A DNA stretch of 64,000 nt from Bacteroidia bacterium (GTDB taxonomy: Bacteria > Bacteroidota > Bacteroidia > Bacteroidales > GWA2-32-17), in assembly GCA_016218155.1 (NCBI GenBank), contig JACREQ010000076.1:1-64000 (forward strand), written 5' to 3'. Shown one piece after another: positions 1-64,000 of the stretch. Each line of letters begins with the position of its first letter. Within the stretch, counting starts at the first letter, position 1. Below the pieces are notes generated by a model. The model worked only from the letters and a program-made list of their open reading frames with translations. It was not told the origin of the DNA and searched no databases. The translations under genes were made by a program, and so were the position numbers.

Positions 1-3000
1 AGCATCTGTAACACTTATAATACTATATGTAGTTGAAACAGTAGGTGCAACATTTGTAGTGAATGGACTTGCTGCTGCATTAAATGTAGCAGGACCAGAA
101 CCATCATCACCAACCCATGTCCAAGGACCTGTTCCTGTTAAGGCTAATGTTATGTCAGTATTTCCACCATTACAAATCGAAACAGCACTAGGACTTGTTA
201 AAGCAATTGTAGGTAATGGATTTGAAATAACTGATACTTGCCATGTAGAAGTTGATGTTCCATTTTCAGCAGTAACGGTATAAGTTACCGGATTTGTAAA
301 ATCCTGTGCAACACCACTAGCTGGAGAAATTGTTGCTCCTGGAGAAACAGTAATTGTTGGAGTTAGAGCAGTAATATTTGTAGCGCAAGGCATTAAAATA
401 TTAACTGTATTTACACCAACTGTACTTGTTGTTTGAGAAGGAATATCAAAAGTTAAAATGTTATTTGCAGAACTGAGTTGTAAACCTATTTTTACGTCAT
501 CAACAAAAATATTATTTCCATAAGCACTAACTGCTTCAAAAATAACATAACGACCGTTACCTGTAGAACCAGCAGGCATATTAAATGCATATTCGTACCA
601 TTGATTGGCAGTTGCTTCAACAGGAGATAAAGTGTTCGAACGATTTATTGTACCTAGTAAAGTTGCACCAGTTGTATTTGGTAATGTGTTATAATAAACA
701 TTTACTAAATCTGCATTTGTAGGGTAACCATTATCGCGATACATCCAAAATCTTACTTCGTATAAATCACTTGGTAAATCTAAACCTGGTGTAACCAAAA
801 TACCTGTTGTTCCGGTACTATAATTATAGCAATTATAGCTTGACATTGCAGCACCTGAATGAGGCGTACAAGTTGGATAAACACCAGTAGTTTGTCTATC
901 CCATGGAGATGTACTTGGATTTGACCAACACATTGGGGCATAAGTTGCACCATCAAAACTTTCTATATATGGGAAAATATTTACATTATCACAAGGAGTT
1001 ACAAAAGTAAATGGGCCAACCCAAGTACTTGTACTTCCACCGCAATCAGCTTGTACATAAAAACTATAAGAAGTATTAGATGTTAGTGAAGTTAAGCTAT
1101 ATGAATTTGCTGTTAAACCAGAAACTAAGGTTCCAGTACCTTGAGTAAATCCTAAAGTACCCCATTCAATGTTCCAAAGTAATTCTGTACTGCCAGCAGT
1201 CCAACCTAAAGTTGCAGCACTATTTGTGATACTTGTTGCATTTAAAGCTGTTGGAGCAATACATGCAGGAGGTACTGTTACGTTTACTGTATAGTCTTCA
1301 AAACAACCCCAGCTTCCAGTATAACAAGGTGTTGCAGGACCAGCATCAAGTCCACCAATTCTCATTCTGTGATTACCAAGTGTTGCTGTACCAGGAACTA
1401 CAAATGTTGCAACTAAAGTTGTTGGATTTGAAGCTAAAGATGTACCAGTATAAACCTCTTCACCTAAATCAAGAAAATCTAAATCATCATTCCAATCAAT
1501 CCATATTTTTGTATCATATGTATAACCTGTTGCGTAAGTAATATTTACAGTAACAGTTGTTAATTGTGCAATATTTGCAACCATTGCTGAATAATCACCA
1601 TAATTACCAGTTTCTGCAACAGTAGTATTGTTAATTGTACCACAAGTTACATTTGTAATTCCAATACCATCAACTGAAGAAGGAGCTGGAGTACAGTAAC
1701 CAGTAAAGAAAGTAAATGGTCCGGCCCAAATACTAGTACTTCCACCACAATCAGCTTGAACATAATAGCTATAAGATGTATTAGCCAACAAACTGGATAC
1801 GGAATAAGGATTTGTAACTCCGGATGTTGTTGGTGTACCTGTTGGAGTAAATCCTAAAACACCTAATTCAATATTCCAAAGAACCTCTGTTCCACCTGCA
1901 GTCCAACTAAGAGTTGCAGAATTTGCTGTAACTCCTGTAGCAGTTAAAGCTGTTGGAGCAACACAAGCCGGAGGAGTTGTAACAGTTATTGTATAATCTT
2001 CGAACTCACCTCTAGAAAGACTTGCGCAAGGTAAAGAAGGATTAGAAGAGTTATAATCAGTAACAATTCTCATCGTATAATTTCCAAGTGCCGTACCAAC
2101 AGGAATAGTAATAATTCCAGTAAATGGACCATTACCATAACTTGTAGTATTAAAAACTTTTTCAGTTGTATTATCAAAAACTAAATCTTTATTCCAATCT
2201 ACCCAAATAGAAAAACCAACTGTACCACCAATTATACTTGCATTAAAATTGAAAGTGCTATTCGCATAACCTTGAACAACCTGTGCTGTGCCATTAAAAT
2301 AACCACCAGTTGCAAAACCTGATGCTAAATTTGAAATATTTAATGAGCCACCAGTTGTTGTAAAATTATCAACATATGATAAATTACTTACACTTGAAGG
2401 AGTACAATATCCTGTATAAAAAGAGAAAGGACCAGCCCATGTACTTGTACTTCCACCACAATCAGCCTGAACATAGAAAGAATATGCTGTATTTCCGGTT
2501 AATCCAGATAAATTATACGAAGTTGAAGTTAATCCATTTACAGTTGTTCCTGTACCTTGAACAAAACCAGTTGTACCCCATTCAATATTCCAAAGTGTTT
2601 CTGGTCCATTTGGAGTCCATCCAAGAACAGCAGAATTAGTAGTAATAGTTGTTGCAGTTAATGCTCCAGGAACCAAACATGAAGCAGGAGTAAATTCATA
2701 TGCTCCCATATCTGGTGTTGTAGCATTACGGGTAATTCCATCAATATCTAAAGTAATTAGAACTGGAGTGCCTAAATTATTTAAAGCTGGATTTGATGGA
2801 TGCAAATCATTTGCTCCAACAAAAATCGGATCAACATTTAAGGAATTTGCATCTTGTGTGCTTGCTGTTTGCCAGTTAGCTAATGTTGCCTGATCAGCAG
2901 TAGCATATCCTACAAAATTATTTGTTCCGGCAGCAATAAATAAATCGTTATAATTTGAAGTAATTGTTGCAGCGGCAACTTTATAAATACAATACCTTTT

Positions 3001-4755
3001 TGATGTAGCATTACCAGATACAGAAAAGTTTGCAAAAATATTATTTGCTAAAACTACAGTACCTCCATTAATGTATGCAGCAGCTACTGTTGCGTTTCCA
3101 TTTAAGCCAACATTAACAGTATTATAAGAAAGGGCAACTGATCCAGTGCCAGTCATATTAACAGCTAATGGACGACATACCATAGTTGCACTTGCTGTAG
3201 CAATTGCATGTGAGAAACCATAAATTATATTGTTGTATGCTGCTCCTTGAAAAGTAGCAGGTACATCCAATCTAATTCCATATAATAAAGCAGTGGTTGC
3301 TGTTGATGTACTTGTTATATTATATACCTTATTATTAAATACCTGACTATTACCTCTTACATTTTCCATAAAAATACCATAAAGGGTAACACCACCTGTT
3401 ACAGTTGCGTTTCTAACAGTATTGTTAAAAACCATTGCATCCTGACTGGAAGTTAAACGTAATGCACTTAAAGTTGAGCCACCATTTCCAATATCATTTG
3501 CAGAATTTGCTCCGATTGTACAATTGCTTACTTCAGTTGATAAATCTGGAAAAGCTGCTGTTCCTGTACAAACAATACCATTGTATGAATTTTCAATTAC
3601 AACAAATTGAAATTTATTATTTGAATTTGCACCAGTAGCATTTGTTGCAGCTGTTGCAACATTCTGATAAATACCTCTTGAGCCAGTATTTGCTCTGTTT
3701 AATATAATCTTACAATTTTTAATAATATTATTTTGTGCTCCATCAATTGCAGAAGCATTTTTAATAAAATAACCGTACTCAACTGCACTACCTGTAGCTT
3801 CAGTTATATCTATTCCATCAAAAGTAAAATAATCGCCACCATTTATTGTAATACCAGCATCAGTTCCTGCTGTTCCGGTAGGTCTTAAAATTGGATTTGC
3901 ACCAGCTCCGAATTTTTGAAAAGTAATAGTATTTGCAGCTGTACCGGTTGCATTAATTGCAGGTACATCCTCAGTAAATGTTAATCCTGTAAGAACGCGG
4001 AATGTAACAGCACCAGAAATACCATCACTGTTTAAATAGGTTGCAGCAGCAGTAAAAGATGCAAAATTACCAGTACCATCATGAAGCATTGGAACAGATG
4101 TAGGAAGTGTATTATCAATTGTGTAAATTCCATGTAATGGACTTGGAGCTTGAGATACTAAAGATATCTCATCAATTGATGCAGGAGGATTAACACCACC
4201 CGAACCATCATTTTTCCATCCAAAGATTAGTCTGAAAGTTGTTCCTGCTAATCCGGCTGGTAAAAAATATGTTGCTGTTTGATAGGTAGTTTGAAGTACA
4301 AGATAATTTGTTGTACCTGTAACATCAGTACTGCCTGTTACTGTCATTGAGTTTGCAACCGGAGTGCTTGTTGTTGGAGCAGTATAAACAAAAGGTCTAT
4401 CCCAAGAACCTGACTCACCACTATTTTTCCATTTAAACGATAAAACTATTTTTGTTTCACCAGCTGGAACTGTTATATCTTTATAAAAATAAGATACTTG
4501 AGTCAATGTGTTTGTGTATGCATTTGTAACTCCTAAATCATTAGAAACAAATGCTGCATTTGTTCCGGCGGAAGGCACTGAAACAGTTCCTACATTCCAT
4601 GTATTTGTAGCGTCATTTACAGTTGTCCAACCATTTGCAGTAAAGTCTGCACCTGTTTCAAATCCACCATCACCGGTAGGATTAATCAATATCGTTTGCC
4701 CATACGTAAACACGCTGAACAAAACCGATACAATTAGTAAGGAAATTTTTCTCAT
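1..4755 (-). CDS. Giant secreted adhesin-like protein, FN3 and GEVED repeats (3' end outside window)
   Basis: The reading frame is open from ATG at 4755 to the window edge, giving 1585 residues with no stop, so the C-terminus is missing. A signal peptide (about 1-20, ending in YGQ) is followed by a jelly-roll-like domain (21-200), an Asn-rich parallel beta-helix-like region (200-685), then FN3 (about 688-780), GEVED-like (780-923), FN3 (928-1018), GEVED-like (1020-1160), FN3 (1165-1248), a MAM-like adhesion domain (1250-1428) and Ig-like sequence to the edge. The FN3 copies share the motif YVQADCGGSTS. In Bacteroidota such proteins are surface or extracellular adhesins, usually with a T9SS sorting domain at the unseen end. 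T9SS export is therefore inferred. The short plus-strand frames across this gene are shadows of it. Confidence 0.85.
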   Translation of the reverse strand, partial: MRKISLLIVSVLFSVFTYGQTILINPTGDGGFETGADFTANGWTTVNDATNTWNVGTVSVPSAGTNAAFVSNDLGVTNAYTNTLTQVSYFYKDITVPAGETKIVLSFKWKNSGESGSWDRPFVYTAPTTSTPVANSMTVTGSTDVTGTTNYLVLQTTYQTATYFLPAGLAGTTFRLIFGWKNDGSGGVNPPASIDEISLVSQAPSPLHGIYTIDNTLPTSVPMLHDGTGNFASFTAAATYLNSDGISGAVTFRVLTGLTFTEDVPAINATGTAANTITFQKFGAGANPILRPTGTAGTDAGITINGGDYFTFDGIDITEATGSAVEYGYFIKNASAIDGAQNNIIKNCKIILNRANTGSRGIYQNVATAATNATGANSNNKFQFVVIENSYNGIVCTGTAAFPDLSTEVSNCTIGANSANDIGNGGSTLSALRLTSSQDAMVFNNTVRNATVTGGVTLYGIFMENVRGNSQVFNNKVYNITSTSTATTALLYGIRLDVPATFQGAAYNNIIYGFSHAIATASATMVCRPLAVNMTGTGSVALSYNTVNVGLNGNATVAAAYINGGTVVLANNIFANFSVSGNATSKRYCIYKVAAATITSNYNDLFIAAGTNNFVGYATADQATLANWQTASTQDANSLNVDPIFVGANDLHPSNPALNNLGTPVLITLDIDGITRNATTPDMGAYEFTPASCLVPGALTATTITTNSAVLGWTPNGPETLWNIEWGTTGFVQGTGTTVNGLTSTSYNLSGLTGNTAYSFYVQADCGGSTSTWAGPFSFYTGYCTPSSVSNLSYVDNFTTTGGSLNISNLASGFATGGYFNGTAQVVQGYANSTFNFNASIIGGTVGFSIWVDWNKDLVFDNTTEKVFNTTSYGNGPFTGIITIPVGTALGNYTMRIVTDYNSSNPSLPCASLSRGEFEDYTITVTTPPACVAPTALTATGVTANSATLSWTAGGTEVLWNIELGVLGFTPTGTPTTSGVTNPYSVSSLLANTSYSYYVQADCGGSTSIWAGPFTFFTGYCTPAPSSVDGIGITNVTCGTINNTTVAETGNYGDYSAMVANIAQLTTVTVNITYATGYTYDTKIWIDWNDDLDFLDLGEEVYTGTSLASNPTTLVATFVVPGTATLGNHRMRIGGLDAGPATPCYTGSWGCFEDYTVNVTVPPACIAPTALNATSITNSAATLGWTAGSTELLWNIEWGTLGFTQGTGTLVSGLTANSYSLTSLTSNTSYSFYVQADCGGSTSTWVGPFTFVTPCDNVNIFPYIESFDGATYAPMCWSNPSTSPWDRQTTGVYPTCTPHSGAAMSSYNCYNYSTGTTGILVTPGLDLPSDLYEVRFWMYRDNGYPTNADLVNVYYNTLPNTTGATLLGTINRSNTLSPVEATANQWYEYAFNMPAGSTGNGRYVIFEAVSAYGNNIFVDDVKIGLQLSSANNILTFDIPSQTTSTVGVNTVNILMPCATNITALTPTITVSPGATISPASGVAQDFTNPVTYTVTAENGTSTSTWQVSVISNPLPTIALTSPSAVSICNGGNTDITLALTGTGPWTWVGDDGSGPATFNAAASPFTTNVAPTVSTTYSIISVTDA

Positions 4756-4793
4756 AATTTATTTGATTTTGGTTTATTTTAAATTATTAATTA

Positions 4794-4801
4794 CAAAAGT
4801 A
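4794..4801 (-). promoter_or_regulatory. -7 promoter element of the adhesin gene
   Basis: On the minus strand this reads TACTTTTG, an exact match to the Bacteroidota TAnnTTTG -7 consensus, about 40 bases before the start codon at 4755. No clear TTTG -33 box is seen at the expected distance. Confidence 0.45.
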
Positions 4802-4889
4802 AGCAAGAAAAAGATACCACCCATATATAATTAGTGTAAACTTCTAATTGTTTAGTCAAAAAATGTTAATGATAAATGATGTGAAAAGC

Positions 4890-5831
4890 CTAGTTTTTCT
4901 CTGAGATGTACCTTTCTGCATCAATTGCAGCCATACAACCACTGCCTGCAGCTGTAATTGCCTGACGATAGTGTTTATCCTGAACATCACCACAAGCAAA
5001 AACTCCGGAAATATTAGTTTTACATGTTCCTGGAACTGTTTCTATATAGCCCACCTCATCAGTTTTAACCCATGGTTTAAACACTTCACTATTTGGCTGA
5101 TGACCAATCGCTACAAAAAAACCATGAATAGAAATATGAACTTCTTCGTTGTTTTTATTTGTTAAAAGCACACCAGTAACTCCAGACATATCACCAACAA
5201 TTTCCTTTGTTGTATGCTGAAATAAAACTTCAATATTTTTAGTCTTAAATACCCTCTCCTGCATAGCCTTTGAAGCACGCAAAAAATCTTTTCTTACAAC
5301 AAGATAAACTTTATTACACAACCCAGCAAGATATACTGCTTCTTCACATGCTGTATCGCCTCCTCCGGCAACAACAACATCTTTTCCACGGTAAAAGAAT
5401 CCGTCGCATGTTGCACATGCACTTACTCCGGTTCCTTTAAATTTTTCTTCTGATTCTAATCCAAGATATTTTGCTGTAGCTCCTGTTGCGATTATTACTG
5501 AATCTGCTTCAATTAATTTATTGTCATCAATCCAGACTTTATGAATTGGTCCTGAAAAATCAACTTTTGTTGCTATTCCAAACCGGATATCAGCACCAAA
5601 ACGCTCGGCTTGTTTTTTTAGGTCTTCCATCATTTCTGGTCCGGTAACACCTTGTGGATAACCAGGAAAATTCTCAACCTCAGTTGTTGTTGTTAGCTGA
5701 CCACCTGGCTGTAAACCTTCGAACAATAGTGGTTTTAAATTTGCTCGTGATGCATAAATTGCAGCAGTATAACCTGCAGGTCCACTTCCAATTATAAGGC
5801 ATTTTACTTTTTCAGTTGAAATATCGCTCAT
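4890..5831 (-). CDS. trxB: Thioredoxin reductase (NADPH)
   Basis: 313 residues, the normal length for low-molecular-weight thioredoxin reductase. It transfers electrons from NADPH through FAD and a redox disulfide to thioredoxin in the cytoplasm. The FAD-binding GSGPAG motif is at 15-20, the redox-active CATC (C139, C142) follows the substrate-loop region, and the NADPH-binding GGGDTA is at 156-161. The C-terminal GDV motif of the FAD domain (ACGDVQD) is present. Nothing is missing. It stands alone between the adhesin and the DUF4249/TonB pair. A GC-rich hairpin repeat lies upstream. Confidence 0.96.
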   Translation of the reverse strand: MSDISTEKVKCLIIGSGPAGYTAAIYASRANLKPLLFEGLQPGGQLTTTTEVENFPGYPQGVTGPEMMEDLKKQAERFGADIRFGIATKVDFSGPIHKVWIDDNKLIEADSVIIATGATAKYLGLESEEKFKGTGVSACATCDGFFYRGKDVVVAGGGDTACEEAVYLAGLCNKVYLVVRKDFLRASKAMQERVFKTKNIEVLFQHTTKEIVGDMSGVTGVLLTNKNNEEVHISIHGFFVAIGHQPNSEVFKPWVKTDEVGYIETVPGTCKTNISGVFACGDVQDKHYRQAITAAGSGCMAAIDAERYISEKN

Positions 5832-5854
5832 GTTTTTTATTATTTATTCCTTTT

Positions 5855-5945
5855 GCATTCGCCGCAGCGTATCAAAGGGTTTTCATTGCATAATTAGATT
5901 TTTCACTTTTCCGCCGCTCCGCTGCGGCAGAGGACAGAATGACAT
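5855..5945. repeat. GC-rich palindromic intergenic repeat
   Basis: A GC-rich island in very AT-rich surroundings. It holds the hairpin GCCGC-TCCGCT-GCGGC (5913-5928) and ends in GACAGAATGAC, the complement of the GTCATTCTGTC-type edge also seen in the repeats near 47500, 50080 and 53530. It encodes nothing. It looks like a diverged member of the same repeat family. Confidence 0.5.
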
Positions 5946-5998
5946 TCTTTTTTTAAGAAAGCAAAGATAATTATTTTTTTATTTCAGCATCTCTTTAC

Positions 5999-6889
5999 CT
6001 AATTCGGGATATGAAGTGTATCTAAATATACTCCATATCCACCCCAAACTCCAAGAGCTCCACCAGAAATATTTGTTCTGGCAGTAATTGGAGAGGCAAA
6101 CGGATTGCCATCAGTCATAAACTGCTGTTCAACCGAATACCAAAAATCGTAATGAAAAGCATCTATTGTACAAAGCTTTACCACTACAGTTTCGCCCTTT
6201 CTGAAATAAAACCGTGAAACACCTGCTGAATCAAGCCCTCTATTATCATACATATTATCTTCTAGTGGATTACGACCTCTTTCTAATGAATATTCGCAAA
6301 ATTGTCCGTTAAAAAATTTATCATCGGTTACAGAAGGATAAGGTCTAAGATAAATACTATCTCGTCCTAAAACTTTTGTAAAAATCCGATAATAATTACC
6401 TAATGTATCCGGATCAATAAGATAAAGCCAAACAAAACCTAAAGAATCCTGATTTCTATCAACTTTAAATTTTAAACTGTCTATTTTTACTGTCGGATAA
6501 ATTCCGGTATGCGACGTATAAATTTTATCACCTATCTCAACTTTTAACCAGTATGTTTTTCCTGTTTGCCCAATTATTGTACTCCCAACATATTTGAATT
6601 TAGGAAAGACATAAGGATCATAAGTGATAGTTAACGAATCAGTTGTCACACCATCTGTAACAGAAACTCTGGCATTAAATTTAATCATATTTAACAATGC
6701 AACAGAGTCAACCGGATCAAAATATGGAGCGTTCATTGTTACAAAAACCCAAGCTAATTGCCCTTCTTCAATTGCTCCTTCAATAACAATTTTTGATTCA
6801 GGTGTGGGTAAATCAACTGTAATTTCCTTTTCACAGGAAATCATTATCCACGAAATTGAAAATAATATAATAGTTAATATTCTGTTCAT
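5999..6889 (-). CDS. DUF4249 family lipoprotein
   Basis: 296 residues with a lipoprotein signal (hydrophobic 4-17, lipobox ending at C19, MISCEKE), so it is probably anchored in an outer or periplasmic membrane leaflet. The sequence is beta-rich, and the segments around ESKIVIEG near the N-terminus and the final GVYLDTLH fit the DUF4249 family as I know it. That family sits next to TonB-dependent receptors in Bacteroidota and probably assists uptake of an unknown substrate. Its start lies 2 bases from the stop of the receptor gene's downstream neighbour boundary at 6892, so the two genes are translationally coupled, with the receptor first. The substrate cannot be told from the sequence. Confidence 0.85.
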   Translation of the reverse strand: MNRILTIILFSISWIMISCEKEITVDLPTPESKIVIEGAIEEGQLAWVFVTMNAPYFDPVDSVALLNMIKFNARVSVTDGVTTDSLTITYDPYVFPKFKYVGSTIIGQTGKTYWLKVEIGDKIYTSHTGIYPTVKIDSLKFKVDRNQDSLGFVWLYLIDPDTLGNYYRIFTKVLGRDSIYLRPYPSVTDDKFFNGQFCEYSLERGRNPLEDNMYDNRGLDSAGVSRFYFRKGETVVVKLCTIDAFHYDFWYSVEQQFMTDGNPFASPITARTNISGGALGVWGGYGVYLDTLHIPN

Positions 6890-6891
6890 TG

Positions 6892-9291
6892 TTAAAACTT
6901 AAAATTAAATGTTAAAGCCGGCAAAATAGAGAAGAGTGAAATTTGTTTGGCAGTTGTTTTAATAGAATAATGCTCAAGATCAACATCTGAATTAAAATAA
7001 ATCATATATGGGTTTTTTCTATTATAAACATTATACACAGAAAAATTAAGTAATTTTTCCCATTTCTTGTTTTTAACAGGAAAATTATATGTTATTGACA
7101 CATCAGCTCTGTTATAAGCAGCCATTCTGAATGAATTTCTTTCACCATATTCGTTTATTATTCTGCCTTCTATCATATATCTCGCAACCGGCAATGTTGT
7201 TGCATCTCCAGTAGCATAAATAAATACTGCTCCAAAAGACCATCTATCATTAAGTTCATATGTGCAAGTTACTGAAAGATCATGTCTGCGGTCATATTTT
7301 GCAGGATATTCTTTTCCTAAATTAACATCATCAAATTGCCTTACTGTTTTTGCAAGAGTATATCCTACCCATCCGGTAGCTTTACCTACACGTTTTTTAA
7401 AGAAAAATTCTGCTCCATAAGAAGTCCCTTTTCCAAATGTAAAATTATTATCAGGATTATTTGCCATGTTATCATCTGACGTTGCTCCTTCTTTATAATC
7501 GATAAGATTTGTTATTCTTTTATAATAAACCTCTACAGATGTTTCAAACATGTCCTTTTTAAAATTTTTAAAATAACCAAGTGCATATTGTGTGGCAAAC
7601 TGCGGTTTTATTAATTGTGTACTTGGCATCCATATATCCGTAGGTAATGTTGCCGACGACATACTTGCAAGATGAATATACTGATAGTTCTGCGTAAAAC
7701 TTGCTTTTATCGAAGATGTTTTATTAACAACGAGCCTAATTGAGGCTCTGGGTTCAGCATGTTTATATGTAACAAGAACCTCTCCTCTTTTATAATAAGC
7801 GGTATCCTGATTTCTGCCTAACTCATCTCGCAAGTAACGTGTAAAAGGTCCAATCTGCTGAAAAAGTGTTCCTCTTACCCCTGCAGAAATTTTCACATAT
7901 TCACTTAAATCGTATTCATCAGTAACATATACTGAAGCATCATTAGCATAATATCTGATAGTTGCACCGGTATTAAAATCGGTTCCTCCAATTCTTGCGG
8001 TTGCACTGCTTGGAGTAAAAATATGATAAATATAATTTGCACCAAATTTAACATTATGCAATATTCCTGGTATCCATGTAAAATCTGTTTTTACACTAAA
8101 GTCACGAACACCACTGAATAACTTAAACTCAAAATCGTCCATCTCTCCCTGAAATTCGAATTTATAATCGCTGAATGTTGCTGTGGTATTCAAAAATAGT
8201 TTATCGTTAAATAAATGATTCCACCTTAATGATGTAGTTGCATTTCCCCAAGGGAACCTCATTGTAAAACCATCTTTTTTATTTTTGTACGAAAAAACAT
8301 CCCTTCCGAAATACCCGCTTAAAAAAACTCTGTCTTTATCGGTAAACCGATAATTTATTTTTGTATTTAAATCGTAAAAATAATATCCTGTACCCTGATA
8401 ATTTGGCTTTAAAAATGGCTTAACTATAACATCAACATATGTTCTTCTTCCCGAAACAATAAACGAACAAGTATCTTTTTTAATTGGACCCTGAATAGTT
8501 AATCTTGATGAAATAACACCTATTCCTCCATCAACCTGCAATTTTTGATTATTACCATCTTTCATTGTAACATCAAGCACAGAAGACAGCCTTCCTCCGT
8601 AATTTGCAGGCATTCCACCTTTAATTAAATTAACATCCTTTACTGCATCGGCATTAAAAACCGAAAAAAATCCAAACAAATGACTTGCATTATATACTAT
8701 TGCCTCGTCAAGTAAAATCAGATTTTGATCAGGACCTCCTCCTCTAACATAAAAACCTGCATTACCCTCACCACCTGAAGAAACACCGGGCATTAACTGA
8801 ATGGTTTTTAAAATATCCACTTCGCCCATGAAAGCGGGAATAGATTTTATTTTTTCTATTGGAAGTTTAAAAGATGACATTTCAATACTCTCAATATTTT
8901 TATTTGTCTTCTCACCTGTTACAACAACTTCGTTACCTATAATTACAGCTTCTTCCTGACTAATATTTATTTTTAAATCTTTATCAAGTTTAATTTTCTG
9001 AGTAAAATCTCTGTAACCGATATAAGAAACTACTAACTGATATTCACCCTTTGGCAGAGTAAGAGAAAAAAAACCATAACTGTTAGTTACAGTTCCTTTT
9101 GATAATTCTTTTACATAAATATTTGCACCAACAAGATCTTCACCTGTGCGTTTCTCGCGAACATAGCCACTAATTGTATACTTCTGCCCAAAAGCTTCTA
9201 CTGTAAAAAAGACTAATGCAATTTGTATCAGTAAAAAGAATTTCAGATAGAAACTCAATTTTCTTAAATTATAATAGTCAAAACGTTTCAC
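6892..9291 (-). CDS. TonB-dependent outer-membrane receptor with carboxypeptidase-like N-terminal domain
   Basis: 799 residues. A basic N-terminus and hydrophobic signal (about 14-35, ending EAFGQ) are followed by a CarboxypepD_reg-like domain (38-120; GYVREKRTGEDLVGANIYV), a plug domain (about 125-240; VRGGGPDQNLILLDEA is the typical plug strand) and a 22-strand-type beta-barrel ending in aromatic FKF. It imports a ligand through the outer membrane using TonB/ExbB/ExbD energy. With the DUF4249 lipoprotein 2 bases downstream it forms a two-gene uptake unit. This is not a SusC/SusD pair: there is no SusD and the protein is shorter than a typical SusC. The ligand is unknown. Confidence 0.93.
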   Translation of the reverse strand: MKRFDYYNLRKLSFYLKFFLLIQIALVFFTVEAFGQKYTISGYVREKRTGEDLVGANIYVKELSKGTVTNSYGFFSLTLPKGEYQLVVSYIGYRDFTQKIKLDKDLKINISQEEAVIIGNEVVVTGEKTNKNIESIEMSSFKLPIEKIKSIPAFMGEVDILKTIQLMPGVSSGGEGNAGFYVRGGGPDQNLILLDEAIVYNASHLFGFFSVFNADAVKDVNLIKGGMPANYGGRLSSVLDVTMKDGNNQKLQVDGGIGVISSRLTIQGPIKKDTCSFIVSGRRTYVDVIVKPFLKPNYQGTGYYFYDLNTKINYRFTDKDRVFLSGYFGRDVFSYKNKKDGFTMRFPWGNATTSLRWNHLFNDKLFLNTTATFSDYKFEFQGEMDDFEFKLFSGVRDFSVKTDFTWIPGILHNVKFGANYIYHIFTPSSATARIGGTDFNTGATIRYYANDASVYVTDEYDLSEYVKISAGVRGTLFQQIGPFTRYLRDELGRNQDTAYYKRGEVLVTYKHAEPRASIRLVVNKTSSIKASFTQNYQYIHLASMSSATLPTDIWMPSTQLIKPQFATQYALGYFKNFKKDMFETSVEVYYKRITNLIDYKEGATSDDNMANNPDNNFTFGKGTSYGAEFFFKKRVGKATGWVGYTLAKTVRQFDDVNLGKEYPAKYDRRHDLSVTCTYELNDRWSFGAVFIYATGDATTLPVARYMIEGRIINEYGERNSFRMAAYNRADVSITYNFPVKNKKWEKLLNFSVYNVYNRKNPYMIYFNSDVDLEHYSIKTTAKQISLFSILPALTFNFKF

Positions 9292-9352
9292 TTAAAATTT
9301 TTATAAAATGCAATCAGATGTAAAATTGCTAAAATTATTTATTTATTAAAAA

Positions 9353-9384
9353 TTTGCAGTTAACTAAACGTTAATTTACTTTTG
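9353..9384 (+). promoter_or_regulatory. Promoter of tRNA-Pro
   Basis: TTTG (9353-9356) and TACTTTTG (9377-9384) are separated by 20 bases and match both parts of the Bacteroidota promoter consensus (TTTG at -33, TAnnTTTG at -7). The tRNA begins 35 bases after the -7 box. Confidence 0.7.
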
Positions 9385-9419
9385 CAATCCTAAAATAATT
9401 AAATGTTATTTAGAATAAT

Positions 9420-9493
9420 CGGGGTGTAGCGCAGTTGGCTAGCGTACTTGCATGGGGTGCAAGTGGTCGGAAGTTCGAGTCTTCTCACCCCGA
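9420..9493 (+). tRNA. tRNA-Pro (anticodon GGG)
   Basis: A full cloverleaf can be drawn: acceptor CGGGGTG pairs with CACCCCG, then come a D-arm (GCGC...GCGT), an anticodon stem CTTGC/GCAAG with loop ATGGGGT (anticodon GGG, G37), and a T-arm with loop TTCGAGT. C1-G72, discriminator A73 and the A32-U38 loop pair agree with proline identity and with known tRNA-Pro(GGG). The 3' CCA is not encoded. A terminator hairpin follows. Confidence 0.97.
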
Positions 9494-9499
9494 CAACCT

Positions 9500-9529
9500 A
9501 AAAAGAGGCTAATATTCAGCCTCTTTTTT
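9500..9529 (+). terminator. Terminator after tRNA-Pro
   Basis: The hairpin AAGAGGCT-AATATTC-AGCCTCTT is followed by a run of T residues just 3' of the tRNA, the form of an intrinsic terminator. Confidence 0.85.
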
Positions 9530-9674
9530 AATTCATATTTTCGTATTAAATATAAATTATTTAATTTGCTAAGGCATTATTCAATAATTTAATTTCTTTA
9601 ATGTTTTTTGCAAAATATTATTAATAACACTCTTATACTCATATCTTGATTTAAATACTTTAAAAATAATTAAT

Positions 9675-11537
9675 ATGAAAAAAGTTTTTTTACTATGTAT
9701 TTCTGTAATGCTTTCATTATGTTTATTCGCACAAACACCACAATCATTTCAATATCAGGCAGTGGTTAGGGATTTGACCGGTACCATTTTGATTAATCAG
9801 TCTGTAAATTTTCAAATAAGTATTTTATCGGGTTCAATAACAGGTACTGTAGAATATATTGAAACACATGCCGCTTCATCAAATGCATTTGGAATAGTAA
9901 ATCTAAATATTGGAACTGGAACTCCTGTTCAGGGAACATTTTCCGGAATTATTTGGGGAAGTGCTTCGCATTTTATTAAGGTTGAGGCTGATCCTACAGG
10001 AGGTACAAATTATTTAGATATGGGAACAACTCAATTATTATCTGTTCCTTATGCATTGTACTCAGAAAAAGCAGGAAATATTCCAACTTATACTGGCGGA
10101 AATGGAATTGATATAACAGGAATTACAATTTCAAATACGGCACCCGATCAGACTATTACTTTATCACAAAGTGGAGCAACTACAGTTAGTGGAACTTATC
10201 CTAATTTTACTATTAGTAGTACCGATTTAAATATGGGTACTCCTGGTGGATTAAATAAAACAGTTCAGTTTAATAATGCAGGTGTATTTGATGGTGACAC
10301 AGCTATGATTTGGGATAACGCAAATAAAAGACTTGGTGTTGGAACTACTGCACCAAATGGAAGAATGATAGTACAAGGAAGTACTACCGCATCTCCAGGT
10401 GAACCTCTTTTTGAAGTTAAAAATGCATCTGGTCAATCTGTTTTTGTGGTTTATCCAGATAGCGTTCATGTATATATTAAAGATGGAGGTGCAAAATCAA
10501 ACAGAGGCGGATTTGCAGTAAGTGGCAGAAATAATGCAAAAGGGTTTACTAACCATTTTCTTTCAGTAACACCTGATAGTACTAGAATTTTTACAGGAGA
10601 TCCTTCCTTAGGATTTGGAGTAGAGGATTTGGGAGGAGGTTCATCTACAAGTTATATGAATATAACTCCTCTGAATTATTTCATTGGTCATCAATCAGGT
10701 GATTCGATTACTACAGGTATGTATAATTCTTGTTTTGGATACCAGGCTGGAAAAAATTTAAGGACATCACAAAGTAGTATTTTTATTGGCTATCAGGCCG
10801 GATTAAATACTGACAGTTCGCATTATAATGTTTTTATTGGAAATAATGCAGGGTTCATGAATACAAAAGGAGATATGAATGTTGCCATCGGAAATTCAAC
10901 AGGTTATTCAAATACTACAGGAAGGTTCAATACTTTTGTGGGAAACACCTCGGGTTCTTTTAATTCTACCGGAAGTTTCAACACCTTTGTGGGACAGGAA
11001 TCAGGTATATTGAATACAACAGGAGAAAATAACACATATGTAGGTCAAAGAGCAGGTTATAATAATATTAATGGGAATGACAATTTTGCCGGAGGCTCAC
11101 TATCATTATATAATATGCAATCAGGATCCGGTAATGTTGCAGCTGGTACTGCTTGTGGATTTTTTCAGACTTCGGGTAATAATAATTTATATCTTGGTAA
11201 TTATTGTGGATTCAGCAAAACTTCAGGAGATGATAATGTTTTTGTTGGTTCAGCGGCAGGCCTAGGAAATTCATCAGGAAGTCGTAATGTTTTTATTGGC
11301 AATAATGCAGGCCAATCCGAAACCGGATCAGATCTACTTTATATAGATAATTCTAGTACACCAACTCCATTAATTTATGGAGACTTTGTTCAAAACAAGG
11401 TTACAATAAATGATCTTTTAAATTTAGCTCCAAGGTTTGGTGCTCCAGCTGCTCCTTTGGAGGGAGATGTATATGTAAATGCAGCAGATCATCACATTTA
11501 CTGCTATTTGAATGGCATCTGGAAGCAATTAGATTAG
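9675..11537 (+). CDS. Secreted protein with twelve 17-residue beta-roll-like repeats
   Basis: 620 residues with a signal peptide (1-20, ending LFAQ). The N-terminal part (about 21-160; SFQYQAVVRDLTG) is a domain common at the start of Bacteroidota secreted repeat proteins. The middle of the protein (about 350-560) holds twelve consecutive repeats of exactly 17 residues with the pattern xNxFxGxxxGxxNxxGx, for example FNTFVGNTSGSFNSTGS. They resemble the head repeats of trimeric autotransporters and phage tail fibres. The end (GDVYVNAADHHIYCYLNG) also recalls fibre proteins, but I see no S74 chaperone domain and no T9SS sorting domain. It is likely a fibrous surface or extracellular protein, with function unknown. 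It stands alone between the tRNA and a bidirectional terminator. Confidence 0.85.
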   Translation: MKKVFLLCISVMLSLCLFAQTPQSFQYQAVVRDLTGTILINQSVNFQISILSGSITGTVEYIETHAASSNAFGIVNLNIGTGTPVQGTFSGIIWGSASHFIKVEADPTGGTNYLDMGTTQLLSVPYALYSEKAGNIPTYTGGNGIDITGITISNTAPDQTITLSQSGATTVSGTYPNFTISSTDLNMGTPGGLNKTVQFNNAGVFDGDTAMIWDNANKRLGVGTTAPNGRMIVQGSTTASPGEPLFEVKNASGQSVFVVYPDSVHVYIKDGGAKSNRGGFAVSGRNNAKGFTNHFLSVTPDSTRIFTGDPSLGFGVEDLGGGSSTSYMNITPLNYFIGHQSGDSITTGMYNSCFGYQAGKNLRTSQSSIFIGYQAGLNTDSSHYNVFIGNNAGFMNTKGDMNVAIGNSTGYSNTTGRFNTFVGNTSGSFNSTGSFNTFVGQESGILNTTGENNTYVGQRAGYNNINGNDNFAGGSLSLYNMQSGSGNVAAGTACGFFQTSGNNNLYLGNYCGFSKTSGDDNVFVGSAAGLGNSSGSRNVFIGNNAGQSETGSDLLYIDNSSTPTPLIYGDFVQNKVTINDLLNLAPRFGAPAAPLEGDVYVNAADHHIYCYLNGIWKQLD

Positions 11538-11553
11538 ATATTTTCGCCTTTAA

Positions 11554-11587
11554 AATTAAAAAAACGGTATTTACCGTTTTTTTAATT
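11554..11587. terminator. Bidirectional terminator
   Basis: AATTAAAAAAACGGTA pairs perfectly with TACCGTTTTTTTAATT. The A-run and T-run flank a GC core, so it can stop transcription from both sides. It sits between the repeat protein (plus strand) and the repressor gene, and overlaps the stop codon of the latter. Confidence 0.8.
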
Positions 11588-12376
11588 TTTCTTATCCTTT
11601 TTCAAATCTTCAAGTTCACTTTGCATTTTGTAAACCATTGCAGTTAATTTTCCCATATGCATTTCATCTGGTTCTGGTAATGAAAAGCAAATATAACCTA
11701 ACGCTTTCCATACCTCAGAAATAGTGCTTACAGGTAAAGTGTAAGGGTCATATTCAGGGTTGTCCGATTTTAATACTATTGTATCATGCTCATTGTTATA
11801 AAGACGCTTATAAACTACTCCATCGTCCTGCGTAATCAGCACATACGTTTTGCCATCTTTTACTTCGCTCCAGTTTTGCAAATATTCACAGATGATGTAC
11901 GAGCCTGAAGGTATCGGCTGCATACTGTTACCTTTTATCTGAAATGCCCTATAAGTTCTATTTTTGCTGAGTTCTAAAAGAGGCAGGTTAAATCTGGGTA
12001 AACTCTCAATAAAATCCGGATCGGCATAACCATTCAAATAACCTGCCGAAGCCTTTACCGGAACCAGTGTAATAAGTTCCTCGTTATCACGGTCAACAAG
12101 AGTAGTTAGTACCCTTAAACCTTTGCCCGCAATGTCAACATTATGGCTAACATTATTATTTTTTTCGGAACTCAAATCGGTATTCACAAGATTGTCGATA
12201 GTTACGTTGAAATAATGTGAAATAGTTCGCAGAGCTTCAAGTTTTGGAACTGCACGACCTTCCTCATAAGAACCAATCATCGCACGATTTACACCTAACT
12301 TGTCGGCAAGTTGATCTTGTGTAAGCTCCCTAACTTTTCGTAAGTGTCTAATATTAAGACCTAAATAATTATTCAT
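11582..12376 (-). CDS. XRE-family repressor with S24 (LexA-like) self-cleavage domain
   Basis: 264 residues. An HTH_3 domain (about 5-60; LTQDQLADKLGVNRAMIGSY) binds DNA. A linker leads to a putative autocleavage site A111-G112 (KASAGY), and an S24 peptidase domain carries the catalytic pair S151 (GNSMQP) and K190 (VVYKRLY). The spacing is close to that of LexA (S119/K156). In LexA/CI-type repressors, cleavage after DNA damage relieves repression. The C-terminal 30 residues are a charged coiled coil. The gene is divergent from the radical-SAM/DUF4130 pair, and the shared 114-base intergenic region carries three operator-like copies, so it probably controls itself and that pair. There are no phage genes nearby, so a prophage repressor is less likely. 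Confidence 0.88.
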   Translation of the reverse strand: MNNYLGLNIRHLRKVRELTQDQLADKLGVNRAMIGSYEEGRAVPKLEALRTISHYFNVTIDNLVNTDLSSEKNNNVSHNVDIAGKGLRVLTTLVDRDNEELITLVPVKASAGYLNGYADPDFIESLPRFNLPLLELSKNRTYRAFQIKGNSMQPIPSGSYIICEYLQNWSEVKDGKTYVLITQDDGVVYKRLYNNEHDTIVLKSDNPEYDPYTLPVSTISEVWKALGYICFSLPEPDEMHMGKLTAMVYKMQSELEDLKKDKKN

Positions 12377-12387
12377 AAATAAATTTG

Positions 12388-12440
12388 CTAATTTTATATC
12401 ACTTACTAATTTTATTAGTATTTTTGAAGATAAAATTAGG
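12388..12440. promoter_or_regulatory. Candidate operator array with -7 promoter element
   Basis: Three copies of CTAATTTTAT occur at 12388-12397, 12406-12415 and (inverted) 12430-12440. The middle copy is part of the perfect inverted repeat ACTAA-TTTTA-TTAGT (12405-12419). Between the second and third copies lies TATTTTTG (12419-12426), a TAnnTTTG -7 element pointing at the radical-SAM gene. A repressor bound to these copies would cover that promoter. Confidence 0.55.
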
Positions 12441-12490
12441 AATAAATAAACAGAATCCCAAATCTGTTTTAATCATTTTTTTACACACAC

Positions 12491-13759
12491 ATGAAAGAAG
12501 AAGTAATAAAAAAACTGGAGATTCTTGCAGGTGCAGCCAAATACGATGTCTCCTGTTCATCGAGTGGCAGCAATCGCAGTAACACAAATAAAGGAATTGG
12601 AAACGCAGCATACTGCGGTATCTGCCACAGTTTTACCGAAGATGGTCGATGTGTTTCGCTACTAAAAGTAATGATGACAAATTATTGTATGTACGATTGT
12701 GCATATTGTGCAAATCGCAAAAGCAATGATATTGAAAGAACAGCTTTATCGGTTGATGAACTTACAGAACTCACAATTTCTTTTTACAGAAGAAACTATA
12801 TTGAAGGTTTATTCCTTAGTTCGGGTGTAGTAAAAAGCCCAGACCATACAATGTCGCTAATGACTAGGGTAGCAAAAAACCTACGAACCTTGCATAATTA
12901 TAATGGTTACATACATCTGAAAAGTATTCCGGGTGCAAGTCCTGAATTAATTCGCCAAGCTGGTCTTTATGCCGACAGGTTAAGTGTAAATATTGAAATA
13001 CCGACAGAAGCCAATTTAAAATTACTTGCTCCTGAAAAAGATTACACCAGCATATATACTCCCATGAATTCAATTCATCAGGGAATACTCGAAAACAAAG
13101 AAGATACAAAAAAAATTCGTTCAATTCCGAAGTTTGTTCCTGCAGGACAAAGCACACAGCTTATTATTGGTGCTACTCCGGATACAGATAACCACATTTT
13201 AAGTCTTGCTTCAAACCTTTACCAGCACCAACAGTTAAAGCGTGTATATTACTCTGGTTATATTCCAATAAACACCAACGACAGCAGACTTCCTGCAATT
13301 ATAACTCCGCCTTTGGTTAGAGAAAACCGGCTTTACCAATCAGATTGGCTTATTCGATTTTATTCATTTAAAGTTGATGAAATCGTAAATGAAAAACACC
13401 CAAACCTTGATCTTGACATAGACCCAAAATTAAGTTATGCTCTTCGTAATCCATGGATGTTTCCCATAGATATTAACAAAGCACCTTATGAACTTATTCT
13501 AAGGGTTCCTGGTATAGGAGTAAATTCTGCCAGACTAATAATTGCATCAAGACAGTTTGGAAAAATTAATTCGTATCAACTTCAAAAAATGGGAGTTGTT
13601 ATGAAACGTGCACGTTACTTTATTACCTGTAACGAACTTTCTTCGCCAACTGTGAACGAAATTAAACCCGAAAATCTGAAACTCTTATTGATGAAACAAC
13701 TCCCAAAAGCAAAAAAAGTAAAATATCCTGGACAATTAAAATTATTTGATGTTGCATAA
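12491..13759 (+). CDS. Radical SAM protein, putative DNA modification/repair (TIGR03916-like)
   Basis: 422 residues. The radical SAM [4Fe-4S] motif C66-x3-C70-x2-C73 (CMYDCAYC) is clear. Further cysteines precede it (C42, C45, C54). The N-terminus (KLEILAGAAKYDVSCSSSG) is that of the family annotated as putative DNA modification/repair radical SAM protein. The C-terminal part (about 325-375; INKAPYELILRVPGIG) is a helix-hairpin-helix DNA-binding motif, which supports action on DNA. In other genomes this family pairs with a DUF4130/TIGR03915 protein often fused to a uracil-DNA glycosylase domain, and the partner is present here 33 bases downstream. The reaction is not known to me. Confidence 0.9.
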   Translation: MKEEVIKKLEILAGAAKYDVSCSSSGSNRSNTNKGIGNAAYCGICHSFTEDGRCVSLLKVMMTNYCMYDCAYCANRKSNDIERTALSVDELTELTISFYRRNYIEGLFLSSGVVKSPDHTMSLMTRVAKNLRTLHNYNGYIHLKSIPGASPELIRQAGLYADRLSVNIEIPTEANLKLLAPEKDYTSIYTPMNSIHQGILENKEDTKKIRSIPKFVPAGQSTQLIIGATPDTDNHILSLASNLYQHQQLKRVYYSGYIPINTNDSRLPAIITPPLVRENRLYQSDWLIRFYSFKVDEIVNEKHPNLDLDIDPKLSYALRNPWMFPIDINKAPYELILRVPGIGVNSARLIIASRQFGKINSYQLQKMGVVMKRARYFITCNELSSPTVNEIKPENLKLLLMKQLPKAKKVKYPGQLKLFDVA

Positions 13760-13792
13760 TATTATAACATTTTTATAAAATGTTTCAATAGA

Positions 13793-14566
13793 ATGAATAC
13801 CTGGATTTACGATAATAGTTTTGAAGGATTTCTTACACTTGTGTTTAATTGTTATGAATTAAATATATTTCCAGATATTATTAAAGGAAACAGAAATAAT
13901 CAACCTTCAATATTCCCCGAAAGCTATGAAGTAATAACAGATGAAACAAAAGCAAAAAGGGTCTGGAACGGACTACACAAGAAAATTTCAAATAGTAGTT
14001 GCCAATTGTTATACCATGCATTTCTTTCAGAAATATGCGATGTAGAGTTAATGATTTTACACTACATAAGGGAAGTATTTGAATCACCGATAAACATTGA
14101 ATTAAATTTCGGCAATCATTACATTCTCGAAATGCTTAAAATGGATAAAAAAGTAACCCGAGAAGCACAGCGGGTTCTAATGTTTACAAGATTCCAGAAA
14201 ACTACTGACGAAATTTATTATGCCTCATTCGACCCAAAATACAATGTTTTACCTTTAACCATAAATCATTTCGAAAACAGATTTGCCGATCAGAAATGGA
14301 TTGTTTATGATACACGTCGTAATTATGGATTTTATTACGATTTAATAAACTCGACAGAATTCAGGTTTACTGAAAACACAATAAATCGAAACACAGGCAC
14401 AATAGACAAAAGCATGATGGCAGAAGATGAACAACTCTTCCAGGAACTATGGAAAAGTTATTTTAAATCAATGTGTATAAAGGAGAGAATAAATCCGAAA
14501 CTTCATATGCAACTTTTACCAAAACGTTTCTGGAAATACCTTACCGAGAAACAAAACAATGAATAA
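13793..14566 (+). CDS. DUF4130 / TIGR03915-like putative DNA metabolism protein
   Basis: 257 residues. The N-terminal WIYDNSFEGFLTLVFNCY and the later YFKSMCIKERINPKLHMQ...PKRFWKYLTE segment fit DUF4130 (TIGR03915), the usual partner of the radical SAM protein immediately upstream. The uracil-DNA-glycosylase-like domain fused to this family in many bacteria is absent, so only the core domain is present. The two genes form an operon under the divergent repressor. The role is inferred to be DNA repair or base modification with the radical SAM enzyme. It ends 86 bases from the convergent VOC gene, with an AT-only hairpin (14634-14656) that could be a weak terminator. Confidence 0.85.
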   Translation: MNTWIYDNSFEGFLTLVFNCYELNIFPDIIKGNRNNQPSIFPESYEVITDETKAKRVWNGLHKKISNSSCQLLYHAFLSEICDVELMILHYIREVFESPINIELNFGNHYILEMLKMDKKVTREAQRVLMFTRFQKTTDEIYYASFDPKYNVLPLTINHFENRFADQKWIVYDTRRNYGFYYDLINSTEFRFTENTINRNTGTIDKSMMAEDEQLFQELWKSYFKSMCIKERINPKLHMQLLPKRFWKYLTEKQNNE

Positions 14567-14652
14567 TTTTTATATCTAAAACAAATTGACCTACATACAA
14601 TCCTGCAACAATAAACCAGATAAGCTCGGTATGATAATATAACGTTTTTATA

Positions 14653-15195
14653 TTATTTAGTTAATCCACCTGTTATCTTTGCATATTCTATATCTTCGGG
14701 TTCCCATAATTCAATTTTGTTTCCTTCAATATCTAATATGTGAATAAATTTACCATATTCATATACTTCTATTGAATCAACAATTGTAACCCCATCCTTT
14801 TTTAGCTCCTCAACAAGAGCTTCAAGATTTTCAACTCTGTAATTTATCATAAACTCTTTTGTTGAAGGCTCAAAATATTTTGTTTTTTCGGCAAAAGGAC
14901 TCCATTGTGTAAACCCCTTTTTAGTTGTATCTTCGCCCTGTCTCCATTCAAAATTAGTCCCGTACTGATCGGTGTTAAAACCTAAATGTTTTTTATACCA
15001 TTCCTTTATTTTCTCAGGATCTTTACACTTAAAAAAGATACCTCCAACACCTGTTACTTTCTTCATTTTAAGACTTTTCTCTGGCTGTATCGTTTTCACG
15101 TTGTTAATTGGTTTATTTGTTATCATTTTATTTAAATAAAAACCTAAACCAAATGATGCTAAAATAGCCAGAATTATTAAAATTGTTTTTTTCAT
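14653..15195 (-). CDS. Membrane-anchored VOC-family (glyoxalase-like) protein
   Basis: 180 residues. An N-terminal hydrophobic segment (about 4-22) anchors or exports the protein. Residues about 45-170 form one VOC module (GVGGIFFKCKDPEKIKEWYK at the start, GKFIHILDIEGNKIELWEP at the end, with the metal-ligand-like E of IELWEP). Such proteins include glyoxalases, antibiotic-binding proteins and dioxygenases. Which applies here cannot be told. It lies 29 bases downstream of a small secreted-protein gene on the same strand. Confidence 0.8.
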   Translation of the reverse strand: MKKTILIILAILASFGLGFYLNKMITNKPINNVKTIQPEKSLKMKKVTGVGGIFFKCKDPEKIKEWYKKHLGFNTDQYGTNFEWRQGEDTTKKGFTQWSPFAEKTKYFEPSTKEFMINYRVENLEALVEELKKDGVTIVDSIEVYEYGKFIHILDIEGNKIELWEPEDIEYAKITGGLTK

Positions 15196-15224
15196 ACTGG
15201 TTAGTTTTCGAATTCTTTTTATGC

Positions 15225-15584
15225 TTATTTCTCTATTACCTTAATTACGGGCATCTCAATGTGCTTAGAGTCACCAAGCCTGCCCTGCATCATTATTTCA
15301 TTTCCGTTCTGATCATATTCTTTTGGCTCATTCTCAAGTCCCTTAACAATTATATATGATCCTGTAATTTCAATTTTCTTTCCATCAAGTTTTTTTGCCT
15401 GCTCAAAGCTAATATTAACAATATACCCATTAATTGAATATCCGTCCTTACAAGCCATTTTCGGTTCATCAAATTTTGTTATAATTGTAACAACTTTTCC
15501 GGTATCAGAAATTTCTTCTTTTGGCTGCTGTGCATATAAACAAATTGAAGAAATAAATAAAATTAATGTAAGAATATTTCTCAT
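15225..15584 (-). CDS. Small secreted hypothetical protein
   Basis: 119 residues with a signal peptide (1-19, ending CLYAQ). The mature part is beta-rich, with a segment around GKKIEITGSYIIVKG that could be an OB-fold-like barrel. I do not recognise the family. It is located between a CDF transporter and the VOC gene on the same strand, with gaps of 25 and 29 bases, so the three may be co-transcribed from the promoter at 16544-16575. A role in metal or redox stress is only a guess from that context. Confidence 0.7.
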   Translation of the reverse strand: MRNILTLILFISSICLYAQQPKEEISDTGKVVTIITKFDEPKMACKDGYSINGYIVNISFEQAKKLDGKKIEITGSYIIVKGLENEPKEYDQNGNEIMMQGRLGDSKHIEMPVIKVIEK

Positions 15585-15609
15585 GTGTTTTATTTTTATG
15601 TTACTAATA

Positions 15610-16530
15610 TTAATGAGTATTTCTGTTTAAATCCCTAACATCTATATAAACTGAAAGTATATTGGAGCTTATTGCCAACAAATCTTTTCGTATCTCATTT
15701 AACTGACATTCTATTTCCTGTCCGGAAGCATTATTCTCAACATCAACAGAAATTATAAGTAAGAACCTACCTCTACCCATTACCATTGCATTAATACAAT
15801 TAACATGTTTCACTATGCTATTTTCGGCGACTTTTGCTTTTAATTTATGTCGTAAATCACGCGGAATATTTTCACCAATAATAAGTTTTCGTAATTCATT
15901 TGTTAAAAACACAGAAACAGTAGCTAAAATTAATCCCACAAAAACACTTCCAATGGCATCAAACACAGGATTTACAAGCCAGGCTAATAATGTTGATATT
16001 AAAACTACTATTAAACCTGCAAGAGCAGCAAAATCTTCAACAAGTATTACAAATAAATTAGTATCTGTTGATTCTTTAAGTGCTGTAACAAATCTTACTC
16101 CTTTAAATAATTTGTTAAACTCGGTATATGCAACGTGAAAAGATTTGGCTTCAATTATTATTGCAACTATTAAAACCCCAAACGACCAATAAACATGATT
16201 AATTTCTGAGGGAGCAAATAATTTATGCACTCCTTCATAAACAGAAAATATTGCTCCAACAAAAAACAATAATATTGCAACCATAAAACCCCAGAAATAC
16301 TCTTCTTTTCCATAACCAAATGGATGCTGCTCTGTTGCCGGTTTAGCAGAACGCTTATTGCCGATTAATAAAAAAATCTGATTGGTACAGTCGGCAAAAG
16401 AATGTATTGCTTCGGCAAGCATGGCAGAACTTGCTGTAATAAATGCAACTATAAATTTAATTATTGCAATAACCAGATTTCCACCCAGTGCAAAAAATAT
16501 AGCTTTTAATGATCCGTTTCCTGTTGACAT
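15610..16530 (-). CDS. Cation diffusion facilitator (CDF) family metal exporter
   Basis: 306 residues with six predicted membrane segments, then a short cytoplasmic C-terminal domain. The metal site residues are visible: HSFAD in TM2 and EDFAALAG in TM5, the two half-sites of CDF zinc/iron/manganese exporters that use proton antiport. The loop after TM2 has HPFGYGKEEYFW, a family signature. The metal cannot be assigned. It heads a possible three-gene unit and has a good promoter. Confidence 0.92.
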   Translation of the reverse strand: MSTGNGSLKAIFFALGGNLVIAIIKFIVAFITASSAMLAEAIHSFADCTNQIFLLIGNKRSAKPATEQHPFGYGKEEYFWGFMVAILLFFVGAIFSVYEGVHKLFAPSEINHVYWSFGVLIVAIIIEAKSFHVAYTEFNKLFKGVRFVTALKESTDTNLFVILVEDFAALAGLIVVLISTLLAWLVNPVFDAIGSVFVGLILATVSVFLTNELRKLIIGENIPRDLRHKLKAKVAENSIVKHVNCINAMVMGRGRFLLIISVDVENNASGQEIECQLNEIRKDLLAISSNILSVYIDVRDLNRNTH

Positions 16531-16543
16531 AAAAAATATTTCT

Positions 16544-16575
16544 CAAACCTACAAAAGATATTCTTTTCCAGCAAA
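16544..16575 (-). promoter_or_regulatory. Promoter of the CDF transporter unit
   Basis: On the minus strand TTTG (16572-16575) and TAGGTTTG (16544-16551) are separated by 20 bases, matching both Bacteroidota promoter boxes. The -7 box lies 14 bases before the start codon at 16530, so the leader is very short. Confidence 0.65.
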
Positions 16576-16687
16576 TCTATAACATTAGGTAATAATGATC
16601 ACATCTAAACAACCACTCTTTATTGTGCTGTATTCCTGTCGTTTATCTAAATATTTTTTTGATGGTTTTTTCTTCAATCCAAAACAT

Positions 16688-16695
16688 TATCTTTG
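16688..16695 (+). promoter_or_regulatory. -7 promoter element of lepA
   Basis: TATCTTTG, an exact TAnnTTTG match 25 bases before the lepA start. The nearest TTTG upstream (16658-16661) is 26 bases away, which is rather far. Confidence 0.5.
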
Positions 16696-16720
16696 CATTT
16701 TAAAAAGCATTTAAATTTAC

Positions 16721-18508
16721 ATGAAACATATTCGTAATTTTTGCATTATAGCTCACATCGATCATGGAAAAAGCACACTTGCCGACCGTTTACTAGAAGA
16801 AACAGGAACTGTTATTGGCAAGGACTTACAAGCACAGGTACTCGACGATATGGACATTGAACGTGAGCGTGGCATAACCATAAAGAGCCATGCCATTCAA
16901 ATGAGCTATAAAGAAAATGGACAGAATTATATTTTAAATTTAATTGATACTCCCGGTCATGTCGATTTCAGTTACGAAGTTTCCCGCGCTATTGCGTCAT
17001 GTGAAGGCGCATTACTAGTAGTTGATGCAACACAAGGCATTCAGGCACAAACTATTTCAAATTTATATCAGGCAATTGATCACAATCTTGAAGTAATTCC
17101 GGTTTTAAATAAAATGGACATGGCATCAGCAATGCCCGAGGAAGTTAAAGACCAGATTATTGATTTAATCGGTTGTAAACGCGAAGATATTATTGAAGTA
17201 AGCGCCAGAACAGGAAAAGGAATACAGGATGTTTTAAATGCTATAATAAAAAGATGTCCTGCTCCTAAAGGTGATCCAAACGGACCATTACAGGCACTTA
17301 TTTTCGATTCTGTATTTAATTCATTCCGCGGAATTATTGCTTATTTCAGAATTTTAAATGGTACTTTAAAAAAAGGAGAACACGTTAAATTTGTTAACAC
17401 CGAGCACGATTATCATGCTGATGAAATAGGAGTCTTAAAATTAAAATTAAGCCCAAGAGATATGATTAGCGCAGGCGATGTGGGCTATATTATTTCAGGA
17501 ATAAAAAGTGCTAAAGAAGTAAAAGTTGGTGACACAATTACACATGTTGAAAACCCTTGCGATAGTGCAGTTGCCGGATTCGAGAATGTAAAATCTATGG
17601 TTTTTGCAGGTATTTACCCTGTAGATGCCGACGATTACGAAGAATTAAGAGCATCTCTTGAAAAACTTCAGTTAAATGATGCCTCGCTAACATTTATTCC
17701 CGAGTCATCTGCTGCTTTAGGTTTCGGATTCAGAGGCGGATTCCTTGGATTATTACACATGGAAATTGTACAGGAACGTCTGGACAGAGAGTTTGACATG
17801 GACGTAATAACAACAGTTCCTAACGTTTCATACAAAGTTGTTACAACAAAGGGCGAAAAGCTAGATGTTCACAATCCATCTGGCTTACCGGCTCCTACCT
17901 TAATTGATTTTATTGAAGAACCATATATAAAAGCTCAGGTAATTACAAAAACAGAATATGTTGGTGCAATTATGAATTTATGCATCGACAAACGTGGGGT
18001 ATTACTTAGTCAGACATATTTAACAACAGACAGAGTTGAGATCAATTTTGAAATGCCTCTTGCAGAAATTGTATTCGATTTTTATGATAAGCTAAAAAGT
18101 ATTTCAAAAGGATATGCTTCATTTGACTACCACCCTACCGAATACAAACAGGCTAAACTTGTAAAACTTGATATACTTTTAAATGGTGAGCAGGTTGATG
18201 CTCTTTCAACATTAATTCATTTTGACAATGCTTACCCTTTTGGTCGTCGCATGTGCGAAAAGTTAAAAGAATTAATTCCCCGTCAACAATACGAAGTTGC
18301 TATACAAGCAGCAATCGGATCAAAAATTATTGCAAGAGAAACAATAAGTGCAATGAGAAAAGATGTTACTGCTAAATGTTATGGCGGTGATATTTCCCGT
18401 AAACGCAAGTTGTTAGAAAAACAGAAAAAAGGAAAAAAGAGAATGCGTCAGATAGGTACTGTAGAAGTTCCACAATCAGCATTCCTTGCAGTATTAAAGC
18501 TTGATTAA
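16721..18508 (+). CDS. lepA: Elongation factor 4 (back-translocating GTPase LepA)
   Basis: 595 residues, the normal length. GTPase motifs are intact: G1 AHIDHGKST (about 11-19), G3 DTPGHVDF, G4 NKMD. These are followed by EF-G-like domains II, III and V and the LepA-specific C-terminal domain ([19 protein letters not shown]). It binds ribosomes and promotes back-translocation when translation stalls. It is monocistronic, with its own -7 box upstream and a 107-base gap to the convergent rlmB gene in which I see no convincing terminator. Confidence 0.98.
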
Positions 18509-18615
18509 CACACTTTCATCATAAAGTCATCATTAGAGTCAAAGGACTTGATTGAGACTCTTTCATTATACTCTTAGTAAGCCTCAGAGTGGCTAATACA
18601 AATTACAAGAATAAA

Positions 18616-19359
18616 TTAACTATTCCTTTGCTTTACCACTTCAAAAAGTAAAACACCTGTTGCCACAGAAACATTTAAAGAAGCAATACTTCCTGCTAAA
18701 GGAATTTTTACAGCGTTATCGGCAAGTACTAAAATTGAAGATTGTATTCCTTCATCCTCAGAACCCATAATTATTGCAGTAGGAAGAACAAAATCAGCGT
18801 TATAATAAATCTTATCAACTTTCTCTGTTGCAGCAATAATCTGCACCCCACTTTGCTTTAAGTAAGTTATAGTTTGGTTAATAGATTTTTCGCGACAAAT
18901 TGGAACAGTGTGCAAAGCGCCTGCAGAGGTTTTTACTGCATCGGCATTAATAGTAGCTGCACCTTTTACAGGAATAATAATTGCATGAACACCGGCACAC
19001 TCAGCAGTTCTGACAATAGCACCAAAATTTCTCACATCAGTTATACTGTCTAGAATTAAAAGTAAAGGAGTCTCTCCTTTTTCATAAATTCCCGGTAAAA
19101 TCTGTTCAATTTTGTAAAATGTTATTTCTGAAGTATAGGCAATAGCTCCCTGATGTACTTTTGAAGTCATCCTATTCAACTTTTCGTTTGGAACAAACTG
19201 AGTAGGAATATTACTCTCGCGAGCAAGTGCAAAAAGTTCTTTAAATAACTCACCACTTGCCTGCTTACTTAGAAATAATTTCTCGATTTCTTTTCCGGAG
19301 CGGATTGCCTCAATAATTGCATGTATTCCGTATATTGAACTTTTACTTCTTTCTGACAT
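18616..19359 (-). CDS. rlmB: 23S rRNA (guanosine-2'-O-)-methyltransferase RlmB
   Basis: A TrmH/SpoU-family SPOUT methyltransferase of about 247 residues. An N-terminal substrate-binding domain (YGIHAIIEAI...) leads to the knotted domain with motifs LILDSITDVRNFGAIVRTAE, IIMGSEDEGI and IPLAGSIASLNVSVATGVLLFE, which carry the SAM-binding knot. I start it at ATG 19359 (MSERSKSS). An in-frame extension to 19425 would overlap the upstream GWxTD gene by 37 bases and adds a non-conserved leader. It is the last gene of the long minus-strand run and follows GWxTD by 29 bases. Confidence 0.93.
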   Translation of the reverse strand: MSERSKSSIYGIHAIIEAIRSGKEIEKLFLSKQASGELFKELFALARESNIPTQFVPNEKLNRMTSKVHQGAIAYTSEITFYKIEQILPGIYEKGETPLLLILDSITDVRNFGAIVRTAECAGVHAIIIPVKGAATINADAVKTSAGALHTVPICREKSINQTITYLKQSGVQIIAATEKVDKIYYNADFVLPTAIIMGSEDEGIQSSILVLADNAVKIPLAGSIASLNVSVATGVLLFEVVKQRNS

Positions 19360-19388
19360 TATGTTAAATTTATTGTTTTTGTAATTTG

Positions 19389-20660
19389 TTAGTATGCTAC
19401 AGAAAACACTCTTCCATTTCTCCAAGTATCAACAGCCTGTGTCCACGATATCTTATACATTTCATCCCTGTTCAAAATATAATCGTTGTTTGTAAAAGGG
19501 TTGTCATTGCGCATAAAATTAAAAACAAGAGTTTTATTGCTCTGTGTTGTACCATATATCCAACGCTCAACATTTTCTGATTTATATATTGTTACAGGTA
19601 AACCAAAAATTATGTAAATAAGCCCTCTGTCTGTTTTCCAACCATCGGTATAACTCGAAAAATACAAGTTTGCCAACATTACCCTAGTATAATAAACCCT
19701 TATGAGTTCACGAGCACGGTTAATATTTCCACCTGCATCCAGCCAGAATTTATCTGCCGATTCTTTTTTGTTAGCAAGCAAATTCATGTCGTTAAATTCC
19801 TTTTGAGTTGTTAGCATTTTTAATGGTTGCAACAACTGTCCAGGCGTTGTAACTTCCGGGAAAGAAGGAAATAATCTTATTGCAGAAAATCCAAAATCAA
19901 GTGTATCCTGATAAAAATGCATTATCCCTTCACCTTTCATTACAAACTTTGACGTATCAGTAATCCATATAGTTCTTGTTGAATCTGGTTTTGGAGGTAT
20001 AAATTTATTAAAATTACCCAAAGAATAAGGTGAAGGTCTTAAAACAAACTTATTACTAAACCATGAAACTTTCCATTTAGTTGTCATTTTGTTTCTAAGT
20101 ACAACTTTAAAAGTATCTGTATCGGTTCTTAATGGCGAAAAATATGGAACATCATTTAAATCAGTAAACAATGCATCGTTTTTGTTAATACGTTTACCCC
20201 GTTCAATTGTAAGGAATTTTTGATTTCCCCTATCCTGATTAACATCATACACGGTTAAATCAACGAAGTAGGAGATTGTATCTTTTACTTTAATATCAAT
20301 AGCTTTAATTATATCAGTAGCTTTATCAGGATGCTTAATATGATAATAAATTGTTGCACTATCGCATAATGTTAAGGTTTTTGCAGAACTATATAGTAAA
20401 TATTTTATTCTAACATTTGCCTGAGTAGTTTTTTCGTTAGGAGCATACATCAATTCGCTGCTTTTAATTTTAATATATACTTTCGTTATTGTATCGCTTT
20501 CATTAAAAACAACATATTCGGGATGTATATTAGTGCTACTCGGATTATAAATAAATGACACATTTAAATTTCTTGAGCTACCAGAATTCTGATAAGTAGC
20601 ACACGAAGTAGCCAACACTAAAAATAAACTTATAAATATTAAATATCTGAATTTCATCAT
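19389..20660 (-). CDS. GWxTD domain lipoprotein
   Basis: 423 residues. The lipoprotein signal ends at C20 (LATSC). The N-terminal half is beta-rich. The C-terminal part holds the domain-defining GWKTDRGLIYIIFG (about 355-368) followed by ERWIYG and a basic end. GWxTD proteins occur in Bacteroidota and other phyla near their outer membranes, and their function is not established. It lies in a run with the T9SS plug protein and an esterase upstream, and rlmB downstream. Confidence 0.85.
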   Translation of the reverse strand: MMKFRYLIFISLFLVLATSCATYQNSGSSRNLNVSFIYNPSSTNIHPEYVVFNESDTITKVYIKIKSSELMYAPNEKTTQANVRIKYLLYSSAKTLTLCDSATIYYHIKHPDKATDIIKAIDIKVKDTISYFVDLTVYDVNQDRGNQKFLTIERGKRINKNDALFTDLNDVPYFSPLRTDTDTFKVVLRNKMTTKWKVSWFSNKFVLRPSPYSLGNFNKFIPPKPDSTRTIWITDTSKFVMKGEGIMHFYQDTLDFGFSAIRLFPSFPEVTTPGQLLQPLKMLTTQKEFNDMNLLANKKESADKFWLDAGGNINRARELIRVYYTRVMLANLYFSSYTDGWKTDRGLIYIIFGLPVTIYKSENVERWIYGTTQSNKTLVFNFMRNDNPFTNNDYILNRDEMYKISWTQAVDTWRNGRVFSVAY

Positions 20661-20720
20661 TATTTTAAAATATCAAAATTACAGCATTTTAGTTTAATTG
20701 GTTATGGTAAAATTATAAAC

Positions 20721-21701
20721 TTATTTTATTAATCCGAAATCTATTGCAGTCTGATATGTTGAATGGTATCCCTTATCTACTCCAAACAATCCTGTTTTTC
20801 CTCCTTCTTCATTGCTTTCACCGGGTTTAATCAGCAACCTATGACCCAAATGTTTAATTTCATAATACAATACACATGTATCACTCTTTTTATCCAAAAA
20901 AGAATAACGAGTTATATCAGAAATGTTTTTAAAACAAGTATCAGTTTTATCAGGAAAAGTATCTGCTCCACAAACTGTTGTCCACTGGTTTATAATTAAT
21001 CGCGCATTTCTGTGGTTAACAATTGGATCACTTAATCCTTGATAAATAATCATTTTGGGATATTTTCCTTTATAATCTACATTTTGCATTACAACTCTTT
21101 TTGCAAGTTCATAACAAGTAATGTCTTTATTCCCAATCATTGCATTAAACGAAGCCGCCTGATTTGTCACTATTTTATAAGCACCTCCAGCAAATATTGC
21201 TCCTGCCGAAAATGTCTGAGGATGTGTTGCCATCAAAGCGACACTCATTGCAGCTCCTGCTGAAAGTCCTGTTATAAAAATTCTATTTTTATCTATCGGA
21301 TAATGCTCAATCATATAAGTTATCATTTGAAAAACCGATTCGCCCTCACCTTTTCCTTTATTAACATCGCTTCCCCTAAACCAGTTAAAACAAGAATTAG
21401 GATTGTTCGAAAACTTTTGCTGAGGATACATAACCATAAAATCGTTAATATCTGACAGTTTATTCCAGCCTGTCAATTCTCCAACATCCTTAGCAGTCTG
21501 ACTACAGCCATGCAACACAACAACCAATGGTTTTAACAAAGTATCATTTACAGTTTTATTCTGATACAAAAACATACATATATTACCTGGGTTTGTTCCA
21601 AAACTATCAATTCTTAAAAGTTCGTCGGATTTCTGAGCTAAAACATTAGACACAATAATATGATAAATAAAAATAAATAACAATGTGCCCTTAATGCTCA
21701 T
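20721..21701 (-). CDS. Secreted PHB-depolymerase-family esterase
   Basis: 326 residues with a signal peptide (1-22, ending VLAQ). The alpha/beta-hydrolase features of the Esterase_PHB / LpqC family are visible: the oxyanion motif LHGCSQTA (about 62-69), NWFRG, nucleophile elbow GLSAGAAMS, and later acid and histidine candidates near GLSDPIVNH and KHLGHRL. This family cleaves feruloyl, acetyl or polyester bonds of extracellular substrates. The substrate is unknown. It begins 11 bases after the T9SS plug gene, but has no T9SS sorting domain itself. Confidence 0.88.
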   Translation of the reverse strand: MSIKGTLLFIFIYHIIVSNVLAQKSDELLRIDSFGTNPGNICMFLYQNKTVNDTLLKPLVVVLHGCSQTAKDVGELTGWNKLSDINDFMVMYPQQKFSNNPNSCFNWFRGSDVNKGKGEGESVFQMITYMIEHYPIDKNRIFITGLSAGAAMSVALMATHPQTFSAGAIFAGGAYKIVTNQAASFNAMIGNKDITCYELAKRVVMQNVDYKGKYPKMIIYQGLSDPIVNHRNARLIINQWTTVCGADTFPDKTDTCFKNISDITRYSFLDKKSDTCVLYYEIKHLGHRLLIKPGESNEEGGKTGLFGVDKGYHSTYQTAIDFGLIK

Positions 21702-21712
21702 TTTTCTTTAAA

Positions 21713-23002
21713 TTATTTTTGTGTAACTGAATTAATAACTTTTATTCCTGTTAATCTATCGTATTTTGATGTCATATCATGCCAATAAACAAATATCAGA
21801 TAATCGTTTTCAGTTTCATAATGATTTCCTTCGATAAAGCCTAAATCAGCTTCTTTTGAACCATCTTTCATATATGCATATTGATAATCGTAAAATCCCT
21901 GCTTTAAAAACATTGTAAGCTGATAGGCTTTCTTCTCGTAGTTGTAAATCATCATATTACTTTTTGAGCAACGCCAGTCGCTAAGCGCACCAAAAACATA
22001 CATATTACCATCAACCATTGGTGCTTCATATGGTAAAGAAAAAGTTGCATAAACATAATCTGCTTCAATATCACTATCAATTCCCAATGAATTTTTGACT
22101 AAGAACTTTCCGTTTAAATCCTGCCATTGAAAATAAATTTTAAATGTTCTTTTTTCATCAGGTAACAAATAAAAATGATAATATGGTTTTTCGAAATTTA
22201 TGTATTGTACCCGCTCAGTCTGATATCTTACACTTTTTGCATCAATCCATCTAAATTCGCTACCACCTTGAAAAAGATTACCATCCTCATAATTATAAAT
22301 TAACTCGTTATCTTTAACAAAAAGAGGTTTTAAATCGGTAATTGCATTATCCCATCTGTAATTCTGACTAACAACAACTTTTATATCCTGAAAAGGATCG
22401 TTGCAGTTAAATCCATTCCGTAATGTAAAATCAACCTCCTGATGACTTTTCATTAAATCAATCTGAGTGGCTCTTTTAATCGATGCTTCAATTTCAGTTT
22501 TACTCTCAACAACAAAAAATCTACGGGTTAAAACGAGTTTTTCTTTATCACCGTCTTCATAAACAATAAGTAAATAATTTCCCGATGCCTTAAGTTTTAC
22601 ATTGTCATTTGGAAACGAAATTTTATAATGAATATAATTACAAAATGTATTAAATGATTGTTTGTATTCAGTAATAGGATTTTCCGAAAAACCATCGATA
22701 TAATCTGTAACTGAAAGCTGCGAAGGTTGCCAATTGCTGTTACAATGAATTAAGTAATATGAATAATTACCAATATTATCGGCAACTTCATCAAATGTTA
22801 TAGCAATTGTATCTGTGGCATTAAGTTCAACAAAAGGATATGATAACTCAAAACTCTGCCTGAATGTTAAAGGAGTTTTAATACTTTCTTTATAAATAAA
22901 GTTATCGTAGCGAAGAGCTTGATTTGTAAAATAATCTTCTTGCGCAGAAAGCAAAAAAGTGCTAAATATTAAAGATATAACTAAAAATATTTTAAAAAGC
23001 AT
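21713..23002 (-). CDS. Type IX secretion system plug protein-like (DUF5103)
   Basis: About 429 residues. I start at ATG 23002, which gives a clean signal peptide (MLFKIFLVISLIF..LLSAQ). The frame reaches 23035 but that adds a charged leader. The body matches the DUF5103 family: LRYDNFIYKESIKTPL near the N-terminus, then beta-domains with NSNWQPSQL, FRWIDAKSVRYQ and, near the end, VFGALSDWRCSKSNMMIYNYE. In Flavobacterium this family closes the periplasmic or lateral side of the SprA translocon (from memory of the SprA plug-protein structure). Its place 53 bases after an ECF-sigma cluster suggests regulated production. Confidence 0.85.
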   Translation of the reverse strand: MLFKIFLVISLIFSTFLLSAQEDYFTNQALRYDNFIYKESIKTPLTFRQSFELSYPFVELNATDTIAITFDEVADNIGNYSYYLIHCNSNWQPSQLSVTDYIDGFSENPITEYKQSFNTFCNYIHYKISFPNDNVKLKASGNYLLIVYEDGDKEKLVLTRRFFVVESKTEIEASIKRATQIDLMKSHQEVDFTLRNGFNCNDPFQDIKVVVSQNYRWDNAITDLKPLFVKDNELIYNYEDGNLFQGGSEFRWIDAKSVRYQTERVQYINFEKPYYHFYLLPDEKRTFKIYFQWQDLNGKFLVKNSLGIDSDIEADYVYATFSLPYEAPMVDGNMYVFGALSDWRCSKSNMMIYNYEKKAYQLTMFLKQGFYDYQYAYMKDGSKEADLGFIEGNHYETENDYLIFVYWHDMTSKYDRLTGIKVINSVTQK

Positions 23003-23055
23003 GGGTAATTTTTTTTCAAAAGTAGTAAATACCATGCCAAAAGAAGAATAACTTG

Positions 23056-23511
23056 CTACTCTTTAGTTGGTGAGCAGCCTTTTAATTGTTTTAAAAGTTC
23101 GTGTTTAAACTGGCGTTCAGCATGGTTTAGCTCCATTATTTTTGTAATTGGAAGAACTTTTTTAAATTTTACATAATAATCTGCATCTAATTTTGATGAC
23201 GCTACCTCAAGCTCAATAAGTTTATCAGAAAGTGCTTCAATATCTTTATTACTAAGAGTTTCTTTGTTTTTCTTATAATTTTGCATTATAGATTTTTCCT
23301 CTTTATCAATCTCTTCTGATTTTTTATTTTTTTCGTTATAAATTGGCCAGAATTGCTGAGCTTCTTCAACAGTTAACTGTAATTTTTCAGTTATAAAACT
23401 AACTTTCTGAGCTTTTATCTGTTCTTTTTTCTTGCATTGCTCATCGCATTGTGCAAAAGAATTATTATAAAAGAAAGCTATTACTGATAGAATTAATATT
23501 ATTTTCTTCAT
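23056..23511 (-). CDS. Small periplasmic Spy/CpxP-like helical protein
   Basis: 151 residues with a signal peptide (1-20, ending SFAQ) and then almost wholly alpha-helical, highly charged sequence with LTVEEAQQFWPIYNEKNKK, a pattern seen in Spy/CpxP-type periplasmic helpers. In Bacteroidota such proteins encoded after an ECF sigma factor are often labelled sensor of ECF-type sigma factor. A CDEQC pair follows the signal peptide. It may bind misfolded proteins or sense envelope stress for the sigma factor two genes upstream. That role is inferred. Confidence 0.75.
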   Translation of the reverse strand: MKKIILILSVIAFFYNNSFAQCDEQCKKKEQIKAQKVSFITEKLQLTVEEAQQFWPIYNEKNKKSEEIDKEEKSIMQNYKKNKETLSNKDIEALSDKLIELEVASSKLDADYYVKFKKVLPITKIMELNHAERQFKHELLKQLKGCSPTKE

Positions 23512-23522
23512 AATTTTTAATT

Positions 23523-23966
23523 TTAATATGCTTCTGCAATCAAATTCATATCCACATCATCATCAACAAGATAATCAATAATATCATCGCCTTCAACTTT
23601 AATTTCAGTAAAATTATTAGTTGTTATTACGTCCACTATCTGATTTTCATCAACAAAAGAAAGCTCTGCGTCTGAGGTGTCAGCAGTTATTGTAACTTTT
23701 GCGGTTTCAGCAATATTTATATTATTAATTTGTGGTTTTTGTGTATATTGATAAATGCCTATGCTTGATATAGATACTATTAATACAGAAGCAGCAACTG
23801 CAACTCTGCCTTTCCATGTATTCCACATTGTAACCTTCGGAGCAAGCCTGGTTTCGCTATCAATCTGCTGCATAACTCTTTCAGCAAAGTTTTCAAAGTA
23901 TCCCTCAGGAACTTTAAATGGGTTTTCTTTATTGAAAAGTTCTTTATTTTCTGTGTTTTGGGTCAT
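23523..23966 (-). CDS. Single-pass membrane protein, probable anti-sigma factor
   Basis: 147 residues: a cytoplasmic N-terminus (1-50) with PFKVPEGYFENFAERVMQQI, a transmembrane segment (about 53-74) and an acidic periplasmic tail. The VPEGYF motif is frequent in small membrane proteins encoded straight after ECF sigma factors in Bacteroidota, where they act or are thought to act as anti-sigma factors. It follows the sigma gene by 34 bases and precedes the Spy-like gene by 11. Confidence 0.75.
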   Translation of the reverse strand: MTQNTENKELFNKENPFKVPEGYFENFAERVMQQIDSETRLAPKVTMWNTWKGRVAVAASVLIVSISSIGIYQYTQKPQINNINIAETAKVTITADTSDAELSFVDENQIVDVITTNNFTEIKVEGDDIIDYLVDDDVDMNLIAEAY

Positions 23967-24000
23967 AACGGTTGCTTTGACAATCTTTAGTTAAAAAAGT

Positions 24001-24549
24001 TTAATCGGTTTTTAAAAATTCTTCGATTTTCTTTACTGCAAAATGATATGATGCTTTTAATGCGCCTTCTGAAGTGCCTAATGCAGCTGAAATATCTTCG
24101 TAACTCATTTCTTCAAAATATCTCATATTAAACACTAATTTTTGCTTATCCGGCAATTGATGAATTGCTTGCTGAAGTTTTATTTGCGCTTTATCACCAT
24201 CAAAATATGGATCAGATTCCAGTTTTGCAGTAAAATCATTATTCGAATCATCAACCTGAACAAAAAACCTTTTATTTTTATTCTTTAAAAATGTAAGACA
24301 TTCATTTGTTGCAATTCTGTATAGCCAAGTAAAAAGTTTAGAATCTCCCTGAAAATTAGGTAGTCCTTTCCATATTTTTATAAAAGCATTTTGAAGTATA
24401 TCGTCAGTATCATCATGGTCGATAACCATTTTACGTACATGCCAATAAAGTCTGACTTTATATTTTTGAATAATCTCATTAAATGCAGCATTACTCAGAG
24501 CCGGATTTCCAAAATCTTTCAGAATATCATTATCGTCGCGCTCTGCCAT
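24001..24549 (-). CDS. ECF-type RNA polymerase sigma factor
   Basis: 182 residues. Region 2 (about 25-90; DDTDDILQNAFIKIWKGLPNF, FTWLYRIATNECL) binds core polymerase and the -10 region. Region 4 (about 125-180; MRYFEEMSYEDISAALGTSEGALKASYHFA) binds the -35 region. It heads a sigma / membrane protein / Spy-like set and begins 14 bases after the split transketolase operon, so it may be co-transcribed with it. Its targets may include the T9SS plug gene downstream, by analogy with ECF control of T9SS genes in Porphyromonas. Confidence 0.93.
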   Translation of the reverse strand: MAERDDNDILKDFGNPALSNAAFNEIIQKYKVRLYWHVRKMVIDHDDTDDILQNAFIKIWKGLPNFQGDSKLFTWLYRIATNECLTFLKNKNKRFFVQVDDSNNDFTAKLESDPYFDGDKAQIKLQQAIHQLPDKQKLVFNMRYFEEMSYEDISAALGTSEGALKASYHFAVKKIEEFLKTD

Positions 24550-24563
24550 TTAATAAGAAATGA

Positions 24564-25523
24564 TTAAGCGTTTTTGCGAGCAATTACTTTTTGAGCAGAA
24601 TCAACAATTGCAGCAGTATTTAATCCAAATTTATCCATTAACTGATCTGGGGTACCACTTTCACCGAATTTATCGTTTACTGCAACCATTTCAATATTTA
24701 CAGGTAAGTTTAATGCCAGAAACTGAGCAATACTATCTCCTAGGCCACCATTTCTGAAATGTTCTTCAGCTGTAACAACACACCTGGTTTTTAAAACAGA
24801 TTTCAAAACAGCTTTTTCATCCAATGGTTTTATTGTATGGATATTTATTATTTCGGCAGAAATTCCTTTTGCTTCCAATATTTCTTTTGCCTCAAGAGCC
24901 TTCCAAACCATATGTCCTGTTGCAAATATTGACACATCTTTTCCCTCTTCAAAAACTATTGCTTTTCCAATTTCAAATATCTGATCAGTACTTGTAAATA
25001 TTGGAACTGATGGTCGGCCAAAACGCAAATAAACCGGACCAACAAAATCGCCAATAGCAATTGTTGCAGCTTTGGTCTGGTTAAAATCGCATGTATTTAT
25101 AACAGTCATATTCGGAAGCATTTTCATTAATCCAATATCTTCCATGATCTGATGAGTTGCGCCATCTTCGCCTAATGTTAAACCTGCATGAGAAGCGCAA
25201 ATTTTTACATTTTTATTTGAGTAAGCTACACTTTGTCGGATCTGGTCATAAACTCTTCCGGTAGCAAAATTTGCAAAAGAAGTAGCAAATGGAATCTTAT
25301 TGCCAATTGTTAATCCGGCAGCAACGCTAATCATATTTGCTTCGGCAATACCACACTGAATAAACCTTTCAGGAAACTCTGCTACAAAAGCATCCAGCTT
25401 TAACGATCCAATTAAATCGGCACAAAGAGCAACAACATTTTTATTTTTTCTTCCAAGCTCTAAAATACCTTCACCAAATCCTGAACGAGTATCTTTTTTT
25501 TCTTTTGCAATATATTTCTGCAT
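24564..25523 (-). CDS. Transketolase, C-terminal subunit
   Basis: 319 residues covering the pyrimidine-binding (Pyr) and C-terminal domains of transketolase: GFGEGILELGRKN, then RFIQCGIAEANMISVAAGL (the activating glutamate segment), then THQIMEDIGLMKMLPNM and a C-terminal Rossmann-like domain (IFATGHMVWKALEAKEIL). It pairs with the N-terminal subunit encoded at 26908-27753, forming the two-subunit transketolase-like enzyme of many anaerobes and Bacteroidota (TPP-dependent transfer of two-carbon units in the pentose phosphate pathway). Unusually the two halves are separated by a VWA gene. Confidence 0.93.
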   Translation of the reverse strand: MQKYIAKEKKDTRSGFGEGILELGRKNKNVVALCADLIGSLKLDAFVAEFPERFIQCGIAEANMISVAAGLTIGNKIPFATSFANFATGRVYDQIRQSVAYSNKNVKICASHAGLTLGEDGATHQIMEDIGLMKMLPNMTVINTCDFNQTKAATIAIGDFVGPVYLRFGRPSVPIFTSTDQIFEIGKAIVFEEGKDVSIFATGHMVWKALEAKEILEAKGISAEIINIHTIKPLDEKAVLKSVLKTRCVVTAEEHFRNGGLGDSIAQFLALNLPVNIEMVAVNDKFGESGTPDQLMDKFGLNTAAIVDSAQKVIARKNA

Positions 25524-25529
25524 AATGTT

Positions 25530-26906
25530 TTATTTGATATAAAGCGGTATTGAGCTACCACTTGTTATTTTAAAATTCTTGTTTATAGATGATATTGAAC
25601 GTTTAACATTTTTTGCTCTCCACGATACCTGATAGTTACCCGGAAGTAATGTGTAGGTTTGCTTTACTGCTTCATTGTCGAGATTAACAACCCACTCTAA
25701 TTTGTTATCTTTTTCTAAATAAACACTTCCATATCCAATAGCATCCATCATAAAAGTAACCATACCAGGATCAGGAATTCTAACTGTTGTTGTATGACTT
25801 TGAGCTATATCAATATCATTAATTAACAACCTTGGAAGTGTTAAAACTTCAATATCATAATTTCCGACTATATATTTCTCAGTAGAATTAACATTTTGCA
25901 CATTAATTGTGTTCATTTTTCCTTTCTGGCGAACAATGAAATCAAGTTCTTTATATTGCTGGTTGTTAGCTTTAACAATTAAATATCCCTGAGGAGCATC
26001 TGCTGCAACAACAGTATGTTTGCCAGGGGTTAATTTAATGCTGTCAATAAATACCGGAGGAATAGTATGTGCAACTAAACGATATGTAGGCAACTGATCC
26101 AATATAAGAGTATCTGGAACACCACGGTTATTAAGTGTGTGAATATAATTATATTTCATCTTGCCGTTTTGCCTGTCGTAGAATGTCATATTAACATCTG
26201 TTTCCGTAGGATTACCACTTTTATCGAGCAAATTAACCTGCAGACTGGTATTGTTTAGTGCTTGTGAAATAACAATTCCCAGAACTTCTTTAAATTGAGT
26301 TTCGTTTGCTGCATCAAAATATTGCCCCACACATTCAAATGTCTTTTTAAATTCTATGTCCAAACCAACTCCAATAACAAAAGGCTTTAACATAACACCT
26401 TGCTTTTGCAATGCGAGTGAAACAGCACAAGGATCTCCATCACAAGCTTCAATACCATCTGTAATCAAAATAATAATATTTCTACTCTTTGTGCTTTTTG
26501 GAAAATCAAGAGCAGCACTTTCTAATGAACGGGCAATTGGAGTTGTTCCCTGAGGCTGTAATTTGTTTATTACTCCTTTAATTTTATCAAAATTATTTTT
26601 CCCGAAGGGTACTTCCAGTCTTGTGTCATCGCATCTTTGTGGAGGCACTGAATATTGATGTCCGTATACTCTTAATGCTACTTCTAAATTATCAACAGTA
26701 GATAAGCTATCAATCAAACTACTTAACATTTTCTTTGCAACATTAATTTTGCTGTCGGTTTCCCATTTTGCTAACATGCTTTGTGAAGCATCAAAAACAA
26801 AAAGTATCCTCGTTAATGAAATTGTCTGATCGGTTTGCTGAGCAAACGATAATTTTACAACGAGTGTAAAAAGAAAAAAAACAATATATACTTTAACAAA
26901 TTTCAT
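25530..26906 (-). CDS. Secreted VWA-domain protein located between the transketolase halves
   Basis: 458 residues with a signal peptide (1-22, ending SFAQ). A von Willebrand A domain spans about 30-205 with a complete MIDAS: D39-x-S41-x-S43 (DASQS), T121/T122 and D150 (ITDGIEACD). The remainder (210-458) is a series of beta-sandwich-like segments, including PGKHTVV and PGNYQVSWR strands, of unknown family. It should bind a metal-dependent ligand outside the cytoplasm. It sits 1 base after the N-terminal transketolase gene and 6 bases before the C-terminal one, so co-translation with cytoplasmic subunits is likely although the compartments differ. I know no function for it. Confidence 0.85.
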   Translation of the reverse strand: MKFVKVYIVFFLFTLVVKLSFAQQTDQTISLTRILFVFDASQSMLAKWETDSKINVAKKMLSSLIDSLSTVDNLEVALRVYGHQYSVPPQRCDDTRLEVPFGKNNFDKIKGVINKLQPQGTTPIARSLESAALDFPKSTKSRNIIILITDGIEACDGDPCAVSLALQKQGVMLKPFVIGVGLDIEFKKTFECVGQYFDAANETQFKEVLGIVISQALNNTSLQVNLLDKSGNPTETDVNMTFYDRQNGKMKYNYIHTLNNRGVPDTLILDQLPTYRLVAHTIPPVFIDSIKLTPGKHTVVAADAPQGYLIVKANNQQYKELDFIVRQKGKMNTINVQNVNSTEKYIVGNYDIEVLTLPRLLINDIDIAQSHTTTVRIPDPGMVTFMMDAIGYGSVYLEKDNKLEWVVNLDNEAVKQTYTLLPGNYQVSWRAKNVKRSISSINKNFKITSGSSIPLYIK

Positions 26907-26907
26907 T

Positions 26908-27753
26908 TTAATAGTCGCCTAATGTTACAGGAAGTTGCGCAAGAGCTTTTTCACACTGCTCGTTGTTTGGAGCATTTCCATGCCATTTATGTGTTCCCAT
27001 CATAAAATCAACTCCCATACCCATTTCTGTTTTCATTATAATAACGACAGGTTTACCCTTTCCAGTATTTGCTTTAGCTTTTTCTAAAACAGTTACTACA
27101 TTTTCCATATCGTTACCATTCATTTCTAAAACTATCCATCCAAAACTTTCCCACTTTGCATTTAAATTTCCAAGTGAAAGAACTTTTTCTGTTGGTCCAT
27201 CAATTTGTTTGCCATTAAAATCGACAGTTGAAATAAGATTGTCAATACCCTTTGCTGCTGCAAACATTGCTGCTTCCCATATCTGCCCTTCCTGCAACTC
27301 TCCATCACCATGTAAACTATAAACAAGATGATTATCCTTATTCATTTTTTTTGCTAATGCAGCGCCACAAGCAACTGATAAACCCTGACCTAAGGAACCA
27401 CTTGCCATTCTTACACCCGGTATATGCTCTGCAGGTGTTGGATGTCCCTGAAGTCTTGTGTTTAGTTTGCGAAATGTTGCAAGTTCACTAACAGGAAAAT
27501 ACCCTCTATGAGCTAATACACTATACCACACCGGCGATATATGTCCATTTGAAAGAAAAAACAAATCCTCGTCAGATTCATTTATTTTGAAATTCTGGGG
27601 ATTAATCTTCATTGTTTCAAAATAAAGAGCTGTAATAAAATCGGCACAACCTAGTGAGCCTCCGGGGTGACCAGATTGTACTGCATGAACCATTCTGACT
27701 ATATCGCGACGAACTTGTGCCGCTACTGACTTTAATAATGAAATGTCGGCCAT
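26908..27753 (-). CDS. Transketolase, N-terminal subunit
   Basis: 281 residues: the TPP pyrophosphate-binding half of transketolase. Signatures are HAVQSGHPGGSLGCADFI, the TPP motif GDGELQEGQIWEA and DFNGKQIDG, and MGVDFMMGTHKWHG. It starts at ATG 27753 (MADISLLKS) and is the first gene of the long minus-strand run that continues through the VWA protein, the C-terminal subunit and the ECF sigma cluster. I see no good TAnnTTTG box in the 89 bases upstream. Confidence 0.93.
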   Translation of the reverse strand: MADISLLKSVAAQVRRDIVRMVHAVQSGHPGGSLGCADFITALYFETMKINPQNFKINESDEDLFFLSNGHISPVWYSVLAHRGYFPVSELATFRKLNTRLQGHPTPAEHIPGVRMASGSLGQGLSVACGAALAKKMNKDNHLVYSLHGDGELQEGQIWEAAMFAAAKGIDNLISTVDFNGKQIDGPTEKVLSLGNLNAKWESFGWIVLEMNGNDMENVVTVLEKAKANTGKGKPVVIIMKTEMGMGVDFMMGTHKWHGNAPNNEQCEKALAQLPVTLGDY

Positions 27754-27842
27754 AATATTTTTTATATGGCTGTAAAAGTAGTGAAATACGTTTTAGAATT
27801 TTGAATGGTTGATAAAAATTGGAAAAGTATCGGAACACAAAA

Positions 27843-29012
27843 CTAATTACCAAGCTTTTCAAGCTCAGCATCTGCATCTTTTGAAATGCGATAACTTGCT
27901 TTTGACCTGATTTCTTTTAATATTGCAACTGCTTTATCTTTTTCTCCTTTTGCAATATATGCTTTAGCCAAACAAAGTTTTGATTTCCATTTAATATTAT
28001 CGTTAACAGAAGTTACACCTCGTAACGCATAAACTACTGCAGAATCTGGTTTGTCTGTATTTAAAAAATCATTTGCCTTATCCAGGTCTGAAACCAGCAC
28101 ATCACTATTTTTACTTAAATCAGTTAATCCTGCCGTTGTTGTAATTGTACTTTCTCCTGTTGCTGCCGGTGAAGAAGTTTGTAATGAAAAAGTAGCTCCT
28201 GCAACAACAGACTTAGATTCTTCTTTTTTATAGCCAGCCAGATCTTCCTTTGCTTTTTTATTTGATTTTGATTGCAATACTTGTAAATCACCTTCTTTTT
28301 CAAGCTTTTTCTCATCAGAAGCCGACTCTTTTGCTCTGTCAAAGTAACCCGGACTTTTCACTTGCTGCTGTTCCTGATCTTTTAATACACTTACTTTATC
28401 AACTTCACTAACTATATTTTGATTTGCCAATACAGAATTATCCTCTTCAGCCAGTTTTATCTCCTCCTGTACTGTAACAATATCGACAACTTCATCAGAG
28501 ATAGCAGATACATTTGTTACTCTTGAATCAATATTATTCTTTTCGGCAATTTGTTTTTCGGGCAGATTTTTTCCTGATGTTTCTGTTGCATCTTTAGTCC
28601 AACCTAAATTTTCCAACTGTTTTGCACCAGTTTCAGGTTTTTCTTCTTTTGGCAAATTTGTTACTGTTTTATCAGCAACAAAATTATTTTTATTTGGCAA
28701 TAAAAGTATTAGTGTAGTAAATGCAACAGCTAAAAACAATGATGCAGCAGTAGCATAAAGCCAGATTTTATTTTTTTTTGAAGATTTGTTATAAATTTTA
28801 GCTACTATCAATTGTGCTTCATTTTCAAGTTCGTTTTCATTTGAAAGTAAAGCAAAACCTTCGATATAATCAGAGCACATTTCACAATCGGCAAGATGGT
28901 TCTCAACAACTCTGTTTTGCTCCTTTGAAAGAACCCCTTTCTGGTAATCCCTTAAAATTTGTTCTTCGGGACAAGCAGAAACATTAAACGATATGTTAGA
29001 TTTACTGAGCAT
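27843..29012 (-). CDS. Membrane anti-sigma factor with zinc-finger N-terminus
   Basis: 389 residues. The N-terminus carries a zf-HC2-type anti-sigma zinc finger (C14, H39-x3-C43-x2-C46 in ENHLADCEMCSDY). One transmembrane segment (about 83-106) follows, then a long low-complexity Lys/Glu-rich periplasmic region and a C-terminal part with TPR-like helices (LAKAYIAKGEKDKAVAILKEI). Zinc-finger anti-sigma factors hold their partner sigma factor at the membrane. The gene overlaps the end of the upstream sigma gene by 11 bases, so the pair is translationally coupled. Confidence 0.87.
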   Translation of the reverse strand: MLSKSNISFNVSACPEEQILRDYQKGVLSKEQNRVVENHLADCEMCSDYIEGFALLSNENELENEAQLIVAKIYNKSSKKNKIWLYATAASLFLAVAFTTLILLLPNKNNFVADKTVTNLPKEEKPETGAKQLENLGWTKDATETSGKNLPEKQIAEKNNIDSRVTNVSAISDEVVDIVTVQEEIKLAEEDNSVLANQNIVSEVDKVSVLKDQEQQQVKSPGYFDRAKESASDEKKLEKEGDLQVLQSKSNKKAKEDLAGYKKEESKSVVAGATFSLQTSSPAATGESTITTTAGLTDLSKNSDVLVSDLDKANDFLNTDKPDSAVVYALRGVTSVNDNIKWKSKLCLAKAYIAKGEKDKAVAILKEIRSKASYRISKDADAELEKLGN

Positions 29013-29586
29013 GAGTATTTGTTAAGTAAATTTTTAAATTTCGTTTTCCATTTTGTATAAAACTCTTCACTTCATTTAATGAATAACCTGTAATCTCAGC
29101 AACCTCAACATAGCTTTTATCCTGAATATAAAAAAGATCAATGCAGGTTCGTTGTTTATCTGGTAGGGTTTTCATTGCTTCTGGAAGTTTTGAAAGATTT
29201 ATTTCTGTTTCGTCTTTTTCGTCATGATGCAAAACAGTTTCATTTTCCATAAATGATTTTTCATCATTTATAAATCGGTTAGAGTTTTTAAATTTTGTTT
29301 TTTCTGACCGCAAATACATTAAGCATTGATTTTTTGTAATCATATGCAACCATGCTTTAAAATATTTTACTTCAAATTTAAGCAATGCCTCTAACAACTT
29401 TTCAAAAACCAACATTGTTACATCGCGTGCTTTTTCTTTATCACGCAAATATTTTAAGCTTACAGAAAACACAAATGTAGCATGTCGTTCAAACAAACGC
29501 CCGACTATTTCCGAATTTTTAGTCTTTCGGTATTGTTCGATGAGTTCTTCATCGGTTTCAGACGTACGTTTGAATAACTTAAGCAA
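29002..29586 (-). CDS. ECF-type RNA polymerase sigma factor (second)
   Basis: 194 residues. Region 2 contains VSLKYLRDKEKARDVTMLVFEKLLEALL and FKAWLHMITKNQCLMYLRS. Region 4 contains TCIDLFYIQDKSYVEVAEITGYSLNEVKSFIQNGKRNLKIYL. It is coupled to the zinc-finger anti-sigma gene through an 11-base overlap. The two ECF sigma factors of the window lie 4.5 kb apart in the same direction and are clearly different in sequence, so they are not a recent duplication. Confidence 0.92.
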   Translation of the reverse strand: MLKLFKRTSETDEELIEQYRKTKNSEIVGRLFERHATFVFSVSLKYLRDKEKARDVTMLVFEKLLEALLKFEVKYFKAWLHMITKNQCLMYLRSEKTKFKNSNRFINDEKSFMENETVLHHDEKDETEINLSKLPEAMKTLPDKQRTCIDLFYIQDKSYVEVAEITGYSLNEVKSFIQNGKRNLKIYLTNTHAQ

Positions 29587-29717
29587 AGTGTTGAATTTTA
29601 TTATTCACCCGTAAAAATACAATTTTTACACCAAAAGAAAACGACAAGACTTTTAAAGAACTCTAAACAGAAATAATTTATTAATTTTACATTATATAAC
29701 ATTTTAAAATTTAAACT

Positions 29718-30293
29718 ATGGTACATCAACTTCCTGCATTAAAATTTGATTTAAATGCCTTGTCGCCAATAATTAGCAAGCAAACTTTAGAATTCCATTA
29801 TGGCAAACATCATCAGGCATATGTAAATAACTTAAACAACCTGATTAAAGAAACAAAATTTGAAAACTCTGATTTAGAGACTATTGTTAAAGAGTCTGAG
29901 GGTGGAATTTTTAATAATGCAGCTCAAATCTGGAATCATACATTTTATTTCGAAGCATTTTCTCAAAATGGAGGTGGTGAACCTACAGGCAAAATTGCAA
30001 GTTTAATTAATGAAAGTTTTGGCTCGTTTGCAGAATTCAAAGAAAAATTTTCTAAAGCTGCTGTTACTTTATTTGGTTCTGGTTGGGCATGGTTAGTTGT
30101 AAAGTCTGATGGAAAATTAGATATTGTTCAAACTTCAAACGCAGCTTGTCCGATTAGAGAAGGTTTAAAACCTTTATTAACATGTGATGTTTGGGAACAT
30201 GCTTACTATTTAGATTATCAGAATCGTCGTCCTGATTATGTTGAGGCATTCTTTAAAATAGTTGATTGGAAGGTAGTAGAAAACAGATTATAA
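29718..30293 (+). CDS. sodB: Superoxide dismutase (Fe/Mn)
   Basis: 191 residues. Metal ligands are present in their usual motifs: H27 in LEFHYGKHHQAYV, His in IWNHTFYFEAF, and Asp/His in CDVWEHAYYLDYQNR. The short length, NNAAQIWNHTFY and the GSGWAWL segment fit the iron or cambialistic group typical of Bacteroidota. It converts superoxide to peroxide and oxygen in the cytoplasm. It is a single gene between divergent and convergent minus-strand genes. Confidence 0.96.
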   Translation: MVHQLPALKFDLNALSPIISKQTLEFHYGKHHQAYVNNLNNLIKETKFENSDLETIVKESEGGIFNNAAQIWNHTFYFEAFSQNGGGEPTGKIASLINESFGSFAEFKEKFSKAAVTLFGSGWAWLVVKSDGKLDIVQTSNAACPIREGLKPLLTCDVWEHAYYLDYQNRRPDYVEAFFKIVDWKVVENRL

Positions 30294-30318
30294 AAAGAAG
30301 TACTTAAAGTGCCTTAAG

Positions 30319-31164
30319 TTATTTAAAACCGTAATTTTTATTGTTTTCATTAAAATCCGCTTCTGTAAAGGGCGGATTTATTTTTACCTCAGAAAAACGA
30401 TACTGCTCAAAAAGCCCCTTGTCGTCATAAACCTCCATGAAAATTGGAAGAAAGGTTGATTTATCAATTAGCAATGTTAATTTCTTCGCATAATCTGTTG
30501 GAACATTAACAATAGTCCCCACAGGTACAATATCCTGGTAATCTGTATATTTTGAATTTCTTTCAATTATGTGATAATCGGCTATATGAAGTTTTTTAGC
30601 AAGCATTGTTACTGTTGTATTTTCTTTTACTTTATATGAAATAATTTTAAAAGAAGGATTACTTAACTCAACCTTATAACAAGCAATACCATCAATAGTT
30701 ACAACACCTTTATAAGTAGCCAGGTTATTAATTGAATCTTTATTTTTTTCGTATAAATAACTTAATATCTGAATAAAATAATCAAAGCCTGCTTCGTAAA
30801 TAGTATGATGTTGACCAGCCCTTAATGTTTTACCCATTGGATCAAGTTCTACATTAATCCATGGAAATGCTTCGGGATTAACCAGTGCTTTTTTATTATA
30901 CTTTTCATTTATTAAAACCTCAGCATTTGTTGGAGGTTTTAATTGCTTATAATAAATCTTTACAGGACTAACCTGCTTTTTAAAATATGCTTCAACAATA
31001 TTGTAATCTTTTCCAAATCTTTCTTTTGAAGTAATTTTAAATGATAAAGTTTTAACCGCTTTTGACTTATCAAACATTTTTTTAGTAATGTCAATTGCAT
31101 TCTGACAATAAACTATTGAACTAAAAAATGTTAAACCAAATACTATAATAATTTTTCTATTCAT
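30319..31164 (-). CDS. DUF1571 protein with internal LysM-like segment
   Basis: 281 residues when started at ATG 31164 (MNRKIIIVFGLT), which gives a signal peptide ending YCQ. The frame is open to 31185, but a TACCTTTG -7 box lies at 31183-31190, so the longer start would be untranscribed. The protein matches DUF1571, seen in Bacteroidota secreted proteins (KYNKKALVNPEAFPWINVELDP). Inside it, about residues 175-230 form a LysM-like stretch (YKVKENTTVTMLAKKLHI...VPVGTIVNVP) that would bind cell-wall glycan. The function is unknown. Confidence 0.8.
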   Translation of the reverse strand: MNRKIIIVFGLTFFSSIVYCQNAIDITKKMFDKSKAVKTLSFKITSKERFGKDYNIVEAYFKKQVSPVKIYYKQLKPPTNAEVLINEKYNKKALVNPEAFPWINVELDPMGKTLRAGQHHTIYEAGFDYFIQILSYLYEKNKDSINNLATYKGVVTIDGIACYKVELSNPSFKIISYKVKENTTVTMLAKKLHIADYHIIERNSKYTDYQDIVPVGTIVNVPTDYAKKLTLLIDKSTFLPIFMEVYDDKGLFEQYRFSEVKINPPFTEADFNENNKNYGFK

Positions 31165-31182
31165 ATTGTAGAAAATCATTGT

Positions 31183-31190
31183 CAAAGGTA
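31183..31190 (-). promoter_or_regulatory. -7 promoter element of the DUF1571 gene
   Basis: Reads TACCTTTG on the minus strand, a TAnnTTTG match 19 bases before the chosen start at 31164. It supports that start over the upstream in-frame ATG at 31185. Confidence 0.5.
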
Positions 31191-31196
31191 ATAAAA

Positions 31197-32555
31197 TTAG
31201 GCTTCTGAAACAGCAATAGGTTTTGACTTTACAATTGATTTATTTTTCCACTTACCTGTTTTGTAATAAATATATGACAAAATCATACCAGAAAACCATG
31301 CCATTGGTATTGCCCACCAAATACCATGATACCCGAAATATTTAGACATAACCCAGGCTAACGGAATTCTTATTAGCCATAAAGAAAATAAAGTAATAAG
31401 CATTGGAATTATTGTATCTCCTGCACCACGCATAACTCCCATGTTTATAAACATTGTAGTATAAACTATATAAAATGCGCTAACAATGTATAAATATTCT
31501 TTACCAATACCTATTATATCAATATCAGGAGTAAATGCTTTCATTAACCATCCGGGTAGAATTACAATTACAGATGTAAGAACAATTGTAATTATCAGAT
31601 TCATTTTTAATGTTGCAATATATCCTTTTTTTACCCTATCTGTTTTTCCTGCTCCAATATTCTGACCAACAAAAGATGACAGTGCGCCTGCCAATGTCAT
31701 TGCAGGAAGACTTGCAAAAGAATCAATTCTAATCGCAACCGAATAGGCTGCAATAACATTAGTCCCAAATGTATTTACAATACTTAAAAGTGCTATCATT
31801 CCTAAAGAAACAAAAGTCATCTGAAATCCAGAAGGTAATCCAATTAGTAAACTTTTCTTAAAAATATATTTATCAAAAATTAAATTAAAAAATGAGAATC
31901 TAATTATTTTATGAGTCTTATTTAAATAAAAAACAGAAGATATAAATGCAAAACCCTGTGCTATCAAAGTAGCTATAGCAGCACCGGATATTCCCCATTT
32001 AAATACTACAACAAATAACAAAACTAAAATAATATTAAGTACTGTTGAAATAACAAGAAAATATAATGGCGTTTTTGAATCACCTAAACCCCTTAATATT
32101 GAAGCAACTCCATTATATCCAAATATAAAAGTAAGCCCTCCCATATAAATTTTTAAGTATAGTGCTGCCTGTGGTAAAATATCTGCAGGCGTATTAATCA
32201 TCTTCAATATCGGCTCTGCCAAAAATATACCTATAGTTGTAATGATTATTGAAGCAAAGAATAAGAAAATATTCATGGTATCAATCGCACGTTTTACCAT
32301 ATTAATATCTTTCGCACCAAAATATTGCGAAATAATAATGGCAAATCCCATTGATAAACCAATAATAAGCGAAATAAGAGTAAATACAATTGGTGATGAG
32401 GCACCAACAGCAGCTAGAGCTTCTTTACCTAAATAATTTCCAACAATTATACTATCAACAATGTTATAAAGCTGCTGGAAAGCATTTCCCAACAACATAG
32501 GCCAAGCAAATTGCAGAATCAGGGAACTCTCCTTCCCTACAGTAAGGTCTTTCAA
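31197..32555 (-). CDS. MATE-family multidrug/metabolite exporter
   Basis: 452 residues with 12 hydrophobic segments in two related halves, characteristic of MATE (NorM/DinF type) Na+- or H+-coupled antiporters. Signatures: FAWPMLLGNAFQQLYNIVDSIIVG at the start, GLSMGFAIIISQYFGA, and VGQNIGAGKTDRVKKG in the second half. It exports cationic drugs or metabolites. The ligand is unknown. A TAACTTTG -7 box lies at 32571-32578 just upstream, so it has its own promoter. Confidence 0.93.
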   Translation of the reverse strand: MKDLTVGKESSLILQFAWPMLLGNAFQQLYNIVDSIIVGNYLGKEALAAVGASSPIVFTLISLIIGLSMGFAIIISQYFGAKDINMVKRAIDTMNIFLFFASIIITTIGIFLAEPILKMINTPADILPQAALYLKIYMGGLTFIFGYNGVASILRGLGDSKTPLYFLVISTVLNIILVLLFVVVFKWGISGAAIATLIAQGFAFISSVFYLNKTHKIIRFSFFNLIFDKYIFKKSLLIGLPSGFQMTFVSLGMIALLSIVNTFGTNVIAAYSVAIRIDSFASLPAMTLAGALSSFVGQNIGAGKTDRVKKGYIATLKMNLIITIVLTSVIVILPGWLMKAFTPDIDIIGIGKEYLYIVSAFYIVYTTMFINMGVMRGAGDTIIPMLITLFSLWLIRIPLAWVMSKYFGYHGIWWAIPMAWFSGMILSYIYYKTGKWKNKSIVKSKPIAVSEA

Positions 32556-32631
32556 CTAAAAAAATTTCTGCAAAGTTATGCTTTATAACAGTAATAAGGA
32601 ATATATAATGTTAAAATTATTAAATAAAAAA

Positions 32632-32659
32632 TGCCCTGACTAAACATAAAGTCAGGGCA
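32632..32659 (-). terminator. Terminator of the lpxK-PNP unit
   Basis: TGCCCTGAC and GTCAGGGCA form a perfect 9-bp stem around a 10-base loop. Read on the minus strand it is followed by a T-rich run, just after the PNP stop codon. Confidence 0.88.
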
Positions 32660-32675
32660 ATAATTTTTTCAGAAA

Positions 32676-33485
32676 TTATAATTCAGAAATTAATTCTTTA
32701 ATTATTAAAGTCATTAATGGCTCAGCTTTTTCGGCAACATTCTGAACATCTGCATGGGTTACTTTTACTATTTTACCCGGAACACCCAAATCGGTAATTA
32801 TTGAAATTGCAAAACAAGGTATTCCCATTTGATGAGCAACAATAACTTCGGGTACAGTTGACATTCCTACTGCATCACTTCCAATCACTCTGAAATATTT
32901 ATATTCTGCAAGTGTTTCTAAAGTTGGACCGGTAACACCAGTATAAACACCTTTTTGAACTTTAATATTATTTCTTTTGGCAATTGCTTCAGCTTTTGCA
33001 ATAAGATTTAAGTCATAAGTCTCGCTCATATCTGGAAAACGAGCTCCGAATTCAGGATTATGTTTACCAATAAGCGGATTTGGAATTAGGTTAATATGAT
33101 CATTAATTATCATTAAATCACCTATTTCAAAATCAGGGTTTACACCACCGCTCGCATTAGAAACAATTAAATTTTTGATTCCTAATTTTTTCATTACTCG
33201 AACAGGGAATGTAACTTCCTGCATATTATAACCTTCATAATAATGAAAACGACCCTGCATTGCAACAACTTTTTTTCCGGATAGTGTTCCGAAAATCAAT
33301 TTTCCCTGATGCCCCTCAACAGTTGAAACAGGAAAATTAGGAATATTCTGATATTCTAAAACGTAAGATATTTCAATTTCGCGAACTAAACCACCTAATC
33401 CGGTGCCTAAAATAATTCCAACTTCGGGTATGCTATCTACTTTTCCCTGAATAAATTGAGCTGACTGGTTTATTTTTTCTAACAT
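32676..33485 (-). CDS. Purine nucleoside phosphorylase
   Basis: About 269 residues from ATG 33485 (MLEKINQSAQFI). An in-frame extension to 33536 lies wholly inside lpxK and is not family-like. Trimeric PNP signatures: GIILGTGLGGLV, HQGKLIFGTLSGKKVVAMQGRFHYYEGY, SNASGGVNP, GVYTGVTGPTLETLAEYKYF, and GMSTVPEVIVAHQMG. It splits purine nucleosides (inosine, guanosine) with phosphate to free base and ribose-1-phosphate. The start overlaps the end of lpxK by 53 bases, so translation is coupled, and a strong terminator follows. Confidence 0.93.
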   Translation of the reverse strand: MLEKINQSAQFIQGKVDSIPEVGIILGTGLGGLVREIEISYVLEYQNIPNFPVSTVEGHQGKLIFGTLSGKKVVAMQGRFHYYEGYNMQEVTFPVRVMKKLGIKNLIVSNASGGVNPDFEIGDLMIINDHINLIPNPLIGKHNPEFGARFPDMSETYDLNLIAKAEAIAKRNNIKVQKGVYTGVTGPTLETLAEYKYFRVIGSDAVGMSTVPEVIVAHQMGIPCFAISIITDLGVPGKIVKVTHADVQNVAEKAEPLMTLIIKELISEL

Positions 33486-34548
33486 ATTCTGTAATTTGTT
33501 TATTAAATCTGTTTTTATCACCGTAAAGAAAATCAATTTCTATGGGAATATAAAATGCAGGTAATTCTTCTAAAATTTTACTGTTTTGAGTTTCTCTTAA
33601 TCTCAAAGAATCTTTCTCGGTAGTTATTATTATTTTATTTTCATCCTGAATACTATTAAAGGCTTCTGAAATTTTAATAATATCCTTTTTATTAAACACA
33701 TGATGATCGTTAAATCTTAAATGGATAACTGATGAAGAAAAACGTTTTATGTGATTAATTAAATCAACCGGACTTGCTATTCCTGTAACCAATAAAACAC
33801 TATACTTGTTCTTTGTAAAACTATAATTTGTTGCTAATGTTTTCCCGGGAAAAAGAGTAACCGGATTTTTATATTTAATTGTTGTAAAATAAAGAGTTTG
33901 ATAAGGAAACAATTGCAAATCCTTTTCTAAAATTCGTCTTTCTATTGGCTTTATTTCGCAAGGCATTTTTGTTACAATAATAATATTTGCACGAATTTTA
34001 TGATGTTCGCCTTCACGCAAATTTCCATAAGGCAGAAGATGATCTGTATGCAACGGTCGGTTATAATCAATTAATAAAATTGACATACCTGGTTTTACAT
34101 AACGGTGTTGAAACGCATCGTCCAATAATACAACCTGTATATTTTTTTCTTTATCGGCAACTAATTTCTGAATTCCATCAACCCTGCTCTCATCAACTAC
34201 TACGGTAATTTCGGGATGATTATTTTTAATCTGCAATGGTTCATCGCCGGCTTCTTTGGTTGTTGAATCAATACTTACTTCTCTATAACCCTTAGTTTTG
34301 CGCTTATAACCACGACTTAAAGTAGCAATCTGAAATTCGTATTTTAATAAACCAGCCATGTATTCAACATGAGGTGTTTTGCCTGTACCACCAACTGTAA
34401 TATTGCCAATACTTATTATTGGAATTGAAAACTCACGTGTTCTAAGTACGTTAATATCAAATAGTAAATTGCGAAAACCTACTATAAACCCATAAAGTAA
34501 TGATAACGGGTAAAGAAGAAAGCCGTATTTTCTTTGCTTGCCTGACAT
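33433..34548 (-). CDS. lpxK: Tetraacyldisaccharide 4'-kinase
   Basis: 371 residues. LpxK phosphorylates the 4' position of the lipid A disaccharide at the inner face of the membrane. The N-terminal hydrophobic anchor (about 9-30) is followed by the P-loop GGTGKT (53-58) in GNITVGGTGKTPHVEYM. Further family segments are SRGYKRKTKGY, GDEPLQIKNN, VVLLDDAFQHRYV and LLPYGNLREG. This is an outer-membrane lipid A gene next to a nucleotide salvage gene, the PNP downstream. Confidence 0.95.
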   Translation of the reverse strand: MSGKQRKYGFLLYPLSLLYGFIVGFRNLLFDINVLRTREFSIPIISIGNITVGGTGKTPHVEYMAGLLKYEFQIATLSRGYKRKTKGYREVSIDSTTKEAGDEPLQIKNNHPEITVVVDESRVDGIQKLVADKEKNIQVVLLDDAFQHRYVKPGMSILLIDYNRPLHTDHLLPYGNLREGEHHKIRANIIIVTKMPCEIKPIERRILEKDLQLFPYQTLYFTTIKYKNPVTLFPGKTLATNYSFTKNKYSVLLVTGIASPVDLINHIKRFSSSVIHLRFNDHHVFNKKDIIKISEAFNSIQDENKIIITTEKDSLRLRETQNSKILEELPAFYIPIEIDFLYGDKNRFNKQITEYVRKNKPVSSIYSGKSR

Positions 34549-34617
34549 TTCTGAAATGAAAACGTGCTAAGGTAGTAAAGTTCAACCAATAAAAAAAAAT
34601 GTTCTTTTGCAACAAAA

Positions 34618-35067
34618 TCAAATCGACTTAAAATCAGGAATTTTCTTAATAAAAGTAATTTGACCATTTTCGAAATTCACATTACAACACAGATGCGACA
34701 AACCATTAGTAACTAACAAAATTTTTGTTCGAGTAACAATATTATATCTTCCAGCCTGAAGCAAAGTCTCATTTCCGATTTTAACTGTAGGAGCCTTACA
34801 TTCTGCCAGTAATAGTGGAATTCCCTCGCTAGAAAAAACCACCAGGTCGCTTCTTACAGAATTATTATTTACACTAAAAGAATGTTCAAGTTTTATTAAC
34901 CCTTCGGGAAATTTTAAATCTTCGATAAGATACCAAACCAAATGCTGACGAACCCATTCCTCGGGAGTTAATGCAACAAATTTTTTTCTCAGACGATCAA
35001 AAACCTGTAATTTTTGTTGCAATTTCCTAATGTTTAAAGGATATGTAGGAAAATTCAGGATTGTCAT
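34618..35067 (-). CDS. Stand-alone HsdR N-terminal-like nuclease domain protein
   Basis: 149 residues matching the HSDR_N_2 domain, the nuclease part of type I restriction HsdR. A PD-(D/E)xK site is visible: D74 in VRSDLVVFSS and E89-C-K91 in LLLAECKAP. There is no helicase, methylase or specificity gene, so this is not a restriction system. In Bacteroidota the gene typically sits beside holA, and the same holds here (holA is 0.9 kb away, across the divergent AMP nucleosidase gene). It may be a replication or repair nuclease. A CAAAAATA box (35106-35113) is a possible minus-strand -7 element. Confidence 0.82.
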   Translation of the reverse strand: MTILNFPTYPLNIRKLQQKLQVFDRLRKKFVALTPEEWVRQHLVWYLIEDLKFPEGLIKLEHSFSVNNNSVRSDLVVFSSEGIPLLLAECKAPTVKIGNETLLQAGRYNIVTRTKILLVTNGLSHLCCNVNFENGQITFIKKIPDFKSI

Positions 35068-35173
35068 GAAATAATAATGTCAATTTTATTGAATATTAAA
35101 TATAACAAAAATACAGATAAATATTTTCTGAAATCATATAGAATAACTTTAATGTAGCTTTTATAATAATTCT

Positions 35174-35181
35174 TACTTTTG
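35174..35181 (+). promoter_or_regulatory. -7 promoter element of the AMP nucleosidase-holA unit
   Basis: TACTTTTG, a TAnnTTTG match 15 bases before the ATG at 35197. No good -33 TTTG is seen. Confidence 0.45.
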
Positions 35182-35196
35182 CAAAAAGAAAATTAA

Positions 35197-35979
35197 ATGA
35201 AAACCAAAGAAGAAATTATTGCAAACTGGCTTCCCCGATATACCGGAAGACCATTAAACGAATTTGGAGAACTTATTCTTCTTACCAATTTTCAGCTTTA
35301 TGTTGAATTATTTGCCAAATGGCATGATGTTCCTGTAGTTGGTTTAACCAAAGCAATGCCAAATGCAAGTGCTGATGGTATTACAATTATAAATTTTGGA
35401 ATGGGTAGTCCAAATGCTGCAACAGTAATGGATTTACTTGGTGCTATTGCTCCTAAAGCTGTTTTGTTTCTAGGAAAATGCGGTGGAATAAAAAAGAAAA
35501 ATGAATTAGGTGATCTTATATTACCAATAGCAGCAATAAGAAGTGAAGGAACCTCAAACGATTATTTACCACCCGAAATTCCTGCATTACCTGCGTTCTC
35601 GTTGCAACGTGCAGTTTCATCGGCAATACGTGACCACAAACGTGATTACTGGACCGGCACAGTGTTTACAACAAACAAAAGAGTTTGGGAACACGATGAC
35701 AGGTTTAAAAAATATCTTGAAAAAACCAGAGCAATGGCAATAGATATGGAAACAGCTACAATTTTTGTTGTAGGTTTTGCTAATGGAATTCCATCCGGTG
35801 CATTACTTCTTGTTTCCGACCAGCCAATGATTTCTACTGGTGTAAAAACTGCAGAAAGCGATCAGAAAGTAACAGAAAAATTTGTTGAAGATCATATAAG
35901 AATTGGTATCGATGCTTTAAAAGAAATCAGAAATGACGGGCGTTCTGTTAAACATCTTCGTTTTGATGACGGATTTTAA
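35197..35979 (+). CDS. AMP nucleosidase (Bacteroidota short form)
   Basis: 260 residues, of the nucleoside phosphorylase fold. Family segments: INFGMGSPNAATVMDLL, VLFLGKCGGIKKKNELGDLILPIAAIRSEGTS, AIDMETATIFVVGFANGIPSGALLLVSDQPM. It hydrolyses AMP to adenine and ribose-5-phosphate, a control point of purine pools. It lacks the large N-terminal regulatory domain of the E. coli enzyme, as usual in this phylum. It is followed by holA after 2 bases, so the two are one transcription unit. Confidence 0.9.
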   Translation: MKTKEEIIANWLPRYTGRPLNEFGELILLTNFQLYVELFAKWHDVPVVGLTKAMPNASADGITIINFGMGSPNAATVMDLLGAIAPKAVLFLGKCGGIKKKNELGDLILPIAAIRSEGTSNDYLPPEIPALPAFSLQRAVSSAIRDHKRDYWTGTVFTTNKRVWEHDDRFKKYLEKTRAMAIDMETATIFVVGFANGIPSGALLLVSDQPMISTGVKTAESDQKVTEKFVEDHIRIGIDALKEIRNDGRSVKHLRFDDGF

Positions 35980-35981
35980 TT

Positions 35982-37019
35982 ATGACTTACGAGCAAATAA
36001 TAAAAGAACTTAACAACAAGATTTACAAACCTATTTATTATTTAATGGGCGACGAAGCCTATTATATTGATAAGGTTACCGATTATATTGCAAACAATGT
36101 ACTTACTGAAGCCGAACGCTCATTTAACCAAACTGTACTTTACGGTAAGGACATTGATTTAGGAACTGTTATAACAACTTCCAAAAGATTTCCAATGATG
36201 GCAAATTATCAGGTTGTTATAATTAAGGAAGCTCAAAACATAAAAGGAATTGATGGAAGCGACGGACCAGGGAAAAGTAAAAAAATAAATCCGTTTTTAT
36301 TATATGCCGAGAATCCACCAAAATCGACAATACTGGTAATTAATTTAAAATATAAGTCGCTTGAAAAAAACCGTAAACTTTATAAACTTCTTGAAAAAAA
36401 CGGAGTAATATTAGATAGCAAAAAACTTTATGATAACAAATTACCTGAATGGATTTCGGGCTATGTTTCGCAAAAACAATTAAGAATAGATCCTACTGCA
36501 TCTAATTTAATAGCAGAAAGTCTGGGAAGTGATTTATGTAAAATAGCCAATGAAATAGATAAACTTCTTATTGTATTACCTAAAGAAGTAAAAACAATCA
36601 CTTCAGATTATGTTGAAAAATATATAGGAATAAGTAAAGAATATAACAATTTTGAATTACAGAAAGCTGTTGGATTTAAGGAAGTATTAAAGGCAAACAG
36701 AATTGTAAATCATTTCGGAAAAAACATAAATGATAATCCTATTCAAGTTACAATTAAAACGTTATTTGACTACTTTGTTAGGATTTTAATTTTTCACTCC
36801 ACACCAAATAAATCACGAGAAGTTCTTGCACCTGCAATGGGGGTTAACCCATTTTTTATTGATGAATATTCAAAAGCTGCAAAACATTATTCTATACAAA
36901 AAGCAGTTCAAAACATAAGTATTATAAGACAATTTGATTTAAAATCTAAAGGTGTTGATTCTGGAAAAACAGAACCTGCAGAGCTTTTAAAAGAATTAGT
37001 TTTTAAGTTAATGCACTAA
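35982..37019 (+). CDS. holA: DNA polymerase III subunit delta
   Basis: 345 residues. HolA is the clamp-loader subunit that opens the beta clamp. The N-terminal part contains YYLMGDEAYYIDKVTDYIANNVL and RFPMMANYQVVIIKEAQ, the usual HolA pattern. The C-terminal collar domain (IKTLFDYFVRILIFHS and the last helices) is complete. It begins 2 bases after AMP nucleosidase, and its stop is directly adjacent to the stop of the convergent M1 peptidase gene, with no intergenic space. Confidence 0.93.
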   Translation: MTYEQIIKELNNKIYKPIYYLMGDEAYYIDKVTDYIANNVLTEAERSFNQTVLYGKDIDLGTVITTSKRFPMMANYQVVIIKEAQNIKGIDGSDGPGKSKKINPFLLYAENPPKSTILVINLKYKSLEKNRKLYKLLEKNGVILDSKKLYDNKLPEWISGYVSQKQLRIDPTASNLIAESLGSDLCKIANEIDKLLIVLPKEVKTITSDYVEKYIGISKEYNNFELQKAVGFKEVLKANRIVNHFGKNINDNPIQVTIKTLFDYFVRILIFHSTPNKSREVLAPAMGVNPFFIDEYSKAAKHYSIQKAVQNISIIRQFDLKSKGVDSGKTEPAELLKELVFKLMH

Positions 37020-39395
37020 TTATTCGACAACCATTCTACCTGTAATACTCTTCCCTTTTTTTGAACTAATCTGAACAAAGTAAAGTCCGGGATTATAATT
37101 TGAAATTGCCAGTTGTATTTCTTTCTCAGAATTAAATGAACTTTTCGAATTAATAATGTTTCCACGTACATCAATAACTTTTAATTCATCACCTGATTTA
37201 AAATCATACTTTATAGTACAGGTCTGGCTTGCAGGGTTAGGAATAATTCTAATCTCATTATTTGAATCCATATAAAGACTTCCTGTACTTTGATATAGCT
37301 GCCAGTTTCTCATTCCAAGTGTATATTCTCCAGGTTTAAGGCTATCTGTAAACATAAATCCGGAATTAATGTTACCAGTTCTGGTACTTTGAATAATTTT
37401 CCAGTCATCCCACGCTCCTCCACGATATAATAAAACCAACGAATCGGCTGCATTAGTCATTAATTGTATGTCAAGATATCCATTACCCGAGCTTGTTGTT
37501 TTGTTATAAAAAAACCTTCCACGCATTACAAAATTATGTGGAAAAATACCATCTATTTTCCAATATCTTTCTCTAGAAATAATAATTCCGGGAATAGGGT
37601 TTTTAAAATTGTCGGGTGCAACCCAATTATGCTCTGCACGAACAAAAGCGGAATCGGTAACAACTGACACAGTTCCGCCAAAATATGTTTGATCGAAATT
37701 AAATGTACCTATTGTTTTTATTGTTTGATATAAATCACTTGTTGCATCATCTGTTTTCTCATATAAATCCATAAAAGCACAAACAGGACTAAATGGAATG
37801 GTAAAAGTTGCAGAGCCAATACCACCCGAAATTTCAACAATTCTTGATGTTTTATTCCATAAGCTATCCATAAAAGTAACTTCTAATCTGTTTCCGTCAG
37901 AATAAGTTGTACGTCCTCTCAATTTTTCTCGGGAATAAACAGTAACATCATAGTTTAAAGCATTTGGTACAACAGAAAAAGAATCTACAGAAAAATGAGG
38001 AAATCCAGAACTAAAAACCCAGCTGTTAAAGAATCCACTCAAATCCATGCCAGACCTTGCACTTAAGTAGTTACTCATCTGTTGCGAATTTATATCTTTA
38101 AACTTAAAAGAGTCAAGCATTGCTTTTACGCAAACATAGAACAAACTATCACCCATATGCGACCTTAAAGACTGTACAACCAAACTACCTTTATCATAAG
38201 ATGAGGATCCGTATGTAATACTATCCGGAACCTGGTTTAATGTTACGTAACCACCTTCTTCAATCTGGTTATATCTAAGTACTTTATTTAATTTCGCTCT
38301 TTTGTTAAGAAGAAAAGTATTTTTACCAAAGAACGCTTCTTCATAAACCATTTCAGAAAATGTTGCCCAGCCCTCATTTATCCACATATCCTGAGCTGTA
38401 TTGCACGTTATTAAATTACCAAACCAGGAGTGTGCAAGCTCATGCGTATATAGTTCTTCATATGCATTATTGCCGGTTATACAGAAATTTGGATATGCAA
38501 CAGAAGTTGCATGTTCCATTGCTCCTGAATTAAAATCAACTCCCACATAACCTATCCTTTCCCAACGATATGGTCCAAATTTATTTTCAAAAAGTGAAAG
38601 AATATTTCCAAGATTTAAAAAAGAATTAACTGCTTTTAAAGAATCTTGTTGTCTTACCCAAATCTGGATTGGAATTGCTCCAAGCATACCATTAAATGTA
38701 TCAGGCAATAACACATAATCATCAACTGCAACAGATGCTAAATAAGTGGGTATTTCATTGGACAATTTCCAATGAAACTCGCTTTTACCTGTACATACAC
38801 AATTAGTGTCTTTTCCTAACAATGTTCCATTACAAACTGCAACATGACCCGATGTAGCCTGAACTATAATTCTGAAATCATAAGTTGCCCTATCGGTAAA
38901 ATTATCATTGCACGGGAACCAGCATCTTCCAAAATTATGTGGTATAGCTTCAAATCCTACCCCGAGATTATAAGCAGAATGTGATGTGAATTTAAAACCA
39001 CCCCAATGACTTGCTCCAGGATCCTCCTGAGGATGTCCATAATAATAAACAACTACAGTTAAAGTATCTGAAACATTTGCTATCTGCGTAAGTGGTATTG
39101 AAAGTAATGTGTCATCATAATCCCAATAAATTTGCTTATTTCCATTAACCATTACTGAATCAATAAAAAATGATAACAAATCTAATTGAACTTTATGCAG
39201 ATTATTATATTTTGGTTTTATTATTAGCTCAGTATGCCCACCAATATTCTGACTGGCAATATCTGAAATATCTAAATGAATATCATAATGTAATACATCT
39301 ATTGAATCAGTATGATATGATTTTTGTGAAAACCCTGTTTTAGTAAAAACAACAAGAATTAAAACAGCTATTAAAAATGATATAAATAGTTTCAT
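37020..39395 (-). CDS. T9SS-secreted M1-family zinc aminopeptidase
   Basis: 791 residues started at ATG 39395 (MKLFISFLIAV), giving a clean signal peptide. The frame reaches 39419, but -7-like boxes (39399-39406 and 39417-39424) lie there. The catalytic zinc site is HELAH (H318, E319, H322) with E341 in WINEGWATF, and the exopeptidase motif SGAMEH is present. A C-terminal tail of about 85 residues (IIPNPASQT, then YNPGLYFVQISS and MVVE) is a type A T9SS sorting domain. It is thus an aminopeptidase exported to the cell surface or medium and should supply amino acids from peptides. Confidence 0.92.
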   Translation of the reverse strand: MKLFISFLIAVLILVVFTKTGFSQKSYHTDSIDVLHYDIHLDISDIASQNIGGHTELIIKPKYNNLHKVQLDLLSFFIDSVMVNGNKQIYWDYDDTLLSIPLTQIANVSDTLTVVVYYYGHPQEDPGASHWGGFKFTSHSAYNLGVGFEAIPHNFGRCWFPCNDNFTDRATYDFRIIVQATSGHVAVCNGTLLGKDTNCVCTGKSEFHWKLSNEIPTYLASVAVDDYVLLPDTFNGMLGAIPIQIWVRQQDSLKAVNSFLNLGNILSLFENKFGPYRWERIGYVGVDFNSGAMEHATSVAYPNFCITGNNAYEELYTHELAHSWFGNLITCNTAQDMWINEGWATFSEMVYEEAFFGKNTFLLNKRAKLNKVLRYNQIEEGGYVTLNQVPDSITYGSSSYDKGSLVVQSLRSHMGDSLFYVCVKAMLDSFKFKDINSQQMSNYLSARSGMDLSGFFNSWVFSSGFPHFSVDSFSVVPNALNYDVTVYSREKLRGRTTYSDGNRLEVTFMDSLWNKTSRIVEISGGIGSATFTIPFSPVCAFMDLYEKTDDATSDLYQTIKTIGTFNFDQTYFGGTVSVVTDSAFVRAEHNWVAPDNFKNPIPGIIISRERYWKIDGIFPHNFVMRGRFFYNKTTSSGNGYLDIQLMTNAADSLVLLYRGGAWDDWKIIQSTRTGNINSGFMFTDSLKPGEYTLGMRNWQLYQSTGSLYMDSNNEIRIIPNPASQTCTIKYDFKSGDELKVIDVRGNIINSKSSFNSEKEIQLAISNYNPGLYFVQISSKKGKSITGRMVVE

Positions 39396-39532
39396 TGCCA
39401 AAAGTATTATTCTATACAAATTTACATAATTGTAAATGATTTGCTTTAGTTTATACTAATCTTTTAGTGTTAAATTAACAACCAATGAATTATTTTGACA
39501 GTTTATACGTTACAGTTTATAATAAACAAGAA

Positions 39533-39556
39533 AACCCCACCGTTTCCGGTGAGGTT
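39533..39556 (-). terminator. Terminator of the RRM protein gene
   Basis: Minus-strand stem AACCTCACC/GGTGGGGTT with loop GGAAAC is followed by TTTTCTTGTTT. The single mismatch on the plus strand becomes a G-U pair on the minus strand, which fixes its direction. Confidence 0.75.
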
Positions 39557-39588
39557 AATTTATATTGAAAAATAAATTTTCTTAAAGA

Positions 39589-39936
39589 TTAAAATCTACG
39601 GTTTCCACCTTCTCTGTTATAGCCACCGCCGCCTCTTTGGCCACCGCCGCCATTACCGCCTCTATAGTCACCTCTTGGTGGACGGCTGCCTTCTTTTTTC
39701 TCTTCAGCTTTATTTACAACAATTTTACGGCCACCGATTTCAGCTCCGTTTAATTCATTAATAGCTTTTTGAGCTGATTCGTCATCTGACATTTCAATAA
39801 ACCCAAAACCTTTGCTTCTTCCTGAGAATTTGTCAGTAATAATCTTTACAGATGTTACTTCACCGTATTCTTCAAAAAATTCTTTTAATTCAGTTTCCTT
39901 TACGCTAAAGGGAAGACTTCCAACAAAAATGTTCAT
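39589..39936 (-). CDS. RNA-binding protein with one RRM and a glycine-rich tail
   Basis: 115 residues. RNP2 is IFVGSL (3-8) and RNP1 is KGFGFIEM (42-49), so a single RRM spans about 1-80. The tail (about 86-115) is rich in Gly, Arg and Asn, with RGG-like repeats, like cyanobacterial and plant cold-induced RRM proteins. It probably acts as an RNA chaperone. A CAAAAATA box at 39973-39980 (TATTTTTG on the minus strand) is a likely -7 element, and a terminator follows the gene. Confidence 0.95.
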   Translation of the reverse strand: MNIFVGSLPFSVKETELKEFFEEYGEVTSVKIITDKFSGRSKGFGFIEMSDDESAQKAINELNGAEIGGRKIVVNKAEEKKEGSRPPRGDYRGGNGGGGQRGGGGYNREGGNRRF

Positions 39937-40032
39937 AATTACCTTGTTAATTTAAATGATTAAAAATTTTGTCAAAAATAGGTTATTTTTAATTAAAAAA
40001 CGATTGTTAGTAAATATTTAATAAAAAAAGTT

Positions 40033-40263
40033 TTAATAAAGGTATTTTTTACTGTCAACCGTAACTTCTATTATATCAGAATATGATAAAATTTCAATAC
40101 TGCCATTGGTTTCGTTATGAGCTACAAAACCATTTTCATTAAATGAGTTATAGCCATTTATGGGAATAAAATAAACAAATGACTTTGTTTTTAGAATAAA
40201 TTGATGCTTTGAAATATTAAAAAGCTTCAAAAATTCCTTATATGTAAATTTATTTGCTCCCAT
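40033..40263 (-). CDS. Small hypothetical protein
   Basis: 76 residues with no signal peptide. The sequence alternates hydrophobic and polar residues and could form a small beta-domain (IPINGYNSFNENGFVAHN, then IIEVTVDSKKYLY). I do not recognise it. It has its own space between the RRM gene and the divergent DUF58 gene, and its codon use is like that of its neighbours, which favours a real gene. Certainty is low. Confidence 0.45.
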   Translation of the reverse strand: MGANKFTYKEFLKLFNISKHQFILKTKSFVYFIPINGYNSFNENGFVAHNETNGSIEILSYSDIIEVTVDSKKYLY

Positions 40264-40356
40264 TTTTGTTTTAATACTAATAACGTATTTAACGCTTTTT
40301 ATTTTGTGAAGTTACTAATATAATTAATTCTTTTATTTCATTTTTGAGTTTTAAAT

Positions 40357-40364
40357 TACCTTTG
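40357..40364 (+). promoter_or_regulatory. -7 promoter element of the DUF58 gene
   Basis: TACCTTTG, a TAnnTTTG match ending 4 bases before the ATG at 40369. If used, the mRNA would be almost leaderless. Confidence 0.4.
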
Positions 40365-40368
40365 TAAT

Positions 40369-41301
40369 ATGCAAAATACTTTATTCCCATTAAAACTTGA
40401 CCAGATTCACGAACTCGACAATCTGGAATTAGTTGCCGGAAGCGTAGTTGAAGGTTTTATTACTGGGCTACATAAAAGTCCGTTTCATGGTTTTTCAGTT
40501 GAGTTTGCCGAACATCGTATTTATAATACAGGTGAAAGCACACGACATATCGACTGGAAATTATATGGAAGAACAGATAAATTATTTGTGAAAAAATATG
40601 AAGAGGAAACAAATCTAAGAAGTTATATCGTTATCGATACTTCATCTTCAATGCTTTTCCCATATCAGGATAATAAAAAATTATCAAAGCTTACATTTTC
40701 AGTTGTTTCTGCAGCTGCCTTAATTCATCTTTTGCGCCGTCAAAGAGATGCAGTTGGTCTTACACTATTCAGTAATGAAATTGATTTGCAAACTCCTTCA
40801 AGATTATCATCAGTTCATGCCCGTCACCTGTTTAATGAACTTCAAAAGCTAATCAACCCGAATTTTACTGCATTAAAAAGAACTACATCGGCAGCAAAAT
40901 CATTACATATTATTGCCGAAAACACACACAAACGTTCGTTAATAATACTATTTAGTGATATGATTTCTTCAGAGGATCCGGAAGAAATTTTTGCGGCATT
41001 ACAACATTTAAGACACAAAAAGCATGACGTAATTTTATTTCATGTGACCGACAAAAAACTTGAGCAGGAATTTTCTTTTGGAAACAGACCTTTTCGTTTT
41101 ATTGATATGGAAAGCGGAGCTGAACTAAAATTAAATCCCAATAATATCCGCGAAGAATACACTATTTCAATGCAAAAATTTTTAAGTCAGCTTAAATTAA
41201 AATGCGGACAATATCAAATAGATCTTGTAGAGGCAGATATTAATGAAAATTTTAGCGAAGTTTTACAGGCGTTTGTTATTAAAAGAAGCAAGCTATTTTA
41301 A
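40369..41301 (+). CDS. DUF58 (VWA-like) protein
   Basis: 310 residues. The DUF58 signature GESTRHIDWKLYGRTDKLFVKKYEEE (about 56-81) is followed by a VWA-like fold with the MIDAS DTSSSM, and LFSDMISSEDPEE. Members are often encoded beside MoxR ATPases and act with them as a chaperone pair, but no MoxR gene is present in this window. It ends 9 bases inside the convergent ribF gene, so the two tails overlap on opposite strands. Confidence 0.9.
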   Translation: MQNTLFPLKLDQIHELDNLELVAGSVVEGFITGLHKSPFHGFSVEFAEHRIYNTGESTRHIDWKLYGRTDKLFVKKYEEETNLRSYIVIDTSSSMLFPYQDNKKLSKLTFSVVSAAALIHLLRRQRDAVGLTLFSNEIDLQTPSRLSSVHARHLFNELQKLINPNFTALKRTTSAAKSLHIIAENTHKRSLIILFSDMISSEDPEEIFAALQHLRHKKHDVILFHVTDKKLEQEFSFGNRPFRFIDMESGAELKLNPNNIREEYTISMQKFLSQLKLKCGQYQIDLVEADINENFSEVLQAFVIKRSKLF

Positions 41302-42246
41302 ACAATCAGGCATTTTGGGGGTTGACTTAAGCAAATTAATAGAATTCTCTTTATCAATATGTAACTGAGAAATCAATTCATCAATACTTTTATATTTAAC
41401 CTCATCTCTTAATCGTTCAATAAAGTATATAGCTATAGGCATATTGTAAATCTCTTTTGAAAAATTAAAAAGATTAACTTCTACAGATCTTACATGAGGC
41501 TGATTTTCAAATGTTGGTCTGTATCCTATACTTAACATTCCCTGATAAAATTTTTCTTCTACTTTTGCATATACTGCATATACTCCGTCAGTTGGAAGTA
41601 ATTTTTTATCGTCAGTTAATTTAATATTTGCAGTGGGAAATCCAATTTCTCTTCCAACCTTAAAACCTTCAACAACAGTTCCCGAAATAAAATAATCGTA
41701 CCCAAGCATTTTATTTGCCTGATTAACATTTCCAACTTCAAGTGCAGTTCGAATCTTTGTAGAACTTACATTTAATCCATCCATATCCAATGCTGCAACT
41801 CTTTCAAGTTTAAAATTAAATTTTTCGGCCAATTCACCCAAAGTTTCAAATTTACCTGTACGCTCTTTTCCAAACTGATGATCGTAACCAACAACTAAAA
41901 CTTTAACTTTTAACTTTTTGACAAGAATTTTTTCTACATATTCTTCCGAACTCAGTTTTGCAAAATCAAGTGTAAAAGGTTGGTAAAATACGTGTTCAAT
42001 TCCAAGATTATTAAATAATTGTTTTTTTTCTTCAAATGTGTTTAACAGACTAAACTCGCCCTTTCCTAATACATGACGGGGATGAGGCCAGAAAGTTAAA
42101 ACAGAAGGCGTTCCATTATATTTATTTGCAATACGAATTGTTTCAGCCAGAACTTTCTGATGTCCCAAATGTAATCCATCGAATGTACCTGTTGTTATAA
42201 CCGGGTAAGTAAGATTTGTGCTAATATTATCTTCTATTTCTGTCAA
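41293..42246 (-). CDS. ribF: Bifunctional riboflavin kinase / FAD synthetase
   Basis: 317 residues. The N-terminal FMN adenylyltransferase domain carries TGTFDGLHLGHQKVL and VLTFWPHPRHVL. The C-terminal flavokinase domain carries GREIGFPTANIKL with the metal/ATP-binding PTAN motif. It makes FMN and FAD from riboflavin. The gene overlaps the convergent DUF58 gene by 9 bases. A TATCTTTG -7 box lies at 42264-42271. No FMN riboswitch is visible. Confidence 0.96.
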   Translation of the reverse strand: MTEIEDNISTNLTYPVITTGTFDGLHLGHQKVLAETIRIANKYNGTPSVLTFWPHPRHVLGKGEFSLLNTFEEKKQLFNNLGIEHVFYQPFTLDFAKLSSEEYVEKILVKKLKVKVLVVGYDHQFGKERTGKFETLGELAEKFNFKLERVAALDMDGLNVSSTKIRTALEVGNVNQANKMLGYDYFISGTVVEGFKVGREIGFPTANIKLTDDKKLLPTDGVYAVYAKVEEKFYQGMLSIGYRPTFENQPHVRSVEVNLFNFSKEIYNMPIAIYFIERLRDEVKYKSIDELISQLHIDKENSINLLKSTPKMPDCLK

Positions 42247-42263
42247 TCCACTTTTTTAAACAA

Positions 42264-42271
42264 CAAAGATA
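42264..42271 (-). promoter_or_regulatory. -7 promoter element of ribF
   Basis: Reads TATCTTTG on the minus strand, 18 bases upstream of the ribF start. No matching -33 box is evident. Confidence 0.45.
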
Positions 42272-42473
42272 ATTTAATCTTTTATATTAGTTTTAAATAA
42301 ACCCATAGCTTAAATTTTGCTTTTTAATAAGCATATACTTATTTCGATTAAAATGAACAAATTCGGATTAATTATTAAAAAATTTTAAAATATTAGTCTT
42401 TTTACGAAATTGCAATTGTAATTTATTAAATCAATTGAATATTAAATTAATTTTGTTTTTTTAAATCCTTTTT

Positions 42474-43628
42474 ATGAGAACAACAATATTTTTTATAGGA
42501 ATATTAATATTTCTTTACTCATGCAGTAGCAGTAATAGTGGTTACACAATAACAGGAAAAGTAACTGGTGGAAAAGGAAAAGTAATTTTTCTTTCTTCAT
42601 CAAGTAAAACAGATTCTGTAAAAATAGAAGATGACAATAGCTTTAGTTTTGAAGGTAAAATCTCAGAAGCTGATTTTTTCAACTTGTATTTTAATAAATT
42701 AAATCCTATTTTATTATATATTGACTCAGTAGATAATATTACTATTGAAACAGATACAACAAATTTTGCAAATAATTATAAAGTAACAGGCTCAAAGACA
42801 TCTGAACAAATTAAAGAACTTCAGGAAAACCTTAACGCTTCATTTTTAAAAATACAAAAATTTTACGATGAAAAAGTTGTTACAGCAGATAGTGCAAGTA
42901 TGGATTCAATGAGAACGTTGTTTAATAATGAAAGTAATGCAATAATTGTAAATCACCGTCAATCTGTTTTTAATTTTATAAAAAACAACCCTTCATCATT
43001 CGCATGTTTGCCTGCCATTTACCAATCATTTGATAGCCGTAATCCTGTTTTTAGTTATGAAATGGATGCTCCGTATTTTCATTTAATTGATTCTGCTTTA
43101 ATGGCAAAAAGTCCAAATTCAAAACATACAAAAGAATACCATAGTCAGATTGTTGAATTAAAGCAACAATTTGCACAACAACAAATGCAAAACAATAAAG
43201 CACAAGAAGGAATGGAAGCACCTGATTTTGAAGTTCCTTCACCTGAAGGAAACATGATAAAACTTTCATCATTCAGAGGGAACTATGTTTTGTTAGATTT
43301 CTGGGCTTCATGGTGCTCCCCATGTCGTCAGGAAAACCCAGCAGTATTGCAGGCATTTAATCAGTTTCAGAAAAAGGGATTCAGAGTTTTTCAGGTTTCG
43401 TTAGATAAAGATAAAAACGAATGGACTAAAGCAATTCAAAAAGATAATTTATGGCAGTGGAAACATGGAAGCGATTTACAATACTGGAATTGTGCTCCTG
43501 CAAAGCTTTATGGAGTTCAAAGCATTCCCTCTAATTTCTTAATTGATCCTAAAGGAAAAATTGTAGCAAAGAATTTACGTGGACAAGATTTAATTAATGC
43601 ATTAACTGAAATTTACAAAAAGAAATAA
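42474..43628 (+). CDS. TlpA/ResA-like thioredoxin lipoprotein with DUF4369 domain
   Basis: 384 residues. The lipoprotein signal has its lipobox at C17 (LYSC). The N-terminal half (about 24-240) is the beta-rich DUF4369 domain (TITGKVTGGKGKVIFL) plus a helical linker. The C-terminal half (about 248-384) is a thioredoxin fold with the active site WC281SPC284 and a cis-proline segment SIPSNFLIDP. It probably reduces or oxidises periplasmic disulfides, for example in cytochrome maturation. A TAATTTTG box (42448-42455) is upstream, and the M1 peptidase gene follows. Confidence 0.9.
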   Translation: MRTTIFFIGILIFLYSCSSSNSGYTITGKVTGGKGKVIFLSSSSKTDSVKIEDDNSFSFEGKISEADFFNLYFNKLNPILLYIDSVDNITIETDTTNFANNYKVTGSKTSEQIKELQENLNASFLKIQKFYDEKVVTADSASMDSMRTLFNNESNAIIVNHRQSVFNFIKNNPSSFACLPAIYQSFDSRNPVFSYEMDAPYFHLIDSALMAKSPNSKHTKEYHSQIVELKQQFAQQQMQNNKAQEGMEAPDFEVPSPEGNMIKLSSFRGNYVLLDFWASWCSPCRQENPAVLQAFNQFQKKGFRVFQVSLDKDKNEWTKAIQKDNLWQWKHGSDLQYWNCAPAKLYGVQSIPSNFLIDPKGKIVAKNLRGQDLINALTEIYKKK

Positions 43629-43651
43629 TTTCGTTTATTCGTATATAATCT

Positions 43652-46624
43652 CTGAAAAACATTAAACACTTTTTGACATTTTTATTTCTTCTGCCTCTTA
43701 GTCTGGCAGCACAAAACTATTTTCAACAACGTGTAGATTACAATATTTCAGTAAAACTTGACGATAAAAAAAATACGTTATCGGCTTTTGAAGAATTAAT
43801 ATATACTAATAATTCAAATGATACTCTTAGTTTTATTTACTTTCATTTATGGCCTAATGGATATAGCAATACCTCAACTCCAATGGCTTTGCAAATGCAA
43901 AGAAGTAATAACCTGAGTTTTTTTAATGCCCCCAACACGTCATATGGTTATATTGACAGCTTAGATTTTAAAATAGATAACAACGCCGCAAAATGGGAAA
44001 ATTCAAAAGACACAACAGATATTTGTAAATTGTTATTAAATGAACCATTGTTACCCGGAAAGTCAATAACAATTACAACTCCTTTTTTTGTAAAAATACC
44101 GGGCGATGATTTTTCACGACTCGGGCATTATGGACAATCATACCAAATAACGCAATGGTATCCGAAGCCGGCAGTTTATGACATGTATGGATGGCATCAT
44201 TTTTCATATTTAAATCAGGGAGAGTTTTATTCTGAATTCGGAAAATTTGATGTATCAATTACCTTACCCGAGAATTATTCTGTAGCAGCTACCGGGGTTT
44301 TACAAAATCCTGAAGAAATTCAAAGAATAGAAAATATAATTAACGAGACAACACAAATAACAACTTACAATAAAAACGATTTAAGATTTCCAGTATCTTC
44401 ATCAAATTTTAAAACCATAAGATTTGTCCAAGATAGCATACATGATTTTGCATGGTTTGCCGATAAAAGGTTTCATATTCTTAAAGGTGAAGTAAAATTA
44501 CCAAACAGTCAAAAAACCGTAACAACATACGTATATTTCACAAATATTGAAGGTAACCTGTGGAAAAATGCTATTAATTATGTAAATAATGGCGTTTATT
44601 ATTACTCGAAATGGATTGGCAATTATCCATACACACAATGCACAGCCGTTGAATCTGCTCTTGGCGCAGGTGGAGGAATGGAATACCCAATGATTACAAA
44701 TATAGGAAAATCAGGAAATGCCGAAGGATTAGAAAATGTAATTGTTCATGAAGTTGGTCATAATTGGTTTTATGGCATTTTAGGATCAAATGAAAGAGAA
44801 CACCCATGGATGGATGAAGGAATAAATAGCTTTTATGAGCAACGATATACTTCCGAAATTAAAAATAACAAAGGGTATTATGGTGATATTGGTAAAGTTT
44901 CAAAACTTTTTGGAACATCAATTAAATCACCATTTGATGTTAATAGTTTAGCCTGTGATTATATTATGAGAAATGGCTCAGACCAAGCACTTGGACTACA
45001 TTCTGAAAAATTTTTACCTGAAAATTATGGAATTGTTGCATACATGAAAGGAGCTAATGCAATGAATTATTTATATAATTCATTAGGAAAAGCATCGTTT
45101 GATAGTTGCATGATGTTATACTTCAACAAATGGCAGTTCAGGCATCCATATCCGGCTGACTTACAGCAAATATTTAATGAGAACAGTAATAAAGATATAA
45201 ATTGGTTTTATACCGGAATATTAAATAATACATATCATTCAGATTACAAAATTCAAAAAATAAAAATATATAACAATAATTACAATATAATCATTAAAAA
45301 TAAAGGAAAACTCAATTCCCCTGTTTATATTTCACTTTTAAAAGATAATCAAATTATTGGCACTTCTTTTCATAAAGGGTTTTTAAGTAAAAAAAGCTTC
45401 GAAATAGCTGAAAAAGATTTCGATAAAATAGTAATTGATCCGAACAATTTAATGTTTGAAATAAAACGTACAAATAATGCCATAAGAACAAAAGGTATAT
45501 TTAAAAAAGCAGAACCACTTGAGTTACGTTTTTTAGGACTACTTGAAAATCCTGCTAAAACTCAATTATTTTACACCCCTGTTATTGGGTGGAATACAAG
45601 CGATGGATTAATGCCCGGATTACTATTTTATAACCCATTTGTAACAGAACGCAAAGTACAGTATAGGCTTATGCCAATGTATGGAATTAATTCAAACAAG
45701 TTAACAGGTATAGGCTATTCTGAATATAATTTTTATCCTGGAATTTTAAATCTCCAAAAAATTTCTGTTTTTGCAGAATACAATAAATTTGATACCGGAA
45801 AAGATGCAGAATTAACAACGTGGCAAAAAACAGAAGCGGGTATAAATATTTTATTTAAACGAAATCCTGCTTTCCCATTAAGACAATGGAAATCTGTAAT
45901 TAAATCAACTTACGCAACAGATTTATATGCTGATTCTGTTTATAATCTTTTTATTAATGCCTCTCTCTGCTATCGCAGTTACTCTAAAGTAATGCCTGTT
46001 GACTTTAAATTTAATGTTGAAAGCGGTCCCTCCTTTTTAAAAGGGTGGGCAGACTGCTCATGGAGAATAAATTACAAAAACAGAAAAACTGGTTTTAGTG
46101 CAAGGTTTTTTGCAGGAACATTCTTTTATAACAACAGTAACATGGGAATGTATAATTTTCATGTTTCAGGAACACAAAACAAAAATGATTATTCTTATTC
46201 TGAAGTATTCCCTGACCGCTCTGGTATAACAACAATACATAACCCATGGTCACATCAGTTTATTAAAAACGAAGGTGGATTTGGAATATATACACCAATT
46301 CAATCAAATGCATGGATGACTTCTTTAAACCTTGAAGCTGCATTCCCAGTTCCTGTTCCAATTTCGTTATATTTTAACATTGCTACATATCAAAATGCAG
46401 CAAAAGCATGGAGTGGCTCTACTGCATTGCCATATGAAGTAGGAATTGAATTTAAAGTAATTCCTGATATATTTGTAATATATTTCCCGGTTAAAATGTC
46501 AACTGATGTGAAAAGCACTAACGAATTATATACAAATGGTTATACTGAAAAAATCAGATTTACGCTTAATTTTTCTAAATTAGTCCCGTTTAAATACAAC
46601 ACTTCATTACCAATAATGTTTTAA
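43652..46624 (+). CDS. M1-family metallopeptidase, non-ATG start
   Basis: About 990 residues. The zinc site is HEVGH (in VIVHEVGHNWFYG) with the downstream glutamate in WMDEGINSFYEQ, and GGMEYP replaces the classic GAMEN. The C-terminal third (about 630-990) is beta-rich and barrel-like (LNFSKLVPFKYN), so the enzyme may be tied to the outer membrane. No ATG can start it: a stop (TAA) at 43646-43648 is in frame, and the only starts before the signal peptide are CTG 43652, ATT 43661 and TTG 43673. CTG gives the best signal peptide (M)KNIKHFLTFLFLLPLSLAAQ. It overlaps lpxH by one base (TAATG). Confidence 0.88.
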   Translation: MKNIKHFLTFLFLLPLSLAAQNYFQQRVDYNISVKLDDKKNTLSAFEELIYTNNSNDTLSFIYFHLWPNGYSNTSTPMALQMQRSNNLSFFNAPNTSYGYIDSLDFKIDNNAAKWENSKDTTDICKLLLNEPLLPGKSITITTPFFVKIPGDDFSRLGHYGQSYQITQWYPKPAVYDMYGWHHFSYLNQGEFYSEFGKFDVSITLPENYSVAATGVLQNPEEIQRIENIINETTQITTYNKNDLRFPVSSSNFKTIRFVQDSIHDFAWFADKRFHILKGEVKLPNSQKTVTTYVYFTNIEGNLWKNAINYVNNGVYYYSKWIGNYPYTQCTAVESALGAGGGMEYPMITNIGKSGNAEGLENVIVHEVGHNWFYGILGSNEREHPWMDEGINSFYEQRYTSEIKNNKGYYGDIGKVSKLFGTSIKSPFDVNSLACDYIMRNGSDQALGLHSEKFLPENYGIVAYMKGANAMNYLYNSLGKASFDSCMMLYFNKWQFRHPYPADLQQIFNENSNKDINWFYTGILNNTYHSDYKIQKIKIYNNNYNIIIKNKGKLNSPVYISLLKDNQIIGTSFHKGFLSKKSFEIAEKDFDKIVIDPNNLMFEIKRTNNAIRTKGIFKKAEPLELRFLGLLENPAKTQLFYTPVIGWNTSDGLMPGLLFYNPFVTERKVQYRLMPMYGINSNKLTGIGYSEYNFYPGILNLQKISVFAEYNKFDTGKDAELTTWQKTEAGINILFKRNPAFPLRQWKSVIKSTYATDLYADSVYNLFINASLCYRSYSKVMPVDFKFNVESGPSFLKGWADCSWRINYKNRKTGFSARFFAGTFFYNNSNMGMYNFHVSGTQNKNDYSYSEVFPDRSGITTIHNPWSHQFIKNEGGFGIYTPIQSNAWMTSLNLEAAFPVPVPISLYFNIATYQNAAKAWSGSTALPYEVGIEFKVIPDIFVIYFPVKMSTDVKSTNELYTNGYTEKIRFTLNFSKLVPFKYNTSLPIMF

Positions 46625-47376
46625 TGACAAATAAAAAAACATATTTTTTATCAGATGCACACCTTGGTTTACCTAACCACGATAAGAGCCTTGTACGCGA
46701 AAAACTTCTGGTAAAATGGCTTGACGAAATTAAACATGATGCTGAAGAAATTTATCTGGTAGGCGATATTTTCGATTTCTGGTTTGAGCATAAAAGAGTA
46801 GTTCCTAAAGGGTTTACGCGTTTTCTTGGGAAACTCTCAGAGATTTGCGATAGTGGCATTCCTGTTCACTATTTTACAGGTAACCATGATTTATGGATAT
46901 TTAATTATCTTGATAAAGAAACAGGTGTAATTTTACACAGAGAAAAATATATTCGCGAAATTAATGGTAAGCGTTTTTTAATTGCACATGGCGATGCACT
47001 TGGTCCGAACGATACCGGGTTTAAAATTTTAAAGAAAATCTTTTTAAATAAAATAGTTCAATGGTTCTTTAAACGACTGCACCCAAATTTTACCATGTGG
47101 ATTGGAATTAACTGGTCACAGGGAAGCAGACATTATGATAAATCCGATAACCTTAAATTTCTTGGCGAACATAAAGAACGCTTAATTGCATATGCAAAAA
47201 GAAAACTGGAAAAAGAACATTTTGATTTCTTTGTATTCGGACACAGACATGTTCCATATGAATTTCAATTAAAAGAAAATTCAAAATTCGTTAATCTTGG
47301 TGACTGGATTTCTAATTTCAGTTATGCTGTTTTTGATGGCAAAGAACTGAATTTAAAGTATTACAAGAAAGATTAA
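46624..47376 (+). CDS. lpxH: UDP-2,3-diacylglucosamine diphosphatase
   Basis: 250 residues, of the calcineurin-like phosphatase fold. Metal-binding motifs are in order: SDAHLG (DxH, near 10), GDIFDFW (GDxxD), FTGNHDLW (GNHD), AHGDALG and FGHRHVP (GHxH). It hydrolyses UDP-diacylglucosamine to lipid X in lipid A synthesis. The ATG shares its A with the TAA stop of the M1 peptidase gene, so the two are coupled. Confidence 0.92.
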   Translation: MTNKKTYFLSDAHLGLPNHDKSLVREKLLVKWLDEIKHDAEEIYLVGDIFDFWFEHKRVVPKGFTRFLGKLSEICDSGIPVHYFTGNHDLWIFNYLDKETGVILHREKYIREINGKRFLIAHGDALGPNDTGFKILKKIFLNKIVQWFFKRLHPNFTMWIGINWSQGSRHYDKSDNLKFLGEHKERLIAYAKRKLEKEHFDFFVFGHRHVPYEFQLKENSKFVNLGDWISNFSYAVFDGKELNLKYYKKD

Positions 47377-47403
47377 ATTTATTTTCTGTTTACACATTGT
47401 TTT

Positions 47404-47488
47404 TTGTCATTCAGAATGAAGTGTAACGAAATGAAGAATCTAGTGTAGGTATTACACACTAGATTCTTCGCTTCGCTCTGAATGACAA
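47404..47488. repeat. 85-base inverted-repeat element
   Basis: The 12-bp termini TTGTCATTCAGA (47404-47415) and TCTGAATGACAA (47477-47488) are perfect inverted repeats. Inside, GAAGAATCTAGTGT (47433-47446) pairs perfectly with ACACTAGATTCTTC (47456-47469). The right half and the following GTGTTTTGTCATCCTGTCCGC segment recur nearly unchanged at 50133-50190. No coding capacity. Confidence 0.75.
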
Positions 47489-47496
47489 TAGTGTGT

Positions 47497-47566
47497 TTTG
47501 TCATCCTGTCCGCCGCGGCGGAGAAGCATAGCGTCCGCCGCGGCGGACGCTATGAATGACAGGAAA
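47497..47566. repeat. GC-rich palindromic repeat
   Basis: Starts at TTTTGTCATCCTGTCC and ends at GAATGACAGG. The 26-base segment 47528-47553 is a perfect palindrome centred on CCGCCGCGGCGG. The same CCGCCGCGGCGG core recurs at about 50083 and 53540. Confidence 0.7.
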
Positions 47567-47570
47567 TAAA

Positions 47571-47594
47571 AAAGCCCCGCATTTGCAGGGCTTT
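47571..47594 (-). terminator. Terminator of the first T9SS paralogue
   Basis: Minus-strand stem AAAGCCCTGC/GCGGGGCTTT with loop AAAT is followed by T-rich sequence. One G-U pair. It is nearly identical to the terminator of the sister gene at 50419-50442. Confidence 0.88.
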
Positions 47595-47615
47595 CAGTTT
47601 ATTATAACAAATTGT

Positions 47616-49661
47616 TTATTCAACAATCATTTTCTTTGTTATTTTTTCTGTACCTGCTGTTACTGTATAGAAATAAATTCCACTGTTTAAACTTGCAGTA
47701 TTTAAATTAATGCTATGATTTCCTGCAGCTAAAATACCTTTATCTATTTTAGAGACTAATTGTCCCACCAAGTTGGTAATTTCTACAGTAACATTTGAAG
47801 TTTCAGTTAAAGTAACTTTTATACTCGTTGCTCCATTTGCAGGGTTTGGATAGTTTTGAGAAACTGAAAATTTATTACTTTCATTATTATTAATTCCTGT
47901 GCAACAAGTCCAACAACACTGACATAATACACCCATATTTGAAGGGAGATAAATTTCTGTGAATTCAGATTCATCAAATGTTGCATCAGTTATAAAATAT
48001 TCAATTTGTGCTGCATCAGCATTAGAACCGGCATCGCCAGCCACATCAATATAAGTCATTGCAATTGAATATGTGCTCCCTTGTTTTTTAACAACATCAG
48101 CTGTATTCACATAAAAATATAAACCACCATCAAGTGGATCTACAAAATTCTTTGATAGCGTAGCCATATTTGTTTGTATATTCCACGCACGACTCTTTAT
48201 ATATGGAGAAATATTTTCTGCTCCGTATGATGGGTCAGTATCTGTCCATGTGTAAAAAATAACATTACCATCAGCACTTCGTGACACATTAATAAAATGC
48301 TCGTAACCTACATTTGGTGGTGGAGAGGTAGTAAAAGCGGCACCACTTGCATCTTCAACAACTGTAGAATAAATCTGGTCAATAAAACGAACATCCCAAA
48401 GTTGTGTTTGCCAATCATAAATAGCGTCAAATAAGAATTTTGGATGACTTGCATATGAATAACCTGTAGAATCTTCAACACCTACATAGTTTGAATAATA
48501 ACCTTCGATAATAGCTGCCATATGTAAATTACCATTAGCATCAACAACACCTGGAAGTGTATTGTCATCTAAAGTAGATCCTGCATTAAAAAATGGTCTG
48601 TATTCTAAAGTACCGGCACCTGTTACTGAAGCCATAGTTGGCCATATTGAGTCAGTTAAATTAGTTAAATGATCCCAGCATGCAAAAGGTGTTATTGTTT
48701 GATATGTTAAACCACCATCAGTGGTTCTAGCTATTTGTGGAAGCTGTGCTCCCTGAAAATATTTCATAGTAGAATCTATTCCTACACAAAAGGCATAACC
48801 TATAAGACCATCGCTAGCCCATGCCTGATTCCATGCAAAATTTGCATCAACAGCACCACCGCTAAATATACGTGAACCCCATAATCTTGTAATTTGTGTT
48901 GGTGTTAACGACCAGTCAAAAGCATTAGTAGTTGAATTAAAAATACCATTTCTGACTTTAACATAAGGCAAATAGTTAGTTCCATCATCATCCTGAGAAA
49001 GTATATGAAGATTACCATTTCCACCCGATAAATTAATAGTTTCCAAACCTGTTTCTGGTGCAACAAGAGGGTGGTAAAAATTACTCAAAAGAGTTTTATC
49101 TAGTCTTTCTGAATGAAAATAAGTATCTGTCCAACTTGTACTACCTGTTACCGGGCCACAAATTACAGCAAAAGCATTATGAAAATCTGTATTACCTGCA
49201 GGGTTATAAATAACTCCGTTTGGATAACGACGTAAATGCGTTCCATCATTTACAAAAACTACAGAATCAGTATTTGCAGTAAATTGCCCTATACCGTCTA
49301 CGGCAAACCAATCTGTTGAAAATTTGCAGCGTATATCGGCACCACTACCACCCCAAGCTCCACCTGCACGGTGAGTAAACATTACAGTATTAGTTGCAGG
49401 ATCATAATCTAAACAGTTTGTCTTTGTAATTACAAAGCCAAAAAGGTTTACGGAAGTTCCAATCTTAACAGGATTAACAGATTTTTTCTTTGCTCCATTG
49501 GGTTTTAATAATAACGGAGTATAGGGCACATCCATCCCTACAACATTTTTAGAAATCTCTTTATTTTGAAAAACAACATTTTTGCGAACAGCAAATTTGT
49601 TTTGAGCATAAGTACCAACCATGATACCTATAGCAATAGATAATAGTAATAATTTTTTCAT
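47616..49661 (-). CDS. T9SS-secreted protein, paralogue A
   Basis: 681 residues with a signal peptide (1-19, ending GTYAQ) and a C-terminal type A T9SS sorting domain (about 600-681; SVSQNYPNPANGATSIKV, then LNSGIYFYTVTAG and KKMIVE). The central 550 residues show beta-strand repeats with DDDGTNY and TWTDTDP motifs, recalling beta-propeller sialidase-like proteins, but I recognise no catalytic site. A cysteine cluster CQCCWTCC (about 577-584) just before the sorting domain is absent from the sister gene. It is about 0.8 kb from paralogue B, in the same orientation, with many identical stretches. Confidence 0.87.
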   Translation of the reverse strand: MKKLLLLSIAIGIMVGTYAQNKFAVRKNVVFQNKEISKNVVGMDVPYTPLLLKPNGAKKKSVNPVKIGTSVNLFGFVITKTNCLDYDPATNTVMFTHRAGGAWGGSGADIRCKFSTDWFAVDGIGQFTANTDSVVFVNDGTHLRRYPNGVIYNPAGNTDFHNAFAVICGPVTGSTSWTDTYFHSERLDKTLLSNFYHPLVAPETGLETINLSGGNGNLHILSQDDDGTNYLPYVKVRNGIFNSTTNAFDWSLTPTQITRLWGSRIFSGGAVDANFAWNQAWASDGLIGYAFCVGIDSTMKYFQGAQLPQIARTTDGGLTYQTITPFACWDHLTNLTDSIWPTMASVTGAGTLEYRPFFNAGSTLDDNTLPGVVDANGNLHMAAIIEGYYSNYVGVEDSTGYSYASHPKFLFDAIYDWQTQLWDVRFIDQIYSTVVEDASGAAFTTSPPPNVGYEHFINVSRSADGNVIFYTWTDTDPSYGAENISPYIKSRAWNIQTNMATLSKNFVDPLDGGLYFYVNTADVVKKQGSTYSIAMTYIDVAGDAGSNADAAQIEYFITDATFDESEFTEIYLPSNMGVLCQCCWTCCTGINNNESNKFSVSQNYPNPANGATSIKVTLTETSNVTVEITNLVGQLVSKIDKGILAAGNHSINLNTASLNSGIYFYTVTAGTEKITKKMIVE

Positions 49662-50060
49662 GTTATTTGTTTTTGGTTAATATATATATTTAAATTTATT
49701 ATTCTTAATGCTCTTTAATGTCTTTTATAAGAACAAATAAAAGCATAAATGGTTGCTTGCGAAATTTTATTTTTTTAGAAATAATTTAGCTAGGTTAAAA
49801 ATAACCTTTTATTATACAAATTAAAAACTATACTTTCCTAACAAAGCAACCTAGTATCCTAACAAAGTGTATTAACCTATTATTGTAATTCTAGAAAATT
49901 TACAAAACAATTTATTCTTTGGCATACACCAGAATTAAAAATAAATATGTTTTACTAAAACCTGCGGTTAGTGTCTTTACGAACCACTAAAATATACAAT
50001 ACATATACATACTGTTAACTGTTGGAGATAAAACAATAGTAGCAATATAAATCAGAGTAA
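49662..50060. other. AT-rich intergenic region, no gene seen
   Basis: About 400 bases without a plausible gene. It should hold the promoter of paralogue A, but I find no clear TAnnTTTG box. The inverted repeat GGTTAAAAATAACC occurs near 49795. CCTAACAAAG is repeated directly about 20 bases apart (near 49840 and 49860). ACAATAGTAG (50033-50042) and CTACTATTGT (50065-50074) are a perfect inverted pair at the edge of the repeat cluster. Confidence 0.5.
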
Positions 50061-50077
50061 CATTCTACTATTGTCAC

Positions 50078-50190
50078 TCTGTCCGCCGCGGCGGAGAAGC
50101 ATAGCGGAATGAAGGATCTGGTTCGAAATACTACACTAGATTCTTCGCTTCGCTCTGAATGACAATAAGGTGTTTTGTCATCCTGTCCGC
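50078..50190. repeat. Repeat block sharing sequence with the 47.4-47.5 kb repeats
   Basis: Begins with CTGTCCGCCGCGGCGGAGAA and contains ACACTAGATTCTTCGCTTCG (from 50133) running to GTCATCCTGTCC, almost the same as 47456-47515. It is interrupted by the 186-base element starting at 50197. The GC-rich palindrome continues beyond that element as GTCGCGGCGGAC (50384-50395). Confidence 0.65.
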
Positions 50191-50196
50191 TGCGAC

Positions 50197-50382
50197 CAAT
50201 GTCATTGACTTAAGCTAAAACTCCCTGTAGTTCTCGATTGAACTCGAACTAGCATTCTTGCTTGTTCCTCAGCCGCAGAGCGGCTGAGGAACAATTTCTA
50301 TTTGCAACTTCGAGTAGCAAAGCGTATCGAGAAGTAAGCAAATAGATTAACAAAATTACATTTTCATAAGTCAATGACATTG
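50197..50382. mobile_element. MITE-like non-coding element, complete copy
   Basis: 186 bases bounded by perfect 16-bp terminal inverted repeats (CAATGTCATTGACTTA at the left, its complement at 50367-50382). A central hairpin (50262-50294) has a 15-bp stem with loop AGA. A second inverted pair CTATTTGC/GCAAATAG lies in the right half. It has no transposase and splits a GC-rich palindrome at its centre. A 98%-identical but truncated copy lies at 53645-53769. These are the marks of a miniature inverted-repeat transposable element, or a structured RNA-coding repeat. Confidence 0.65.
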
Positions 50383-50418
50383 CCGTCGCGGCGGACGTTC
50401 TGAATGACAGGAAATAAA

Positions 50419-50442
50419 AAAGCCCCGCATTTGCGGGGCTTT
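50419..50442 (-). terminator. Terminator of the second T9SS paralogue
   Basis: AAAGCCCCGC/GCGGGGCTTT is a perfect 10-bp stem with loop ATTT/AAAT, followed on the minus strand by a T-rich run, just after the stop of paralogue B. Confidence 0.9.
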
Positions 50443-50463
50443 CAGTTTATTATAACAAATTGT

Positions 50464-52467
50464 TTATTCAACAATCATTTTCTTTGTTATTTTTTGTGTA
50501 CCAGCTGTTACAGTATAGAAATAAATTCCACTGTTTAAGTTAGCAACGTTTAAATTAATACCGTGGCTACCTGCAGCTAAACGACCTTTATCAACTTTAG
50601 AAACTAATTGACCAACCATGTTGGTAATTTCTACAGCAACATTAGAAGTTTCAGCTAAAGTAACTTTAATATTTGTAATTCCATTTACTGGGTTTGGATA
50701 GTTTTGTGAAACAGACATTGTGTTAACTTCTGTTGAAGGTACACCTGTTAAACAAGGTGATGCTCCAAGTACTAAAGGATCAGAAGCAGGAACAGAAACT
50801 GTAAATTCAGATTCGTCAAAATTCACATCAGTTGCAAAATAAAGAATTTGTGGACCATCACCATTATTTCCACCATCACCAGCAACATCAATATAAGTTA
50901 AGCCAATAGAATAAGTACTGCCATTCTTTGCAGCAATATCAGCTGTATTTACATAATAATATAAACCACCATTAGGATCTGTAAAATTCTTTGAAGCTGT
51001 AGCCATATTGTCTGTAATTCTCCAAGCGCGACCTTTAATATCTGGAACGATATTATCTGTACCATATGAAGGATCTGTATCAGTCCATGTGAAGAAAATC
51101 ACATTACCATCATCACTACGAGAAACATTAATATAATGCTCCCAACCCATGTTACCTGATGAAGAAACAACTGCTGCGCCATTATCATCAAGAACAACTG
51201 CTGAATTAATTACATCAATAAAACGAACATCCCAAAGTTGTGTTTGCCAATCATAAATTACATCAAATAAGAATTTTGGATGATTTGTATATGAATAACC
51301 TGTAGAATCTTCAACACCTACGTAGTTTGAATAATAACCTTCGATAATAGCTGCCATATGTAAATTACCGTTTGCATCAACAACACCTGGAAGTGTATTA
51401 TCATCCAAAGTTGAACCAGCGTTAAAGAATGGTCTGTATTCTAAAGTACCGCCACCTGTTACTGAAGCCATTGTTGGCCAGATAGAGTCAGTTAAATTAG
51501 TTAAAGCATCAAAACAAGCAAAAGGAGCTAAAGTCTGATATGTTACACCACCATCAACTGTTCTCCAGATTTGTGGAAGCTGGGCACCCTGAAAATGTTT
51601 CATTGTAGAGTCAATACCAGTACAGAAAGCATAACCAGTCATTCCGTCGTTTGCCCAAGCCTGATTCCATGCATAGTCAGCATCAGAAGCACCATTACCA
51701 AATATACGTTTACCAAATAATCTTCCTAATTGTGTTTGTACCAATGACCAGTCAAAAGCATTTGTTGTTGTATTAAATACACCTTTTCTAACTTTTACAT
51801 ATGGGAAATAATTTGTACCATCATCATCTTGTGATTGCATATAAACATTACCATTTCCACCTGATAAATTGGTTCTTTCTAAAGCTGTATAAGGAGCTAC
51901 TATTGGAATATAATTAGTATCCAAAAGTGTTGCGTCTAATTTTTGTGAACAATAGTAATTATGTCCAAATGCAGACATTAAAAGTGGTCCACCAACTACA
52001 GCAAAAGCATTGTCTACGTTTGTATTTCCAGCAGGATTATAAATAACACCACTTGGATAACGATAAAAATGAGCTCCTGTGTTTAAGAATAAAACAGAGT
52101 CATGTAAAGTGTTAAACCAGTCTGTAGAAAATTTACATACTAAGTCGCCACTACTACCACCCCATGCACCACCTCTACGGTGAGTAAACATAACAGCATT
52201 TGTAGCTGGATTATAATCTAACCAGTTTTGAGCACCTAAAAGGTAACCAAAAACATTACCTGAAGTTCCAACTTGAACACCATTAAGAGCTTTTGTGTGA
52301 GCTCCGTGAGGTTTTACTGATGGAAGGTAAGGAATATCAACCTCAGCTACATTAGTAACATTTGCTTTTTTAGGAAGCAGGTTATTATTACGAACAGCAA
52401 ATTTGTTTTGAGCAACAGCACCTATTGTGATACCGATTGCCAGAGAAAAAAGTAGTAATCTTTTCAT
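50464..52467 (-). CDS. T9SS-secreted protein, paralogue B
   Basis: 667 residues with a signal peptide (1-19, ending GAVAQ) and a C-terminal type A T9SS sorting domain (about 585-667; SVSQNYPNPVNGITNIKV, LNSGIYFYTVTAG, KKMIVE). It is a clear tandem paralogue of the gene at 47616-49661. A central block of about 90 residues (starting LTNLTDSIWPTMASVTG) is almost identical in both, while the flanks have diverged. A promoter with both Bacteroidota boxes lies at 52511-52540. The two proteins are likely surface or secreted and differ mainly in the N-terminal third and in the cysteine cluster. Confidence 0.87.
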   Translation of the reverse strand: MKRLLLFSLAIGITIGAVAQNKFAVRNNNLLPKKANVTNVAEVDIPYLPSVKPHGAHTKALNGVQVGTSGNVFGYLLGAQNWLDYNPATNAVMFTHRRGGAWGGSSGDLVCKFSTDWFNTLHDSVLFLNTGAHFYRYPSGVIYNPAGNTNVDNAFAVVGGPLLMSAFGHNYYCSQKLDATLLDTNYIPIVAPYTALERTNLSGGNGNVYMQSQDDDGTNYFPYVKVRKGVFNTTTNAFDWSLVQTQLGRLFGKRIFGNGASDADYAWNQAWANDGMTGYAFCTGIDSTMKHFQGAQLPQIWRTVDGGVTYQTLAPFACFDALTNLTDSIWPTMASVTGGGTLEYRPFFNAGSTLDDNTLPGVVDANGNLHMAAIIEGYYSNYVGVEDSTGYSYTNHPKFLFDVIYDWQTQLWDVRFIDVINSAVVLDDNGAAVVSSSGNMGWEHYINVSRSDDGNVIFFTWTDTDPSYGTDNIVPDIKGRAWRITDNMATASKNFTDPNGGLYYYVNTADIAAKNGSTYSIGLTYIDVAGDGGNNGDGPQILYFATDVNFDESEFTVSVPASDPLVLGASPCLTGVPSTEVNTMSVSQNYPNPVNGITNIKVTLAETSNVAVEITNMVGQLVSKVDKGRLAAGSHGINLNVANLNSGIYFYTVTAGTQKITKKMIVE

Positions 52468-52510
52468 TTTAATGGATTTTAGTTAAACAATTGATTCGTT
52501 TGTTTAGCAG

Positions 52511-52540
52511 CAAATTTAAGAATAAAATGTCAGAAACAAA
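52511..52540 (-). promoter_or_regulatory. Promoter of paralogue B
   Basis: On the minus strand TTTG (52537-52540) and TAAATTTG (52511-52518) are separated by 18 bases, matching the Bacteroidota -33/-7 pair. The gene starts at 52467, giving a leader of about 40 bases. Confidence 0.65.
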
Positions 52541-52641
52541 AAAATTCTTAAAAAAACGCTTCATATTTGAACATATGACTAATAAAAGCGAATTTAGGTT
52601 GCATTAAAAATAATTTTTATGTTTTATAATTTAAATTAACT

Positions 52642-52660
52642 ACAAATACTCTATATTTGT
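52642..52660. promoter_or_regulatory. Candidate Crp/Fnr autoregulatory site
   Basis: ACAAATA-CTCTA-TATTTGT is a perfect 7-bp inverted repeat of 19 bases. It overlaps TATATTTG (52652-52659), a TAnnTTTG -7 element for the gene starting at 52696. A regulator bound here would block its own promoter. Confidence 0.45.
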
Positions 52661-52695
52661 GGTATAAAATAAGGAATTATAGCTATAATTATATA

Positions 52696-53397
52696 ATGAA
52701 AACATATAAAAACCAGATTTGTAACTGTATTGACAACCCCACGTCAATATTTGGCAAACTTCCAAAAAGTCAGATTGACTTTTTGAGACAGCACCATTCC
52801 TGTATAGGATATAAGAAAAATGAAATTATTTATCGCGAAGGTGATAAACCTACCGGATTAATCAGTTTATCCGAAGGAAAAGTAAAATTATTTAAAGAAG
52901 GTGTAGGCGGTCGCGAGCAAATCGTTAGACTTGCAAGACCTGTTGGGTTTATTGGTTATCGCGCGCTTTTTGCCGAAGAAAATTATCTTGCAACTGCTAT
53001 CACATTAGAAAACAGCTCTGTATGCGTAATCGAGAAAGACGCTTTATTTGAAGTGCTTAACGACAATTCAGAGCTAACAATGATTATTTTAAAATCTTTG
53101 GCTACCGAGCTTGGATTTTCAAACAGCCGTTGTGTAACATTAACTCAAAAACATGTTAGAGGCAGGTTAGCAGAATCTATTCTTGTATTAAAAGACACTT
53201 ATGGTGTTGAAGATGATCAGAAAACTATTAAAGCCCATTTATCACGTGAAGATCTCGCCAGTTTAAGTAATATGACAAATTCTAATGCTATTAGAACTCT
53301 TAGTACTTTTGCTCAGGAAAAAGTTATTGAAATTGATGGTAGAAAAATCAAAATTCTTGATCTTCATCAATTGGAAAAAATTAGTGAATTAGGATAA
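52696..53397 (+). CDS. Crp/Fnr-family transcriptional regulator
   Basis: 233 residues from ATG 52696 (MKTYKNQICN). A GTG at 52657 would lie inside the -7 element, so I reject it. The N-terminal cyclic-nucleotide-binding fold (about 20-140; EIIYREGDKPTGLISLSEGKV) and the C-terminal winged helix (about 150-230; AHLSREDLASLSNMTNSNAIRTL) are typical. It lacks the Fnr cysteine set: only the N-terminal CNC pair (in ICNCID) and scattered cysteines are present, so an iron-sulfur sensor is possible but not shown. It may control the neighbouring T9SS paralogues. Confidence 0.92.
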   Translation: MKTYKNQICNCIDNPTSIFGKLPKSQIDFLRQHHSCIGYKKNEIIYREGDKPTGLISLSEGKVKLFKEGVGGREQIVRLARPVGFIGYRALFAEENYLATAITLENSSVCVIEKDALFEVLNDNSELTMIILKSLATELGFSNSRCVTLTQKHVRGRLAESILVLKDTYGVEDDQKTIKAHLSREDLASLSNMTNSNAIRTLSTFAQEKVIEIDGRKIKILDLHQLEKISELG

Positions 53398-53418
53398 GCT
53401 ATTAAAACAAATTATAAG

Positions 53419-53446
53419 AAACCCGTTTCAGATCTGAAATGGGTTT
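53419..53446 (+). terminator. Terminator of the Crp/Fnr gene
   Basis: AACCCGTTTCA-GATC-TGAAATGGGTT is an 11-bp stem with one G-U pair, followed by TTTTTGTTTTTTT, 22 bases after the stop. Confidence 0.88.
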
Positions 53447-53530
53447 TTGTTTTTTTAGACCTAACAGGTTTTTGAAGAATTTCTAAATTTTAACGAGAAC
53501 GAACCAAAGAAGATGGATCTCTATATTGTC

Positions 53531-53611
53531 ATGCTTCTACGCCGCGGCGGAGAAGCATCTAATTTGACAATAATCGTAATATTTTCTTGTTTCGTGAGGA
53601 CACGAAACAAG
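53531..53611. repeat. Palindromic intergenic repeats near the Crp/Fnr gene
   Basis: 53531-53558 is a 28-base palindrome with one mismatch (ATGCTTCT ... AGAAGCAT around CGCCGCGGCG). CTTGTTTCGTG-AGGA-CACGAAACAAG (53586-53611) is a perfect 11-bp hairpin. Both are non-coding, and the first shares the CCGCGGCGG core of the other repeats. Confidence 0.6.
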
Positions 53612-53644
53612 GATTGAGGATATTGTCATGCTGATTTGCGGCAG

Positions 53645-53769
53645 CAATGTCATTGACTTAAGCTAAAACTCCCTTTAGTTCTCGATTGAACTCGAACTAA
53701 CATTCTAGCTTGTTCCTCAGCCGCAGAGCGGCTGAGGAACAATTTCTATTTGCAACTTCGAGTAGCAAA
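53645..53769. mobile_element. MITE-like element, truncated copy
   Basis: 125 bases that align without gaps to 50197-50321 with three differences. It keeps the left terminal repeat CAATGTCATTGACTTA and the central AGCCGCAGAGCGGCT hairpin, but ends abruptly before the right third, so the right terminal repeat is missing. Confidence 0.65.
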
Positions 53770-53789
53770 CAACTAAGAAATAAAATAAA

Positions 53790-53817
53790 AAAGCCGCTTC
53801 AAAATTGAAGCGGCTTT
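53790..53817 (-). terminator. Terminator of hppA
   Basis: AAAGCCGCTTC/GAAGCGGCTTT, an 11-bp stem with a 6-base loop, is followed on the minus strand by TTTTTATTTTATTT, 23 bases after the hppA stop codon. Confidence 0.9.
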
Positions 53818-53839
53818 AATAATATAATCTAAACGAATA

Positions 53840-56290
53840 CTATTTCTCGATTCTCATTTTGTAGAATGATCTCCAAACAAAAACTAAGGCAATAATTAAG
53901 AAAGCAACACCAGCATATGGGGCATATTCTCTAAAGTTTTCGGAGATTGCAATTTCCATTGCTAATAAACCAAATAAAGTGGTGAATTTAATAACAGGAT
54001 TTAAAGCAACTGAAGAGGTATCTTTGAATGGATCACCAACAGTATCACCAACTACTGTTGCATCATGTAATGGTGTTCCTTTTTCTTTCAAATCAACTTC
54101 TACAACTTTTTTTGCATTATCCCAACATCCACCGGCATTAGCCATAAAAATAGCCTGAAATAAACCAAATACAGCAATAGAAATCAAATAACTGATAAAT
54201 AATGAAACTGCATTAACACCACCAACACCAGAAGGTGAAGAAAGACATGCAAAAGCTAAAGCAAAGAAGAAAATACCAATAAAGATATTAAACATACCTT
54301 TTTGAGCATATTGAGTACAGATTTTCACAACCTCAACAGACTTAGCAGTATCCGCTTTTTTAGGAGCATTAGGATCAAGGTTGATATTTTTCTTAATATA
54401 TTCAACAGCTCTGTATGCACCAGTAGTAACAGCTTGCATTGAAGCACCGGTAAACCAGTAAATAACACAACCACCAAGAATAAAACCAAGGATAGTATAT
54501 GGATTTAAAAGATTAAGAATCTCTTCAGGTTTTACACCTAAAGTTTTTTCAATCATTAAAATCAAAGCAAAGATCATTGTTGTTGCACCCACAACAGCAG
54601 TACCAATTAATACTGGTTTTGCAGTTGCTTTAAATGTATTACCGGCACCATCATTAGCCTCAAGATAATGTTTTGATTTTTCCCAATCGGGTTTAAAACC
54701 AAATTCTTTTTGTATTTCAGAAGAAGCTTTTTCTTTATCATCTTCAATTAAAGAAAGTTCATATACTGATTGTGCATTGTCTGTAACCGGACCATAACTA
54801 TCAACTGCAATAGTAACAGGACCCATACCTAATAATCCAAAAGCAACCAGACCAAAGGCAAAAATAGATGGATAAATCATTAGTGTCTCTAAATGTCCGA
54901 TTGAGCTTGTAAAATAAGCAACAAACATTAAAACGAAAAATACAAAACCTGTCCATAGAGCTGAAAAATTACCAGCAACTAAACCTGAAAGAATTACTAA
55001 TGAAGAACCACCTTCGCGACCAGCAGCAACAACTTCTTGCACGTGAGCCGATTTAGGCGAAGTAAATATTTTAGTAAATTCAGGAATTAAAGCACCACCA
55101 ATGGTACCACAACTAATAATAGTTGATAATATCCACCACATATCAGTATTACCATTTAAATCTGGAATTAAAACATAAGAAGCACCAAATGTTACTACAA
55201 TAGAAAGTAAAGAAGTAATCCAAACTAAACTTGTAAGAGGAGCTTCAAAATCTAAATCTTCTTTTCCTTTATATTTAGCATTACTGAAAATACCATTAAT
55301 ATAGAAAGCAACAACAGATGTTACAATCATTAAAATACGCATTACAAATATCCAAACCAATAATTTTACTTTTAAGTCACTTGTAATAATATCAGTCATA
55401 CCTAACGCAGCACCACCAACAGCAAGTAAAATAAAAGAAATTAACGCAACACCAGTTACACCGTAAGTTTCAAAACCGTCAGCAGTTGGTCCAACTGAGT
55501 CACCAGCATTGTCGCCAGTACAGTCAGCAATAACACCAGGGTTACGTGGATCGTCTTCACCAATTTTGAAAACAACTTTCATTAAATCTGAACCTATGTC
55601 AGCGATTTTTGTAAAAATACCACCGGCAATACGAAGTGCAGAAGCACCTAATGATTCACCAATAGCAAAACCAATAAAGCAAGCACCAGCTAATTCTCCT
55701 GGCATAAATAACAGAATAACAAGCATAAGAAGTAATTCAACACAAATAAGAACTACTCCAATACTCATACCTGCATTTAAAGGAATATTAAGAAGTTTTA
55801 ATGGATCTTTTCTTAATGAAGCAAAAGCCATACGTGAGTTAGCGAGTGTATTCATTCTAATTCCAAATGCAGCTACTGCATAAGAACCTAGAATACCAAT
55901 AACAGTCCAGCCAATGATTAAAGCTACAGAACCAAATCTTGCAGCAGCTGTTTCGCCAATTGGTGATAAAAATCCAAAATAACCTGCTACAGCAGCACCA
56001 ATAAATAAGAAAAGAATTGCAAGAAATTTACCTTGTTGAACTAAATAAGCTTTACAAGTTTGATAAATAACTTCCGAAATCTCTAACATTGATTTGTGAG
56101 CAGGAAGTTTTTTTACTTTCATGAATTGATATAATCCAAAAAGTAATCCCAAAATAGTAATAACAAAACCATAATATAATATGGATTGTCCTTTTATTTC
56201 TTCCGGAATTTTTAAATCGGCTTCACTTGCCATGGATAGAATTGGGGCGAAAATTGCCACCATAAGTGCTAAAATGCCTCTTCTTTTCAT
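53840..56290 (-). CDS. hppA: Membrane-bound ion-translocating pyrophosphatase
   Basis: 816 residues with about 16 membrane segments. It couples pyrophosphate hydrolysis to ion pumping. Substrate motifs are complete: EDDPRNPGVIADCTGDNAGDSVG (about 245-267), TADGFETYG, and the C-terminal DTVGDPFKDTSSVALNP. A loop near residue 554 carries GNTFKATAK. Lys at this point marks potassium-independent enzymes. The length and this segment recall the divergent Na+-regulated H+-pumping group described for Chlorobium limicola (recalled, to be checked). A TACTTTTG -7 box lies at 56392-56399. Confidence 0.94.
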   Translation of the reverse strand: MKRRGILALMVAIFAPILSMASEADLKIPEEIKGQSILYYGFVITILGLLFGLYQFMKVKKLPAHKSMLEISEVIYQTCKAYLVQQGKFLAILFLFIGAAVAGYFGFLSPIGETAAARFGSVALIIGWTVIGILGSYAVAAFGIRMNTLANSRMAFASLRKDPLKLLNIPLNAGMSIGVVLICVELLLMLVILLFMPGELAGACFIGFAIGESLGASALRIAGGIFTKIADIGSDLMKVVFKIGEDDPRNPGVIADCTGDNAGDSVGPTADGFETYGVTGVALISFILLAVGGAALGMTDIITSDLKVKLLVWIFVMRILMIVTSVVAFYINGIFSNAKYKGKEDLDFEAPLTSLVWITSLLSIVVTFGASYVLIPDLNGNTDMWWILSTIISCGTIGGALIPEFTKIFTSPKSAHVQEVVAAGREGGSSLVILSGLVAGNFSALWTGFVFFVLMFVAYFTSSIGHLETLMIYPSIFAFGLVAFGLLGMGPVTIAVDSYGPVTDNAQSVYELSLIEDDKEKASSEIQKEFGFKPDWEKSKHYLEANDGAGNTFKATAKPVLIGTAVVGATTMIFALILMIEKTLGVKPEEILNLLNPYTILGFILGGCVIYWFTGASMQAVTTGAYRAVEYIKKNINLDPNAPKKADTAKSVEVVKICTQYAQKGMFNIFIGIFFFALAFACLSSPSGVGGVNAVSLFISYLISIAVFGLFQAIFMANAGGCWDNAKKVVEVDLKEKGTPLHDATVVGDTVGDPFKDTSSVALNPVIKFTTLFGLLAMEIAISENFREYAPYAGVAFLIIALVFVWRSFYKMRIEK

Positions 56291-56391
56291 TTTTAAAAAT
56301 TTAATTGTTTATAATTATTGATTGTCTATTTTGCAGTGATAGTCTGTTTTTTAACATAATTTTTTACAATTTTTGTTAAATTTTCAGGGTG

Positions 56392-56399
56392 CAAAAGTA
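56392..56399 (-). promoter_or_regulatory. -7 promoter element of hppA
   Basis: Reads TACTTTTG on the minus strand, about 100 bases before the hppA start. No -33 box is clear. Confidence 0.4.
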
Positions 56400-56531
56400 G
56401 GATACTTTTCAATATCTAACAAGAGGAAATGAAAAAAATATTGAATTATATGTTTGAATTACAATAAGAATTAATATTTTTGTAGCTTGGACAAAAGTTA
56501 CTTTTTTGTCGTTTTTAGCAGTAAACTGTTT

Positions 56532-57293
56532 TTACAACAGTTCAACCACAACGGGGCAATGATCTGAATGAAAAACTTGTTGTAAAATTTCTGCCGATTT
56601 TAATTTCGACTTAAGCTTTTCACTTACAAAGTTATAATCAATTCTCCAGCCCAAATTTTTCATTCTTGAATTTTGCCTGTAACTCCACCAGCTATATTGA
56701 TTCCCTTCAGAATTAAACTCTCTGAATGAGTCAATTAAACCCAATTCTAAAAAAGAGGTCAGCCATTCACGTTCTTCTGGCAAAAAACCTGACATATCAT
56801 TATGTTTTTCGGGATGATTAATATCTATAGGTTTATGGCAAATATTAAAATCGCCGGAAATAATTAAAGACGGTCTTATTTTTAAAAGTTCCTTTATATA
56901 ATTATAAAATGCATCCAAAAAATCCATTTTAAAAGCCTGACGAATATCCCCCATCGACCCGGAAGGAACATAAACAGAAATTTGAGTTACATCTCCAAAA
57001 TCTGCACGAATTACTCTTCCCTCATCATCATATAACGAATTACCAATCCCAATAATAACATTATCAGGTTTTTGTTTAGATAAAAGCCCAACACCACTAT
57101 ATCCCTTTTTCTGAGCACTATTCCAAATAGGATTATAACCCATTTCTATAAATTTATTTACATCAAACTGATCTGATGTAGCTTTTAATTCCTGAAAACA
57201 AATGATATCACATCCAGACTCAGAAATCCAATCAGTTAAACCTTTTGACATGGCAGCTCTGATACCATTAACATTGTATGAAAATACCTTCAT
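56532..57293 (-). CDS. xth: Exodeoxyribonuclease III (AP endonuclease)
   Basis: 253 residues of the exonuclease-endonuclease-phosphatase fold. Motifs: NVNGIRAA, CFQELKA (metal-binding Glu), GYSGVGLLSK, YVPSG, SGDFNICH, WSYR..N..GWRIDY and a final SDHCPV with the catalytic Asp-His. It cuts DNA at abasic sites and removes 3' blocks. It is divergent from the MinD-ferredoxin operon, with only 60 bases between the two starts. Confidence 0.95.
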   Translation of the reverse strand: MKVFSYNVNGIRAAMSKGLTDWISESGCDIICFQELKATSDQFDVNKFIEMGYNPIWNSAQKKGYSGVGLLSKQKPDNVIIGIGNSLYDDEGRVIRADFGDVTQISVYVPSGSMGDIRQAFKMDFLDAFYNYIKELLKIRPSLIISGDFNICHKPIDINHPEKHNDMSGFLPEEREWLTSFLELGLIDSFREFNSEGNQYSWWSYRQNSRMKNLGWRIDYNFVSEKLKSKLKSAEILQQVFHSDHCPVVVELL

Positions 57294-57318
57294 ATTTCAC
57301 TATTTAAAAAATTCTATT

Positions 57319-57336
57319 CAAAATTAGTTATTTTTG
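57319..57336. promoter_or_regulatory. Divergent promoter region between xth and the MinD-ferredoxin operon
   Basis: TATTTTTG (57329-57336) is a plus-strand -7 match 17 bases before the operon's first ATG. CAAAATTA (57319-57326, TAATTTTG on the minus strand) is a -7 match 25 bases before xth. The two boxes are 2 bases apart, so transcription of the two units may compete or be shared. Confidence 0.45.
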
Positions 57337-57353
57337 TATTAATTACCTTAGAA

Positions 57354-58178
57354 ATGATTGTTTCAATAATTGGTACAAGAGGCGGAATTGGTTCAACTAC
57401 TTTGTTGTCTAATTTATTTGTACAAGTTAAAAATGCAGAAACAACACATGGCTGGCTTTCACTCACAAGTCCTTTTCCACCTTTATTTGCAGAAGATTCA
57501 ACAAAATGGGAAAAAGTATTTTCATTTAAGCGAAAAATTCCTGAGTGGATAAGCGAAAAATGTACTAAATGTAATGAATGTGTTAATTTGTGCGCTAATG
57601 ACGCTATTTCTCCTATTGCAAATGAATACATTATTAGTAGCGAATTATGTAATTCTTGTAAAACTTGCATTAGTGCATGTAAAAGCAAAGCACTTGAATT
57701 TAAATTAGATGAAGTTGGAGTTATTGAAAAATCTGATAATATTAAATTTAATTTACACCAAATAAGTTTAAATGAAAAAGAAATTATTTCGACCTGGCAT
57801 TTAAAGGAAATTTTTAGTTTTTTAAAAGGTTATAAAGAAAAAAACTCCATTTTCTTTATTGATATTCCATCTGGTTTACACGAATATTGGGAAGAAGTGC
57901 TAAAACTTTCAAGTTCGGTTATTTTATATTCAGATGACACATTTATTACTGATTTAATTTACAAATCTCACTCACCACGACAGGCGAAATTATTACTTGC
58001 AGTTACAGAAAAGTCATTTAGTGAATTTGAAAAAGCCGGGTATTCATTTGCAATATCAATACCCAACAATAAAGAAATTGCATTTGATTCAATACAAGGA
58101 AAGATTGTTTTAGATTCAGCTTTTAATAGTTCAATTAAAGAACTAAAAAATCAAATACTTGAAAAAGTTCCATCATGA
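57354..58178 (+). CDS. MinD-like P-loop protein with 2[4Fe-4S] ferredoxin insert, degenerate P-loop
   Basis: 274 residues. The fold follows MinD/Mrp ATPases with a ferredoxin domain inserted at about 65-115: C70-x2-C73-x2-C76-x3-C80 and C99-x2-C102-x2-C105-x3-C109, which can hold two [4Fe-4S] clusters. The deviant Walker A should be KGGxGK(T/S). Here it is RGGIGST (9-15): the signature lysine is Arg and the P-loop lysine is Ser. Nucleotide hydrolysis is therefore doubtful. FIDIPSGL resembles the switch II segment. It overlaps the next gene by 4 bases (ATGA), so the pair is coupled and probably forms a heterodimer. Confidence 0.85.
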   Translation: MIVSIIGTRGGIGSTTLLSNLFVQVKNAETTHGWLSLTSPFPPLFAEDSTKWEKVFSFKRKIPEWISEKCTKCNECVNLCANDAISPIANEYIISSELCNSCKTCISACKSKALEFKLDEVGVIEKSDNIKFNLHQISLNEKEIISTWHLKEIFSFLKGYKEKNSIFFIDIPSGLHEYWEEVLKLSSSVILYSDDTFITDLIYKSHSPRQAKLLLAVTEKSFSEFEKAGYSFAISIPNNKEIAFDSIQGKIVLDSAFNSSIKELKNQILEKVPS

Positions 58179-58960
58179 AAGAAATTTTACTAATATCTGA
58201 CAAAGGTGGAACCGGAAAATCATCGGTACTAAGTTCATTAAAAACACTTTATAATGAAGCTGCTGTATTTGCAGATTGCTCTTTTACTTCTACTTATAAC
58301 AATTTACAAATAACAAGTGAAGAAATATTTAATTCAAGATATATAAGTACAGTAAAAAACAATATTTGTCTTTTTTGTGGAGATTGCGATGGAATTTGTG
58401 AATTTGGTGCACTTGAATTTAATACCGAAGAAATTAAGCTTGACCGTCATAAATGCACCGGTTGCGGACATTGCGTTTACATTTGCCCGGCAGGTGCAAT
58501 TGAATTAAAAAAAATACATTCTGGAAAAATAATTATTTCTGAAGAACATAAAAGTATTTTTATTTATGGTTTACTTCAGCATTTTCAGCAGGACGGAACC
58601 AGACCCATGTACATTGTTAGGAACAAAGCGTTTGAAATAGCCACTGAAAAAAAAAGAAAATTTCTTATAATAGAATCTGCTCCCGGATGGGATCGGCTTA
58701 CACGTTCACTTGTACATTATGCAAATATTTTAGTACCAGTAATTGAACCTCATGCATTAGTTTTTGATTTTCTTGAGAAAATTAAAAATTATTCAAATCA
58801 AAACGGCACTGAAATAAAATTGATAATTACAAAATCTGATGCAAATCCTCATATCTCAAATAAAATAATGAAGGAATATAATGACTGGGAAATCATTTGC
58901 ATACCATGGAATAATTGTGCAGATCAAGAAACAAATAATAAATTTGTCAACTTTTTATAA
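58175..58960 (+). CDS. MinD-like ATPase with 2[4Fe-4S] ferredoxin insert, intact P-loop
   Basis: 261 residues. The Walker A motif is intact: K10-GGTG-K15-SS in LLISDKGGTGKSS. The ferredoxin insert has C65, C68, C71, C75 and C94, C97, C100, C104, the last followed by Pro as in classical ferredoxins. The Walker B/switch area reads LIIESAPGWDRL. MinD-like ferredoxin ATPases carry or transfer electrons, or iron-sulfur/metal cofactors, in an ATP-dependent way; their targets are mostly unknown. It follows the degenerate partner by a 4-base overlap and precedes the unknown gene by 2 bases. Confidence 0.88.
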   Translation: MKEILLISDKGGTGKSSVLSSLKTLYNEAAVFADCSFTSTYNNLQITSEEIFNSRYISTVKNNICLFCGDCDGICEFGALEFNTEEIKLDRHKCTGCGHCVYICPAGAIELKKIHSGKIIISEEHKSIFIYGLLQHFQQDGTRPMYIVRNKAFEIATEKKRKFLIIESAPGWDRLTRSLVHYANILVPVIEPHALVFDFLEKIKNYSNQNGTEIKLIITKSDANPHISNKIMKEYNDWEIICIPWNNCADQETNNKFVNFL

Positions 58961-58962
58961 AT

Positions 58963-60369
58963 ATGGAACACGAAATACTTTCATCGGGAAACAAAGCTTT
59001 AAAAATAAATTTAAATCCTGAAATTTTTGGCTCTATTGCTGAGATTGGTGGTGGACAAGAAGTAGCAAGAGAATTTTTCAGAGCCGGAGGTGCTTCAAAA
59101 ACAATTGCTAAATCTATTTCAGCATACGATAAAAATTTTAGCGATGCATTGTATAAGTCGAAATCTGGAAGATATGTGTCTGAAGCCCGACTTAGAAAAA
59201 TGCTTGATACCGAATATGCAGAAATAACCAAAATATTAACGAAAACAAGAGGATCGCATTCTACCTTTTTTGCTTTTGCAAATACAGTTGAAACTATAAA
59301 TTACAGAAAAGACAATCAGGGACACGGTTGGCTAGGTATAAGATTCCAAACCAGTCCAATGTCAGAACCAAATGATGTAATTTTGCATACAATTCTGCAT
59401 GAGAATGATACTATCTTACAACAAAGTACATTAAGCACATTAGGTATAAATCTAATTTATGCCTGTTTCTATTTAAATAATGATATTGATGCATTTATTA
59501 TTTCTCTGTTAGACAATTTATCCAGTGACAGACTTGAAATTAATATGGTAAGCATTTCAGGTCCAAATTTTGAACATTGTGATAACAGACTGCTAAGTGT
59601 AAAACTGGTTAAACATGGTTTAACTTCGGTTAGTATTTTTGACAGATATGGAAAAGTACAGCAACCCGGCGACATGCTTTATAATAAAGATGTAATGGTG
59701 CTAAGAGGAAGTTTCAGACCAGTTACCTATATTGAGCTTGATATGCTTAAATCGGGTTATGCATTATTTAAGAACGAAGTTAATTACTCACCAGAAACAA
59801 GTGTTGTTCTTTGTGAAATGACTTTAAATAATCTACTTGAAGAAGGTGAATTTCATGAAAAAGATTTTTTAGACAGAGTTGACCTTCTAAATGGTATGGG
59901 ACAAAATGTTATGATTTCAAACTACAGAGAATTTTACAGACTCTCTGCATATTTTTCACAATTTAACATTGTTCAGTTAAGACTGATAATGGGTGCAGAT
60001 ACTCTTAAAAAAGTAATTGATGAAAAATATTACAATCACTTAAAAGGTGGAATTCTGGAGGCATTTGGCAGACTATTTGGGAAGCATGTAAAATTGTACA
60101 TTTATCCATTTAAAGATAAAATTGAAAAGCCCTTTTTAAACTCAAAGAACATAGAAGTAAGTTCGCATATAAAGCCTTTATTTAATTACCTCATTTATAA
60201 TGAAAAAATATTAGATATAACAACTAGCAATAAAAACAAAATTTATATCTCAAACAGAAAAGTTAGTGATATGATTAAACAAGGAAAGAAGGGATGGGAA
60301 GAAAGTGTCCCAAATTATATAAGCGAAAATATTATTAAGAAAGGCTTATTTGAGTATAAAAATAAATAA
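58963..60369 (+). CDS. Conserved protein of unknown function in the MinD-ferredoxin operon
   Basis: 468 residues, no signal peptide and no membrane segment, so cytoplasmic. The N-terminal segment INLNPEIFGSIAEIGGGQEV, the AKSISAYD motif, GHGWLGIRFQ and GGILEAFGRLFGK belong to a family I recall as widely conserved and often mislabelled TonB-dependent receptor or NMN adenylyltransferase; neither label is supported by the sequence. I see no P-loop and no cysteine cluster. It starts 2 bases after the intact MinD-ferredoxin gene, so it is the third member of the operon and a candidate target of the ATPase pair. Confidence 0.8.
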   Translation: MEHEILSSGNKALKINLNPEIFGSIAEIGGGQEVAREFFRAGGASKTIAKSISAYDKNFSDALYKSKSGRYVSEARLRKMLDTEYAEITKILTKTRGSHSTFFAFANTVETINYRKDNQGHGWLGIRFQTSPMSEPNDVILHTILHENDTILQQSTLSTLGINLIYACFYLNNDIDAFIISLLDNLSSDRLEINMVSISGPNFEHCDNRLLSVKLVKHGLTSVSIFDRYGKVQQPGDMLYNKDVMVLRGSFRPVTYIELDMLKSGYALFKNEVNYSPETSVVLCEMTLNNLLEEGEFHEKDFLDRVDLLNGMGQNVMISNYREFYRLSAYFSQFNIVQLRLIMGADTLKKVIDEKYYNHLKGGILEAFGRLFGKHVKLYIYPFKDKIEKPFLNSKNIEVSSHIKPLFNYLIYNEKILDITTSNKNKIYISNRKVSDMIKQGKKGWEESVPNYISENIIKKGLFEYKNK

Positions 60370-60389
60370 TAAAAGAAACTCAAGCTAAA

Positions 60390-62345
60390 CTAATTTGTTC
60401 CGCTTATTACTTTTGCCATCACAATGTCGAGGTTCTTAAAATCAATGGGCTTTGCTATAAAATGATTCATTCCGGCAATCTGGCATTTTTCTTTAATTTC
60501 GTTTAAAGCATGAGCAGTTAATGCTATAATTGGTATATTTTTATCCATAATTTCAATTCCACCTGCTCTAATTATTTGTGCTGCCTCAATACCATCCATT
60601 TCGGGCATCTCTATATCCATTAATATAATGTCGTAAGAATTTCCTTTTACTTTTTCCAGAACCACTTTACCGTTATTTGCTATTGTAACAATGTGTCCTG
60701 ATTTTTCCAGAAAAGATTTTGCAACTTTAACATTTAGCACATTATCTTCGGCTAATAAAATATTTAGACTTCTAAGATTAATTTTTTCTGCATCAATATT
60801 CTTTTCAGCAAGCTCTGTTATATTTGTTAACTCAGTGCCGGGTAAACCAAAGTTAATAGTAAAATAAAAAACACTTCCCTTACCCTCCTCGCTTTCATAC
60901 CATATTTGACCATCCAAAAGACTAACAAGGTGCTTGCAAATTGCAAGTCCCAATCCGGTTCCACCATAACGTCTACGGGTTGAGCTATCTGCCTGAGAGA
61001 ATTTCTCAAAGATTAGCTGGCCTTTATCAGTTGGTATTCCAATTCCAGAATCTGCAATTTTAAAAAGTAATTCTATTTTATTTTCTACTCCATTAAAATT
61101 ATTCAAACTCACATTTAGTATAACTTCACCCTGTTCGGTATATTTAACAGCATTGCCTATAAGATTAAATAATATCTGGCGTAAATAGCTTGGATCTCCC
61201 GTTAAATATTGAGGAACATTATCATTAATTTTTCCTTTTAAAGATATTTCTTTATGTTTTGCAAGATTCATAAATGAACTTAAAGAATAATTTACAAGTT
61301 CATTAATATCAAATTTCACATTCTCTATTTCAACTTTTCTAGATTCAATATGAGAAAAATCAAGAACATTACCTATAACATTTAACAAATGTTCAGATGC
61401 TCCTTTAATTGTTCTAAGATATTCGGCTTGTTCCTGCGAAATTCCTGGTTGATTAAGAAGTGAAGACATTCCAACTATTACATTTAAAGGAGTTCTTATT
61501 TCGTGGCTCATTGTTGCCAGAAATTCGCACTTTGCTTTACTGGCTTCCTGTGCTTTTTCGGCTAATTCTTCTGATTTAGCTAAGCTTTCTGTTAATTGTT
61601 CCTGAGTTTTTTTTCTTTCAGAAATTTCACGCGTAAGCTGCAAAGTTCTTTCTTCTACTTTAGCCTGTAGAAAAAATCTATAATTTCGTTCCATCTTGTA
61701 CATTCTGTATGTAAACGGAAGAATTAGTAATGAAAGAAGAAATGCCAGAATTGAAGAAATTATAATTTCTTTTCTTAGAATTTCATTAACATAGCTTATT
61801 TCATAATCGGCACCTAGTACAAACCTATTTCCCTTTTCAGAAACTTCAGGAATTAAAACTGTTCTAAAGGTACCCCACCTATCCGATGTTGTTTCATAAA
61901 TCGGCTTATTGCTTTTACTAATATTCAATAACTCATTTGATGCTTCAGAGTAATCTAACCAATAATGTGCTTCTTCTTTTTTCTTTAATTCGTTTAATGT
62001 AGTTGAACAGCTTGTAAAATATGCTTTACCATCTTTTACAACTAATGTATATAAAAAATCGATTTTTAATTTATTGGCAAGATTGGTTAAAGATTTAATA
62101 TTTTGCAAATCTTCTTCATTACTAATCATTCCGACATTTAATGCTCTGTCATAAAAATCATTAGCTAACGTATTCTTTACAGATTGAGCAGCAATAAATA
62201 AATTTCTATCGATTTCACCAATTAAAGTAGATTTTGTTCTTTGGTAATTAAACCATGTAAAAAGAATTACTCCAATAAGATATATAAGAACCGGGAAAAT
62301 AAATTTTTTCCACGGAATAGATTTCCTATTGGTAATGTTATTCAT
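60390..62345 (-). CDS. Hybrid sensor histidine kinase / response regulator
   Basis: 651 residues. TM1 (about 14-32) and TM2 (about 195-214) enclose a periplasmic sensor domain of about 160 residues. A coiled coil (220-275) leads to the HisKA domain with phospho-acceptor H281 (FLATMSHEIRTPLN), an ATPase domain with N398 and the G-boxes DSGIGIP and GGTGLGLAIC, and a C-terminal receiver with D577 (IILMDIEMPEMDG). The kinase and receiver are complete, so phosphotransfer to another protein is expected. The ligand and output are unknown. It converges on the MinD-ferredoxin operon (20-base gap). Confidence 0.93.
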   Translation of the reverse strand: MNNITNRKSIPWKKFIFPVLIYLIGVILFTWFNYQRTKSTLIGEIDRNLFIAAQSVKNTLANDFYDRALNVGMISNEEDLQNIKSLTNLANKLKIDFLYTLVVKDGKAYFTSCSTTLNELKKKEEAHYWLDYSEASNELLNISKSNKPIYETTSDRWGTFRTVLIPEVSEKGNRFVLGADYEISYVNEILRKEIIISSILAFLLSLLILPFTYRMYKMERNYRFFLQAKVEERTLQLTREISERKKTQEQLTESLAKSEELAEKAQEASKAKCEFLATMSHEIRTPLNVIVGMSSLLNQPGISQEQAEYLRTIKGASEHLLNVIGNVLDFSHIESRKVEIENVKFDINELVNYSLSSFMNLAKHKEISLKGKINDNVPQYLTGDPSYLRQILFNLIGNAVKYTEQGEVILNVSLNNFNGVENKIELLFKIADSGIGIPTDKGQLIFEKFSQADSSTRRRYGGTGLGLAICKHLVSLLDGQIWYESEEGKGSVFYFTINFGLPGTELTNITELAEKNIDAEKINLRSLNILLAEDNVLNVKVAKSFLEKSGHIVTIANNGKVVLEKVKGNSYDIILMDIEMPEMDGIEAAQIIRAGGIEIMDKNIPIIALTAHALNEIKEKCQIAGMNHFIAKPIDFKNLDIVMAKVISGTN

Positions 62346-62506
62346 TAATTATTAAACAAGAATTACAACTAATGGCAATTTTACGAATAGAACCTCACAT
62401 TGTTTTTTAAATATTTGTTCAATTTGATAAATGCATAGTCATTAATTACCAATTCTATAATTAATAGGATAGAATTAATTTCAGTAAGAAATAAAATCTT
62501 AAGTTT

Positions 62507-64000
62507 TTAAATCTTTTCTACTTTTTTCTCTGACTCCCTTTTAAAGCTATTACGAATCTCAAAAAAAGCTGTACCTAAAAGCATTAAAACTAATAAAATT
62601 GAACTTGCTAATGAAACTTTTTCACCAATAATATACCCTTCAGGTTCAAACTTAAATTCAATTTTATGTTTACTCGCCGGAATTATCATTGCTCTTAGTA
62701 CATAGTTTGCTCTAAAGTAGGTTGCCGGTTTATCATCAATAAAAACATTCCAGCCTTTATCATAATAAATTTCAGAAAAAACAGCCAATTGCTCTACCTT
62801 ACTATTACTTTCATAGCTTAAATAATTAGGAGAATACTTTGTTAACTTAATATATGAAGTTGAATCAGAATCGGATTTAAATGTTGTAAGCATACTTGCA
62901 TATCGCTTATCAACAATTGCTTCTTTTGCAGGATCAAAATTTGTTAAAGCACTTAACTCACTATCGGCATTTTCTGCAAGTTTATATGACTTAACAAACC
63001 AAGCATTACCCATTGCATATGGATTTTGTTGTGCAACAGGACCTTTATCTTTTGTAGGCACAATAATATATTTTGTATTAAGCATATTTAATACCTGCAT
63101 GTTGTTTTTACTAATTTGCTTATCTATTAGCTCCTGATATCTTTTCATTTTTGCTCCGTGATATCCTCCAATAGATTTATGAAAATATGATGTACTTGCG
63201 TCGTTAAAAGTATTTGCTGCAATATTTAACACTCTAAAATTCGGATCAGTATCTTTTAATATATCAAGATTTGCCTGCGAAGGAAGAAACGGAGCTCTTT
63301 GATCTGCCTTAGAAATAAACATATCATTATTTAAATAACGTTTATTTACCGGCCATAAATCGGCAATAAATAAAACACCAACAATAAGTATTGCAATTCC
63401 CGGTTTTAGTTTTTTTAATCCTGCAAATAATACAACAGCAGCTATTAAAATTATAAAAACAAGTGAACGGAATCCATCCATTCTTAATAAAGTTTCTCGA
63501 TCTGCCAATAATTCTTTCATCGGATATCCCGCTTCGGCATATTGTGCATCACCGGCACACGAAAAATCAAAAAAAGCAGACGGTACAACTGTAATAATGA
63601 GCACAATTCCACCAACTATTCCCAGCGACCATTTTAAACATTTTATAAGCTTTTTTTTCTCAACTCCTTCTTTCAATATATTGTCAATTGTTAAAACAGC
63701 TAGAAGTGGTAGTGCGAACTCTGCAATTATTAATATCATTGAAACAGTTCTGAATTTATTATAACCGGGTACATATTCTAAAAAGAAATCTGTTAATCCC
63801 ATAAAGTTTTTACCCCAGGCTAACATTATAGAGATAATTGTTATTATCAGTAGCCACCATTTTAAATGACCTTTAAGTAAAAACAACCCTAAAACAAAAA
63901 GAAACATAACAACAGCACCGGCATATACCGGACCGCTTGTAAATGGCTGATCACCCCAATATAATGGCATTTGTTTTACAATTTGTTCTGCTTGCATTGA
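62507..64000 (-). CDS. YfhO-family membrane protein (N-terminus outside window)
   Basis: 497 residues remain. The frame is open to the window edge and the codon before the first Met at 63997 codes Ser, so the real start lies beyond 64000; YfhO proteins usually exceed 800 residues. Visible features are six or more hydrophobic segments (about 35-220 and 465-485), the conserved PGYNKFRTVSMILI motif, and a large extracytoplasmic domain (about 235-450; FFHKSIGGYHGAKMKRYQELID...MLNTKYIIVP). YfhO is a GT-C-like protein thought to glycosylate cell-envelope polymers. No acceptor can be named. Confidence 0.85.
   Translation of the reverse strand, partial: SMQAEQIVKQMPLYWGDQPFTSGPVYAGAVVMFLFVLGLFLLKGHLKWWLLIITIISIMLAWGKNFMGLTDFFLEYVPGYNKFRTVSMILIIAEFALPLLAVLTIDNILKEGVEKKKLIKCLKWSLGIVGGIVLIITVVPSAFFDFSCAGDAQYAEAGYPMKELLADRETLLRMDGFRSLVFIILIAAVVLFAGLKKLKPGIAILIVGVLFIADLWPVNKRYLNNDMFISKADQRAPFLPSQANLDILKDTDPNFRVLNIAANTFNDASTSYFHKSIGGYHGAKMKRYQELIDKQISKNNMQVLNMLNTKYIIVPTKDKGPVAQQNPYAMGNAWFVKSYKLAENADSELSALTNFDPAKEAIVDKRYASMLTTFKSDSDSTSYIKLTKYSPNYLSYESNSKVEQLAVFSEIYYDKGWNVFIDDKPATYFRANYVLRAMIIPASKHKIEFKFEPEGYIIGEKVSLASSILLVLMLLGTAFFEIRNSFKRESEKKVEKI

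Follow-up and report, generated by a model that had tools for sequence, protein, structure and literature searches.

Three genes on the forward strand and a fourth gene divergent from them make up the locus in the window, that is, the whole 64,000-nucleotide stretch that was analysed. The features are as follows:

56532 to 57293, minus strand: a gene that is, judging from its sequence, probably exodeoxyribonuclease III-like; it is divergent from P1 with 60 bases between
57354 to 58178, plus strand: P1, an open reading frame of 274 aa, first subunit of a pair
58175 to 58960, plus strand: P2, an open reading frame of 261 aa, second subunit of the pair
58963 to 60369, plus strand: P3, an open reading frame of 468 aa, the third protein

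P1 and P2 overlap by 4 bases and a gap of 2 bases separates P2 from P3. The three genes, both junctions and the cysteine sets noted in the first-pass annotation were all confirmed by the open reading frames and by matches to Pfam Fer4. The same tight string of three genes recurs in a related genus, and P1, P2 and P3 are probably co-transcribed as an apparent operon. The pair, in the derived form described below, is found in 8 of the 10 genomes of the Bacteroidota family to which the window belongs, and the exodeoxyribonuclease III-like gene type is divergent from P1 in all eight.

Both proteins of the pair possess two CxxCxxCxxxC sets, C70/73/76/80 and C99/102/105/109 in P1 and C65/68/71/75 and C94/97/100/104 in P2, and the Fer4 matches in both correspond to an inserted 2[4Fe-4S] ferredoxin. 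These cysteines are retained in the eight pair-bearing family genomes, with one spacing altered in G150. The two subunits differ at the nucleotide site. P2 has an intact P-loop, SDKGGTGKSS, with lysines K10 and K15, whereas the P-loop of P1 is degenerate and reads GTRGGIGSTT, with the signature lysine replaced by R9 and the P-loop lysine by S14. All eight genomes keep the deviant Walker A lysines of P2, in the form KGGTGK with T or S as the next residue; in P1 the P-loop lysine is absent from the same eight and the signature lysine from seven of them. The locus had been described as encoding two MinD-ferredoxin ATPases. A coupled MinD-type ferredoxin pair with an intact P-loop in P2 is indeed present, and P1 is MinD-type by relationship, but "two ATPases" is too strong because P1 lacks the P-loop lysine. 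Neither P1 nor P2 of the window itself gave a CbiA/ParA-type Pfam match, and a structure model of P2 (pLDDT 62, from an alignment of 4) was set aside as too poor. A defence system was considered and rejected, since the sole PADLOC match was the ferredoxin stretch of P2 against BrxP (E 9.4e-7). Decay of the pair into pseudogenes was also ruled out. In ten pairwise comparisons the dN/dS of P1 and P2 lies between 0.05 and 0.38, values that are rough because several dS exceed 1, and the genes are therefore not decaying.

P2 aligns over nearly its full length with ferredoxin ATPases of the same order, the best match outside the family having 31% identity (E 3.5e-32). Tandem pairs of this type from the same order were used for comparison (19 pairs, 38 proteins). 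All 38 proteins have the deviant P-loop KGGTGK, including the P-loop lysine, and one comparison pair scores against CbiA and NUBPL/ParA-type ATPase models, with CbiA and ParA above the cut-off. P2 and the comparison proteins thus carry the P-loop of the Mrp/NBP35 and MinD/ParA ATPases, from which the window's pair is distinguished by the inserted ferredoxin and by the missing P-loop lysine of P1. A cysteine beside Walker B, presumably resembling NifH Cys132, is retained in 38 of 38 comparison proteins but is gone from both P1 and P2 in 8 of 8 family genomes. In the tree, the family P2 is nested in the clade of second subunits (100/100) and adjoins the P2 of G065 (88/87), and P1 forms a separate clade for which shared descent with the comparison pairs is less sure; the exact placements are unsure because the stems are very long (2.73 for the family P2 and 5.58 for the family P1), two G150 rows are long and some rows, including G000_1, have an odd letter composition. 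The pair appears from its sequences to be a fast-diverged version of the tandem pair known from loci of the same order.

The first-pass annotation knew of no described system with this make-up. That claim is not supported, as the tandem pair fits the described Orp3/Orp4 in both architecture and usual neighbours. According to PMC6345978, Orp3 and Orp4 of Desulfovibrio vulgaris (DVU2103/DVU2104) resemble each other, carry two [4Fe-4S] motifs apiece and co-purify with Orp8, and PMC4672049 likens ORP proteins to Mrp/ParA/MinD P-loop ATPases. P1 and P2 are likewise adjacent, related and furnished with two [4Fe-4S] ferredoxin motifs each. As in the Desulfovibrio ORP complex, the loci of the comparison pairs carry PF02579, DUF134 and DUF5320 genes: a PF02579-type gene (dinitrogenase-cofactor, orange-protein-like, cluster C1) lies beside the tandem pair in 19 of 19 fetched loci, and among 20 comparison loci a DUF134-type cluster occurs in 12 and a DUF5320-type cluster in 11, the cluster names having been verified on one comparison locus. 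The pair would therefore correspond to Orp3/Orp4 by architecture and neighbours, with the Desulfovibrio proteins compared by description. Unlike Orp3/Orp4, however, the family pair has a degenerate first P-loop and has lost the conserved cysteine from both subunits, and its locus has no PF02579 gene in any of the eight pair-bearing genomes, with P3 following the pair in five. PF02579 is absent from the whole genome in four of the eight, the window's genome being without it, and is found on other contigs in the remaining four. The pair's job has probably changed, because its locus has no PF02579-type partners and both subunits have lost the conserved cysteine next to Walker B.

A role as chaperone or carrier of clusters has been proposed for other Mrp/NBP35 proteins. 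The pair may similarly carry iron-sulfur or mixed-metal clusters instead of gating electrons, which is rather unlikely. The matches of a comparison pair to CbiA and NUBPL/ParA-type models are consistent with such a role, as is the involvement of metal clusters in the ORP context according to PMC6345978. The loss of the Walker B-side cysteine and the lack of PF02579 from the locus argue against it; the parts likeliest to handle clusters have therefore been removed, and the classical ferredoxin cysteines remain.

P3 was said to be a conserved protein with no assigned role. Its conservation was borne out, the family being present in 73 of 395 Bacteroidota genomes, but two predicted folds are recognisable, one PncC-like and one NadD-like. 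P3 gave no match in Pfam or NCBIfam even at E 1 and none in PADLOC, matches to PHROGs and PDB sequences were at chance level, and no match was found in plasmids. Relatives of P3 match Pfam/NCBIfam models weakly, with TIGR01527 weakly matched by 16 of the 56 aligned family members (best E 4.5e-4), a point of likeness to NadD/NMN adenylyltransferase. The structure model of P3 has a pLDDT of 88.5. In this model approximately residues 4 to 176 resemble the CinA C-terminal domain and PncC NMN deamidase (Z 16.6, rmsd 2.7 over 153 residues), and approximately residues 240 to 466 resemble the NadD/NMN adenylyltransferase fold (Z 15.8). A profile comparison of the C-terminal half with NadD gave P 1.4e-6, and kinship to NadD is thus supported at the level of sequence profiles. 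Comparison with a CinA profile was not significant for either the whole protein or the N-terminal half, and for that half kinship to CinA is suggested by the predicted fold. Unlike CinA, the CinA-C-like part of P3 is fused to a NadD-like domain and not to COG1058; a literature search found no paper on a NadD-CinA fusion.

An alternative to be weighed is that P3 has two enzymatic activities, deamidase and adenylyltransferase, and as a bifunctional enzyme converts NMN to NaAD by means of altered residues. Both predicted folds match with Z of about 16, and a new set of residues is invariant in all 56 aligned relatives, including E27, Q32, Y55, K57, S60, D61, H121, R248, G249, R252 and P253. However, the NadD motif GSFNPxHxGH (GxFxPxHxGH) is not kept, HxGH having become T-x-V-N-type (T255 in 54 of 56, N at position 258 in 48 of 56), and the SSSFIR (SSxxIR) motif is altered. 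The catalytic residues of Thermus CinA are Lys-301 and Thr-340 according to PMC4246079. P3 lacks both the general-base Lys of PncC (YSNxxK) and its Thr/Ser partner, with S60 and A106 at the equivalent places, assigned by eye and invariant in 56 of 56. The window's genome also encodes an ordinary NadD and an ordinary CinA elsewhere. The altered motifs and these ordinary copies led us to reject the reading of P3 as a standard NadD or a standard CinA, and they make the bifunctional enzyme rather improbable.

The first-pass annotation proposed that the pair acts on P3 as a delivery device. One version of this idea is a single three-protein machine, in which the pair would use ATP to supply P3 with electrons or a cluster, or P3 would sense an NAD-type ligand and gate the pair; genomes without P3 would then represent a branch in which it was lost or replaced. 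Several observations favour a working partnership. All three genes are linked in 5 of the 8 pair-bearing genomes, across two genera, and in all five the P2-P3 spacing is tight, from a 4-base overlap to a 5-base gap. All linked P3s group together in a single clade (98/89), and the dN/dS of P3 is 0.04 and 0.12 in the two computable comparisons (G151-G063 gave no value). However, linkage of all three was found in the window's family only, so that the proposal in its strong form fails by the first-pass annotation's own yardstick of homologues unlinked in nearly all genomes, and the near-complete genomes G156, G149 and G150 retain the same altered pair with no P3 match genome-wide. P3 relatives had no pair nearby in 79 of the 80 loci taken from the collection (those of the 80 best among 129 relatives, found with patterns from the P3 query itself, some loci being short) or in 50 of 50 further loci (30 of which have about 1.5 kb of flank only); none of the loci inspected outside the window's family had a pair. 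No invariant or nearly invariant column of P3 holds a cysteine, and the stem of the linked P3s is short (0.12) in comparison to the very long stems of the pair. The P3 of G065 adjoins the family P3 (90/85), as expected under vertical descent. An obligate three-part device is rejected on account of G156, G149 and G150, and the single machine in its looser form is unlikely. The partnership between P3 and the pair is real, but it is local and optional.

The reading we prefer, with a probability of roughly 0.6, is that a derived, asymmetric Orp3/Orp4-type pair gates electron transfer to a partner encoded elsewhere and that P3 is separate in function. It builds on computed gene order, motifs, phylogeny and the predicted folds and absences of P3; co-transcription, the heterodimer, electron transfer and the P3 ligand are the parts that we infer. 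P1 and P2 are most likely the two halves of a heterodimer that holds four [4Fe-4S] clusters and has a single functional nucleotide site, that in P2. Binding and hydrolysis of ATP at P2 would change the shape of the dimer, and this change would gate the transfer of low-potential electrons, or less likely of a cluster, to the partner. P3 would be a vertically inherited PncC-like/NadD-like protein with its own function, whose ligand is probably a pyridine nucleotide or a similar compound. It would have become linked to the pair in a single event in the common ancestor of the two genera, and some of their members would have lost it afterwards. The tight P2-P3 spacing and the single clade of linked P3s count against this separation, as they could signal a working partnership, and the PF02579 genes on other contigs in four genomes also count against the preferred reading. 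A heterodimer with a single site coupled to a pyridine-nucleotide-binding P3, in which NAD precursor or redox status would gate ATP-driven electron transfer, or the reverse, with P3 as a losable add-on, is quite improbable.

What is known here is the Orp3/Orp4-type pair, and what is new is a strongly altered variant with an uncharacterised NadD-like family attached; a literature search found no paper joining the MinD superfamily with a ferredoxin domain. An Fe-S ATPase pair of the anaerobe type has become one-sided, apart from its usual metal-cofactor partners, and offers a natural experiment on the role of each half of such pairs. The P3 family, for its part, gains a predicted fold that may provide its first testable function.

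The two pair genes, P1 and P2, belong to a known type of tandem ferredoxin-ATPase; what is surprising about the locus is the one-sidedness of the pair and the predicted fold of the third protein, P3.

57354-58178, plus strand: ORF of P1, first MinD-ferredoxin-type gene of the pair
58175-58960, plus strand: ORF of P2, second gene of the pair
58963-60369, plus strand: ORF of P3, third gene

The first-pass annotation described a 4-base overlap between P1 and P2, a 2-base gap between P2 and P3 and ferredoxin cysteine sets in the pair. These were confirmed: CxxCxxCxxxC occurs twice in each of P1 and P2, and both matched Pfam Fer4 models. Searched individually, neither P1 nor P2 gave a CbiA or ParA match in Pfam. 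Proteins of the order from outside the window's family align with almost all of P2 (best E 3.5e-32, 31% identity), and a representative pair of this kind, from one locus, matched CbiA and ParA above the cut-off as well as Fer4. As judged from sequence, membership of P1 and P2 in the P-loop family is established through these relatives.

A P2 match of E 1.3e-17 or better was found in 55 of the 149 genomes surveyed in the order. Pair regions were fetched for 20 loci, one from the window's family and 19 from elsewhere in the order. A PF02579-type gene (cluster C1 of the pair-region set) accompanies the pair in all 19 non-family loci, and DUF134-type and DUF5320-type clusters are present in 12 and 11 of the 20 regions, respectively, the family locus included; these three names were verified on one locus, L124. 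In having such neighbours the comparison pairs are like Orp3/Orp4, the ferredoxin-ATPase pair of the Desulfovibrio ORP complex, and their loci resemble ORP loci. Passages of PMC6345978 describe Orp3 (DVU2103) and Orp4 (DVU2104) as alike, with two [4Fe-4S] motifs apiece, and state that Orp4 and Orp8, a homologue of Mo-Cu sulfide cluster proteins, co-purified with Orp3. They also describe MrpORP, which is of the Mrp/NBP35 type and carries a dinitrogenase-cofactor domain, as able to transfer clusters to the Orp proteins in vitro. The comparison pairs may be equated with Orp3/Orp4 on architecture and neighbours. The window's genome has no PF02579 match; among the 8 pair-bearing family genomes, PF02579 is missing from 4 and lies on other contigs in 4.

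The pair was found in 8 of the 10 family genomes searched, from which motif counts were read by eye. All 38 proteins of the 19 comparison pairs have an intact deviant P-loop, GKGGTGK, and a Cys after Walker B. In all 8 family genomes the P-loop lysine of P1 is replaced (Ser, Val or Ile), P2 keeps KGGTGK, and the Walker B cysteine is gone from both proteins. In P1 the signature lysine is retained in 1 genome and replaced by Arg in 4 and by Asn in 3; in one genome, G150, the spacing of the first ferredoxin cysteines of P1 is altered as well. A MinD-type sandwich dimer needs, at each nucleotide site, the P-loop of one of its subunits; in the family's pair this leaves no more than one competent site, the one of P2. 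P1 and P2 would most likely form a heterodimer with four [4Fe-4S] clusters and one ATP site, gating electrons toward a partner encoded elsewhere.

Family P2 proteins, whose stem is 2.73 changes per column long, are nested in the second-subunit clade (100/100), beside the second subunit of genome G065 (88/87). Family P1 proteins form a single clade with a stem of 5.58. The exact places of both are unsure because of the long G150 rows and the odd letter make-up of some rows. The present-day dN/dS values of P1 and P2 were 0.05-0.38 (five genome pairs each), which are rough since several dS exceed 1; both genes therefore seem to be kept by selection.

An exodeoxyribonuclease III-like gene (56532-57293; relatives in L116, L172-L177) is divergent from P1 in all 8 pair-bearing family genomes and is a steadier companion of the pair than P3.

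P3 immediately follows P2 in 5 of the 10 family genomes (G000, G155, G153, G151 and G063; G155 was taken as locus L002 and G152 as L008, each counted once). Because P3 sits so near P2 in each of these 5, a true partnership between the pair and P3 is possible, but the altered pair is kept by family genomes without P3. The pair with no P3 match genome-wide was seen in G156 (100% complete), G149 (99%) and G150 (96%); G152 has P3 and no pair match, and G154 (74% complete) matched neither. In G156 the contig runs on past P2, and 127 bases beyond it a gene resembling the window's gene after P3 begins, which means that P3 is not missing through an assembly gap. Since the G156 pair is nested between pairs of P3-bearing genomes, P3 was lost in G156 at least; it is also absent from two further genomes. 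The altered pair is common to genomes lacking P3, and therefore P3 is dispensable for keeping that state. In G149 the place expected for P3 (L176:7775-8525) holds short repeated-looking ORFs and no P3, by look degraded or repeat DNA.

P3 was matched in 35 of the 149 order genomes (G042 by fragments only) and in 73 of 395 genomes of the phylum; 21 of the 35 have a pair match at E 1.3e-17 or better. Outside the family, P3 and the pair lie on separate contigs in 19 of 19 order genomes, which are drafts. Among 80 collection loci (best 80 of 129, some of them short; at most 10 kb of flank) the pair is near a P3 relative in L002 only, and in 50 further loci, thirty with only about 1.5 kb of flank, it was not found. 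The earlier suggestion that the pair acts on P3 has linkage in 5 of 8 pair-bearing family genomes behind it, and lacks it in 79 of 80 and 50 of 50 P3-relative loci. P3 most likely acts independently, as genomes that lack the pair require; in the family it seems to be co-transcribed with the pair. Linked P3s form one clade (98/89), with those of G065 (90/85) and L008 (100/97) branching just outside, and by its tree P3 inheritance tracks species; the linkage therefore probably arose once.

In part of the order (L003-L007, L148-L150, L152) the P3 relative adjoins clusters C26 (9/101 loci) and C25 (10/101), which from their sequences resemble 2-oxoglutarate dehydrogenase E1 and E2. In Flavobacteriia (L012-L081) it is often divergent from a presumably metallo-beta-lactamase-fold-like gene (cluster C1 of the P3-relative set, 66/101), in stable order and with no pair. 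Two phylum matches (G338:C13, G521:C9) are split in two, perhaps frameshifts or broken genes.

P3 matched no family in Pfam, NCBIfam or PADLOC, only chance-level entries in PHROGs and one chance-level chain in the PDB. AlphaFold, given 56 sequences, modelled it with confidence (mean pLDDT 88.5, pTM 0.87). In this model residues ~4-176 resemble the C-terminal domain of CinA proteins (6l19_A, Z 16.6; rmsd 2.7 over 153 residues), while ~240-466 resemble NadD/NMNAT (2h29_A, Z 15.8, 175 residues; 1nup_A, Z 15.7, 199 residues). By hhalign, whole P3 matched NadD of the family's genomes with probability 84 (P 7.6e-6) and its C-terminal half with 90.5 (P 1.4e-6); the N-terminal half against NadD and the C-terminal half against CinA gave no comparable profile match. 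TIGR01527 was matched weakly by 16 of 56 aligned members (best E 4.5e-4), the window's P3 not among them. Since profile comparison gave no support for CinA kinship, the putative CinA-like identity of the first half rests on the predicted fold.

NadD has GSFNPxHxGH, whereas P3 has RGSFRPVTxxx (T255 in 54/56, Asn at 258 in 48/56), and the SSSFIR motif of NadD is altered. The Thermus CinA reference residues given in a passage of PMC4246079, Tyr-296, Lys-301 and Thr-340, become Y55, S60 and A106 in 56/56, with equivalence judged by eye. The invariant set replacing the old motifs includes E27, Q32, E33, K57, S60, D61, H121, R248, R252, P253, Y379 and Y381. The window's genome also encodes ordinary NadD and CinA. 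Predicted structure groups P3 with pyridine-nucleotide enzymes, and its role may be either different chemistry or binding.
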